DNA of 64,000 bases, from contig SSBO01000001.1 of NCBI GenBank assembly GCA_005281725.1, positions 8,398,115-8,462,114 of the forward strand, in the 5' to 3' direction. The position numbers were made by a program, and so were the translations under genes. Below are positions 1 through 64,000 of the stretch, one piece after another (position 1 is the stretch's first letter; each line of letters starts with the position of its first letter). The notes beneath the pieces are model-generated. The model ran no database searches. It saw only the letters and a program-made list of their open reading frames with translations, and was not told the origin of the DNA. The DNA is from Wuchereria bancrofti. Lineage: Eukaryota; Nematoda; Chromadorea; Rhabditida; Onchocercidae.

Positions 1-622
1 CATAACCTAAGATGTAATCAAGAATTACAATTTCACTTTATAAATTTCATCAAGCAAGGAACTGAAGCAAATGATCAGATTAATCAATTTTTTCTTCATA
101 GCACTCATTTTCTCTTTTTTTGTGCAAAAAACTATGCCGAAGAATTGATAAGCAAAATTTATAACATTATGATATTACGAAATAAATGAAGGAAAAAATA
201 CGAAATGATCAAAATCTCTGTGATGAAATTTCTTACCTATCTAAAAGAGAACGATAAAATGATAACATTGAATTCATTGGAATGATAAAATGATAGCAAT
301 AAATTAACCCGAAAAAATGAAATACAGAAAAAGTAGGTAATGTGACCACCGTCCATTGTCGGAATCATTGCTGGGAGAATAGCTTGGGATCAAATAGAAG
401 AAAGAAGTTAGAGGCATTTCATGTTAAATTATTTTTGTTATCCATTTTATAACTTGGGCGGATATCCTAATTATCTTGCAAGATTTGTCATAGGCCTTCT
501 CTCTCACCGAGTCAAATACTTTGCTGTGTCAAACACTTCTCTATACCAAACTGAGGTCACGAAAAGTTCTATTCTCTACACCTTTCTTGCAGTTGTCTGA
601 GAACAAATCCATCTATTTGAAA
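1..622 (+). repeat. Left arm of the inverted repeat
   Basis: Reverse complement of 2053-2585, with scattered substitutions and a few small indels. The outer segment of about 50-170 has no full counterpart in the right arm. Confidence 0.85.
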
Positions 623-897
623 ACCACATTGGCTCTTAGATAGAAGTGCTTCGGCGACATGAATTTATTTAGAAGTATTCTTGTAAGAAAATTGGCAGTT
701 GTAAAAAGCGAAGTGATACTTCGATACTTCAAGCAGAGTGCGACTCGGAGATTTAATAGAATTTCGCTTTGTTCCCAGAAGTCCACAATATACTCGTAGA
801 ATTTAGTGCGAAGTGCTTCCAGATTTCGGATGGATTTCAATTGCTGTATGGATTTGAGAGTCTCTTCAAAGATGAAGACTACGTCCAGTTCAGTTGG
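613..897 (-). pseudogene. ORF remnant in foldback loop, unknown
   Basis: An open minus-strand frame of about 95 codons between two stops, straddling the inner edge of the left arm. It reads as a charged, leucine-rich segment (KSIRNLEALRTKFYEYI) followed by hydrophobic and basic residues. No family is recognised with certainty. Its position inside a repetitive element suggests the relic of an element-encoded protein. A splice-like acceptor (TTTTCAG) lies upstream on the minus strand at about 943-949. Confidence 0.25.
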
Positions 898-1495
898 TTA
901 CTGATGTGCTGAACTGCGGAGTCTTTAGCTGGATGATAAACACTGAAAAGAGATTGGTTGAAAATGGAGGATTTATTTATTTATGAGAAGGGATTGGCAT
1001 TTGAGCTCCGAAGAGGACTTTCAAAGCCTTGTAGAGTACTTTGTGGTCGCTAGTATCTTCGCATGATTAGATCTTTTGTCCGAGACTGTTGAATCACTTG
1101 ATGTACTTACTGTTTTTGTTGAAGTTTACTAATTCCGAAATACCTATTTTTCTTGCAAGATAGGATGATTAATAAGGTGTGTTTTCAGAGTAACTCTCTT
1201 CTTTGATAGCTATTCCTGTGGATTGTTTTCAACAAACCAATCCTTAGATTTCCTTGATAAGAATTCTAAACTTTCTGTGCAGGTTTGTTTGCTGAATGCT
1301 ATTTTTTATAAGTTGCTAGAGTGCTGAAGGGGAGGAATCTATGGGATGATCTGCAAGTCTGATTGGAGGTTAACCTGAAAGTTGTTTCTTCGTAATTTCA
1401 AATTATTGTTGACTCCGATCTTCTTCCTTGGAATTTCGTCTCTTCTAGGTTTGGTTGGAAGTGTAGATTTTGAATTGCACAAGACGGTAATCTGT

Positions 1496-1681
1496 TTAAC
1501 ATTTTGCACTAGGCATCGCTAGGATATGACGAACATCGCGAATGCATCTTTGGTGTCCACTTAGACTTGTTACTCTGCTACTGAAATCTTCAGGGATCAT
1601 GACTTTATAGTCTACAGGAAATTTTTGGTGCCCAAGATGTAGACGATGAGGTGCCAATGTTTGGATCGAAGATGCACCCAA
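1496..1681 (-). pseudogene. ORF fragment in foldback loop containing a duplicated 23-residue segment
   Basis: A short open frame containing QKFPVDYKVMIPEDFS, followed by RVTSL. A second copy of the same segment, with conservative changes only (S to N, V to I), is encoded at about 1780-1850 on the same strand. Family not recognised. It probably belongs to an element-encoded protein that duplicated internally before the element decayed. Confidence 0.35.
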
Positions 1682-2052
1682 GTCCTTTTAAGCTGTCTGT
1701 CTGCTAAAAGATGATTTAGAACTTTATCAGAAAACGGCCATTATCGCCAAGTAGTGCTTTCCAGCACTGTTTTTCAGGCTTTAGACTTGTTATTCTGTTA
1801 CTGAAATCTTCAGGGATCATAACTTTATAGTCTACAGGAAACTTTTGAATAAGATGGTGAAGAGATCAGGGATCATGTTTCATCTTGAATAGTTGGGGCA
1901 TATATGTTGAAAAAGATAGCTTGTTTATTTTGTAGTGGAAGGCGTGAAGAGATAATGAAATCAAAATGATGACGGATTTCACTAATTGGTTCAATTGCAG
2001 CAGATGATCATTGGCTGTGGTTAGTTAGCCGAGTTAAATATTAAAATGAGAT

Positions 2053-2585
2053 AGAATAGATGGATTTGTTCTTAGACAACTGCAAGAAAGGTGTAGAGAA
2101 TTTTCGTGACCTCAGTTGGTCATAGAGAAGGGTTTGACACAGCAAAGTATTTGACTCGGTGAGGGAGAAGGCCTATGACAAATCTTGCAAGATAATTAGG
2201 ATGTCCGCCCAAGTTATAAAATGGATAACAAAAATAATTTAACATGAAATGCCTCTACCTTCTTTCTTTTATTCGGATACTGTACTGATTCAAAGCTATT
2301 CTCCCAACAATGATTCCGACAATGGACGGTGGTCACATTACCTACTTTTTCTGTATTTCATTTTTTCGGGTTAATTTATTGCTATCATTTTATCATTCCA
2401 ATGAATTCAATGTTATCATTTTATCGTTCTCTTTTAGATAGGTAACAAATTTCATCACAGAGATTTTGATTATTTCGTATTTTTTCCTCCGTTTATTCAT
2501 AATATCATAATGTTATAGCTTGCACGGGAAAAAAAGGGGAAATCATTTGCTTAAATTCCTTGGACTGATTGTATCTTGGGTTATG
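2053..2585 (-). repeat. Right arm of the inverted repeat
   Basis: Inverted partner of 1-622, internally deleted near its outer end (about 2518-2560). It ends in ttgggttatg, matching the inverted left end. Confidence 0.85.
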
Positions 2586-2829
2586 TTGATAGTTTTGAAC
2601 AACTAAATTATGCTTCATCCTTTATTACAACTTGTTAGAATTAGTTTCAATTATTTGATGTTGAAGAAAACAATTGTTTCATGCTTCATTAAGAAAGAAA
2701 TTTTATTTCAGCAAGGATTTCGAGAAACTTTTTTTATCCTACAATAGCCAATAAATATGTTTTTAATAACTGTCAACTATATGATATAAAGCCAAATCTT
2801 TTTTTTTTTTTTTAAAAAGCATAACTCTT

Positions 2830-4619
2830 TCATTTTCTACACAATCCAGATTCTTTTGAACACTTCTTGGTATTGCAATCGTTGTCCGTTCTGCATGGTT
2901 GGCCAAGCTCATATATCAACTCTGTGAGTACATTTCCACTGAAACATTTGCCCTATGAATCAAATTAAATGAAGTATGTATGTTTCCATAATCTTTTGAA
3001 ATCGAATTACGAAATAACAAGCAGAATGACAAACGACAGCTTAATAAATATAGGTGGCTGCTATTGAACTGTCTCCTGTCATTGATAATAACATTAAAGC
3101 TTACACGGGTGAATAATGGCAAACAACTATAAGTGTGTGACCACCAGCGCAGTTTGTAACAATACCACAACCAATTTTATGCGTTTTACCCCAAGCCATC
3201 TGAAAATAAATGTTCAAATAAAATTTACAGGAACTTCCTTAATTGTAAAGGTCATCCGATTTTTTCTTTTTTTGGCAAAAAGAGATCGATCCTTTTTAAA
3301 TTTTGTCTTTCTTGCCAGGATAAAACTTCTAGAATTGTCTCAAGACCAACCAGAACAATCTTACCTTTCTTTAGAATTAAGTTTTTAGGTCTTGTTTGAT
3401 AAAAATGAAACGATTAACTCGATCAGTCTTTGAAATCATAGAAAGCATTTTTAACTAAATGCTGAACTGAGCTGTTATAAACCTCAAGATTTCAAAACTA
3501 TGCTTATAACAGAAAATGGCCTACTTACTATCTTGAGTTTAAAGAGATAAGTTACTTTCTCATTATTCTTGCAGTCGGTCGAAATGCAAAGTGTGTTCTT
3601 AAATATAATACACTTTGAAGCAGAAGTATAAGTTGAGTTGGTTATTTTGAGGTGCAAAAAGATTGCTCAGAGCTCCCGAAATTTCCCGAAATCTTCTTAG
3701 TTTGTATAGGTATCATTTAAATGTGAAATGACATAGTTTTTTTTCCAAATTTGAAACTGTGTGATAAATGCAACCTGTGTGAAATGCAAAACATTTTGCC
3801 TAGAAACTTCCGGAGTCAAACGGTTCGAAGGGTTATCAGTGTACAGTTGCGGAAGTTCTGACCACCAGCTTTCCCCAGCATTCGTACCAGCGGTATTTTT
3901 AAGCTCTGGAAACGATATTTCGTTAATTCATTTCTGTTAACCCATTATTATTTTTTGATTTCCAATATCCCACTTATCATGTACACTGAAAAGTGCTTCT
4001 AAATTTAATATGACATAAAATATATATAAACATACTTTCAACGCTTACTGATGACCAGTAAGCGTAGAGATTTTCACCGGTTCCTTGTCTTTGATTTTTC
4101 GGTGAGTGTCCAAAGACGCACTGATTTGCCCATCTTTGCGCAGAATTTTCTAACTGACAACTCCATGTCTAAACAATCAACAAGTAATAATTAAGACTAA
4201 TAAATATCAGCATTGAGTAATTCAATAATTATTACAACAACAAAGGGAAGATGAGAACTTTCAGTAAATTTCAAAAACTTTGAATATATCTTTACCAGTT
4301 GCAACATATTTTTGCCTCGTGGCATGAATATGTTATCTTTATTTTTTAACTTTCCATGAATCAGTGATGAACGAAATTCATTATGTTGATCAACGATGTC
4401 TATACGTTGTTGCGGTGTTAGTTGACCTCCTGGACATTCAAAAGCCGCCACAGCTGCAACAACTTAACTGATTTATCACTTTTCGAAACCACTTAACGGG
4501 ATGGAATAATACTACACTTTCAGATATTCAGAATTTATGACTTAGATTTATCATAATGAAATAAAATTATCATTCAACATACCAACAATAGTTGCAGAAA
4601 ATATGACGAAAAGTAACAT
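2830..4619 (-). CDS. Secreted CAP-superfamily protein, venom-allergen-like (VAL/ASP type)
   Basis: Six exons on the minus strand: 4583-4619, 4296-4453, 4036-4168, 3775-3905, 3105-3199, 2830-2938. They join in phase to 220 residues, the usual length of filarial VAL-1-type proteins. Residues 1-15 or so form a signal peptide (MLLFVIFSATIVAVAA). The CAP domain follows, with HNEFRSSLIHG near residue 36, GENLYAYWSS, and HFTQ/MAWGKTHKIGCG split across exons 4 and 5. The C-terminus is a cysteine-rich tail (CRTDNDCNTKKCSKESGLC). Exon 3 has two possible donors (after 4049 or after 4036). The second is chosen because it keeps the expected residues VSVEKLKNTAG and the phase. Nematode VALs are secreted, and sterol binding or host interaction has been proposed for the family; the role of this copy is not shown by the sequence. 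It is a stand-alone gene. Confidence 0.95.
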
Positions 4620-6335
4620 TTTGCGGGATTTTCTGGCAGAATGTACACTGTTAGCTTTGAAAATATATTTGATAACAGAAGATGTCGTTTAGTAAGTATA
4701 TGAGATGACTGAAATTTTATCTTCACTGATTACCTTTTATGCAATTTCTGGAATACGTATTTGAAGACAACATGGAACTTCTATCGTTTGCTTTTTAAAA
4801 CTGCTCAAATGCTTTCAATTATCGATAAATCAAATTATTATTGAAGACTGCTTGACAAATATTTGTTTCTATTCATCTTTTTGCGGCTCACTTTTCATCC
4901 GTGTTTTAATTACTTCCTTTTATTTATTATTTTTTTAATATTTTATAGCAAAAGCAAACTAATAAGAAACGTAGTATTCTGCATCTCAAATTTCAATCCA
5001 ATAATTCTTTGGTACGAAAACGCAAAACTTCCTGATGAAATCAAATTTCAGTAATTTGTTTGCCATAATACAAGTGACTGCTGCCTTGTAAAGAGTACAA
5101 TAGAACAATTAACTTTATCTGCTGTATTTTATCCTTTCTAATTTTATTAAATTAAAGTTTAGTATAGAACGGTATACTTGTTAATATTAGCTAAATTTTT
5201 TTCGAAATAACGGATTTATTACAAATTTTAATAAAATGATTTATTTTTATTTAAAATACCATTTGCTAAATATCATATTTAAAATTTTCAATGCTTACCA
5301 ATATTTTCAAATCTTTTTTTTTCTGAAATAGAGAATTTTCTTTTCTTTTTTTTTTTTTTGAAAAAGAAACTTACAAATAATTACGCCAAAATATTATCGC
5401 ATCATTTCATTCAATCATAGAACATGTTCAAGCATGTTAGGTGACAATGAAAAAAATTTGCCGAAATTTTAATTTGTGGCAAAGGATTTGGAAATTTTGT
5501 TTAATTAAAACCCTTTTTTCCAAATTTGAATTAGAAAATGAGAAATGCGTGTTAATTTTTTTGTATCGGGAATCAATGTCAGTTAAATTTGCAATTTTCG
5601 GCATATATTCATTCAATTAATGTAATCATGAATATACTCATATGAGAAGTTACGTGTTCTTACGTGAACCTTATCAAATCATCAATTATACGATTAGAGG
5701 TATTTTTTTACTTCTTCCAATTTTATATTATCACTGGTAATTACAAACATTTATTAAATCTTTTTCTTTAAAAAGATTTAAAAAAAAAATTTATTTCTCG
5801 CTCTGTCCGTCTGACTCTCTCAGCAGTTACGTTAGTCTTTGATTCTCTACAAATTTATCAAACTCTCAATAATATGTAGCGAAAATGTATGATAAATGCA
5901 AAATTTTGAATTTTTATTCCATGTTGTTGTCGAGATATTGTCGGGTACACGGGGATTTAGCTTATGCGAGGCATTGTGAATTTTTAATTTACCATTTGCA
6001 AGTTTATCTCTGTCTGGGAGACCAGAAAAAAAAATCATAACCAAAGAATATTCAAAGATGTCTGTTTCAGTTGCGTGCATAATCGAATTTTTGAAATTTT
6101 TGAAACTTAAAAAATAACTATTTGTTGAGGGAAAGCGATAACTGTTGTCGGTGAGTGATAAATATTTATTTGATATAATATTTTTATATCATATTTTTAC
6201 GTTTTATGTAATATTTCACGTTAAAATTATATAACATCTATATATTTATTCGTTTATAGTATTGTTTGCTTATAGTTTTATTTTAATAAGAAATGTTAGC
6301 TACAAAGTAAACGTACTATCTTTTCTTCGAATAGA
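4620..6335. other. Intergenic, AT-rich; no gene seen
   Basis: Region between the VAL start (divergent) and the calpain-7 start. It holds homopolymer A/T runs (about 5318-5360, 5777-5790) and no exon with matched acceptor, donor and open frame. It must contain both promoters, but no recognisable element stands out. Confidence 0.6.
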
Positions 6336-9300
6336 ATGGACGAAGTAACTTACTCCGCCCAGATGGCTATTGCATATGATAAAGCGTGTCAATGGGATGC
6401 CGCTATTTGCTTTTATGTTGTTAGTTTTTCCTTTTTTTTAATTTGCTTTTGGTAAATAAGTAATTTATTTGCCATTGTAAATAAGTGAGACAAATAATTA
6501 TATTATATAGTAAAGTAACAAATAGTTATATATTAATAAGTGGATAATTAGATTATATGGTAAATGAGTTAATATGAAGCAATCATAGTATGAATAAATG
6601 GTTTATGTACTGGTTAATTAAGAGGAGAGAAGGTTTATAAGTAAATGAATCAAGTGTTTAAGAAGTAAGTATATGACTAATGAATTATTAATCTAGCTAT
6701 TTGGTAAGTTACCAAACTAATAAATGAGCTAAGTTTATAAGCGAATAAATTGTATATGGAATATCCCAACAAATTGCTGAAAAAATGAACCAATTTAAAC
6801 GAGTAGTTCGATACAGAAATCAGTGAATTAATCTCGTTGTCAAGTTAAATTTCACTTTTTTTCATCAGTTTTTAAAATTCCGCAAATTGTAAAAATTGTT
6901 GTACAAACATTTGTCCTTTTTCAAAATTTCAGTACATTAAGCTAATCCTTCACATATTTTGATGTTCTGCTTTTTTTTACACTTGAAACATGCATTATGA
7001 TTATTCTGGACATTTATAAATGACAAGTTATATCTTAGGATGCTGCTGATTCAATCCTGGAACTGATACGGCAAGGAAAAATTTCATCTTCGTACAAACA
7101 GAGAGCAGAAGAATATGTGAAACGTGCTGAAATAATCAGATTACAAAGTATGTTGACTTCCATCTTTCTGTTTACATATGTGGTTATTTACAGTGGTTTA
7201 TCAATGAACAACTTTAAGATTGCATTTATTTATAATTTACCTGTAATTCCTTGCATTTATTTATAATTCTGATGTAAATTTTATTTTCATGTCAATCTTA
7301 CTAAAATATTTGACATATAAGTATTTTCGCTGATAGTTTTTCACATGAGTTTATAGTTTTGACGTACTGAAAAAAGGGAATTCATTCATTAGATGCATCA
7401 AAGAAATCAAGCAACATCAAAAGCCAACAGCAGCTTAATCTTGAACGAGCCGAATTTTTGTTGCATGAGGCATTGGATCAGGATGAAGCGGGAAATATCG
7501 GCGAGGCTGTCATATTGTATTCTCAAGCCATTGAACTTTGCATCAATACTTCGGTTCGTCTAACTTTTCTGCACTTATGGTTGGTTGTTCTCGTCTTAGA
7601 TGCCGGAATGTAAATATTTAAATTAGCCAGATTTTAAGAGCACGTCTTATGATTCTACGGTGGCTGAAAAGTTACGTCAATTGGCTAAGAAGGCTTTGGA
7701 TCGAGCAGAAGTTCTGAAAGCTCAAAAGAAGCTGAGAGAAAGTCCTACCTTAGATTTACCTGAGCCTCCTGTGGATGGTATGTTTCATTTATTTTATCCA
7801 TACATTTATTATTGCCGCTTTATAAATACGAAACGTTTCGATTCTTTTTTCAAATTTAATCTGAAACACTTTTCAAGAAGCAAAGCTTAGTTGCAGTAAT
7901 GTATGAAGTTTTGAAGTGTGATAGCTCATTCTTAATTTTATCGAAGAAGTAAACTTGTATTACTTAATTTGTATGAAAATAATCTACTAACATAATGAAA
8001 TAGACCAGGTATTTGTAGAAATATCTGATTTGAATATAAACACGAACTTTGAGCAGTCGGCTGCTAAGCCTAATAGTAGTAAAACAACGTTGGCCATTAG
8101 ACGGAAAACTGGAGATGGTGATAGTGATCGCCTTACCAAATCCGAATTAACAGTATTGGCGACAACATCAAATGTTAATGGAAGGCAGTATGTCCCTTTT
8201 TTGGCTGTTGATCTAAAGGAACGCTTTGCTTATCCGACACCATTTACGTAAGTTTGCAAACATAGAATTCTTAGTTTTAATGAAATATAATTCAAAGAAA
8301 AAAAGGACAGTGGGATTTATTTGAAATATCATTTTAGTGATAAACATGGTTTGTTGGCTTTGTCTGATAAACAAGCAAAGCGACTAAAAAGTTGGATGCG
8401 TCCAGATGAATTCATGCAATCTCCGAAAGTAATTGATCGGGTCGATAGCGGTACTATTAAACAGGTTTGCTTCTTTCTCCTAGTTTTTTTGCCAAAAAAA
8501 CCACAATTATAAAAACAGTAAAAAACAGTACTTTTTCTAGTATCGAAATATGTCAGACTCCATTTCACATTTCGCTGAAATGTAATATGTTTCAGTGCGT
8601 TGAGAACGTTTTGGCTTACCTAGCAATGATTATATAATTCAAATTAGTTGCAGACACTGAAATAGGTAGTTGGAAGGTACAGCGCTCTTAATACTTTTTT
8701 CATGTTTTATTTAGAATTTGAAATGAAAGAAAATTTTTTATCACTGTTTTAGTCAATTGTGTCCGACTGCTCTTTCGTAGCTTCACTAGCCATATCAGCC
8801 CGGTATGAAAGCCGTTTTAAGAAGCCATTGGTGACAAGGTATTTTGTGAATATTGTTTTTTTCCTTACGATATCCTCATTTCATGATGTATTCTATATTT
8901 CAAATTATGATTTCTCAAACGCCTACTAGGCCTGGAAACTTTTTTATTCTAGTCTAGACTGTAACATTAAGAAAAATTTATCGACGAAACATAGTTAGTC
9001 TGTGTTTTGTCAATGTTTTTGTCATGTTCTACCCTTGTAATATTCCTAAGATGAATCATCGGGTTGTCCGACTTTAATTTCTTTGCAGTATAATATATCC
9101 TCAGAATAAGTCCGGCTTACCATTGTATAATCCTTGTGGGAAATATATGATCAAAATGCATTTCAATGGTGTTTGGAGAAAGGTAAAGGTTTTGTTCAGG
9201 TATGCATATTGTATATGTGTACTGTATTATTTGTTCTTTTTAATCGGTAACAGATAGCGCGTATATTTAAGTGAACATCCTCTCATTTGCTGTTCTAACC

Positions 9301-12300
9301 TATTTTTCGCAGGTATATATCCACACACTAGTTTTTTCTGGATGTCACTGTATGATCTTCCCTTTCCAGATGTACGACTTAAAGTCTGATGAGACAACTC
9401 ATCATTTTCAGTATTGATAAATTCAGTCATATCCTTTACTTAATGATTTAAACAGATTTCATTTTTGAATAGAGCATTTTCTCATTTATATAAAGAAAAA
9501 CAGAGAAGTTTCCTAATGCTACATTATTTCGAAATACAGAATTAAATATTAAATAGTAGTTTGACTTTAATTCATATTTTCCGGTCGTAATCGATGATCG
9601 ATTTCCCATTGGTGAATACGGTGATTTCCTGTGTTCATATAGTCAACAAAAGTTTGTAATTTGACAGTTCACATTCTTTTCATGTTTTTAGTTTTGTACA
9701 GTTAATTTTGCTTCAACTGTATTTGAATTTAAGATGAAACTGGAATATTTTGCAGAAATGAATTATGGGTTTCGTTGCTTGAAAAGGCTTACATGAAGGT
9801 GATGGGTGGATACGATTTTCCGGGCTCAAATTCGGTAATACTTTGAAATTAGCGACGAAAAATAAAATGATGTTGTAAAAGCCTATATTTTCTAATGCTG
9901 AAATATTATTTTCAGAGCATTGATATGCATGCATTAACAGGTTGGATACCTGAGAGAATAAGTATTAAAAAAGATTGGTCTACTAACGATGCTAACGCTG
10001 TATTCGGAAAGCTTTTTACAAGGTTTATTTGTAAAACTGTTTTGAATAAAGACATATGAACTGACAATGATGTAATTAGTCCTTGATCATTTGTAACTAA
10101 TCGAACAGAAAAGATCAGAATAAGTGTGTTTCACATTTCTTGAAGTTTTCGCGCTGTTAAAAAGTGCGAAATGTAGTCCTGAAAATTAACGTCATTCTAT
10201 CGATAAATAATTTTATCTCGAGATTAGTTTAAACATTAGTTTAGGTATCACCAAGGCCATTGTTTGATTACACTGGCAACTGGTAAAATGGATCAGCTGA
10301 CGATTAATCGAACTGGCTTGGTTGATGCTCATGCATATGCCGTATTAGATCTGAGAAAAATTGAAGTATGAAACAACTTATTCCTCCTTTTATTTTGTAT
10401 GATAATTTTTATCTTGTCACAGAATGTTTATTAGAATATCTTGCTCTGCAGGATAAACAGTTGTTGATGCTGAAAAATCCTTGGACACATTTGCGCTGGA
10501 AAGGACGCTATTCTGAGAAGGATAAGCTCAGCTGGACACCCCAACTTTGCAAAGCGTTGGATTACAATCCTGCCGATGCCCAGCAATTCGATGATGGTTA
10601 AAACTGATTTCGTTAATTTTTATGCTGAAGTTTTGAAGAAACACGAGCTTTAGTTGAAATTGATTTTAGTACGAAATTACTAAATTGTTGCAGTTTAGGT
10701 GTGTTTTGGATCGACTTTAAGTCGGTTTGTCATTTCTTCGACGTATTTTACGTGAATTGGGATCCCTCGATATTTCCATACACATATGGATTACATGCGT
10801 AAGTGCTTACAATTTTATGTTCAATAAGAAATGCATAACTTTATATGGATCGATCTTATGCAAGTTTCCTTTTGAGGATGTGGTCAGCAGGTTTGGGACC
10901 AGTGAAAGATTTGTATAGTGTAGCAGACAATCCTCAGTACACACTGGAAGTAAATAGTAATGGTTCAGTTGCAATATGGATTTTGCTCACTCGTCATATA
11001 ACAGACAAAGTCAGAGCTTTAAATTTCGAATGTATTTTATTGTTGAATTTGATTTGAATTACGAAATTATTTTGGTTTAGGAATCATAATTCCTCTTTTT
11101 AGAATGATTTTGCTAACAACAAAGAATATATCACAGTAATGGTCTACAAATCAGGGAAGAAAATTTACATACCATGTCAGATTTTCGGTGATATTCATAT
11201 CGTTTTATCTATATTTGATAAGAATGATGTAGTTCATAAAAGTATTACTTGATATTTTATTAATTAAGGTACTAGCAAATCTAGAAAAATATACTTTTAT
11301 ATAAAGGTATTTGATTGGAAACGCTCTAAGTTTATGTTTAGGTTTTTTAAAATCTAATCATGATATCATGAGTTTTAGCTGATCCAAAACCAATAATGGA
11401 TGCAGTGCGATTGAATAGTCCTCACTATTTATGTCAAATGATTATCTCTGAATGTGGTTATCAAAAATATACCCTAGTTGTTGCTCAGGTTAGATTTTCC
11501 AAGTAGCTCTCTATTTATTAAAGAATATTCAAATACGGATTCACAGATGATAAACTTTTAAGCTTTATGTAAAATCAACTATAATTTCCAATTAGTTTAC
11601 TTCAGTTAACGTATTTTTGAAAGTAAAAAAGTTGTATTTTGGTGTGTTTGAAGTTATCATAGCAGAAAAATCTGCGCATTTGGAATAATTTGTAGAAATT
11701 TCAGTGGAGGAGTTGAAATTAATAAGGGTCAGACATGAAGTAGAGACAAAAAAAACAATGATGGGAATATTGACTATGTTATAGCGCTGTAATGACGTCA
11801 ATTTACGTTTCTATTTTTATAGTATGAAAAGATGAAGACAATATATTATACGTTACGAGTATATTCTACAGCTGAATTCCGCTTGCAGAAAGTGAAAGTG
11901 CCTTATATTTCGAAGAAAAGGGTATATCGATTTAGTATCATAAATATTCTTATTTGTTTAAACGCCTCCTGAAATGGCACGTTTTGAAGTTGTTTTTAGA
12001 TAACTGGTGAATGGAAAGGGAAAACGGCTGGTGGTTGTGGTAACGGTCCAAGTCGGGAGACTTATATGTATGTCATTTTAATCTGCATTGATCCTTATTT
12101 ATTTTCCTAATGAAGAAATTGTTGATTTGCTGTCTCTTTTGAACACTTATAATAATTTGTGTATATTTCAAAGGAACAACCCAATATACGAATTGAGTTT
12201 GGATGATGGTAGCGATGATAATGATGTACTTATCGAATTGAAGGGTCCGAAACAGTACAATATCGGTTTTGAAATTAAGCAGTTTTCCTCGTTAAGGAAT

Positions 12301-12545
12301 AAACTATTTGAAACTCGCAGTTCAGGAGCATTCAGGTTCGAATTTTCTTTATTTTTAGTTTTCGTTTTTTCATCCGATGTTTAACTGCTGATAATTTTAG
12401 ACGGGGATACACCATACTTGCTCTGGAAGAAGTACCGGCTGGTGTTTACAACATTCAAACAATGACTTTCCAACAAGGCGAAGAAGGACCTTTTTTCTTA
12501 ACGATTGAGGCATCATGTTCTTTTACAATCAAACGAATACAGTAA
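6336..12545 (+). CDS. CAPN7: Calpain-7 / PalB-type cysteine protease
   Basis: 21 exons: 6336-6419, 7039-7147, 7393-7553, 7627-7777, 8004-8247, 8338-8464, 8753-8838, 9089-9182, 9584-9651, 9756-9834, 9916-10022, 10245-10365, 10452-10596, 10699-10798, 10877-11009, 11103-11175, 11379-11488, 11823-11921, 12000-12067, 12174-12335, 12401-12545. Together they give 821 residues, close to other CAPN7 proteins. Two MIT-like helical repeats (about 1-165) bind ESCRT-III partners in this family. The CysPc core carries Cys298 (SDCSFVASL), His466 ([12 protein letters not shown]) and Asn486 (LKNPW), so the triad is intact. Two C-terminal calpain beta-sandwich domains follow; there is no EF-hand domain. All junctions are GT-AG except the exon 9 acceptor, which reads TTTTCCG (see findings). 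The family is linked to ESCRT-dependent processing and endosomal sorting in the cytoplasm. The name follows the animal orthologue. Confidence 0.95.
6420..7038 (+). other. Calpain-7 intron 1 with degenerate AT repeats
   Basis: A 619-base intron containing diverged repeats of a TAAATAAGTGA-like motif (about 6455-6760). No ORF or RNA gene seen. Confidence 0.5.
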
Positions 12546-14283
12546 CCATTTCGCGACATTATTGTTTTTACAAGTTTGATTATTTTTCTTAAAAGTTATT
12601 CTTTTCATACTAATATATGTTGTACAAGAGTGGAAGAAGAGCTGAGTTTTATTTCATTCCAAAAATTGTCGAGCAATTAAAGTTTTACAAGATGATTATT
12701 TTCTGAATGAGATGACTGAATTTTCTAAACGAGATAACTGAAATAATTTCTGATCTTACTTTTAGTTTTGCACTCCAAAGATAATGGTCTTAATTTCGGT
12801 CCAAAATGTAAGGTAGACTTAATAGGTTTTACTTGGAAAATGATACATTTTAAGATAAAGATATTTATTCAAAGGACTGGAAAACTGAAAGATTTTTCCC
12901 CGATGTCGGCGGTTAGCGATGAAACTATAAAATATTAAAATAAGAAAGATCATTCAGTATTGAAAAGATGAAATGAAAGATTATAGTGCATATAGTTATG
13001 TCATTAAATATGTATACAATATTTGAATGTGTATATTCATTTTGTATTAAACAAACTTTAGATATCTCTGTTTTCATAGCATATCATTCCGTACATTCTT
13101 TGTTGTTTGCCAGTATTGTTCTCTCTTTTGATCTATTGTTAACAAATATTTCATGAACAGTATTTGAATTTATGAAAAAAGAATAAATTTTTTCTTAGCA
13201 ATATTTCGTTATTTTTTCTGCAATTTTTTTTTTTTTGTTTATAATACAGAAATAACAATAAGAATAATTAGTTTTCATTAAAATAATTTTCATTAACTTC
13301 ATAGGCAGAAGCTACCAGCTTATCAGAAGCATTATTAGAAGCCATTAGTCAGTCACGTTTGCCTTCCTCGTTCTTTGCTAGTTTCCTGAAAGTACCTTAA
13401 CAATGCTATCTTTTGTTTTGATACAAGTATCCTACTTTTTTAATTTATGTAAATCATCGATTTCGTAATAATGATTAAGGAAAAATGATATATATATACA
13501 AAGATTAGCTACCTGTCGCAATTTGATCGTTTAAGTGGATAGAATTGATCATGAAAAGGAAATAAAATTGTATTTTTACAGTAGTTCTTAATGTATTTCC
13601 ATTGAAATTTCTAGTATTTCTCAGTGTAATTTACTCCATAATAGATCAAGTGAGGATTATTTTTTTATTATTATATTTTTTATTAACAATTGTCATATTT
13701 TTTATTAACAATTGAGGATTTTCTTCATCGCTTACTTCTTGGAACCAGAACTTCATCTACCAGTTCCCGTCTAGATGGTCCAGAAATAGTTCACATCATT
13801 GCAATTTTACTAATCAGATAACCAATTTGTTCTAGCAAGATTTCCTCTGAATCTTAAACTTTCTTCTTTGTTATCACTGCATAGTAGTGGTAGTAGCAGT
13901 AGTAGTAATAGTGATAAGGTGATTTGTCAAGAAATATTGTTGGATGTTTTCTACATCACCTTATAATAAAGTTAGAAAAGAGTAGAATCACTACTTGTCT
14001 TTTTCAAAATGTTACGTTTATATGTTATTGTTGTTGCGTATTGTTTATTACTAATCAATTGTGATTTCATGATGTATTTGTACAAACAGATGAAAGATAG
14101 GATTTGATAACAATGTTGGCCAATTTTTCTCTTTATAAATTTTGCGAATTGCTTTTTAAATTTATGGAAAAGTATTTTTCTTTAAATATGTTGATCAACA
14201 AACTGATAGCATAATACTGCAAAATAAAATTGCGAATTTCAGAATGACGTGAAATTAGTTATTTGTTTTTGGAAATAGAAATT

Positions 14284-14327
14284 ACAATTTTACTACAACT
14301 GGACAGCTACAGTTGTAGTAAAATTGT
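14284..14327. repeat. Perfect 18-bp inverted repeat (hairpin)
   Basis: ACAATTTTACTACAACTG at 14284-14301 is followed by an 8-base loop and its exact reverse complement at 14310-14327. Confidence 0.9.
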
Positions 14328-15498
14328 TCTATGCTAATTTGCTATACTAATATGACATAGTAGTAATTCAGTAATAACAGTAAATGGTAAATATATATTT
14401 CTTTATGTTTTATGTTTCAAATAATGTCGCAATTTTCGTTATTTTATTTTATAGCTTAACAAATTTCTCAACATCTCAAATGAAAAATCTGCATTTGCAT
14501 TTTGAAACTGATTTTTTTTAGTCATTTCTATCTCGAAATTTCGGGAATCAGGTATAAGGCTGAATAATTCGAGTTTTTTTCTCATAATCATCAATTTTTC
14601 TTTTCAAAAATTTTCTCCATTCATATTTCATGAGAAAAAAAAAACATTTATGTAGGGATTAATAGTGGAAGAATTTCATTAGAATTTATATAATCCTTTC
14701 ATGAATTCGAATCATTTTTTCAACAATTGTTCATTTTTTGCATATTATATCAGGTGAACTTACAAAACTTCCTAACATTCAATCAAAACATATCAAATGC
14801 TAACAATATTTTGAAATAGTATCAATGTGATACTAACAATAAAATTAACAGTATAAATACAAGTGATTACTGTATGATTATTTGAACGATCACTTAGGTT
14901 TTTGTTTTTTTTTTTTCAGTAAATCAGAATTTTTGCTTTAATGTAGCAATATAACTAATCATAAAATATTCTCTTTATGTTAACTTCATTTATGTTAAAA
15001 AAACAAACAAACACAAATGTCATATTAGTGAATAAATTAGTAAATGAGCGAATTATTTCACATGTTTATGCTTTTGCTCTTTTATGTATCAAAATTTAAT
15101 CATTAATTTTTTTTTATTTGTAGGAGAGAATGACGGAAATATTATGTTAAGTTTGGATGTTAGCAATATTTAGCTAAATAACTAAGTTATTTCAAAGCTA
15201 ATCTATGATAGAAAGAAAAATGACAAGTACGTGTAGTGTGTAATTGATTATCATACCTTTATCACGTTTAGAATAACAAATCCACTATAAATATTATTGC
15301 ATGAAATTAGTAAGCGAAATAAAGATTTTAAATATCATCGTTATCATTTCTTTACTCATTTAAGCAATCATTTATTATCATTTTAAGTCATTTTAAGTGA
15401 AATAGAATGTCCAAAATTATCATTCAAATAAGTAAAATATGTTTAAAAATTTATCGATCATAACTTAAGGGACGGTCTTTTTGTTGGATTCAGATCTG

Positions 15499-15504
15499 TT
15501 TATT
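15499..15504 (-). other. Polyadenylation signal (AATAAA) of the ShKT gene
   Basis: TTTATT on the plus strand gives AATAAA on the minus strand, 51 bases past the stop at 15555. Confidence 0.5.
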
Positions 15505-15554
15505 CCCGGTCATATTTTCTGCAAAATCAATTACAAGTTTTAGATTTAGCTTAA

Positions 15555-17664
15555 TTAGCATAAACCACACGTAAGAGGGCACTGAATAGAAATTAATGGT
15601 ACATACAATGGTACATTACAAAGATGTTTCACGTCTTTACAATTCGATTTTCCATCAATTCCTTTCTTGTCTTCACAAATTGCTGAAATCAAAATAAATG
15701 AATGTATATTTCCAATAATTGAATTACTATATCAGAATCACAATTATCATCTCATTTCATTAATTTGATAACTACATTAATGAATAAATTTCATTGTAAA
15801 ATTGCAAAATTTTTCAGTCTTTAAAATAAACTTTAAAAAAGAAATATGTTTCTTTAAAAAATTCTCGAAAAAGAAAAAATTATTATCCTGTTCTTAAAGA
15901 AAAAAAAACGAAAAAAAAAACATTACATTCATTATCAGCTATAAAATTCGTTCATCTATGATTCTTTAATTTATTGATAAGATTATATATGAATAAGACT
16001 GTAGTATAATTAAAATTACATGATGTAGATGTTGTTGATATTTCACTATCACAAAAACCACATGTTTTAATACACTGATCCTTCATAAGTTCCGCATAAA
16101 TTGGATCATAACAAAGATGAGAATATAATGGACAATCAGATGGTTTTCCAGGTGCTGCTTTATCTTGACAAATTTCTGGTGTAATTGTCGGTAACACTGC
16201 TAAATAAGCTATATAAGAAAGTGATAATTAGAAAGATGATAATTAACTGATAAAAAAATTCTTTTATCAGCTTTTTGCTTCATCTGATCACCAAATACGT
16301 CGATTTTAATGCTTGAATTGATGACTAAAAATAATTAATTTAGTAAAATAAAAACAATATTGATCTAAAATTTTCGCATTCTTTTTTTTTTTCGCGAAAA
16401 AAATCTCATCCTTTTCCTTTCTTTTTTCCCACATTTCTATTATTCTATCATCCAATTATTTGATAATTTTTAATGCATTCATTGCTATTTGAAATAAAAA
16501 TTAATAGTTTCAACAACTAACGTGTATCACAATAGCCGCACGTTAATTGACAAAATGATGCCATCAATGATTGGTATAATTTGTTCTTGCAAAGAAAATA
16601 ATACTTCAAACAATCAGATATTTCATCGTAACATTCATCTGATAATTAATAATAAGTGATTTGAATTTATTACATTTTCAAAAATTTAAATAACTATGAA
16701 ATGGAAAAATATTATGTAATATACAATTGAAGATATCATTCACTGTCTCTCTTTTTTTCTCTCTTTCCGTCTGCACTTATCGAAGATGTTCGATGGACTA
16801 GACGTTATGGAATTTTAATTTTTTTCCAATTGAAAGAAAGTTTAGAAAAAAAAAAAGCAATATGATAGTTCGTACCACTAGGTATTGTGGTGAGTGGAAC
16901 GGTGATATCAGGTATTGTGATGGATGGTGTCGTAATGGATGGTACGGTGACATCATCATCTACTTTTGGTGTTTTCAACCAAATGCAAATATTCGCCTTT
17001 TTTTCCGAATTGACACATTTAGAATCTTCGTGCTCACATTCATTATTTTCATTACAATCTACATATTAAATTATATTATAATAATGATAGTAATAACAAT
17101 TGTTATTGTCAAATTTAATTGAAAATTTAAATTTTCACTTTTTTAAAATAAATTTGAATTTTCGTAGGAAGTATGCAATTATTTTGCATATGAATTGCTT
17201 AATAAATTTACTCTTAAATATCGAAGCAAAAAAGTTTAAACGTTGGCTCGATTACCTCCGACAACTTCATAGCACTGATCTTCGTAACAATCATCGCTTC
17301 CCAACATACATTCTCCATCGATACAGGCTAATGAGAATAAATTTCTTTCAAATTATTTGTGAAATATTAATTATTCTTTGAAACGAATAAATCGTTTCAT
17401 TCAAAATTTTAAGACTACCAAAAATGTGTAAGTGTACACGAATTAAATTTCACTAATTTTACGAAATTTTAAGTTTAATCAATGTTTAATTATTATTATT
17501 TATTTCTTGTAAAATAAGGATGTGAAAAGAAAACTTAAAAAGCAAAATATTTGCAAAAAAAAAAAAGTATTACGTCCTCTTTGTGCAGTCGCACAGTGCA
17601 GAATGATGCATGAAACAATAATATTAGTTGTCAATTTCGTTCTAAGAATGCAAAAAGTTTTCAT
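15555..17664 (-). CDS. Secreted cysteine-rich protein with three ShKT (SXC) domains
   Basis: Six exons on the minus strand: 17574-17664, 17256-17327, 16876-17058, 16522-16638, 16047-16199, 15555-15682. They join in phase to 247 residues. Residues 1-28 are a signal peptide (MKTFCILRTKLTTNIIVSCI, ending near CATAQ). Residues 32-85 form a cysteine-rich EB-like region. A Thr/Pro/Ile repeat linker follows (VPSITTPSITIPDITVPLTT). Three ShKT modules then lie one per exon: about 118-151, 163-202 and 208-247. Each has six cysteines and ends in the C-x3-C-x2-C pattern (CQLTCGYC, CIKTCGFC, CPLTCGLC). Nematode SXC proteins are surface-coat or secreted proteins or follow enzyme domains; no enzyme domain is present. 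The exon 5 donor (GTGAAA) is weak. Read-through instead gives a protein ending at 15952. Confidence 0.85.
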
Positions 17665-18622
17665 AGTTGAGAAAACTGCAAAAATCAGAAAGTTTTGAAA
17701 GTCGTTTGAATTGATTATAAATGGATTTCTTTCCAAATGTGTATTCAGCGGTACAAATTAGACGTCTTAATTTCTTATAAACTAAAGAAGTTATTTAAGA
17801 TTGTTCAAGACCACTTTTTTTCATTACATTAATAAAATATTGTCCTCACCTGCATTAAAAGTCTTTAAGAAATAAGTAGAAAGAACAAACTGCAAATTAT
17901 TTAGTTATTTTTGGACGAGCTAAAGTAGTTATCATGCTTTAAGCAAAAAAATTAAGATTGTACAAAACACTAAGAAAGGAGTGAAGTAAAAAATTCATCT
18001 GAAGCATTAACTTTTAAGAGTTAGTTTCACAACTGATAATATGATATTGTATTATTTTTCTCTCCAATGATAAAAAAATTGATATAATCTCTGATCAAAC
18101 AAAAAGCAAACATATTTCACAGAATAATCATTTAGTCGCAGCATTTATTAAGTAAAACGACAAATTGTTCCGTTTTTTTTTTTTTTTTCAGTATCTAACT
18201 ATCTTCAAATATTTGTTTCCACAAATGGATGTTGATAAATTGATTGCATAAATAATTATCACTTGTAAGTGAAAATTTTTTGTTAATAAAATGTTAGATG
18301 ATTGTTGAAATTTAGTCTTACACCACCAGAATCAACAATAAAAAACGAAGATTATACTTGAATTTTTAACGAAAGATGATAACAATATAACGTTTTCCTC
18401 AGTTGAAATTTTCAAATATTTCGAAATACAAAAAAAAAAAAGTTGAAAAGATAAATTATTTTGTAAAAGTTACTTTAGTTGCATTATAGAATTTAGGAAT
18501 GAATTCTGTAGTCAGAACTTGTTAATACTCCGAGAAATCTCTTTTAAATGAAATTCATTGTTTCGATGCATAATTTGAAATTTATTTTATGACTTAAAAG
18601 CTTTTTAATTTCAACATTTTAG
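17665..18622. other. Intergenic, AT-rich; no gene seen
   Basis: Upstream of the ShKT gene. It has poly-A/T tracts (18174-18190, 18429-18441) and must include the ShKT promoter, but no clear motif or exon was found. Confidence 0.5.
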
Positions 18623-18772
18623 TGATGTTGAATCACCAGTGTTGAATAAAATTCCAGAAAAAAAATTTTTGATTGATCTTATAAAGATTTTACCGAAAAA
18701 TTTATGGTTATTGTTAACGTCTGCGTTATTTGCTGCTACTGTTGCTGTAATTACACATGAATTAAATGGAAG
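18623..18772 (+). CDS. Orphan exon with one membrane segment
   Basis: A 150-base open segment bounded by ATTTTAG and GTAAGT. It encodes an acidic start (DVESPVLNKIPEKKFLIDL), then a hydrophobic helix (LWLLLTSALFAATVAVITH) and ELNGR. Composition and splice signals look exonic, but no convincing upstream exon was found. A possible last exon starts after TTAAG at 19183 (IDWLPTFAIIPIFLYQ, stop at about 19259), and the phase fits. Family unknown. It could be a fragment of a small membrane-protein gene or a pseudogene. Confidence 0.35.
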
Positions 18773-21700
18773 AGTAAGTTTTGTTATGAACATTTTCAAA
18801 AATTAATTTATTAAAGGATAAAATTAAGAATTAAAGATTTTATATGCCATCACTTAATTAAATTTTGTCAGTTTAACAATTGTTTGAAGAGAAATTATCA
18901 AACTATTTCATTTCCAATGTTGTTTTAATCAAATTATGCTTGATAGTGATATCAACAAATTCATGATGTTGCCAGGTTTTATAAACATGAATAAAACTTG
19001 AAAACGTATATAAAAACAGGGAGAAGTTTAGAAAATTTGAAAGCTTTAAACCTTCAACAATTTTATAAATTTTTTTTTTAAACAACAATTTTATAGAATA
19101 ATCAGAAAACACTTCCATTTTTCAATGATATTTCCTGTCAGAATAGTATATAATTGAGCATTATTTACTTCTCGAACATTAAGATTGATTGGCTTCCCAC
19201 GTTTGCAATAATTCCGATATTTCTCTACCAAAATGCCTCCTTTATCTGCCCGAACTATTAATAGATGTCTCTATTATCTTTTTTCCACTTACAAAAATTA
19301 TAATAGATCTTTTATTCAAAAAATTTGCAAATTTCATTAAAGCTAAACAATTTTTGCAGTTTAAATTGATTTTATCTTAATCAACACATCGTTTTTTTAA
19401 ATTAATTTCTTCATATTATTATGACCAAATCAATGATATTTCATAAATATGATCAATTGCCCAGTAATTAATTCATTTCATAATTAGGAGTGATTTATAT
19501 CAAAATCATTAGGTAAACTAACGACTGTGTTTTGAGATTCTCGTTCATCATAACATTTATACAAACTCTGAATTAAGAATAACACAAATTATGGTGGTAT
19601 TTTGATTAGACAATTAGTTCCTGTGCAGATGAATAAAATAATAAAGGGACTAAAAAACCACCTTTTTCTTACTCTTTAGAGCAAAAAAAAGACAGAAATA
19701 ACAAAAATTAATGAATGCCATAATTAAATATTAATTCTTTTTTCAAGATGATACGATAATTTTTTTAAATAATTATTTTGTATTGTCATTAAACTATAGA
19801 GATTTGAAACAATTTATCGGTTGCAGAAATGATTCCATGTCTATTTGTTTTTTCAAAATATTAGTATAATTCCTCAAATTTATAACTCGTAATTTACAAT
19901 AGTATCATAATAATTAAAAATTCCATGACATAGTCATTAGGCTAATCAATGATATATTGGTAGTTTATTTTTAGCATGCAAGTATACTTTTAATTAATAA
20001 ATGGATTAATTACAAAGAAGCAAATCATGCCTATGAATTATAATTGATTTAATTATTATATGAAGAAACTAAATGAAAATAATCAAAAAATTTTAGAATG
20101 CAAAAAATAGCAGTATGCAAATCGTTTAGTACCGATGTTAAATTAAAAAACACAAACAGGATTATTCAATACAAGTTAAAAAGAAGTTTAATACTAATTA
20201 CCCATCTACTTCTACTTATGAAAATATTGCTCTATTTCATCTTTTTGAATTCCAAACAAATTCATAAGTGATAATGATTGCAACAGATAAAGCAAAATAT
20301 TGAAATTTCAGATCTTTTTGTCATTATGACTATTTTAGTGATAAAAAAATGCAAAAAATAGGCTGGGAAAAAAAGATAAAAATAGACTGATTGACAAAAA
20401 AGTGAAAATATCATAAATCATATCCAAGTAGGTATTTCGATTTGTAAAATTTAAAAATGAACTTATAAAAGAGAAACTATCCAGTAATGTTATGCATTTG
20501 TCACATCTAACAAAGCTACAATCCTTTATGGTACTTTATATAGCTAAGACTGAATGAAATTGACGATTTGCAAATATTTCGGTAACGTAGTAGCAAATCT
20601 TTTTATTTGGAACAAAACTTTTCGAATACTCTCACATCAGTCAATTTTCTTTGGTAACGTATAGCTAATTAGTTTTACATTCAACAATTAAACATAAAAT
20701 AACAACTAAATTTGATTTTCAACAATTAAATTTTAGAAATGATATTAGACTAATAAGTTTAGAAAAATATCAAATTCGCTCTTTCTTACTTTGCTATTAA
20801 ACCTTTTTCAATTTCTATCAAAGGGATTTGAAATTACGTGTCATTATAGACTGATCATTGGACCAGCAAAATTTCAAATATTTTAATATTTAAATAATTT
20901 TAAATGTATTCTAACGGATTTTTCTCTAACTTTTTAAAATAACTAATGATTAAAATGAAATATTAAAAAAATACAAAATATTAAATTATAATGTGCCAGA
21001 TTTTCTGATAGACTTGAAAAAGGTAACAATGAAAAAAGCTTCCTCCTGATTTTTGTGCAAAATTCACAGAAAAATTTATTTTAAATCTTAATGATAAAAG
21101 TTGAAATTAATTGGGAAACAATTTTTTATTGATTTTTTTAAAATTGAAATTGGAAATGTCATAAATTTTCGATTTTTCCTCTTATCCAAATTAATTTTAT
21201 AGGACAATTTTTCGAACTTTATTGTAATATCATTTCGTTTTTTGGCATTACAGGATGGTTAATCCAAATTTAAACCGGTAGAAAAATGTGGAAAAATGTC
21301 GTTGTAATATTTGTCATGACTGTTCATTGTTAATTAATTAACTTAAATGCATAAAATCTTTATTGCTTGCAATAGTGAGTATTTAAATTTCATGTATGCA
21401 TCTCAAATTAAGCAGCGATATTTTGTCCTTTCCCTACATTACTTTGGCCGAATTAATATTTATTAATATGACTAAAATAATCTGATGATGTTATAAATCC
21501 TTAATAATATGTTACGATAAAATTTCTGGTCTTATTTATTACATTCCTTATATTTATTATTATATTACTACTCACTTACATATATCATTATCGCGCGCTA
21601 TAAACGTTGCTATTATTCAAATGTTTTATATCTCAAAGACCAATGATTTCATTGACAATATGGCGATTTTATATCGAGCATCAGGATTGAACAAACAATC

Positions 21701-21910
21701 GGATGTTTGGTTACAAACAAATTTAAATAAATCGCTGATTTTGTGAATAATTATTGATATAATTAATTACCATTCAATCATATCATTTGGCAGTTAATTA
21801 ATGCAATTTGAAAACTGTTGGTGTCATGGAATTTGAGGTTGACTGATATTTGTAGCTTAAAGTCAAATTGGATTTTAGTATGCTCAAGTGTCTTCCTTGC
21901 TTGTTATTGT
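18773..21910. other. Intergenic, very AT-rich; no gene seen apart from a possible exon at 19183-19259
   Basis: Long stretches of A/T-rich sequence without paired splice sites around open frames. Short ORFs here are chance frames. Confidence 0.5.
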
Positions 21911-21911
21911 A

Positions 21912-22592
21912 GTTGCGTTGAATGACAAATCTGTTGTAACGATTTTATTCGCCAGTAACCACATTATATAAATATTAATCTATAGCAACAATATCGATAA
22001 TTTCATAGAGTATCTACGGATAAGATGAAGAAAATGGATAAATGAATAAATTGATGGGGAAATGAACTGAATTGTGAGTGAGAGAGAGCAGCCGAATTGT
22101 AGCTTACTGGTAAGGAAAAAACTGCCTGAGACAAAGGATTTAAATCCTTATATATTGGGCACTGACTTGCAACAACAGCATGATTATTGAGTAAAGAGCT
22201 ATCAGATGATCTTTGCCCTTTATATAGTAAGAGATTGGTTTTAATATTGTAGCTTCCCAAAGGATGACTATCAGCTTAGAAGACCTTTACAATATTTCGA
22301 CATTGCAAGCAAATTTGATTTCGAACAAAGGAGTAATTTTTAACATATTAAACAATGCACATACCCTTTATTATCATTTGAAAATGTCTAGACAAGCAGA
22401 TAAGCTGAACTACAATGGGAAAATAAGTGTTGAAATAATGATTGCTTACACGATGTAATTTGAAATAGTTTTACATTTCTAGTATTCAATTAAAACGAAT
22501 TTTAGTATTATGGATTAGTACAATTTTATTAGATATATTTTATAAACTATTTGGAGGTTCGCGAGATTATTTCGAGTTTCGCGACAATGCTA
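21912..22592 (+). repeat. Left arm of a large inverted repeat around the zinc-finger cluster
   Basis: Matches 28018-28805 in inverted orientation. Shared landmarks are the block around 21940-22010 (cgattttattcgcc; taatctatagcaacaata) and the block around 22270-22400 (aatatttcgacattg; gctgaactacaatggga). The inner end is ggaggttcgcgagattattt near 22553-22572. Divergence is moderate, with indels. Confidence 0.85.
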
Positions 22593-23224
22593 ACGATTTT
22601 GTCGACGTTGATATCATGTGAAAAACTTATGCTATTTATGCTCACACACTGACATTATAAAATGCATTAATATTTGTGCTTGAGTAAATTTAAATTTCTC
22701 TCAATTTTCATTTTGTGATCATTCAAAAGAGCGGCGAAAGAAATCAAATAAAAGGAATATTTCTTACTTGATTAATTAGCTATTTTATTTGAGTAGTTTC
22801 AATTCAGTTATGTGACCAATTTCTGGTATCACTAAGGAACAAAATTCCAAAAATAGTAATTATTCCGTAAAATAAGGTAAATTTATATTGTAAAATTTCT
22901 GCACCATTCTGATGATAGTATCAGAAATGTTATGCAACTTCTCATTCTTCTGCACCTCACCGTATTTCTTTCGAAGTATTCGCGAATTGTTGATTGCTTT
23001 CTGTTACGGCTAAAATGAACACTTTAGATGTCACCTCATTACACCAAAAGAAAAATGAAAAGTTTGCTGAAATTTAGCTTAATAAGTGCTTCTTTTCACT
23101 GCTTTTTCTGCATCGCATTAACTGAATTTTGTATTACTATACAACGGTCACGGATGTTTCTTAACATATTTCCATGTGCATTAATTTCAAATTCACAAAC
23201 ATGTTTAAATTTTTGCTAGATTAT

Positions 23225-23345
23225 CGAAACTAATGATGGGCTCCTATGTAACCCTTCTTGTGGATATTCAGCTCATACTCAACATTGAAAAATTTTCAAC
23301 AGCATTTGCACTGAGGCTTAGGTGGATGTGTTTCCTGACATGGAT
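23225..23345 (-). pseudogene. Decayed third-finger fragment of the zinc-finger exon
   Basis: The minus strand reads PPKPQCKCC, then an in-frame stop, then KFFNVEYELNIHKKG. This is the last finger of the array exons with a premature stop and the final cysteine changed to tyrosine. A direct-repeat copy lies at 27405-27520. Confidence 0.6.
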
Positions 23346-23379
23346 GTTTTCCAAATTTATTTCTGGCTGACAAAAGGAT

Positions 23380-23675
23380 TTAAAATTTTGTCAAATTTAC
23401 AAAACAAACAAGACCTGCGATACAGCTCTTCTTGTGAGTGTTAAAATAAATCTTAGAGCTGAAAAATTTGCCACAATTTTCGCATTGAAGTTTAGGCTTG
23501 TGGGTTCTCTGATGGAAAGAGAATGTTGATTTCTGGTTGAATGTTCTCTTACAGCCGGATACTTTACATTCATAAGTGAAAGGTTCAGGGTGCGTTTTCC
23601 TATGTGTTATGTGATCGTCGTAATTCTTCGTTTTCATAGTACATCCAACATAAGGACACTCGTAATTTTCCTCAT
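23380..23675 (-). CDS. C2H2 zinc-finger exon, array unit A
   Basis: Exon from a TTTTCAG acceptor at 23676-23682 to a stop at 23380. It encodes three fingers. The first and second are C-x4-C-x12-H-x3-H (CPYVGC...HRKTH; CKVSGCKRTF...HQRTH). The third is C-x2-C-x12-H-x4-C (CENCGKFF...HKKSC). The tail after finger 3 (IAGLVCFVNLTKF) differs from its sisters. Linkers are not of the TGEKP type. The acceptor phase needs one base from an upstream exon. Such fingers usually bind DNA or RNA; the target is unknown. It may be a terminal exon of one gene or a duplicated fragment. Confidence 0.65.
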
Positions 23676-23928
23676 CTGAAAAGTTCCCTTATGACATTTG
23701 TTTTTGCAATTCTGTTATACCAAATTGTAGTAAATCTGTCGGATTATTCATACAACAGCAGTTGCTACTAACTGGTTATCGTTTCTTATGTTGAACATTT
23801 CTTATGTTCTACTGTAATTGGATAAATATCGAGGTACTTATTGAATTTTGTATTATTATGCAACGATGTTTCACAGTACATTTTCGTGTGCATACAAACG
23901 TATTTGAAATTTTGCTAAATTTGTGGAA

Positions 23929-24200
23929 CTAACGTGGAGCTTTCGTACAACGCTTCTTGTGAAATTTTAGATTACTCTCATAGTTGAAAATTTTGCCACA
24001 GTTCCTGCATTCAGACTTAGCTCTGTGTGTTTGCCGATGACTGGACAACGATGATTTATAATTGAATGTTCGCCCACAACCGGGCACTTTGCATTCATAA
24101 ATAAAAGGTTTGGGGTGCGTTTTCCTGTGAGATATGTATTCCATGCGATTCTTTGTTTTCATTGTACATCCGACATAGGGACACTCATAATTTTTCTGAT
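23929..24200 (-). CDS. C2H2 zinc-finger exon, array unit B
   Basis: Acceptor TTTTTCAG at 24201-24208, stop at 23929. It has the same three-finger layout as unit A: CPYVGC...HRKTH, CKVPGCGRTFNYKSSLSSH...H, then a third finger CRNCGKIFNYESNLKFHKKRC of C2HC type, ending TKAPR. All metal ligands are intact. The upstream spacer (24211-24318) is nearly identical to the one before unit C (24971-25078), so the copies arose by recent tandem duplication. Confidence 0.7.
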
Positions 24201-24680
24201 CTGAAAAACTGTCTTATAACATTTCTTTTTACAATTCCATCATAACAATTTGTAATTAATTAATGCAATTTGAAAACCGATCATAAAAATGTCTGTGATA
24301 ATATACTTCAAATAACTTAAGGTCAGAGTTCTTTACTTCTTTTTTCATGTACTCAAACAAAAAATTTGATTGTAGATTTTCCGCTTTGATGAGATCAGGT
24401 CAAGTTTTTGATTCTTTATGGTTAATATCCACAATTTCACGTAAAAACAAAAAACCTCTTAAGAAAGTAACTTCTAAATTTATCGGATTCTTAGAATAGC
24501 AAGTACTGCTTATGATTTTTTATGTTAAAGATAAACGAGAAGGATCTATCTTTTTGTTTACGTTGGATAATATTGCATTACTATTGAATTTTGTATTGCT
24601 ATACAACGGATGTTTCTCAGCATATTTTCATTTCACTTCAAATAAATAAACATATTTAAAAATTTTCTAAATTTGTGAAA

Positions 24681-24958
24681 CTAACTTGGATCTTTCGTAC
24701 ATCGTTTCCTGTGAGTGCTTAGTTTATACTTGGAGTTAAAATTTTTGCCACAGTCTTCGCACTTAAGTTTAGTAGGCCTGTGTGTTTCTTGGTGATAGGC
24801 GAATGTTGACTGACAATCGAATGTTCGCCCACAACCGGGCACTCTGCATCCATAAATAAAAGGTTTGGGATGCGTTTTCCTGTGAGCTATGTATTCCTTA
24901 CGATTCTTTGTTTTCATTGTACACCCGACATAGAGACACTCATAATAATTTCCCACAT
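24681..24958 (-). CDS. C2H2 zinc-finger exon, array unit C
   Basis: Acceptor TTTTCCAG at 24959-24966, stop at 24681. Three intact fingers: CLYVGC...HRKTH, CRVPGCGRTFDCQSTFAYH...H, and CEDCGKNFNSKYKLSTHRKRC (C2HC). It differs from unit D by substitutions in helix positions of finger 2 (CQSTFAYH against YRSTLANH), the positions that set specificity in this fold. Spacing to unit D is 766 bases. Confidence 0.7.
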
Positions 24959-25446
24959 CTGGAAAACCGTCTTATAACATTTCTTTTTACAATTCTATCA
25001 TAACAATTTGTAATTAATTAATGCAATTTGAAAACCGATCATAAAAATGTCTGTGATAATATACTTCAAATAACTTATATAACAGTTCTTTACTTGTTTT
25101 TTCATGTATTTAAACAAAAAATGTCATTGTGTAAAAAAAAGAAAATGTAAAAAAATTGTGCAAAAAAATGCAAAAAAAAGTTGTGTAAAAAAAATTTTAA
25201 AAAATGCAATTCATGTAAAAACAAAATACTTATTAAGAAAATAATTTTTAAATTTATCAGATTCTTAGAACAGCAAGTACTGCTTATCGTCCTTTATGTT
25301 GAGTATAAACGAGAAGGATCTATCTCTTTGTTGAGTTCTTTGTATTAAATGAATTTTTCACTGCTATACAACGGATCTTTCTCAGCTGTGCATTCCACTT
25401 TAGGAAACAGTCAGATAAGTGTTTAAAATTTTTTGAATTTGTGGAA

Positions 25447-25767
25447 CTAACGTGGAACATTCATACAACGCTTCCTGTGAGTGCTTAGTTTATACTTGGA
25501 GTTGAAAATGTTGCCACAGTTTCCGCACTTAAGTTTAGACCCGTGTGTTTCCTGATGATTGGCGAGTGTTGATCGATAATCGAATGTTCGCCCACAACCG
25601 GGCACTTTGCATTCGTAAATAAAAGGTTTGGGGTGCGTTTTTCTGTGAGCTATGTATTCCTTGTGACTCTTTGTTTTCATTGTACATCCGACATAGGGAC
25701 ACTCATAATTTTTCTCGTCTGAAAAACTGTCATAATAACATTTGTTTTTGCTGTTAGAGCATTCCAT
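25447..25767 (-). CDS. C2H2 zinc-finger exon, array unit D, with its own ATG
   Basis: Three intact fingers: CPYVGC...HRKTH, CKVPGCGRTFDYRSTLANH...H, CGNCGNIFNSKYKLSTHRKRC. Unlike the other units, the frame stays open through the TTTTCAG acceptor (exon start 25718) up to an ATG at 25765-25767. It could therefore be translated alone (106 residues) or as a spliced exon. In the sister units the same upstream stretch has stop codons. Nuclear nucleic-acid binding is expected from the fold; nothing indicates the target. Confidence 0.65.
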   Translation of the reverse strand: MECSNSKNKCYYDSFSDEKNYECPYVGCTMKTKSHKEYIAHRKTHPKPFIYECKVPGCGRTFDYRSTLANHQETHGSKLKCGNCGNIFNSKYKLSTHRKRCMNVPR

Positions 25768-25905
25768 TATGTTACTTGGTAATTAATTAATTGGAAAGTG
25801 ATTATGAATTTAAATTGTGAGCATACATTAGATTAATGTTACCAGTAATGGTAGGATTTTGCAAAACAAGTAACTTCAAGTTTTTTGCAGTAACGAGATC
25901 AGTTT

Positions 25906-26400
25906 TTATTTCGGGTTGCTCAGTGCTTTCATCTTCAATTTTCGTAAATGAGTAAAATCTAAGAAGTGCAAAGAACCGGATGAAACGCTACTATGTATAT
26001 TCCCGTCATCTGTTTTCGGTAATTCTTGCAATTGAGAATTTCCTGTTGTGATTGGAACGGTTTCGATTTTCGAGTCCTTATTACTTCTATGTTCATTTTT
26101 CCACAAATCAGTAAAATCAAAGTGCGAAGAATCAAATGAAATGCTATCCTGGAAATTCCCAGCAGATGTTCCTGGTAATTCTCTGCCAGCATTTTCTGGT
26201 TCGCTGTTATGAACATCCATGCCTGAACCCAGAATCGACTCCAAATTGGTGTTATCAGGGATGTTGAAATTACTTGAGAAGTACTCATTGCTGCAGTCGT
26301 TCCATGTAATGTCATCGGTATCGAGGTTTAGTAGAGAGATACTTCCATTCTTAGCCGAAGCGATGCAAAGCAGAAAACTGAACCAAATAGTTTGTGTCAT
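25906..26400 (-). CDS. Small acidic secreted protein, unknown
   Basis: Single open frame of 164 codons from ATG at 26398-26400 (the frame extends upstream to 26415 without an ATG). MTQTIWFSFLLCIASA is a good signal peptide. The mature part is rich in Ser, Asp and Asn and contains an imperfect internal repeat of about 27 residues (from LPGTSAGNFQDSISF and from LPKTDDGNIHSSVSS). It lies just upstream of the zinc-finger array on the same strand, so it may be the 5' exon of that gene. Its 3' end is homologous to spacer sequence in the array, and a likely donor there appears mutated (see findings). Family not recognised. Confidence 0.5.
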   Translation of the reverse strand: MTQTIWFSFLLCIASAKNGSISLLNLDTDDITWNDCSNEYFSSNFNIPDNTNLESILGSGMDVHNSEPENAGRELPGTSAGNFQDSISFDSSHFDFTDLWKNEHRSNKDSKIETVPITTGNSQLQELPKTDDGNIHSSVSSGSLHFLDFTHLRKLKMKALSNPK

Positions 26401-26890
26401 TGAAATGAAGAGCAAGGTGAAATAATGAATTTTTGAAATAACAGAAATATTCGAATGGAAGCTTTTATTTCAGATTGGTTGAAATTAAACGACCAAAGGT
26501 TCAAGCAGTTTTTAATCTGTCTCATTCACATCATTACTTATACTTTTTCCCTTTCATTCTCATTTTCCTATTATTAAACTGACAACTGATGAATCTGAAA
26601 TCAAAGCTTCCATTCGAATATTAATTTAATATTCGAATATTAATCCAACCAATCTGAAATTGAAAGCTTACATTTGAATGTTGCTGTCGTTTCAAAAATT
26701 CAGTATTTCACCTTGCCCTTCATTTCAGTGATAGAAATCATTTTGTTCAGCTTCTGTTTTGCATCGCTTCGGCTAAGAATTTAACTATTTCTCTACTAAA
26801 CCTCGACACTACATGAGACGACTTTAGCAATGAGTGCTGCTCAAATAGTTTCAATATTCTTGATAACAGCAATTTGGAGTCGATTCTTGG
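26221..26890. repeat. Head-to-head inverted duplication
   Basis: Arms at about 26221-26490 and 26640-26890, separated by about 150 bases. Landmarks include caatctgaaat and aagctt...cattcgaat in both arms. Confidence 0.75.
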
Positions 26891-26900
26891 TGAACAAAAA
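26680..26900 (+). pseudogene. Inverted broken copy of the secreted-protein 5' end
   Basis: The plus strand reads LFSFCFASAKNLTISLLNLD, then an in-frame TGA, then DDFSNECCSNSFNILDNSN. This is clearly the start of the 25906-26400 protein with a stop. The flanking upstream sequence is also shared (26395-26490 against 26640-26720), so about 250 bases were duplicated head to head around 26540. Confidence 0.75.
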
Positions 26901-27404
26901 ACAGATGAAAACGTTCGAAAATATAGAAACAATTTGAGCGTTGCTTTTTTTAGCCAAAAAATATTTTTTTAGAGTTGGGGTCATTTGCATTGAGGAAAGA
27001 TTATTTCAATCTGAAAGAGAAACGAAATTGATCAGGAACCCCACCCTATGTTTGCTGCACACTACGCATATTTGTTCAGGTTCTGCATAGCAATTCGTAA
27101 ATGCTGAAAATCTAAATTTTTAATTCAATTCATTTGCAACTTTGAAGCCTATCAACCTTTGACTTCAGCGATTACATTTAAAACCATAATTTTCTTTCAT
27201 TAAAATATCAATACTGAAATGTTTCGCAGAAACAAAATACAATGTCGTTAGCAGAGACACAGAAAAAGTTTCAGGTAATTTTCAATCGCGTCGACACTTC
27301 TTATTTGCTTGTAATTTGCCCTACAAACAGAGCTTCATTTTTTAAGGCTTTATGAGATTTGTAAATAAAATTTTTGTTTAAATTTTTGCTAGATTATCAA
27401 AACT

Positions 27405-27560
27405 AACGATGAGTTCCTATGCAACCCTTCTTGTGGATATTCAGCTCATACTCAACATTGAAAATTTTTCGACAGCATTTGCACTGAGGCTTAGGTCGAT
27501 ATATTTCCTGACATGAATGTTTTGCAAAACATTTTTTTGCAAATTTCATTTCTGGTTGAC
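27405..27560 (-). pseudogene. Decayed zinc-finger exon remnant
   Basis: The minus strand reads RPKPQCKCCRKIFNVEYELN, then IHKKGC: the third finger of the array exon with its C2HC ligands kept but the upstream fingers lost. It is a direct-repeat copy of 23225-23345, including flanks. Confidence 0.65.
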
Positions 27561-28017
27561 AAAAGGGTTTAAAATCTTGTCTATGTTACTAAAATAGTTT
27601 TACCACATAATATTTAAATTAACTTTGATCACGATTCTACTAGTTTTTGCATATATTTACAAAAGGCGTAATTATAAATCTTGCATTATGGTGAGATCAA
27701 TTTCAGTTCTTTATTTTTCACTACTTACATCTGCAATTTCCCAAAATAGAGTGGAGAGAAAAAGCCTTTTGAAAAAATTTCCTTTTTAATTTATCGAACT
27801 ATTAGAACAGCATAAGTTACTGCATGCTAATTGCTTATTTTGCTATATTCAGCGTAAGCGACATGGACCTCTTTATTGAGTTTGGTAAAATATTGTAAAA
27901 TATTAGAAAAAAATTAAAATAAAAAAAAGGTCATGTTTAAAGAAATGGACAGTTTGGTGTGGCCTCATAGAGAAAATGAAATACATTTCTGCTGCAACAT
28001 TACAGTTACAAATGTTG

Positions 28018-28805
28018 TCGCAAAACTCGAAATAAGTCTCGCGAACCTCCAAATAACTTACAAAATCAAATATCAAATAAAACTATATTAATCCATAACA
28101 TTAAATTGTCTTAATTGAACATTTTTTAAAGAAATGTAAAATCTCATTCAAGCAATCATTATTCCAACACTCATCTTCCCATTGTAGCTGAGCTTATTTG
28201 CTTGTCTAGAAATTTTAAACTGCTAACAAAGGTTATGTGCATTGTTTAATACATTCCTTCGTTCCAAATCAAATTTGCTTTCAATGTCGAAATATTGTAA
28301 AGGTTTTCCAATTTAATAGTTATTCTTTGACAATATTAAAACCAATCTCCCACTATATAAAGAATCAATAGCTCTTTAATATAATTATACGCTTGTTGTA
28401 AGTCAATGCCCACTATATAAGATTTAAACCTTTGCCTTGATCCGGTTTTTGTACCAGCAAATTATAGTTTGGCTGCTCTCTCACACTGATTTAATTCAAT
28501 TCATTTAAATTATTGCTCATCAATCAATTTATTCATTTAAAGTTGCTCATCAATTTATTCATTTAATCATTTTCATCTCATTCGCAGAGTCATAAGGAAT
28601 ACATAGCTCACAGAAGAACGCACCTCAAACTCACAGTTCATTTAATTCCTTTAAGTCCCCCATCAATTTATTCATCTTCTTCATCTTATTCGTAGATACT
28701 CTACGAAATTATCAATGTATTGTTGCTATAGATTAATACCTATGTACGTATTGTGGTTGCTAGCGAATAAAATCGTTATAACAGACCTTTCATTCAACGC
28801 ATTCG
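28018..28805 (-). repeat. Right arm of the large inverted repeat
   Basis: Inverted partner of 21912-22592. It is longer because it carries extra sequence at about 28500-28680, including a piece of a zinc-finger exon. Confidence 0.85.
28585..28625 (+). pseudogene. Zinc-finger fragment inserted in the right arm
   Basis: The plus strand after CGCAG reads SHKEYIAHRRTH, the recognition end of finger 1 as in unit D (SHKEYIAHRKTH). It is in opposite orientation to the array and absent from the matching part of the left arm. Confidence 0.65.
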
Positions 28806-29628
28806 TCTACATCAACTATAATAATAGTTATTCTAACGAATTAAACTCAATTCAAGCTAACAAAAGTCAGAAACTCTCTTGTTTATGCAAGTAAAAAATG
28901 AGGAAACTTCATTCTAACTAGAATATAATACCGTAACGTAACTGTTACAAACGTCAGCCACGTGATGTACACAATATGTTTACAACACATCAGAAATAAG
29001 CAACGAAATAAGCAAAAAAATTTCCTTTGTTAAATGATCATCTCATATGCATATGATAATATATAAACTTTTGGATATTGACAAATGAAACATTGTTATT
29101 ATCACATTTGCTACTGTTTGGCTGCTTGATAAATTGGATTGTTTATTAAAAGAAGTGAAAACAAAAAGAGGTTTCGTACTTGATGCGACAATATATTTTG
29201 GTGGCATGAATTAATTGTATGATATTATCAAAATACTATTAATGTTTCTGTTAGAAAAATTGAAAATTTAAACGAACCAGAAATTCGACGTTACAATATC
29301 GTAAATCAGTTGTGTGCCACATTAGAGTTTGTCATCAATTTGTTACCTTTCCTGATTCACATGTATTTTAAACATGGACAACCAGTATAAATTTCTTCAA
29401 TTTGTCAATGCTTCGTCATTTTGGTGCTGCTTTTTAAATCTTCATTGTTTCAAATTACTTATTAAGTACTCGCTTTTGCAAATAAAAAAGAAAATCTGCC
29501 GATTTTGACATAAATTTAGTTACAATTACCTTATATTACTCCAGAATGTATCGTTCACAGCTATTATTACTGTCAAAAAACGACTCAAATACTTTGCTAC
29601 TATTTTCTGATTTCCGGTTTGACTATAA
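28806..29628. other. Intergenic; no gene seen
   Basis: AT-rich spacer between the inverted-repeat cluster and the lysine-rich gene. TATAAAT at 29624 lies only a few bases before the start codon, so it is not useful as a TATA box. Confidence 0.5.
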
Positions 29629-32279
29629 ATGATGTATATATTACTCATCCAGTTTGCATGTATTACAATGGTATTTACTCCATATGTTGTTATCTGTAAT
29701 TGTGGCAAAAAGGTAACTTTTGTAACTTATACAAATCTCTTTGCGGAAAATTTTTTAGAAATTTGTTTCAGCTATTTTCTTTCTGATTTTTCTCAATCAA
29801 ATATTTTTAGCACATTATCAAAAAATGTTATACACCTGAAATTATAAAACATTAAATATTGTTATCTAGCTTCCGCTACTTTAAGTAGATTTGTGGATTT
29901 GTGGCATTAGTTTAGTCAAAATTCCCTCTTTAGAAATTAGAAGTATTATTAAAATTTACCGTTTTGTATCACTTCAGAAATCGAAACAAGCAAACAAAAC
30001 GAGCATAAAACAACAAGTTCGTATCAATTTAAATGTGCAATATCATTTTTTAAAGTTTTGAAATTGAACTTTCTGCAAATTGATAAAAAACTTCAACTTC
30101 TATATGAAGTTTTGTCTTCTACAAAATGAAAAACATTATGTGTTATTGTTGTATGAACTCATATTGCATTAGTAATTTTTTTTTGTTTCTTTTTATTGTT
30201 GTTGCAATAATAACACAAACAATTACATACGAGCAATATTACAAACTAACATTTCAGATCAATGGAAGACAGCAACAAGAAGGTTATATTCAAAATTAAC
30301 TTTACCAGTGCTATTAATCTATCACTTCTTACAATAATGTTATCTTGATTGATTGATTTCGACTTGATTTAAATTGACCCATCATTTTTACAACAATTAA
30401 TAATTGATTAGCATATCAATTACTTCAAGTTTAGGTTAAGTGAAGTTATTCCATTTATGTGAATAGCTTCACATAAATGCAAAAACTGCTTCTTCCTCAA
30501 TTTCTACAAGGAGAGAGAGAGAAGGAAAGCGAGAGAAACAAAGAGAGAAATTTTGTAGTCTTTGCTTCGATCATTAAATCATTGTTTAATTGATTACATC
30601 AGCAATTAGCCAACTTATCACCTGAACTACTTTTATCTAGTATCACAAAAAAAATCGCTATCGCTGAAGAAGAAAGAAAAGTCGATAAAAGAAACTGATG
30701 GGTCAGAAATGAAAAAGGATGCTAGTAACATTGAAGTAAGATTTGGGTATACTGAAATTTTTAATAATCAACTTATATATGCTTCATATTGAATTATGAA
30801 AAAATATATATGATGTATCCTTGCATTTCAAATCATAAATTAATATTCGTCTTACTAATTCTATCAATAAATTTACACATTTCAAGCATTAGAAAGGAAA
30901 TGTTACTAATGCAGAAATAAAATCTGGAAAATGATGTCCTTAATGAACTGATAAATCAGTTGAATACTTTCATAGGTATGTTTCAAGGATGACCTTTCAT
31001 ACAATTATTAATTTCTCTTCAAAAAAGTCATTTCAGATAAAGAAACAAATTTCTGCTGGTATAATCGAACCAAAACCTCTTGTAGCCGAAAGAACAAAAA
31101 CAGCGCAGAAAAGCAACGAAAGGATCAATACAAAACAGGTTGTAGATTTGCTGAGGGAAATCAAAGTTTTAATTTCGAAAGGTTGAATTATTTATTATTT
31201 TTGCTCGAAAGACATTATTTTATGAAACGAAATGTAAAACTAATATTAAAATTCACTTCAGGATGAATCATTACCTAAGCCAAAAACAGATTCAGTAAAA
31301 GCCAATGATGACAAAAAAGCAAAGTGCAAAATTGAGAAAATTCAGGAAGTCATAACACAAGAAGAATCATTGCCGGAAATAAAAGAAGGTATAATGGAAA
31401 TTGCTGATAACGACGATCCGAGATATAAGGTTAAAGAAAACGAAAAAATTCAAATCTATCACAATAAAACATAACATAAAACTTCTCCTGAAATTTTTAT
31501 TAAATTATTACTGATTGTACTTTTAGACATTGTACATTTTTATGGACAAAAATTTTGACATTTTTGGCCCTGACAAACGAAAATCAGGACAGCCTGAAAT
31601 TGGTGTATGTGTATTTGTTTAAAAATTTATTTTATATAGGGAATTATAGCAACTGATAAAGAATTATAAGCCATAATTTGATAAATTTTCTGATAAAATA
31701 AAATGATTCATTTGCAACTATTTCCATGGATCAAATATATTTTAAAGAAATTGAAACTTTCTAAAATTCCGAATGTTTTATCGGAAAGAAACAAATTGTT
31801 TTAATATTGTTGTAGTCAATGAGAAACATATCCGATAAGGAGTTTGCTGCTAAAATTGAAAAAATCAAAGCGCGATACGGAGCGATAGCGAAGAAAGATC
31901 AGTGGATTGAAATCAATTGGGATACTTTATTTGTGAGTGTTTCTTTTGGTGGTTGAAATTACCAATGAATAATATAAGAGTATAGCAATCAGCTAATAAA
32001 AATTTGAGGAATAATTTTCACACACACACATTTCAATTTTGTTTACTTCAAATAACAAATATTAATTAGATTATAAGTAATTTACGACTTTTTGATTGTC
32101 TAAAAAAAAATATGACAAATATTACAGTGATTGCTGCTATGTTACGCTCAATATAATTTGTTATAAACGTTTCTCTTCAATTACAGCAAGCAAAAAATAT
32201 CGAAAAAGATGATAATGTATTAATATTTACGCTACCAACAGAAGCTGCGTCAAAAATGAAAAAAAGAGGAAAAAAATAA
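29629..32279 (+). CDS. Lysine-rich secreted protein, unknown family
   Basis: Eight exons: 29629-29712, 30258-30282, 30641-30735, 31037-31138, 31262-31429, 31527-31604, 31816-31932, 32187-32279. All are GT-AG and in phase, giving 253 residues. The N-terminus (MMYILLIQFACITMVFTPYV) looks like a signal peptide or anchor. A long basic, low-complexity stretch (about 30-150, e.g. SLSLKKKEKSIKETDGSEMK) is followed by a more ordered C-terminal part (YIFMDKNFDIFGPDKRK; EFAAKIEKIKARYGAIAKKD; LIFTLPTEAASKMKKRGKK). The last part reads like a small alpha/beta domain. I do not recognise the family. AATAAA at 32337-32342 fits polyadenylation. Two ATGs stand side by side; the first is used. The short second exon is the least certain. 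Confidence 0.7.
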
Positions 32280-32336
32280 TTTCTTGGATAATTAATTTCT
32301 CTTGTTTGTTTAAAATATGATTTTAAAATATAATTT

Positions 32337-32342
32337 AATAAA
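32337..32342 (+). other. Polyadenylation signal (AATAAA)
   Basis: AATAAA 58 bases after the stop of the lysine-rich protein gene. Confidence 0.6.
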
Positions 32343-33118
32343 GATTAAGTTTCAAGTTAAAGACAGAAATTTTACTTATTTATGATAATATGCAACACAG
32401 ATATAGATATGCGGAATTTCATCAAAGAATATTCATATGGAATTATTTCTTCATTTTTTTTTTACATTTCGAAATGAAAAAAAAAACTGACCTTCGTTAT
32501 CATATACAAATCCATTCCGAAAGATGGAAAATAAGAAATACACTGTCTGGTTATTATTACTTTTAATTACTGTTATTTTTAACTACTGCTAGCTTTTATT
32601 ATGTGTTATCGAATCTGTTTCCTATCAGAGGAATATTTTCAATTTTTCGAAAATATGCAAATTTGCGCAGGACAAAAGTCATGTTCCACTTTATTATGCA
32701 AAAATATGAGGTGAAACTGATCAAAATTCATGATAAATTTGTTGCTTAATTCATCGTCAAAAATGTTTCATTGAAATTGTAGAATATTTGCAATGAGCAA
32801 AGATTATTCAGTTTAAAAGAGAAGCGAAATTGACATAGAATTCACTGTATATTTGCTTTGTGTCCCTCAAATTCATTCGGTCTTCATTTTTACTTTCAAA
32901 AAACGATTGGTAAAAGTTACAATGTTTAAAAAATGTGATACTGAAATTTCTGAAAATCTAAATTACCCGTCCTTTTCCGTTAGACTGAAAAGTCGCAACC
33001 ACAAGATCATCAAACTAAAATTTGACTTACTGTAATATGTGATTGTGTTAAATTCACATAACTCTCCTTCATTAAGGCACTAATTCCGCTTTGGTAATTT
33101 TTGAGAAGTTATACAGAT
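32343..33118. other. Intergenic with a dispersed repeat copy
   Basis: About 32785-32845 resembles 26990-27040 (tttgcattgaggaaagatta; gagaaacgaaattga). No exon with clear splice sites was seen. Confidence 0.5.
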
Positions 33119-33551
33119 ATGATGAAAAAAATTAAAAAATCAAAAGTGCGGATTCTCAAGGAATTTTTTGAGGTTGATAACAACATTGAGGATTATTACT
33201 CATACATTGAGCCCGCTGACGACGATTTTGACATAAACAGTACTTTTGTCACTGATATTACCTTAAATTATACCACCCTTACCTTTCTAAGCACATCGCA
33301 GGATACCGTTTCCCCACTTGCCATGACTATCCTCACGTACTTAATGCATGAAGGATACATAACTGATGCAGCGCTACCTTGGAAGTAAGTTTACCTTCGA
33401 TATCTTCTCATAAGTACACTGCTAGTATTGTTTTCTTTGCATCACTTATCAGTCCTTCTGTTTCAGCACTGGCAGACCACTTGTACTCAGACTTAATCGG
33501 ACGACTGCGGGACAAAATGATGATGTAGTTACCAACATTCAATTAGTATAA
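33119..33551 (+). CDS. Unknown two-exon gene
   Basis: Exons 33119-33384 and 33467-33551 join at a consensus donor (AAGTAAGT) and acceptor (TTTCAG) to 116 residues. The frame is open for six further codons upstream of the first ATG, so an earlier exon is possible. The start is basic (MMKKIKKSKVRILKEFFEV), followed by an acidic stretch (DNNIEDYYSYIEPADDDFDI), a Thr-rich part, and a C-terminus with LTYLMHEGYITDAALPWNTG. No signal peptide with this start and no family recognised. AATAAA at 33609-33614 supports a real 3' end. Confidence 0.6.
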
Positions 33552-33608
33552 TTTTATCCGTTTATGAGTGGCAATCGACTCCATAGAATTCGGTGATGTT
33601 TGTTGTTG

Positions 33609-33614
33609 AATAAA
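33609..33614 (+). other. Polyadenylation signal (AATAAA)
   Basis: 58 bases after the stop of the unknown gene at 33119-33551. Confidence 0.6.
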
Positions 33615-34211
33615 ATTGAAATTAATACTTGTTCACTTTCGACCATTAAATCATTTTTGTCACAATGCAATCAGTTTCAGTTTTGTATTACTCGAAAAAC
33701 TGAGAGTTACTATGAAATCCTGCTAACTTTTATTTTTAACCAAAAAGCGTAACGCTGCAAACTGCAAAAACAAAAAGCGTAATGATTTGATAAGCTTTCC
33801 ACGTGAAAAAGACCATAAAATACTCTATGCGGTATCATATAAAATTATGTAGTAACTGGAATTCTTCCTTTATAAAAAATACCTGTTTCAGCTTACTTCC
33901 TTATTAAAGTGTGCTATTTTCTCTGATCTAAACAGCATCATTGGAGTTCTGAACAAAGATTTCAGGAATTTAATTATCATTAATCATTTCAATTAATAAA
34001 AATTTAGTTATAAATTAGTGAAATGGGAGACTGTTTTAAACAAATATACAAATTTTTCACATAACATAATCAATTAATGTAACCAATGCACTCAAGAGTA
34101 TTCAAATTACTGAATGATAGCTTAAAAAGAGAGACAATAAAATAGCAGTCATACCTGAATAATTTGCAATGCATTTATAGTTCAAATTACTAAAAATGAG
34201 TACAAAAATTT
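33615..34211. other. Convergent intergenic spacer; nothing seen
   Basis: Lies between the 3' ends of the unknown gene (+) and ALKBH8 (-). It contains a short imperfect duplication (aaaaagcgtaa near 33744 and 33773). Confidence 0.5.
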
Positions 34212-37200
34212 CTATGCTTTCATTATGTAAGCAATCCAATTCCCTTGTTCATAAAAATATTTCTCAACAGTACAACCACCAGCATCGTTGATCAAATCTT
34301 CGAGTTCAAAATCACGGAACAAATGATAGTACCTAAATTAAAACAATAATGAATGCTAGAAGCAATTCAGTCTATTTCTTAACAGTTGTATCATATCACC
34401 TTTTACGCCATTGCCTTAACAGTAACTGAACAATGACTAAAATGTAATCTAAAAAGTATTTAACAGATTCAATATATTCAAAAGAAGTATTCAAATACGT
34501 AATTTTTCTATTTAATGAGAATTTCATTAATTCCATTGTTTCCATGCACTGATTCAATTTCATTCTCAATTTTATCAAGAGAAATAACAAAAAGGAATGT
34601 CGTCGAGTACCTCAGAAATCGACTTCCATCAGCATTTTGAAATGGAACAAGCATATCTGGTTGAGTGAATTCTCTTCCCTCATGCACCCGCAGTCTTCCA
34701 TGAGTGTCGCGACGATTCATCTGTTAAAATGTTAACTTCCTTCATATGTATTCAAACAAAACTTCAAAACTTTTAATTTGCAATTTCTGTGAGACATTTT
34801 GTGGGGACTGAAAAAAGGTTAATGGTTTGAAAAAGTTTAAAACTTGTCGCTCAAATCAAAACAGTTCAGATTATCCCGTCTGAAATTGCGACAGTGTATG
34901 AGAAAAACAGTATAGTCTGAAACCTGCACATCGCGCTTCTTTTGACGCATTTTCAAATATTCAGACGGCTCATCACATAACTTCTGCTCGTATGCCCAAA
35001 CGGTAATGCACGCTTGTCCACCTGGTTGCAACACACGAATAATTTCTTGAATTGCATGAATCCTTAAATGAAAAGTACGCAAATTACAAAGCTATTGTAG
35101 ACATCGTAAAAAATTGTAGACATGGAACAACACACAAGTTGTCGGCAAATAGGCCGAAAGTATTGATACAGTAACTAGAGAAAGGGATTGTATATAGTGT
35201 ATAAAGGATCTTATTGTTAATAAAGAAACAAGGGAGGGCGCTAACAGGCAACACAAAAGTGGGAAAGGAGCAACCAGATAATAAAAGAGCAAATTAACGA
35301 TGTGGATTTGATTTCAACAAAGAGGCGCTCTCAGCGGTATAAGCAGAGCAATTTCTTATTATGGATATTACACCGGGTCGACGACGGGTTGGCGGACGGT
35401 GGTGTTAGGGAGCGCTTAGGTCGCGTTAGAGAGGAACGGTTAGGAGGACGAGTAATAGGGATTCGCTCTTAGGACACCAATAGGACGACGCGTTTATAGG
35501 ACATTTTAACTGATAGACGGATAATTTTTGGTTACTAACGGCGACAAACAAGAAAAGGTTTAATTACCCGAGTTTGAGATTAAACGACGTGATTTCGACG
35601 AAGAGAAATTCAACGAGTGGAGAAATACAAATGCAAGAACAATATTCTTGCAATAAACGACGACAAGCAAACGATCAAATCAAGCAACGATCAAACCAAC
35701 CGACAGTTACGACACTCGACGACAATCCAAGGATTAAGAAGAAAGCAGGAAACAATTAAATAAACAGATATTCGTCCCTTAAAAAAGGGGGAAATATAAT
35801 TTTTTTTCCTACACAAGTAGAACTAGTAAAGCAGTAAATTATTTGCATGTTGGAAAATTTCCCGTACACTGGACTGCAATCTTTTATATAAAATTAAAGA
35901 AAAATTTACATAAGCTAGTACCTTCTCATTTTTGTAGTTAAATGATGGATGACAGCAATGCATAAGGCTGCACCTGCACTAGAATTTTTGAAAGGTAACG
36001 ATAAAATATTTGCACGCAATACATTACATTGTTTTTGGTTAGCTATAAGACATAAATTGTTGCATAAGTCACAACCAATCTGAAATACAATCAAATCCGT
36101 CTTTTAAATTTCTAAGAGGTGAAACAAGTCAATGTCGATTTGAGATCTTGTTTACATTAGGAATTTGGATTATTCCTAATCATTCTCTAAACGAGCAATT
36201 GTCTATAATACATAATTCAAAACAATTTTCTCATATCAAAAGTTTAAAAGTTAACTTCCAAATATAAAGGAAATGTACCTTGATAAGTGCATCATCAAGT
36301 TTGAGGTACTTTCCATTACCGCAACCAATATCATAAATTATTGTTCCAGGTTCAAAATTTGACAGAAATTTAGCAACACCATTCCACTGTGCGTGTCGAG
36401 TCACGTCAAAATGATCTGCTATAGATTCATAAACCTAAAAAGATAAATCCAAAAGCAAATTCAAAAATTGTTTAATAATTAGTTTATATTAGATAGAACA
36501 AAGAACAATGATCGATGCTTCTTACTGCGGAAACATATTGATTCTCAATAGCTGCACCAAATTCATCACTATCCGGAACTTTCATTGCACCATCCCGATC
36601 CCAGTCACAATATTCAATGAAAGCACACTGGCATTTTTCTCGTATCACATTTCGAAATGTAAAAGAAACTCTCAACTGTCTCAGCATCAATCTATTTGTC
36701 ACCGGATTTATATCATACTTCCGCTTTGCTATACTATAAAATTTTTCATTATAAAAAGCTCGCAAAATATTTATGTGATGGAAAAAAAAGTTTATAAAAA
36801 ACTTCTCACATGCATCCATTTAGCATTTAAAAAAAGTATTAGTAAGAAAACAACAAAAAAGTAAAATACCCATGCTTCCATCGATATCGTGACTCTCCTC
36901 GCAACACTGTCAAACTAAAACGTGGCAAAAGAACATCATAAATTGTTGAAGTGTTTGCAAAATCACGAAATTCCATAACGAGATCTAAGAAAATAATAAC
37001 TTGTGAGTAGTTGTGCTCGAAACGAATTGACAATCTCAAAATGTGTAAAATGATAAGATAGTAGAAATTGGTGAATATGGCCTACTTCCACGGTTACGTC
37101 CGGATGAATAAACAAATTTATTCACAAATATATTTTCACGACATTTTTTTCAGATAATTTTCCAAAAAAGAAGAAAAAATGTGCAAAATAAACCTGAAAG

Positions 37201-38966
37201 CAAACTAAGCGAAGCTATAGTATCGCCGAATGCAGAATGAGTATCAACATGCGACGGTATACCATTTCCAGGTTCATAAATATTCACCGTTATTTGATCC
37301 GGTTTTTCCTTAAATATTCCGGCACCTAGCATTCGGTCAATTACGGGTTGGCAAACTGATGGTATTGGATTTGGAGATGGTTGTTCAGACGCCATATTAT
37401 TATCATAATTGAATTCAAAACCAAAATGAATCACTTTACGGTTTTTTAACGTTTCTGAAAATATAACTTGTTGAAAATTTGCAAGAAAAACGATATCAAA
37501 ACTTCCATAATGCATCAGAATGTAAATTGTTAATTTTTTTCAGCTCAACATTTCTGATAATTTGCCAGTGGCTGATTATTAAATCAAAAAAGCTACCCAA
37601 AAGAAAAAAAAAAACATAGTTTGGCCAGTTATATTTATACTTACAATTTTTCAACAAAAAACAATTAAAACCGCACTTCCTTTAGGCAAATAATCCTGAA
37701 TAACAGTAATCAATGCTGCTTCCTCATTCAAATTTATAAAATCAGGTAAAACCCAAAGACCGTTTGGTTTATACAGTGGTTCTATCCTTTTAACCGATGG
37801 CACTGAAACAAATTTCTTTTTTAATAAACAACAGCTTCATGTTTATTTTTCATTAATTTCAAGATTGTAACCAATTTACTAGAAGGTTAGAATGGAAAAA
37901 ATCAACCCAACATTTACAACGTGATATTAAATATGTACATTTTTATTCACAAGATATCGTACCTATCTAATTAGCTTAAATTTGAAGCTTCCTAATTCGT
38001 TCTAATTAATTCAACTCACTTATCGATGTAAGATTTATGACAACATGCAATAACAATAATTACCGTTTTTAACAAAAGCAATATAGAAAGGTAAAGCAGT
38101 CGAATTCAAATCCGATGGTATTTGTCCATGAAGCTTCTGATAAGCTAAATGAGCTATAGCTACAGTTTGAAAAATGACGAATGAGTAAGAACGTTGAGAT
38201 TGAAATACCATAAAATCACAGTTTTCACCAAACTGACTGAATATCCTTTCCAATTCATCGTATGACAATCCACACAAAGGACTACTATTAGCAACAAATA
38301 ATATCTACAAATTAAAATTTGAAAATTAAAATTTAATTTCTATAATTAATAACTTCATATGAACTAGAAAGCAAGCATTTGCTTTAATTGATTTCTGACT
38401 TGAACTTTAATCTGAAAAACTTAACCCCTCTAAATGAAATAACTGCGTAGTAGTAAAATATCCGGTACTAATAACTTTGCTATTTCTAATAACATCAGTT
38501 TTTTTTCCTTAGTATTATCTATTGACAATCAGTATGGTTCATATCCAATCAACAAACCAAATAAATCACAGAGCTAATATGTATCCTTTCTTCTTCATTA
38601 CGATGTTTGTTAAATTTCATTCTACAATAGAATAAACTATAGAATTTACACAAAAAACAAAAGAAGGTTCATTTCTTTTTCCTTTTTTTTACTTACTAGG
38701 CGGATAAGCTATCCAGCAAAAATACTACCAATGACTAATAGTTAAAAAAAGAAAACTTCGAAAAGGAAAATATAATAAGAAACCCGCAAATACCATCAAA
38801 TTACGGACAGTGTGCGTGAAATCTATTAGGGTCCATATCTTTGATACGTAATTACTACTTTAATAAGCGTGCGCAATTATTATTATATTATTATTATTAC
38901 TATTATTATTATTACCACTATTTATTATTACTATTAAACCGTTTGTCATAACGCACACGTGAACTG

Positions 38967-39001
<35 letters not shown>

Positions 39002-39307
39002 GTATCATTATTATTATTGCTATTATTATTATATCATTATTATTATTACATATGTTATATCTTATACAATGGAAAAGGATTGTATATAATCAACATAAAT
39101 AATAAGAATTGATCATTTTCACTTCTGTTTGCAAACATTCAAAAGTATGTAAATGACAATATGATAAATTATGTCGAAGATGTTAAATTTTCTATGAAAA
39201 TTACCACTTACTTTAGTAGGCACTGATGAAATTTCCACATCCGGATCATGTTTTTGCAAGTGTAGTAAACACTTCCGAAGTTTTCGTGATACTTTCGATC
39301 GATCCAT
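34212..39307 (-). CDS. ALKBH8: ALKBH8-type tRNA wobble-uridine modification enzyme
   Basis: Eleven exons on the minus strand: 39212-39307, 38064-38304, 37677-37802, 37194-37454, 36870-36984, 36526-36733, 36279-36434, 35922-36079, 34924-35062, 34611-34720, 34212-34332. They give 576 residues. Residues 33-110 are an RRM (ILFVAN; SYSFVIF). The AlkB dioxygenase keeps the iron ligands His223, Asp225 (IPSHVDTHSAF) and His279, and the 2-oxoglutarate arginines 301 and 307 (RVSFTFR). A zinc site C-x-C-x5-C (Cys314, 316, 322) follows. The methyltransferase has DIGCGNG (384-390), AVIHHL and VLQPGGQACITVWAYEQ. In other animals this enzyme methylates 5-carboxymethyluridine at tRNA position 34 with TRM112, and the dioxygenase then hydroxylates it. 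The exon 3 donor (GTGCGG) is weak but the only one in phase. Intron 8 holds a retroelement remnant. Confidence 0.95.
35557..35578 (+). other. SL1 spliced-leader-like 22-mer
   Basis: GGTTTAATTACCC, then G, then AGTTTGAG. It matches the conserved nematode SL1 at 21 of 22 positions, the difference being A to G at leader position 14 (35570). The next bases are ATTAAA, not the GT donor that follows SL1 in an SL RNA gene, so this is not an SL RNA gene. Confidence 0.9.
35631..35759 (+). CDS. Short basic ORF downstream of the SL1-like sequence
   Basis: The first ATG after the SL1-like leader opens a 42-codon frame rich in Gln, Asn, Arg and Lys (start MQEQYSCNKRRQANDQIK), ending in RIKKKAGNN. It might be the start of an element Gag-like protein or have no function. 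No family recognised. Confidence 0.25.
   Translation: MQEQYSCNKRRQANDQIKQRSNQPTVTTLDDNPRIKKKAGNN
35781..35794 (+). promoter_or_regulatory. Polypurine tract of the retroelement remnant
   Basis: AAAAAAGGGGGAAA at the downstream edge of the GC-richer insert, the form expected of a plus-strand primer just before a 3' LTR. The expected TGT start of a 3' LTR is not found after it. Confidence 0.45.
38878..39055 (+). repeat. (ATT)n microsatellite in ALKBH8 intron 1
   Basis: Two runs of ATT triplets with interruptions, split by about 35 bases of unique sequence (38938-38970). Confidence 0.9.
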
Positions 39308-39709
39308 CAATTCATCATATCATATTATTTGTCCAGATCAATAGCTAAAAGCAAATCATTCCAAATGATTCAATTTTTCAGTTCTAATTTTCTTAAATTT
39401 CAATAATTTTAATCACAATTATGTCCTTTATAAATCACTATGCGTGCATTTACTTTTTCCTCTTTTTTTTAAAAGAGAGACAGAGAGGTATAAGGAAAGG
39501 CAGAGGTAGAGAAAGAGACAGAGAAAGATTCATATACAATAGAAAATCTTCCAAAAACCCAAATTTCATCCGTAATTGCCTAATCCTAGCGCAATATGAA
39601 CACTTTCAAATCAAATCATAAATGTTCTCGCAACTCGAGCATAAGCCTGTCGGTATTGTGGTTTTTTTTGAATAATGCAAGGAAATGCGGGTAGTATACC
39701 CTACCATAC

Positions 39710-39763
39710 GGGGAAAGGGACGGGAAGCGGGCAAGGGGGGGGGGAGGGAGGAGAAGATGGGAC
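39710..39763 (+). repeat. G-rich tract with G-quadruplex pattern
   Basis: Runs GGGG-aaa-GGG-ac-GGG-aagc-GGG-caa-G10-a-GGG, with short loops. It lies about 400 bases upstream of the ALKBH8 start codon. Confidence 0.85.
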
Positions 39764-42700
39764 CGTCTTTCTTGCTTATCGAGAAATTAAATCGTGTAAT
39801 GCTAAGTGAGATTTCTTCTAAAGAATAATGAAAATATTCATTAACAAACCGAATTATCCTGATTTTTTCTCCTTTTTAATACTGATAAAAATTGTCTGAA
39901 ATTCGATATGATTCAAATTTTTCTTATCTCATTTCTTCTGTACTAAAAAAAATTCAAGCACAAAGAAAAAGGAAAAAAAAAGATTTTTAAATATCAAAAT
40001 TTTAAAATTTGAGAAAATTCACTTTAGTTCTTTTACATTTTACTCATTTCAATTCTTTGACATTTTATTTATTTCACTGCTTGGAAATTTTCCTTTCATA
40101 GTGATATTCCATTAGGATGATAAGAATTCGAGTAAAATAAATAATGAAATTTATTCGTCAGAAATTCTGGAACAAATCAGAATCATTACGTTTAACTCAT
40201 CCTGTTTAATGATTATTCCCGCTACTATTATCGATATGATTCAAATTTTCCTATTTCATTTCTTCTGAACTAACAAACAATATGTATTCACAATTTGTTT
40301 GAAGCTTTTTTGTTAATCATATTCTAATATTACAAAAGAAAAAAAAAATATTCCAATAAAATTCTATTCTAAGCAATATTCTAATATAGAAATTATGAAC
40401 AATTAATACGATAGATATTTTCATAATAAAATTGTATGAGATTATTTCTTTTAAAAGCAATACATTTTGCACTCCATAATTTTATTTCTAAAATAATTTA
40501 CTAAATTTCAATTCGCTTTTTGTAATTATTTTAATCCATTTTTTCTCTCTTTCTTTTCCCTCTCCCTCTCTCTCATCCTATCCAAATCTAAATTACAAAT
40601 ATTTCTCACATATACAAATCAGTCTTAGCTCATTATTCATATCCTACATTTATTTTTTATCTTTATCCTTGCTTCGCTGCTTCTTTTTTTTTTCCGTTCA
40701 TATATAGCTTTTCTCATGCATTCCCATGATCGTTACTGAAAATAAACCGTTTTTACACTCAATTTTTTAAACCTTAATTATTAATTAATTAACAAATTAT
40801 TAATTAAACCGTCCAACATAAATGAATGTAGAAATGCATATATATATAATCTGGAAATTCATAAACAAACATTAATAGTCAAAAAATAAATAAATAATTG
40901 GCTACTTTTATCATTTTCAATAAAAAGAAAAGCTGTAATGCAAAAAAATATATAAGAAATGTCAAAAAAGAAACAAAAATGAATTTAAATAATAGCGCAT
41001 ATGTTTGTTATTCAAAAAGGAAACACAAAAAAAAGAAAAATGAAAAATGATTTTACGAAATCTTTAAACTGAGATTTTGTCCTTTTTTTAAAGAAAAATT
41101 TCTCAATTTAATTTAATGCAATAATATCAGCAAAAAAAAGAAAAAATGTTAGCAAAAAAGAAAAGAAATTATTTGATAAAAAAAACGTTAAAAGTTAAAA
41201 GTATGAAAAAAAATTAAATTTTTGTAACAATTGAAATAAAGAAATTTTTTAAAGTGCACTAATTAATAAATATATTAATCGCTGATGCTATATAATAAAA
41301 TTTATGCTTGGACTAAAATTAATAACACTTCTAAACTAATACTTCCAACAGTGATCGAAGGAAAAATAATAATTCATTAATTACTTATAAAAGTTGGATC
41401 ATTTTACTTTTTTCGTCTATTTTTCCTTTCCAAAAATGCTTTTCTTTTTTTAAACTTCATTTTTCCATTCTTATTTCACTTCATTTTGCATGTGTTACCA
41501 TTAATTGAATAAATTAAAACAAAATCTTTAATTATGCCATTCTTAATTGTATATGAAAAAAAATTATTTTGTACAACTATTGGTTGAATAAATTTTGTGA
41601 AAAAATTGCTTGGAAAGATTGAACAAAAAAAAAAATGATTAATATTCGGATTAATTATAGGAAAAAGATGTCAGGGAAATATTTATTTTTATGAAAAGGT
41701 GTCATTTCATTACCCGGATATATTCCATATTCTATGTACATATATACATGTATATGAAATGAATTATCACAGATATCGATATTTGTTTATTTATTGGTTT
41801 ATAAATGGAATGGATGAGTTTGAAATGTAAAATGAAGAAATTAATCAATAAAAAAACAAAATGTGCATTATTTTTCTTAGCGCACCATTTTATTTTTTAG
41901 TTTTTTCTTTTGTTCTTCTTTTTCTTTTTGCCTTTCAATACTTATCAATTTAATTCTTTCAATGTCTTTTTTTTTTTGTTTCTCACCAAATTTTCTTTCT
42001 CTTTTGCTTTTTTCAAACTTTTTATTAGTTCGAATTCTTATCAACTTCACTCGATAATGAAATATCAAATAATAGATTGCTAAATCATAGCCTATTTAAT
42101 CTTTCTTTTTTTTCATATGCCAATAAAACGAAAATGTAATTAACTTTTAATTAATTTAACAATTATTACTTCTTTTCATCATTACGATAATATATTCTCA
42201 CCCAGCTATATATATTGGAATAGTTAAGCATTTCAAATTGTAATTAATTTACAACTCGAAACTCAAATTTGATAATGCATAAAAAATTTATCAAATAACA
42301 GATGACTAAAATTAAAAGTAATCGATTGTATCAATGAAATCTATTGTATTTTATTTGTTGCTCAGATAGAAATATTTTTAAAAAAGTGGGAATGTATAAT
42401 AGAGCAAATAACAAGTAACAGTGGATAAGTTCATCATGATATTATAAAGTAAAATTGATGATAGATATTGAATATTAGATTTGAAGTTTGAAAGGAGGAT
42501 TAGTAATTTGCATGTGAATCAATAAGTCACAAAATTGTAAGTGGCAATTTAATCAAATTTTATTTTTGACATTAAATTAAAATGAATAAAAGAGGAAATG
42601 AGAGCAACGAACAATTAAACAATTATTACTGCTCAAGGTGCAGCATAAAAGGAAATTATGTGCTATTCAATTGTTTTATTAATTTTTATATTTTTAATTA

Positions 42701-42836
42701 TAAGTAAAAGAAAAAGTTTTAATTAAATAAAAACATTTTAAATTTCACGACATAATGTTATCATGAAAAATGATTGTTTCCAATGATATATCTGTAACAT
42801 TTAGTGAATATAGTAGCAAGAATATCATTCTACTGA

Positions 42837-42955
42837 AACAACAACAACAAACAATAAAAAAGAAACAGCAACACCAAACAACAACAATAACAAACAAAAA
42901 CAACACAACAAAAATAACAAACAAAAAAAAACAACAACAAACAACGACAAACAAT
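42837..42955 (+). repeat. CAA/AAC-rich simple repeat
   Basis: Interrupted CAA triplets with AAAA runs. It creates open frames of poly-Gln/Asn/Lys character on one strand and poly-Val/Cys/Phe on the other; these are not genes. Confidence 0.85.
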
Positions 42956-43849
42956 TTTGTCAAAGCGTTAGTTACTTCACAGATGATTTCGCTTTTTCTT
43001 TTTTTGGTAACATATGTAAAGAGATTTTTTTTGGAATTAGAAATATCTTAATTTCTTGGCTCTTTTTTGCCCTCAAAGCCAATGATTATCATCATGCAAA
43101 AATATAAAAATATAACATTGATTAAGCACATATATTTCAACAAAGTAGATAAATTCGACAGTCAAATTGGCTTAACAGAGATTAAATAATTCGCATTACT
43201 GCTGATCTAATTAATTAGAGAATTTGAAGCAAGACAATTTGATAGTTTTTGCTTTACGAGTTGCTATAGGATGATATAATATTGAAATAAATATGCAGAA
43301 AATCTATTAGTTATAAATATGTAAGTTACAAATAACAGCAGTGAAACATGAAGTATAATTTTGTGATATAATAAATTTAATGATTATTGAAAGTGTAGTA
43401 AAATATAAAATGTAAACAGCAAAATATGTAAATAAATTAATAAGAAAATGCTAGTAAAACCACACAAAAATACTATAAACCATAAAAAATAGTGTAAATA
43501 CAACATTTCTTAAACGTTTAAAATTAATCCAGACTTAATTTATTAAATACTATCAAAAAGTTCATCTTATGATGTAGTTGTTATTGTGCTTTAAAATGAA
43601 GACAAAGTTCATTATCAATCTCTGAGAAATCATTAATCATTTTTCAGAATTTGCTCTTCGTAGTTATTGATTCTTCCAAACTTTTAAAAAACAAAATGGC
43701 ATGAAAAAGAGGAACTTTTCCTTTTTTTTCTAATTTCCTACTTTCAAACACTTTCAAATGACAAGACAGATATCATTAATATTTGCTTTGAAGCTTTTTA
43801 AAATTCTCTTTCTTATCTTCACCAATTCATCATCTTTTGTGCAAGCATT

Positions 43850-43922
43850 ATATCATCATTACTACAATCATCACCAATATCGTTATCACTATTACCATTA
43901 TCATCATTATTACTATCAATAT
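43850..43922 (+). repeat. (ATC/ATT)n simple repeat
   Basis: Interrupted ATC/ATT triplets. The overlapping His/Tyr-rich frame is a repeat product. Confidence 0.8.
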
Positions 43923-44202
43923 TTAGTGAAATATTCCTTCGTCGTCTTTCTAAAATGCTACTGAGCAAAATTCTGCCTCAATGTTAAATTTCTTTTCTTT
44001 GTGTAAAAAACGGTGTGTATTAATGAAAATAAATTAGCAGTTTATAAAAGAAGAAACATCGATGATATTACAAGACATTTTTATTGGCTGTATTATAGAT
44101 ACGTCCAAATATTATTAATTTTAAAATCTAATCCGATTGATAAATAATTTATTCTTATTTCGCATCTTCACCTCGTCTTGTTCTTTCGCTTTATCATCAT
44201 TA

Positions 44203-44262
44203 TTGCTTTTATTATTATTACTATCATATATTATTATTATTATTATTATTATAAATATATAA
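44203..44262 (+). repeat. (ATT)n microsatellite
   Basis: ATT triplets with a few interruptions. Confidence 0.85.
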
Positions 44263-45246
44263 ATTTATATAAATTATACATATATAATTTACATAAATCT
44301 TCACCTTGTCTTGTTATTTAAATTGCATATATATAAGCAATTTAAAGTAGGCTTTTTAGCATAAATAAGAAACAGAAGCAACTTTAGCCAATCATTAATT
44401 TATAAATGAAAAGAGTTTTTAAACACAATAGTCGTGGCAAAAATGATAAAATCCATATATTTGTATTGCTAAAATAACATCTTTATTAAGGAAACTCATA
44501 AATTTCTTCAGAGTTTATTCAAAATTTTAGTAAAATTTGCACTTTAAACTAAATTTTTATTAGAAAACTTTCGTATTTTTCTGTTTTCGTTAAAATTTAT
44601 ATTTCATTATCTTATAAAATTATTATTACCATTAATATATAAATTATATCGCTAAAAAATATGGGAAAAGAATTCATGAATTAATCGTGACTGATTTTTT
44701 TATTATTATTCTGCTTCTCATTTTTTTTGCAAAAATGAGAAAAGAGTAACTTATTAATAGAATTATTAATAGGAATTATTATATTTCAGGATTAAATTAT
44801 ATTCCCTATTTTTTTTCAACTTTTGCATTGTAAAAAAAAAAGACGAACAGAAATTATCAATTATTTTATGAAATTTCATTTTCTTTGTCAATTTTATTAA
44901 AAAACAATGAAAATTTTTGTTTAAAAATTTGCATCGTTTTATGCATCAATTTCGTCTCATTTTACTTTTTCCAAACAAGAAATGAATTCATTTCATAAAT
45001 GACACGTTGGAGACATTCATTTAGTGGCGGTGCCAGTCACATGCGTTTCATTATATTGTGTTCAATTGAAAGGATGCTAAAATGAGGTTAAGGTCATCAT
45101 CTATTATTATAAATTATTTTAAGATTTAATTTGCAAAATTGTTAATAATTTTGCTTCTTATTGTTTTAATATTCATTGTTAAAAAACAAAACGAAAGAAA
45201 TTCTTGCGTTTGTTATCTTTGTTTGAGTGAGTTTTTTATTGTTTCA

Positions 45247-45277
45247 TTTATTTATTTATTTATTTATTTATTTATTA
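45247..45277 (+). repeat. (ATTT)n microsatellite
   Basis: About seven tandem TTTA units. Confidence 0.9.
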
Positions 45278-46374
45278 ATTTTTGTTTTGTTCATTCGTGT
45301 AAGAATAATAATTATTTTATTGTAAAATTAACGAACAGAAAAAAGACGATTTATTCTAAATTAGATTTTTCAAAGAATTAAAAAATTACAAAAAACTTTT
45401 TCTTTAAGTAAATAATATATTTTTAAAAATATGCCAATAAAGATTTTTGGCAATTTTTAAAGGAAGTAATAATCTGAAATTAAAAAAAAATAATATTATT
45501 AAAAAAAGATAACAATATTGTGTTACTTTTATAAATTACAAAAATGTTCCGCTTACTTTTTTCTTCTCACTCAAATAAGCTTGCATATACATATATTAAT
45601 TGCAATTGCAATATTTTTATTTATTTACGATTTTCCTATCAGCAATCCTAATTTAATTTTTAATATGAAAAAAATGAAATTATTTCAGCTATTATTTATT
45701 ATAAAATATGCAACTGTTTAGCAATGATAATAACTTATCGCATAAAATTTAAATTTTTGATTCCATAATAATTAATAACATAATGTTTAATGATAATGAG
45801 TGCAAAATTTTTTAATTTAATTAACTGAAAACTAGATTCAAATGAAAAATAAATATGTCGCAATTCTTTTCCAAAATGAGAATGAAAGAGAAAAAAATAG
45901 GATAGGCTTGCCTACTAGTTTCAAATTAATTTGTTATTGATTAATTTAAATTTAAATTTACTGTTTATTGATGTGTTTAATTTCTCTTTGCGTCAATTAA
46001 TTAAAATTTATTGATCATTGATCGATTTAAATTCACTTCTTACTAATTGCCCTAAATTTACTACTCATTATCCGATTTAAATTCATTTCCTGTTAACAAA
46101 TTTCTATTTACATCTTCCTTGTTGCATACGTATTGGTTCAAATTTAAATTTACACATAATTTTGTTCTGTTTAAAAATTTGCTTATTTCGTCGTACAATT
46201 ACATATTTTTTCAAACATCGATAAAATAGTGAAATAGATAAATTTCAAAATTTAATTGAAATGAATAAATGAAAAGAAAATCTTCACATATATATACTTA
46301 CTTCAACATTCAAGTATCAGCTTCTTCATTTCAAATTGTAATCAAGCAATTGAGGAAACGATGCAACATTGAAA

Positions 46375-46440
46375 TATAGAGGGAGACAGAAAGGAAGGGA
46401 GATAGAAAGAGAGGGAGAGAGAGAGGGAAGAGAAGAAAAA
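46375..46440 (+). repeat. Purine (GA) tract
   Basis: Almost pure A/G, with a pyrimidine counterpart at 46507-46560 that could pair with it. Confidence 0.85.
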
Positions 46441-49116
46441 AATATGAATAGACTTAAAAACATTAGAAGTAGTGATAATTTTTATGAAATCGAATTCTTT
46501 TTTCTTCATTCCTTTTCCTTCTCTCTCTCTCTCCCTTTCTCTCTTCCCTTTTTTCTTTCCTACTTTTTTTTTTAAAAACATCAATTTCTTCGTTTTCTTC
46601 CTCATCTTTTTCTAGTGCTGTATTTTTCAATATTTCCCTCCAATTGATTGTTACAGCAAAAAAAAAAAAAAGAAAAAAAAAATTTCCTACGAAATAAGCA
46701 TGAGATGAAAGAATGAACCAAGTGAAAAAGTAAAAAAAAAAAAAAGAAAAATAAAAAAGATTAGGAGAAGAGTAAAGAGAACAGAAAGGAGGAAAAAAGA
46801 AAAAAAGTGTATAAAATTAAAGGAAAACGAGGACTATTGTCTCAATTTCAATCCCCATTTCAATAGTTTTATTTCAAATTTTATTTTTTTTTTCTTTGTC
46901 TCCTCTCTTTTTACATTCATATTCATCTTGTCGTTGCTATTTTTCTTTCTTTTCGTTTTTTTTTGCTACTTTTCGAAAATTTTCTCTCCTTCTTTTATTC
47001 TTTCGCAAATTCTTTACCACATTTATATTCATTTCATTAGTTCTTGAGTCGAGAAATGAAAGAACAAAAACACTTTTCTTTCACTTTATTATATTAATTA
47101 TGGCTTAGTTTTGTTAGCAAAACGAATATTTTAAGTTTCAAACCTAAGCAACGGTTTTTTTTTCTTTTTTTTTTTAAAGATAAGACATAATATGCGCGAA
47201 ACTTGCCTCATCATTTACTTCTATATTCATTTGTTAAAAGAGCGAAATTTTTGAGAGTTTATCTAAAGTATTGTTTTCATAAATTGATGAGTTTATGAAA
47301 CAGATTTGAAATGAGAGTTATCGTTCTTATAAAATTGTTGCTTGAAGTTTGTTGAAGTAATCCCATTCCACCTATGGGAATATGGACCCGCCCGTAGGAA
47401 TATAGACTCTTTGAAAATGTCACTTCTTAGGAATAAAATGTTAAGGAATGCCCATTATTGACTTGGTTCATTTTTGAAAAGGAAAATTAAAAGAAATTAT
47501 TCTTCCTTGTCTGGTCATTTCCCTATAAAAGTCTTACATTATTTTGGAATTTTACAATTCATTCTAGAATCTCTTAAAAATAGATAAAAACAAAAGAGAA
47601 AAATTATCGGTCTTTTTTTCTTTTGCTATTTATCTAAGTAAAATTATTTGTGAATTTAAACTGTCGCAACACAATTTTTTATTTAAATCGATCAGTCAAT
47701 TAATTAATCAGTCAAGCAACCATAAGATTGTTAAAAATTTATCCTAAACTTTTTCATCCTTCTAACTTCCTTTTTCATTTTTGTCGTATTCTGCTTTAAA
47801 CATAATAATTAATCAAAATTATTTAAAGCATTCCTCTTTTCATCCCTTATGATAAGATTATTTGCAATGAATAGCTGTCGGCATTTCTTTTTTTGTTTTT
47901 TGTTTTTCCCCTAATTCTTACTTATCAACTAAATTATTTTAAATGTTTACTAATTCGAATAAATGAATTTGAGTCTTTCCTTTTTGAAGACAAAATGGGG
48001 CAAAAATGATTACAACAAATTTTCATCGATTGTGTTAATTAGAAAATCGTTGCTTCCTTCTTTTGTTTTTTCCTTTTCTTCTCACGCAAAATGAAGAAAT
48101 ACAACAATGGAAGTTAGGTAAAATTTTTTTTAATTATTCGAAATTTAAAAATTTACAGATTGTTTTCTTTTTCGTTATTATTTCATTAATTATTTATTAT
48201 GTATAATTTTAATAATTGATTACCGAATGCTATTCTTTGATTGATCAAAACGAACAAAAAAATTAAATCGACATAAGTATATTATCAAAATATTGCATTT
48301 ACAAACAATTTTCCTTTGTAATTTTATGCAGTTTAAGCAAACAATAAAAAAAAGAAAGAAAAAAGAAATTATTCGTTCTCGAGAAAAAGTTGCATTTCTG
48401 TTTGAAAAATATCAATATTTTCTCGAAACAGTACATATTTTTTTTAAGATTTGCTATTATTTGATTGGGTCTTCACTTTCTGAAGAATTGGTCCTTTTTT
48501 TCTTTAATTGTTTGTTTTGCGAAAATAATATTAGTGCGGAAAAATTGATAACTTCCCAATAAAATTATTTTAAAAAAGAGGAATATATATTAAAATATAT
48601 ATATTTGAAAAAAACAAATATATGACAAATTCGTGTCGTGTTATACTATACATATAATACATTATATTCAAACAGAGTGAATATTTATTGAAAACATGAA
48701 TTACTGCAAAAATCAACATTTTACATCTTTGATTATTACATAGATTTTAGCAGAATTGCTTAGTTAAGAAATAAAATAATTTTATGAAAGATAAACCTAA
48801 AAGTTAAACTTCGATATGAGAAAGTATAGAAGTTGAGCTTAAAATATGGGAAAATTTCGAAGTTAAGCTTCACATCTTAGGGAAGCCTAAAAAAATGGAT
48901 AAAAAATTAACATATCAATTTGTATGCTTAAAAAAAAAAAATTAAAAATTTTGATAACAAATAAATTAGTCTAATAATTAATAACAATAATAAGTAATAA
49001 TAATAAATAATAATAGTAAGCAAATAAATAAAAAACATTTTTATATGACAGAAACGATCGGTCAGAAATGGAAAAAGCTAGTAATATATTGGCTTCAGTT
49101 GAATCATCGATTTTAA

Positions 49117-49240
49117 TCTATCCATCCATCTATCCATCCATCCATCCATCTATCCATCCATCTATCCATCCATCCATCCATCCATCCATCTATCCATCCA
49201 TCCATCCATCTATCCAAGCATCCATCCAACCAATAAGCAT
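49117..49240 (+). repeat. (CCAT)n tetranucleotide microsatellite
   Basis: About 29 CCAT/CTAT units. It is open on both strands as Pro-Ser-Ile-His or Trp-Met-Asp-Gly repeats, a property of the motif. Confidence 0.95.
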
Positions 49241-49274
49241 CTCTTCGTCCATTTCTCTCTTTAAGAGAAGAAAA

Positions 49275-49304
49275 AGGGAGAGAGAGAGAGAGAGGGAGAG
49301 AGAG
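49275..49304 (+). repeat. (GA)n microsatellite
   Basis: AGAGAG run with one GGG interruption, just downstream of the CCAT array. Confidence 0.9.
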
Positions 49305-50994
49305 ACCTTGTTGCTCTCGGTTAGTGTTAGTAATCGACCGCTTGACATCCATTCTTTCCTTCTTCCATTTACTGAATTGCTTAAACGAGATGATACTATA
49401 AATTTTCTTTTTAAATTTTTAAATGTTAAACATAATTTTTTTTTTTTTGAATATTGTTCATTCAGTTTTTCATTTATTTCTTTTCCTTTTATGTTAAATT
49501 TCCGAAAATAGAATTTTATTAATACACAAAAAAATAGTGAAAATAATTGATTAAAATGTAATAAAAATATTTTTAACATTTATTTTTACGACTTCCTCTT
49601 TATAAAATTTTCTTTCTATTTGCTATTTCATATCAATTTTATATCATTTAACAAATACTATTTAAGTGTTTGTGACTGATTCGGAATTTGTACTTTTTTT
49701 TTTGTTAATTTGTAAACTTTTACAATGTACATAAACTTTTATTGCTATAGCAATATACGTATTCCCACATATATTTATGCGTTTTACGTTTTCTGCATAC
49801 TTACGTATTAAATATATGCTTACGCTAGCACGTTTAGTACACGGAAGTACACCTAAACTATACATATATATTCATCTCTGCATTAAATTTGAATTAACTA
49901 ATATTGTAATAAACATAATATATAACTTTTTATGTTAAACGGTAATAAGCGTAGTAATATACGTATGAGAGAAAATACTTTTTCAAGCTTACATAACTGA
50001 AAATTAATTAGAAGAGGTAATTATTGCTGTTTACAACAAAAATATGATAAAATACAGGTACATTTTTTTTTCTATATCTATGAAATTAAAGTATGATAAG
50101 CATCATTTTAATACAATGATTAATCAATCCAATTTATATCCAAATTTGATTAAGTTATTTAATTCTTATTGTATTTACAATTTTTTTCTTTTTTTGAATA
50201 TGACTAATTAACTAGAAGGAAAAAAATGCAACTATTGCAATTATTGTGCAAATAAGCAAAAAATATGTTCAAATTTATATGGCAAGAAAAAATATATAAA
50301 TGATTTTATCATTATTCTGATTAAATGAAATCAATCAATATTCCATGTCTTTCAACATTATAGAACAGATTTACAACATTAAATTCATTTCTAACTCTAC
50401 AATTGCTTTCTACTTCGAAAAAAAGAGTAAATATTAATGAAATGAATTTCAAATGTTGGAGCAAAAAAAAGAAGTCAAAGAAAAGCTTTGAAAAATTATC
50501 GTAGTATCCCTTGAATTTCAGCTAAAATTTACGATATTCAACAGCAATTTGCAGATAATGCTGAAAATTTATTATACCATTGAAAAAAAAAAACGAAGAA
50601 AAAAGAAGGAAAATGAATTAGAAACAAGAAAAAATTTATTCAATCTTTTATTTCTCTTTTCTTCATATTCTAGCTAAAAGCAAAAGTAATACTTTGTTTT
50701 AATTCTCTATGCAATATGTATGCATATTCTTCCCTATAAAAAAACAAAATAAATAACTATGGTAACCACTTGAAAATTAGTATCATTTTAACAAAACCCA
50801 GAAGGAAGAATTTTTTTTTTTTCATTCATAAATAGTGCTGCTTCTATTTTCACCATTTTTCAATAAAATTTAAAATTGAAATTATATCCTATGAATAGGA
50901 TTAAAATTTTGAAATGGGAATGGAATTTGCACTTACATCAAAAGCATAGCGATAATAAATTCACTTGTAAGCAGTGAAATTTCTCCTTTCATAA

Positions 50995-50996
50995 CA

Positions 50997-51034
<38 letters not shown>

Positions 51035-51094
51035 TAATAATAATAATAATAATAGTAATAATAATAATACTAATAATACTAATAATACTAATAC

Positions 51095-51133
<39 letters not shown>

Positions 51134-51233
51134 TAATAATAATAATAATAATAGTAATAATAATAATAATAGTAAATAAATGATAATAATAATAATGACA
51201 ATAATAATGATAATAATAATAAATAAATAAATA
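50995..51233 (+). repeat. (AAT)n microsatellite, ~240 bases
   Basis: AAT units with interspersed C and G. The opposite-strand poly-Leu frame is a repeat product. Confidence 0.95.
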
Positions 51234-53203
51234 AATGACTTCAAATTCTCCTTTTTAATGCAGTTTTATAGTTTATCAAAAATTCTTGCTCAATTCATAT
51301 TTTATAATTCGTTGAAAAATTTGACCAAAATTTGCAGCTCACACATTAGCAAATATTTCTCGCTTTTTTTTAAGAAATGCACTTTTTATCTTTTTTTTAT
51401 TCTTACACTTCTTTCGCATTATTTTTTTATAACCTTTCTTGATTTGCTTTTTTCTTTCATCTTTGCATTATAATGTTTAAGTTTTATTGTGATAGATTTT
51501 CAAATATGAATTCAAATTTTTATACTTTATTTACGCAATAACTAAAGTGAACAGTGTTAGGATTTTTCCATCACTGCAAGTTATATCTGAATTCTTTTTT
51601 CGGAATCAAATTTCGGGAATTACTCATTTGGAACGAAAGAAAAGTAATAAAAACACTATTGTTTATTGTTTATTTCCTCTTTGAAACCGTAAAACCAATC
51701 AGTTGATTCAACTTTTACATATGTTTTCGGTTTAAATTAGTCGCATTAAAAAAAAGGAAAAGAAAAACTAAAAAAAATGACAAATGAAATTATTTTAAAA
51801 TTTTTAATAATTATCGTCAATATGTTTTTGAAAAAACATATTGATAACATTCCTTTTTTATGTATTATCAGTAACAATTCATTTTATTCTTCTTTTACTC
51901 CATCTTTAATTATTATACAAATGTAACTGCAAAATATTTGAAATTTCAAAAAACAAAACTTAAAATGAAATCAATCAGTCAATTAATTTCAGCTTATTTT
52001 CTTCATTTTAACAAACAAATCTGATAGCAATTTTAGTTTTACTATCATTTTGTACGAACGAATTATTTGATTATTATATTAGCAAAGTGTTTTTTAAACT
52101 TCTCTGTATTGAAACGATTACATAAGTGCTTAACAAATATACAAAAAATAGAAGCAAAAAAAAAGATCTTTAAATATTTTACTAATTCAAAAATTATTTT
52201 ATTTCCAGGTAGCAATAAATGTTTTGTCATTCTTTATAATTTCTTGTTTAATATATAAAATTTTTTAACATTAATTTTTAAAAATAAAAAAAAATTGGTT
52301 AATTTTTATTTTAGTTTTCGCTCAGCTAATAAAATTTACTGTACTAAAACTTTTTTTTCTCTTCTAAATATATGTCTTAATGATTTATTTAATATATTTA
52401 ATAATGGCAATATTAATATATCGTGTAATTATGTATTAGCAATTAACAAATAATGAAATAAATTACCGAAACAATAATATTTAAAAATAAGGTAAAAATA
52501 CATTCATTGTACGAGCGAGGAATGAAGCAATTTCATATTTCAGTAATGAAGCAATTTTAAAAGTAAACTTTAAAAAATTCGTTTATTTCATTTGTTACAA
52601 AATTTCAATTTTTTTTTCATACTTTTAACTTTTAACATTTTTTTCTTTTTTCTTCTCTTTTCTTTTTTTGCTAATATTATTGTTTCATTTATGCCCAATT
52701 TATAAGTGATATATTTGTATTTTTCTTTCTCTTCCATTTCTTAAAAAATATTTCCAATATTTTCGCTTCAACCTTGAATATCCACCAGTAATTCGAATAA
52801 AAGTATAGTTATTAACTATTTATTTATTTATTGAAAAAAAGTTTGTTTTTTAAAAACAATTTTTCTTTTTCGTCCAATTTTTATGGCTATTATATTTTAC
52901 CAGTTTAAAATATTTCACCTTTTCAATGAATTCATCTTTTTTTATCTTTTTCAATGAATTCCATTTCTTCTAAATTTCAAAAGGAAAGAAATGTATTGAA
53001 AATTTGAACAATTCCTAATTATATAAATTTAATTCAGATTTTTATTATTTTTTCTCACTTTTTGCATTTTTCAATATTAATAGACTGAATAAAATTTGAA
53101 TTATGTACTTTGTGTTAGAAAAAATATTATTCATTTCTTGCCCCTTTGCTATTATCATTTAAAAAATATCGCATCAAAATGTGAACGACATTTTTTTATA
53201 AAA

Positions 53204-53281
53204 GAAAGAAAGAGAGAGAGAGGGAAAGAAAGAAAGAAAAGAAAAAAGAAAAAGAATGAATGAAGGAAGAAAGAAAGAAAT
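53204..53281 (+). repeat. GA/GAAA purine tract
   Basis: Almost uninterrupted purines with AGAAAGAA units. Confidence 0.9.
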
Positions 53282-53683
53282 ACCTATGTTTTTTTGTTGT
53301 TTGTTGTATTTTCGAAATATATCGATTGTAAAAGTTCATTGCAATTCATTTTCAAAAAATTGAAACCAACGAAAAGATGAATGATATCAATTTGTGTTAA
53401 TTTTTTGTTAATTCATACAATTTTATTACCTTTTTTCAATGAATTTCATTTCTTCATCTCGTCATCCCTTTCTCTCTCAAATTTCATTAATTAAAATAGC
53501 TCATTTTTAGCCAGTCTAAAATTTCATATAATTTTAATTAAATTCTCATAATCATTTACTCTTTCTTTTTCCTTTTTTTTATTTTCCACTTTTCCCCATT
53601 TTTGATTACGCATTCATCATGCTATGTTTGCAAATATTGATCAAAACGTAGCATTTAATGTCAGAAACTTCTTGTGTCTCTCT

Positions 53684-53744
53684 GTATGTTTATGTATGTG
53701 TATGTGTATATATATATATGCATGTATGTGTGTGTGTGTATGTT
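53684..53744 (+). repeat. (TG/TA)n simple repeat
   Basis: Mixed TATG, TGTG and TATA units. Confidence 0.9.
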
Positions 53745-54594
53745 TTGATGACAATTGAATGCTAAAATTTTAGTGACATTTCAATCAAAGTTAAAAAAAA
53801 ATAAAAAAAACTGAAAGAAAAAGAAAAAAAAAAAGGTTATATAAGCAAAGTAGCATCGATCAGTCAGTTAGTAATATTTAGTTCAATTCAAAATTTAATT
53901 GTCTTTTTTTAATTTTCAATTTATTATCATCTATTCTATTTTATTCATTCTTTATTTGAATTTATCGCCCCCTTTTCATCCATGCATTTGTTATAATTCG
54001 AATTAATTAATCGATATCAACAATTATGTGAATCAATTCACATGAATACATGTGTTTGTCAATGCAAATATATAATTTATCTCAATCACTCAGAATTAGA
54101 ATTTGATTAGATTATAAGCTTTTAGAATATTAATGCTCATTACTGGTATATTTCAGTTTGAGATCTAAAATTAAATAGAGATTTGAATCCTTACAAATAC
54201 ATTTAATTTGTTTTTAAATTCCAATAAACATATATGTAATGCCGTTACTCGTTAATATTACAAATATCTTTTTTACTATGAGTAAATACTACAACATTTA
54301 AAAAAGAAAAAATGAAAAATTTCAAATACTCAAACAAGTTTGAATTTTGTGTTAATCTTTAAAAGTTACATCTGTACAATAAACCATATGTGACATAATA
54401 GAAGAAAGTCATAAAAAAGTTCCATTATTATTACTTCCACGCTATTTGGACATTAATTTCTATGCGTAAATTTTTTTTGTTTCTTGTTTTTTTTTTTTGT
54501 TTTTATTAAAAATACAAGGCAAAAAGTGAATATCGATTATATCTAATCCAATAGTAAATAACTCTGTCTGACAAACATATGCATTTGGCAGGTT

Positions 54595-54620
54595 GGGGGG
54601 AAAGGGAGGGGGGCGGGGGG
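54595..54620 (+). repeat. G-rich tract, strong G-quadruplex pattern
   Basis: G6-aaa-G3-a-G6-c-G6: four G-runs with loops of 3, 1 and 1 in sequence that is otherwise strongly AT-rich. Confidence 0.9.
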
Positions 54621-54783
54621 TCATCAACATCCATATATTGTAGTAAACAAACTACAATTGAAATCTCCATTCAATCAATAAATCTTTTTGGAATAATTTG
54701 CCAATCATGACATCTTTTACCATACCATCTAACGTACTCATTTGGCAATAATCCGTAAAGTATATGCATCCGGAAAAAAAAAC

Positions 54784-54837
54784 GATATTATAAGCGGATA
54801 AATGATAATTGATATTATAAGCGGATAAATGATAATT
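54784..54837 (+). repeat. 27-bp tandem duplication
   Basis: GATATTATAAGCGGATAA followed by ATGATAATT occurs twice in tandem, and a third time right after the N at 56378. Confidence 0.95.
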
Positions 54838-56377
54838 GATTCTAGCAAACAAAAAATTAACCTATCGCATTTATTTAATAATAAATTTATTATTAAAAAA
54901 TATATACTGCTTATTCACTCTGACATTTCACCAATATTTTAATCATACACTTGTGTAATTCCGGAAAAAAAATAATATTTGGTTTTATTTGCCATATAAC
55001 CAATTTGTTATCTTTGCATACTTATTCGACCATTAATACTAAGTATAACATAATTTTGGAATAAATCTTTCTTATTATATATAATTTGCTAGCAATGAAA
55101 TATCGATAAATCCATCTTTCGTCTTTTTTTCCATCCTTCCTTTTTTTTGCTTTCACCTTTCTGTTTGACCTTATTTTGATTCCTTTTCAAAAATCGTTAC
55201 TTTTTAAATTCTTGTTTCATCCTTTCCTTTTTTTGTTCCAAAAATTTTAATCAGTTTATCTAAAATCAATCCTCTTCCATATATTTTTTCTTTTTTTTGG
55301 GTGGAAAAAAGCTTCTTTTTTTTGTTTTCTCAACAACAATACATTACTTTTTTCTAAATAATTGCAATTTGTCATTCATTTATTATAGCCGTAAATGGAA
55401 AAATTTTCCATTTCTATCTTTGTTTGTTTTATTTGAAATTTCAGAAAAAAAAAAACAATATATTAAAATTCCGAAGAAATAAAAGGATTGTTCAAATTTA
55501 GCTTAGCTTAGCAATAGTAATAATATTTTCTCTTCTTTTTCTCTTTCTTTCGCTAGAAATTTAGAATTTGAAAATGGAAACAAGAGGAAACTAAGTTAAT
55601 TAATTTCAGTCCTTTATTTTTATTCTTACTTTAGGAAATAATTTCAGATACTAATAGTACCTTTTGCAACGCTGTAATTATAAGGAGAAATGATCAGGTT
55701 TAAAAGAGTAGCAGATAGTAATAATTAACGCTTCATAATATTTATTTTTTTCTAGGAATGATTTTTTTACCCTTTGTTTTCTTTAAAAATTCAAATTTTA
55801 AAATATCTAATTTTTCAATATTTTGACATTTTAGCAATGTTCATATATTCTCAAAATGCGTTGAATCAAATTTATATATGATGAATTCGATGAAGAGATA
55901 ACGTTACCATTCTTCTTCTCTTCTTTTTCTTCCTCCTTTTCCTTTTCCTAATTCCTTCTGAAATTTATCAATATGCAAAATTTCAGTAGTAATGATAAAG
56001 TAGTAAATTAGGAATAAAAAATAAAATTATTAAACTTATCTAAAAACAGTTGAAAGATATATATATATAAGAATGAAACAGTGATGATGAAGAATATATG
56101 ACGAATTGACAGAGAAAATTAGCAACATTTCTCATTTTTCTATTTTCAGCCATTTAAGGAAGTAAATTTAAGATAAATGAAATGAGTCGAATAATTATGA
56201 ATGACATTCTAAAACCACTGTCACTGCTGTCATTGTTGTCGTTATTAATAATACATTTATTATTATTATCATGATTATTGTCGTCGCCATTACTATAATA
56301 ATAATTATAATAATTATTATTATTATTTATTATTATTGCTACTATTATTATTACTATTATTATCGTTATTATTATTG
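54811..56377 (+). repeat. Direct repeat copy 1 (1.57 kb)
   Basis: Matches 56379-57926 essentially base for base, except for a replaced segment (55180-55279 here, 56748-56829 in copy 2). It ends in an ATT microsatellite at the N. Confidence 0.95.
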
Positions 56378-56378
56378 N
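56378..56378. other. Ambiguous base N at a duplication junction
   Basis: The only non-ACGT base noticed in the window. It sits exactly where copy 1 ends and copy 2 begins. Confidence 0.98.
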
Positions 56379-57926
56379 GATATTATAAGCGGATAAATGA
56401 TAATTGATTCTAGCAAACAAAAAATTAACCTATCGCATTTATTTAATAATAAATTTATTATTAAAAAATATATACTGCTTATTCACTCTGACATTTCACC
56501 AATATTTTAATCATACACTTGTGTAATTCCGGAAAAAAAATAATATTTGGTTTTATTTGCCATATAACCAATTTGTTATCTTTGCATACTTATTCGACCA
56601 TTAATACTAAGTATAACATAATTTTGGAATAAATCTTTCTTATTATATATAATTTGCTAGCAATGAAATATCGATAAATCCATCTTTCGTCTTTTTTTCC
56701 ATCCTTCCTTTTTTTTGCTTTCACCTTTCTGTTTGACCTTATTTTGACCATTTTTATTTGACCATTCTATCATTTGTCATCATCTCCGATTTTATATATC
56801 TTCTTATCTCCCTTTTTACATCTTTTATTATATTTTTTCTTTTTTTTGGGTGGAAAAAAGCTTCTTTTTTTTGTTTTCTCAACAACAATACATTACTTTT
56901 TTCTAAATAATTGCAATTTGTCATTCATTTATTATAGCCGTAAATGGAAAAATTTTCCATTTCTATCTTTGTTTGTTTTATTTGAAATTTCAGAAAAAAA
57001 AAAACAATATATTAAAATTCCGAAGAAATAAAAGGATTGTTCAAATTTAGCTTAGCTTAGCAATAGTAATAATATTTTCTCTTCTTTTTCTCTTTCTTTC
57101 GCTAGAAATTTAGAATTTGAAAATGGAAACAAGAGGAAACTAAGTTAATTAATTTCAGTCCTTTATTTTTATTCTTACTTTAGGAAATAATTTCAGATAC
57201 TAATAGTACCTTTTGCAACGCTGTAATTATAAGGAGAAATGATCAGGTTTAAAAGAGTAGCAGATAGTAATAATTAACGCTTCATAATATTTATTTTTTT
57301 CTAGGAATGATTTTTTTACCCTTTGTTTTCTTTAAAAATTCAAATTTTAAAATATCTAATTTTTCAATATTTTGACATTTTAGCAATGTTCATATATTCT
57401 CAAAATGCGTTGAATCAAATTTATATATGATGAATTCGATGAAGAGATAACGTTACCATTCTTCTTCTCTTCTTTTTCTTCCTCCTTTTCCTTTTCCTAA
57501 TTCCTTCTGAAATTTATCAATATGCAAAATTTCAGTAGTAATGATAAAGTAGTAAATTAGGAATAAAAAATAAAATTATTAAACTTATCTAAAAACAGTT
57601 GAAAGATATATATATATAAGAATGAAACAGTGATGATGAAGAATATATGACGAATTGACAGAGAAAATTAGCAACATTTCTCATTTTTCTATTTTCAGCC
57701 ATTTAAGGAAGTAAATTTAAGATAAATGAAATGAGTCGAATAATTATGAATGACATTCTAAAACCACTGTCACTGCTGTCATTGTTGTCGTTATTAATAA
57801 TACATTTATTATTATTATCATGATTATTGTCGTCGCCATTACTATAATAATAATTATAATAATTATTATTATTATTTATTATTATTGCTACTATTATTAT
57901 TACTATTATTATCGTTATTATTATTG
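56379..57926 (+). repeat. Direct repeat copy 2 (1.55 kb)
   Basis: Second copy of 54811-56377. Its ATT microsatellite runs on into unique sequence after 57926. Confidence 0.95.
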
Positions 57927-60923
57927 TTGTTATTGTTATTATTATTTTCATCAATTATTGTTGCTATAATTGCTGTTATTTTGTTATGAAGTACTTGGAA
58001 TTATTATTGAAATATGACGAATTTCAATATCGCACTTTTACTTTATTCTCTCTTTCTTTTTTTTCTTTTCAATATTTTAATTTCATTTTAATTAACCAAA
58101 CTTTCTAGCAGCTGTTAATAAATACAAAATTAAATCATATTTCTCATGATAATATTATGATTTTATTATTTCACACCATAATTTGCTCCTCACATTATAA
58201 TTTAATGTCATTTTGGAATTTTTATTATGATTTTTATGAATTACTCAGAAATCGGTCTTTTTCTTATTCCAGTCAAATGATGGAAAATGGTGAGAAAAGA
58301 GAAAAAAGAATTAGATAATATGAATGATAAAATTCGGACACACATTTATTTAACTTCTCATCCTTCCCATTTTCTGTCCCATTCGGACTATCTACCATCG
58401 CTCGAAGGAATTGCTATTAAAACTTGTTTGAAATTATAAAAAAAATTTTCTCTCCATTGTTTTTACTTTATGCTAATTTTAAAGTATCGATTTATGCATT
58501 TTTTGCATTGCATACGTAAACGTATGCGCACGTTTTCAGAGTTTTTAGTGAAAAGAATGAGAAAAAATTGTTAAAATTAAATTGTTAAATGCATGTAGTA
58601 TGAGTTAATGGTTAATTTAATTGTAAGAAAAATAAAAAACAGAAATATGAAATGAAATAATAACAATAATAGAAAATGAATAAATTCTGAGGATAAGATA
58701 AAGTATTGAGAATTCTTCTGATTCCGTTTTTTTTTTCCCTGCAAAAACATCCAAAAACTGTATATCCGGAATTTTGAAATGTTTTTTTCTTCCGAAATTC
58801 AACACTAACAATGCAAAAATTAAATTGAATTTTTCACAAATTATGCAAATTAATCGAACACGGTTTATTTTTAATTGCAAGAAAAATAAACAATATATCA
58901 CTGGCAAAAGGTTTCAATGTTAGAAAAATTTTAAGCTATTTCATGTAACAGTTATATTCAATTTCATCTTAACTATAACATCCTTATTCTTTCTGCCTTT
59001 TTTTTATGGTAAAATTATTTTATTATTTTCTTTCAGATATTGTTCATTTCAACATAAATTTGTACCAATTTGATTTACATCGATTAGATCAAAAAATCTA
59101 GAAATTTCATCTATAACAAACCTGAAACAGAAATAGTTTTCCATGATATAATGTCGTAAAAATACGAAAAATAATCAAATAAAAATGTTGGTCGACTAAT
59201 AATATACTGATTAATTTGTTGAAAATAATTGATATAAAATGATAATTGATTGATTGATTAGATTTCACTGTTGCATTTTTTTGAAATGTACTAAAAATTG
59301 AAGTTAGCTGAAGTAAAATATTAATATATCCTCAATACTCACCTGTATCCATCATCACTTTCAGTTGCTTCATTGTGTAAAGTAAGTAAATGATGCAATT
59401 GTGAAGAAAATGAAGCATTTCGTTTTGATTTCTGCTCATTTCACTTCTTTCTTTCTTCCTTCGTCTTCTGATCTTTCTTCTTATTTTTATTTCTTGTTTA
59501 TCATTTCATTTATTTCATTATATCAGTGAAGACTACTTAAACTTTTTTATTCTTATCTTTTTTCCTTTGTAAGAACTGAAATGAATTAAATTCAAAATAA
59601 TTAGAAGATATTGTTAGCAGATGGATTAATTAATTAATTAATTAAAGTAATAATAGTAAATGATTATAGATATTGTTATTGTATTCGGCAGTTTGCTGGC
59701 CTTAGTCTATCTCATTAATATAATTATTGTTATCATTCGCTATTACTATTAATAATTATTATTATCATAAAGGAGTAGCTGATAATATTATACATTGCAT
59801 TGCAATAAGATATTGCATTAAATGAAAATATCTGTAAACTACTAAATTCGTCAAAATTAAATCTTGCAATAAATCGTTTTATTTTGAACGAAATGCTTTA
59901 AAAAAGTGTCCTATTAACCCAGTTTCAATTTTCATATATTATTTATGCTAAAAAATTAATTTGTTGTTTCTAAGCTATTATTTAACTGCAAAATGATAAT
60001 GCAATCTTTGAAGTTATGAAAAATAAAATGAATTAAACAAATCAAAACTGTATTTGAATTGATATATTTAAACTGACATAATAATTTAGCAAGATTTGAA
60101 AATTTCATTTTGTTACAGTAAACTCTGATAGCTTTTGCTAATTAATTTTTTGTTACTAATCTTTAGTAATTAATTGTTGTTAAACATAATTTTGTTCTAC
60201 TTTCAGTCAATGACGTGTTTTGCTTCAAGAATTAAATTTCTTCTTGACCACTAATTGCAGTAACAAGGTATTATTAAAGTTCTGACTAAGCAGAGTGGAA
60301 AAAGAAAGGAAGTAATTTGTATTTGAAAATTTCGAAGGAAATTTTCATTTTGAAATAAAAGAGGAGAAGGAAAAAACAGTTAAGTACTCCTACGTTATCA
60401 TATCATTATCATATGCTATATTACCCAATATTATACAATTCCTTATTTTAATTGATCATAAATATTTGAAATGTTAGTAATTTTGGGTAAAATATCTTTG
60501 CTTTTATTATTTATTCGTCATTTGCTCAGAATTACAATATTATTACGTAATTTTAATTAAGCAGTAAATTTTTGCTTACATTTAAATACATGCATTATGC
60601 ATGCTGATTGCATGTAATTTACTCTTTTAATTTCCTTTCCCACTTTTTTAAAACTTTCCTTTTCGTTTTCTTGCAACGAAAACGACTCATATTGAAAACC
60701 TAAACATCATTAAAATTTCAATTTCTTCATTTCCTTCTTTTAAATCTCTTTCGATTCATTTTCTTCTCTTCTTTCCAATAATTTACTTTTTCATTTGTTT
60801 AATGTCATCTTTCATTGGAATATTTTAAGGCATTTGTTTAAATTTATCACTTTATTATCATTTAATAGAATAATAAGAATAATTTTCTTGTTTATATTTT
60901 TCAATTTTATTATGTGAGAACTA

Positions 60924-61045
60924 TTATTATTATTATCATTATTTTTATTACTATCATTATTATTATGATATTATTATTGTTTTTATTTTTATTGTTACTA
61001 CTGTTAATAATTATAATATTATTATAAATTATTATAATATTACTA
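60924..61045 (+). repeat. (ATT)n microsatellite
   Basis: Interrupted ATT/TTA triplets. Confidence 0.85.
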
Positions 61046-61458
61046 TTGTTCTATTAAATAATATATTTCTAACCTTAAAAGTCTAATTGAATTATAATTT
61101 AAGCTTTAGATACGTAAGTAGAGACATAGTAATTGTCAAAATACAAAAATGAGTAGTTTTTTTCTTTTGAGAAAATGCTTTATTAACTTTTTTATTGTAG
61201 TAATTCTGGAAAAAAAATATAAATGAGTAATGGCGTTTGATATTTCAAATTTTAAAACCAACATTCGCTAATTAATCATAATTTAGGAATTTGAAATTTT
61301 CGCGGAATTAAAATCCGAGAAAATTGTTGGATTAAGTGAGGCGATAGCTACGGAAGCATTTGCCATTTTCTGTGTTTTATTTTGAATCTGTCACAGTCAT
61401 CATTGAGCGGATTTTGTCGTGTTGTAGTGGTTTCTATCGGTTAATTCGAAGACTTCTA

Positions 61459-63458
61459 ATGGCTGCAATACCAGCTGTTAAACTTGTTGAACCGATCAAA
61501 AAAGAAAAATCGAAAACTTTTCAGGTATATTTATATATGCTTTAAGCAGTTATGTTTTAAGCATTTCCGATTATAACAACTTTCCGATTTTTCTACCGTC
61601 TAATCATTGTTGCTTTATGTTTTAAAGAAACCTTTGGATTCATAACAATGATTTGATAAACAATCATTTATTCTACTTTGTATTGAGAAAAAATTTTTGT
61701 CATGAAATTTTTATATTAATATATTTTTATCCTCAAGATTGTAGGATGGAATATTTTATTTTAATTAATTAATAGAAAAGCATTGAAATGAGTTTAGTTA
61801 ATTTAATTCTATGTGAAATAGATAGAAATTAAAATAAGACTGACAATTAAAGTTAAAAACTAGAAAAGATTATTTTATTTTCACTATTCAAATTATGATG
61901 GTTCATGAACCACAGTTTGAATCATTCAATCTCTTTTTTTTTAACATGTAATTTAAATAGCGAAGTCAACTGATTACATTTAAATTTTATTATAGTTAAA
62001 TTATTCATAATTTAAGAAATTAGTTCAATTACTTCATTTTAATTTGTTCTTTAGGCTTACTTGCCGGATGGAGCTCGTACCTATAGTTGTGTACATTGTC
62101 GTGCCAATTTGGCTAATCATAATGAGCTTATTTCGAAGGTTACTTTTTTTGTTCCTTCTTCTTTCTTCTTGTCAAATTTCGAAATTTCATTTCCATAATT
62201 AATTCCTTTCTTCGTTTTTCTTCTCTTTTTTAAATGTTCATTTGTAAAATTAGTTTACCTTTTTATATCGGGCATTTTTATCATATCTAATTTTTTTTCT
62301 CTTTTTCTTCTGCATCATTTTTTTTTTCTTCAGCTGTTGCACTTTTCATCGGTTTTAAAAGTTTGAGAAAATTATGGGGAAGATTTCATTTCTTTTTTTT
62401 TGCAGTCATTTCAAGGTAGTCAAGGGAAAGCGTATTTGTTCAATTCCGTGTAAGTTCCTTCCTCTTTTTTTTTTCTTTTTTAAAATTTTAACAGTTTCAT
62501 TCATTGCCCTTTTTTTTCTGCACAATTATTCAAAAATAATACGTAAAAAAAGCATAATGAAAGTCAAAAAAGTTTTTATTTCACGAACATTTCGTTTTAC
62601 ACTTGTTATGACTTTATTCCATTTCATATTTATTTTTTCAATCATTTAAAGAGAGTTACAAATTTATTCATTTAAGATTTTAATTAACATATTATTTGTT
62701 AAAATGAAATGATAATAGAATATTTGTTAATAACAAATCTTTCCCGAAAAATTCATTATAACTTCATTTTCATTATAGTATTTGTAGCATACACATTTAT
62801 ATGATATCATAAGACTTAATACAAATAGCTTGAAAAGACTTAATACAAATAGCTTTATACGCTTGTCATAACAACTACTAATCATTACAAATATCTTTTG
62901 TTTTTTTAATTTTATTTTCCTCAAATTCATTTCCAAAAAGAATTGAAAAAATAATTTCCAAAAAAAAAAGTTGAAAAATTTTTCAAAAATATAAGAATAA
63001 TACCGATTATTTTCTTACTTATTTATTTATTTATTTATTGTTTTTATTTGTTTTATTTATTATTATTATTGTTCTTAGTTTAAAAAATTCGATTTTTTAG
63101 GGTAAATATAGGATGTGGACCAGCAGAAGAACGTGTTCTATTAACTGGCCTTCATGCAGTAGCCGACATATACTGTGAATGTTGCAAAACAACACTTGGC
63201 TGGAAATATGTAAATTTCTTTTTCAATATTTATTTTTATTATTAATTATTATATATTTTATTAGAACATTTCATTTTTGATCATAAATGACATATATTTA
63301 TTGTGATATATGTATGTGTACTTTTCTAATTTCAGGAGCACGCATTTGAAGTTAGTCAAAAGTATAAAGAAGGTAAATTTATTATCGAACTGGCGCATAT
63401 GGTAAAAGATAATGGTTGGGATAAGCGTGATTTTAAAAGGAATACCAACACTCACTAA
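61459..63458 (+). CDS. Yippee-like protein (YPEL1-4 type)
   Basis: Five coding exons: 61459-61524, 62055-62138, 62406-62449, 63101-63209, 63336-63458. All are GT-AG and in phase, giving 141 residues. The Yippee zinc-binding fold is complete: Cys34/Cys37 (YSCVHC) and Cys90/Cys93 (CECC), spaced C-x2-C-x52-C-x2-C as in the family. Conserved blocks are [68 protein letters not shown] and [12 protein letters not shown]. The last cysteine pair has an additional Cys at residue 92. The N-terminal 22 residues ([20 protein letters not shown]) and the tail ([11 protein letters not shown]) are extra to the core, making it longer than typical members. Family members are nuclear or centrosome-associated regulators; the exact role here is unknown. 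Confidence 0.97.
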
Positions 63459-64000
63459 TTTACATCATCTTTTTTAATGAGTGATAAAAATGAGAAAATA
63501 AATAAGGGTAAAATTGAGCAAAAAAAAAAAAGAAAACAGAAAAAATTTTTTTATCTTTATTTGCTTATTTTTTGTATTATAAATTTTGAAATTTATTGTA
63601 AATTTGATCATTTGTAATTGTTTCTTTTCTTTTTTTTTCTTTTTATATCCTTTCTTTGAACTTTATCATTCATTAACTGTTGTTTATCATACATGAATAT
63701 AAGCATATGTATTTAAAAAAAAGACAAATAATTTAGGCAGTTCAGGTATCAGAAGAATTCTATGTTTTATTATTTTAGGGAATGATTGTTTTGGTTTTGC
63801 TTCCTTTATTTTTTTAATTTGAGTTTATTTTTAGTCTTTGTGTTTATTCATTTTTTTTTTTTCGATTAGGATTAGGAAAAAGGAATGCAGAATGATCTGG
63901 GATTAGTTTTTTTTTTTTGCATTTTCATTAAAATTGAATGGAATGATTCATCACTGGGTACATATGATAATGTAGCTAAAGCAATCCTGTTGAACGCAAT
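63459..64000. other. 3' flank of YPEL; no further gene seen
   Basis: Contains AATAAA at 63497-63502, about 40 bases after the stop, then T-rich sequence. Confidence 0.6.
63497..63502 (+). other. Polyadenylation signal of YPEL (AATAAA)
   Basis: AATAAA about 40 bases after the stop codon, followed by an A-rich stretch. Confidence 0.6.

Follow-up and report, generated by a model that had tools for sequence, protein, structure and literature searches.

Spliced-leader SL1 sequences at the U3/U5 junction of BEL/Pao long terminal repeats in Wuchereria bancrofti, and their possible role as the R repeat

How does a nematode spliced leader come to lie inside a mobile element in an intron, and could it have a part in the life of that element? 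The question is raised by a 64-kb window of the Wuchereria bancrofti genome (the whole stretch of DNA that was analyzed), in which 21 of 22 bases at 35557-35578 on the plus strand are those of SL1 (GGTTTAATTACCCAAGTTTGAG), the single change being A to G at leader base 14. This is the only match in the window at three or fewer mismatches, and none of 100 dinucleotide shuffles of the window contained one, which rules out a chance match and agrees with the initial annotation, where the leader was taken as real and chance as very unlikely. That annotation also read the sequence correctly on several other points. The leader is followed directly by AT rather than GT, it lies in an LTR-type insertion, and its orientation is opposite to that of the host gene.

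A solo LTR with an internal leader

The insertion extends from 35140 to 35813, starts with TGTCGGC and ends with CCTACA, giving the TG...CA form, and has CAAGT on both sides (35135-35139 and 35814-35818). It is a solo LTR of 674 bp on the plus strand with a 5-bp target duplication, and genome matches place it in class A of the genome's BEL/Pao elements, its borders being those found by alignment of the copies. It stands antisense to the minus-strand reading frames of a methyltransferase gene, in the intron after the frame at 35915-36103, which matches Methyltransf_11 (E 4.9e-5). The initial annotation names the gene ALKBH8 and the intron its eighth. Judged by position relative to the leader, the first 417 bp (35140-35556) would be U3, the leader itself, recognized both by its match to SL1 and by comparison of copies, would be the start of a presumed R, and the 235 bp 3' of it (35579-35813) would be R/U5, as alignment of copies and comparison of modules suggest. 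Read by eye, the plus strand also has a possible TATA box, TATAAAGG, at 35200-35207, about 350 bp upstream of the leader, and two AATAAA motifs that are possible poly(A) signals, at 35652-35657 and, near the LTR end, at 35759-35764. The LTR had no match in a phage collection.

This anatomy changes where the leader must be thought to stand. The initial annotation had envisaged SL1 between the leader and the first ORF of the element; it is found instead inside the LTR, at the U3/U5 junction, and therefore both LTRs of one element can carry it. Two other origins were considered and rejected for the window leader. An SL RNA gene or a 5S copy is ruled out because the Rfam model of SL1 RNA (RF00198) scores 18.2 bits at 35557-35654, below its cut-off of 75, and the context is thus, as first proposed, not that of an SL RNA gene. 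A retrocopy of a trans-spliced host mRNA would be a single insertion with SL1 at its start and poly(A) at its end, and this reading fails because SL1 lies 417 bp inside an LTR and that LTR is present in many copies.

SL1 in the LTRs of the genome

A search of the 86.5-Mb genome with 35140-35815 gave 96 matching pieces (94 candidates, of which 40 were scored). SL1 with zero or one change was present in all 13 class A matches that aligned unbroken across the leader, a count that leaves out tandem, broken and more changed leaders (e.g., L022, L024-L027, and L029-L031). As three of these matches (L011, L012, and L014) have common flanks, the 13 represent 11 insertions, four with an exact SL1 and seven with one change. 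The initial annotation had proposed comparing other copies, with a fixed part of the element and a one-off cDNA capture at this locus as the possible outcomes; the recurrence of SL1 in related LTRs upholds the first and removes the second. Contig C98, where class A copies form the 5' and 3' LTRs of one element with a primer-binding site, shows to which family class A belongs. Between two class A LTR matches it has matches to a Pao peptidase (PF05380; C98:7358-7830) and to an integrase zinc-binding domain on the same strand, and class A is therefore BEL/Pao. Stop codons occur within some of the Pao peptidase stretches.

Across the whole genome there are 371 SL1 matches at two or fewer mismatches. 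In an SL RNA gene, the leader is followed by GTA. Leaving GA, GC, and GG outside the count, exact SL1s are followed by A, C, or T in 28 cases, by GT and a base other than A in 178, and by GTA in 24, while at least seven SL RNA genes are at or above the Rfam cut-off among the 50 scored of 30,033 candidates. The AT noted after the window leader is thus a trait of class A, and GT followed by a base other than A stands after the 178 exact SL1s elsewhere. Of the 206 exact SL1s without GTA we fetched 124 (all 28 of the first group, and 96 of 100 listed among the 178) and sorted them by their upstream side into LTR classes A, B, C, or D or into tandem-leader contexts. Every one of the 124 has an LTR context, 122 as determined by script and two by eye. 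The wider set L001-L170, loci picked by SL1 or LTR similarity and hence no random sample, contains 171 leader-like sites at four or fewer mismatches, among which four are SL RNA genes, two are unassigned, and three were assigned by eye.

The LTR classes take their names from the final bases of U3, and SL1 lies at the corresponding point of the LTR in the class A relatives and in four other classes, the classing script having placed a few C-like sites in D. Class A and part of class B have other stretches in common, and these are therefore not five unrelated families. A Pao peptidase lies within 8 kb of 23 of the 121 exact SL1 sites on large contigs (20 on the same strand, three on the opposite one), compared with 1.65 for random places (at most 9), the count using 93 of 116 peptidase rows; the peptidase at C8:557885 lies between class D leaders. 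Our searches show that LTRs of several BEL/Pao classes have the SL1 22-mer as a fixed component, at the U3/U5 junction.

The same picture emerges when SL1 is kept out of the query. With 231 bp of class B U3 ending just 5' of the leader, which gave 160 candidates, all 40 scored copies enter an intact or damaged SL1. It is exact in 25 and changed or broken in the other 15; one of the 40 is cut off by N, and the 40 include duplicates (L151-L153 have common flanks). The first 134 internal bases of a class B element gave seven matches, of which five reach the internal start, and in all five, which are of one class B type, the preceding LTR contains SL1 (three exact, two with one change). A class E internal-start query returned only itself and one fragment. 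With the class D U3 end, the 40 scored full or nearly full copies are 96-100% identical, and class D is therefore young. Separately, the U3 of this young class has tandem repeats, further copies of a 61-bp piece being present at 84-bp spacing in L148 and the 40 scored places. Inverted LTR pairs a few kilobases apart were also seen (C2:944918 and 947831; C84:4448 and 12718; C3:9164250-9178790); the C2 copies have the same flanks and are therefore duplications or assembly folds, not separate insertions.

Standing presence is not the same as exceptional conservation, which was considered as proof that the host renews the leader and is not upheld. Among the 11 class A insertions, copies differ at 5.1% of sites in SL1 and 13.7% in the LTR, and 55 of 625 class A windows of 22 bases differ as little as SL1 or less, so that SL1 is not uniquely conserved in class A. 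In 34 class B copies chosen by U3 and aligned without shift, ungapped variation is 3.8% in SL1 and 9.8% in the last 22 bases of U3, and the last 12 bases of U3 (ATGTTAAATAAA) vary by 0.5%, less than SL1 does. Furthermore, L009 and L010 have SL1 changes in common, as do L013 and L017, despite different flanks, and in these independent class A insertions SL1 was therefore inherited and not renewed by the host. Most of the SL1 variants that class B copies share are seen in copies that have the same flanks or lie close together, and so do not decide between inheritance and renewal in that class.

Module exchange and signals at the leader

Over the 60 nt that precede SL1, class B copies with gtgtct, gtgcgg, and gtttcac modules are 85-89% identical to one another, compared with 80-91% for copies with the same module. 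Over the 60 nt that follow it, their identity is 51-52%, where shuffled sequences give 49%. These values combine motif classes with direct identities for up to 30 pairs per comparison; the attgag (62-67%) and gtttatta (68-74%) copies of class B, with their more distant U3, are left out of the count. Downstream modules were unassigned for 21 class B sites, 17 of which are by eye of the gtgcgg or gtgtgg type; the identity comparison omits the 15 of these 21 that had enough sequence. The class B gtgcgg module corresponds to the terminal portion of the class A module, SL1 being attached about 90 nt deeper. The gtttcacgaca module of 10-11 nt follows U3s of both B and C and is the same as the final stretch of a longer C module, the junction of the gtttcac type lying in a related longer module at a point with no preceding AG. 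The class E module (34 of 40 bases) is also found behind a class B U3 followed by a spacer and a second leader. Some LTRs have two tandem leaders, and a few have a partial third. The exchanged unit is the mature 22-mer, free of SL RNA intron sequence, and the U3/U5 breakpoints respect both of its edges, which points to trans-spliced RNA as the probable source. As a separate observation, the tandem-leader spacer of L029, L030, L031, and L027 contains a stretch that elsewhere stands just before a 3' LTR, followed by half an SL1, and may be read as a rearranged product of reverse transcription.

The leader is also close to signals that matter for an LTR element. The primer-binding site of the fetched 5' LTRs begins 20, 47, 48, 50, 52, 73, 74, or 234 nt 3' of SL1, distances that come from 13 of 15 motif matches, those at 148 and 188 nt being excluded by their sequence. 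In one class B element, whose 5' and 3' LTRs are at C9:10252035 and C9:10257935, the pair is identical over the 66 nt that run from SL1 to the end of the LTR and then diverges, one copy running into the primer-binding site and the other into host DNA; a target duplication sought for this full element gave no clean 5-bp match. One class B type has its LTR end 11 nt 3' of SL1, with 33 nt from AATAAA to the LTR end. An AATAAA no more than 8 nt upstream or 40 nt downstream of SL1 is present at 83 of 84 class B, 35 of 38 class D, three of five class C, and two of two class E sites, against a background of 4.4% in U3. It is present near SL1 at none of 23 class A sites, where the AATAAA motifs, read by eye, lie far 3' of the leader; copies within a class are not independent, and the association is thus one of four classes in five. 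On a minor point, L049 and L109 have GAGGTGAGGTAAT just after the primer-binding site, which resembles a 5' splice site and is close to that of the SL RNA (GAG then GTAATTG).

How the leader may be kept in place

R in known LTR elements is delimited by a promoter and a poly(A) signal within the LTR. For the elements described here, we consider the chances roughly even that the 5' end of the genomic RNA is set instead by trans-splicing, with the encoded SL1 serving as the R repeat. Transcription would start upstream in U3. The encoded leader ends in TTTGAG, which is similar to a nematode 3' splice site, and the host would splice SL1 on at this point, thereby restoring the same sequence. The element RNA would then begin with SL1, and its poly(A) tail would be added either inside the SL1 of the 3' LTR or beyond it. 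In the first strand transfer, this second SL1 could pair with strong-stop DNA that terminates in SL1, and an acceptor further in would shift SL1 deeper into U5. An RNA that starts with SL1 could move onto any U3 that ends with it, so that RNAs of different elements would exchange U3s via the 22-mer, and this would account for nested shortening and tandem leaders as well as for the swapping. Taken further, and held here only tentatively, the elements would have handed the definition of their RNA 5' end and of R to the host SL machinery, SL1 acting as R and as a universal joint for LTR halves. Both the position of SL1 at the U3/U5 junction and the exchange of modules at its edges are as expected of an element that uses SL1 as R. 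Renewal by the host would leave no inherited SL1 variants, and their presence in class A is the main result contrary to a strict form of this reading. As a guess, with the AATAAA motifs of class A far 3' of SL1, a long R there might allow early transfer. Also speaking against the reading are the lack of AATAAA near SL1 at the class A sites, the finding that SL1 is not uniquely conserved, and the gtttcac junction with no AG in front of it.

A serious rival, which could well be true even though we lean toward doubting it, is that the leader is simply encoded and no trans-splicing is involved. SL1 would have been captured long ago, once or a few times, would be transcribed as the start of R or within it, and would be kept as a look-alike of host mRNA, the swapping being ordinary recombination within R. 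The suggestion in the initial annotation that the element encodes an SL1 mimic may still hold. The inherited SL1 changes in class A are what an encoded leader would give; a leader inside the LTR is inherited in any case, and SL1 is less diverged than most of the LTR. However, SL1 at different depths of related U5s and the tandem leaders need repeated addition or transfer, and, with AATAAA directly before SL1 at 83 of 84 class B sites, R can hardly start far from SL1, although a start upstream is still allowed. The module swapping and the short distances from the leader to AATAAA and the primer-binding site are better explained by trans-splicing that would define R than by a mimic.

It is unlikely that the leader is a passive passenger, added to expressed element RNA, integrated (as inferred for Brugia malayi, PMC7181701), and copied since then without function. 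The changed or broken SL1 in 15 of 40 class B copies would be no surprise in such a case, but random capture would not pick the U3/U5 junction, where the leader stands in five classes whose flanks differ, and in the young classes SL1 is exact in the majority of copies. That the leader is a copy of an SL RNA gene or 5S cluster, or a chance match, can practically be dismissed: nothing beyond the 22 common bases speaks for it, and against it stand the Rfam score already given, the bases after SL1, which are unlike those of SL RNA genes, and the empty shuffles.

Genomic traces of trans-spliced RNA have precedents. Retrocopied genes of dinoflagellates carry relics of the leader; those are retrocopies of host mRNAs, whereas here the leader is inside the LTRs of mobile elements. 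Closer to our case, 316 elements with an SL1 signature are reported in Brugia malayi, 120 of them integral and 60 within 1 kb of PAO elements, with some SL1s flanking a PAO element on one strand, and the authors infer that expressed PAO RNA received leaders, which were then integrated (PMC7181701). The likeness is clear, with SL1s outside SL RNA genes, many near PAO and some paired on a single strand. A link between SL1 and PAO is thus already in print (PMC7181701). In the portions of that report available to us, SL1 is described as flanking, whereas in W. bancrofti it occupies the U3/U5 junction within the LTR; the exchange of modules, the leaders in tandem, and the distances to AATAAA and the primer-binding site likewise go beyond that account (PMC7181701). 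As far as those portions extend, the place of SL1 inside the LTR and the module swapping are new here. Cer1, a Gypsy/Ty3 element of Caenorhabditis elegans, is similar in being an LTR element whose RNA can receive SL1, which joins a spliced 2.4-kb mRNA, the 8-kb RNA not being trans-spliced at that site; the available parts of that paper describe no SL1 in the LTR, unlike the LTR-encoded SL1 found here (PMC3315495). In the open-access literature as far as its texts were available, a body that has most subscription papers outside it (e.g., older work on Ascaris elements), no report places SL1 inside LTRs or as R. If SL1 trans-splicing does set one end of R, replication of these elements would require an RNA-processing step of the host that varies from one nematode lineage to another, and the ready exchange of LTR halves and the many exact SL1s outside SL RNA genes in the assembly would be explained.

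Finally, two loci deserve mention in their own right. In L022 and L036 (about 1384-1460), a class E LTR apparently lies inside the SL1 of a class A-like LTR. The leader breaks off after CCCAAG or picks up again at CCAAG, as though the element had inserted into SL1 as its target. The leader at L036:1397-1418 ends in TTTCAG instead of TTTGAG, and TTTCAG is the usual end of a nematode 3' splice site.
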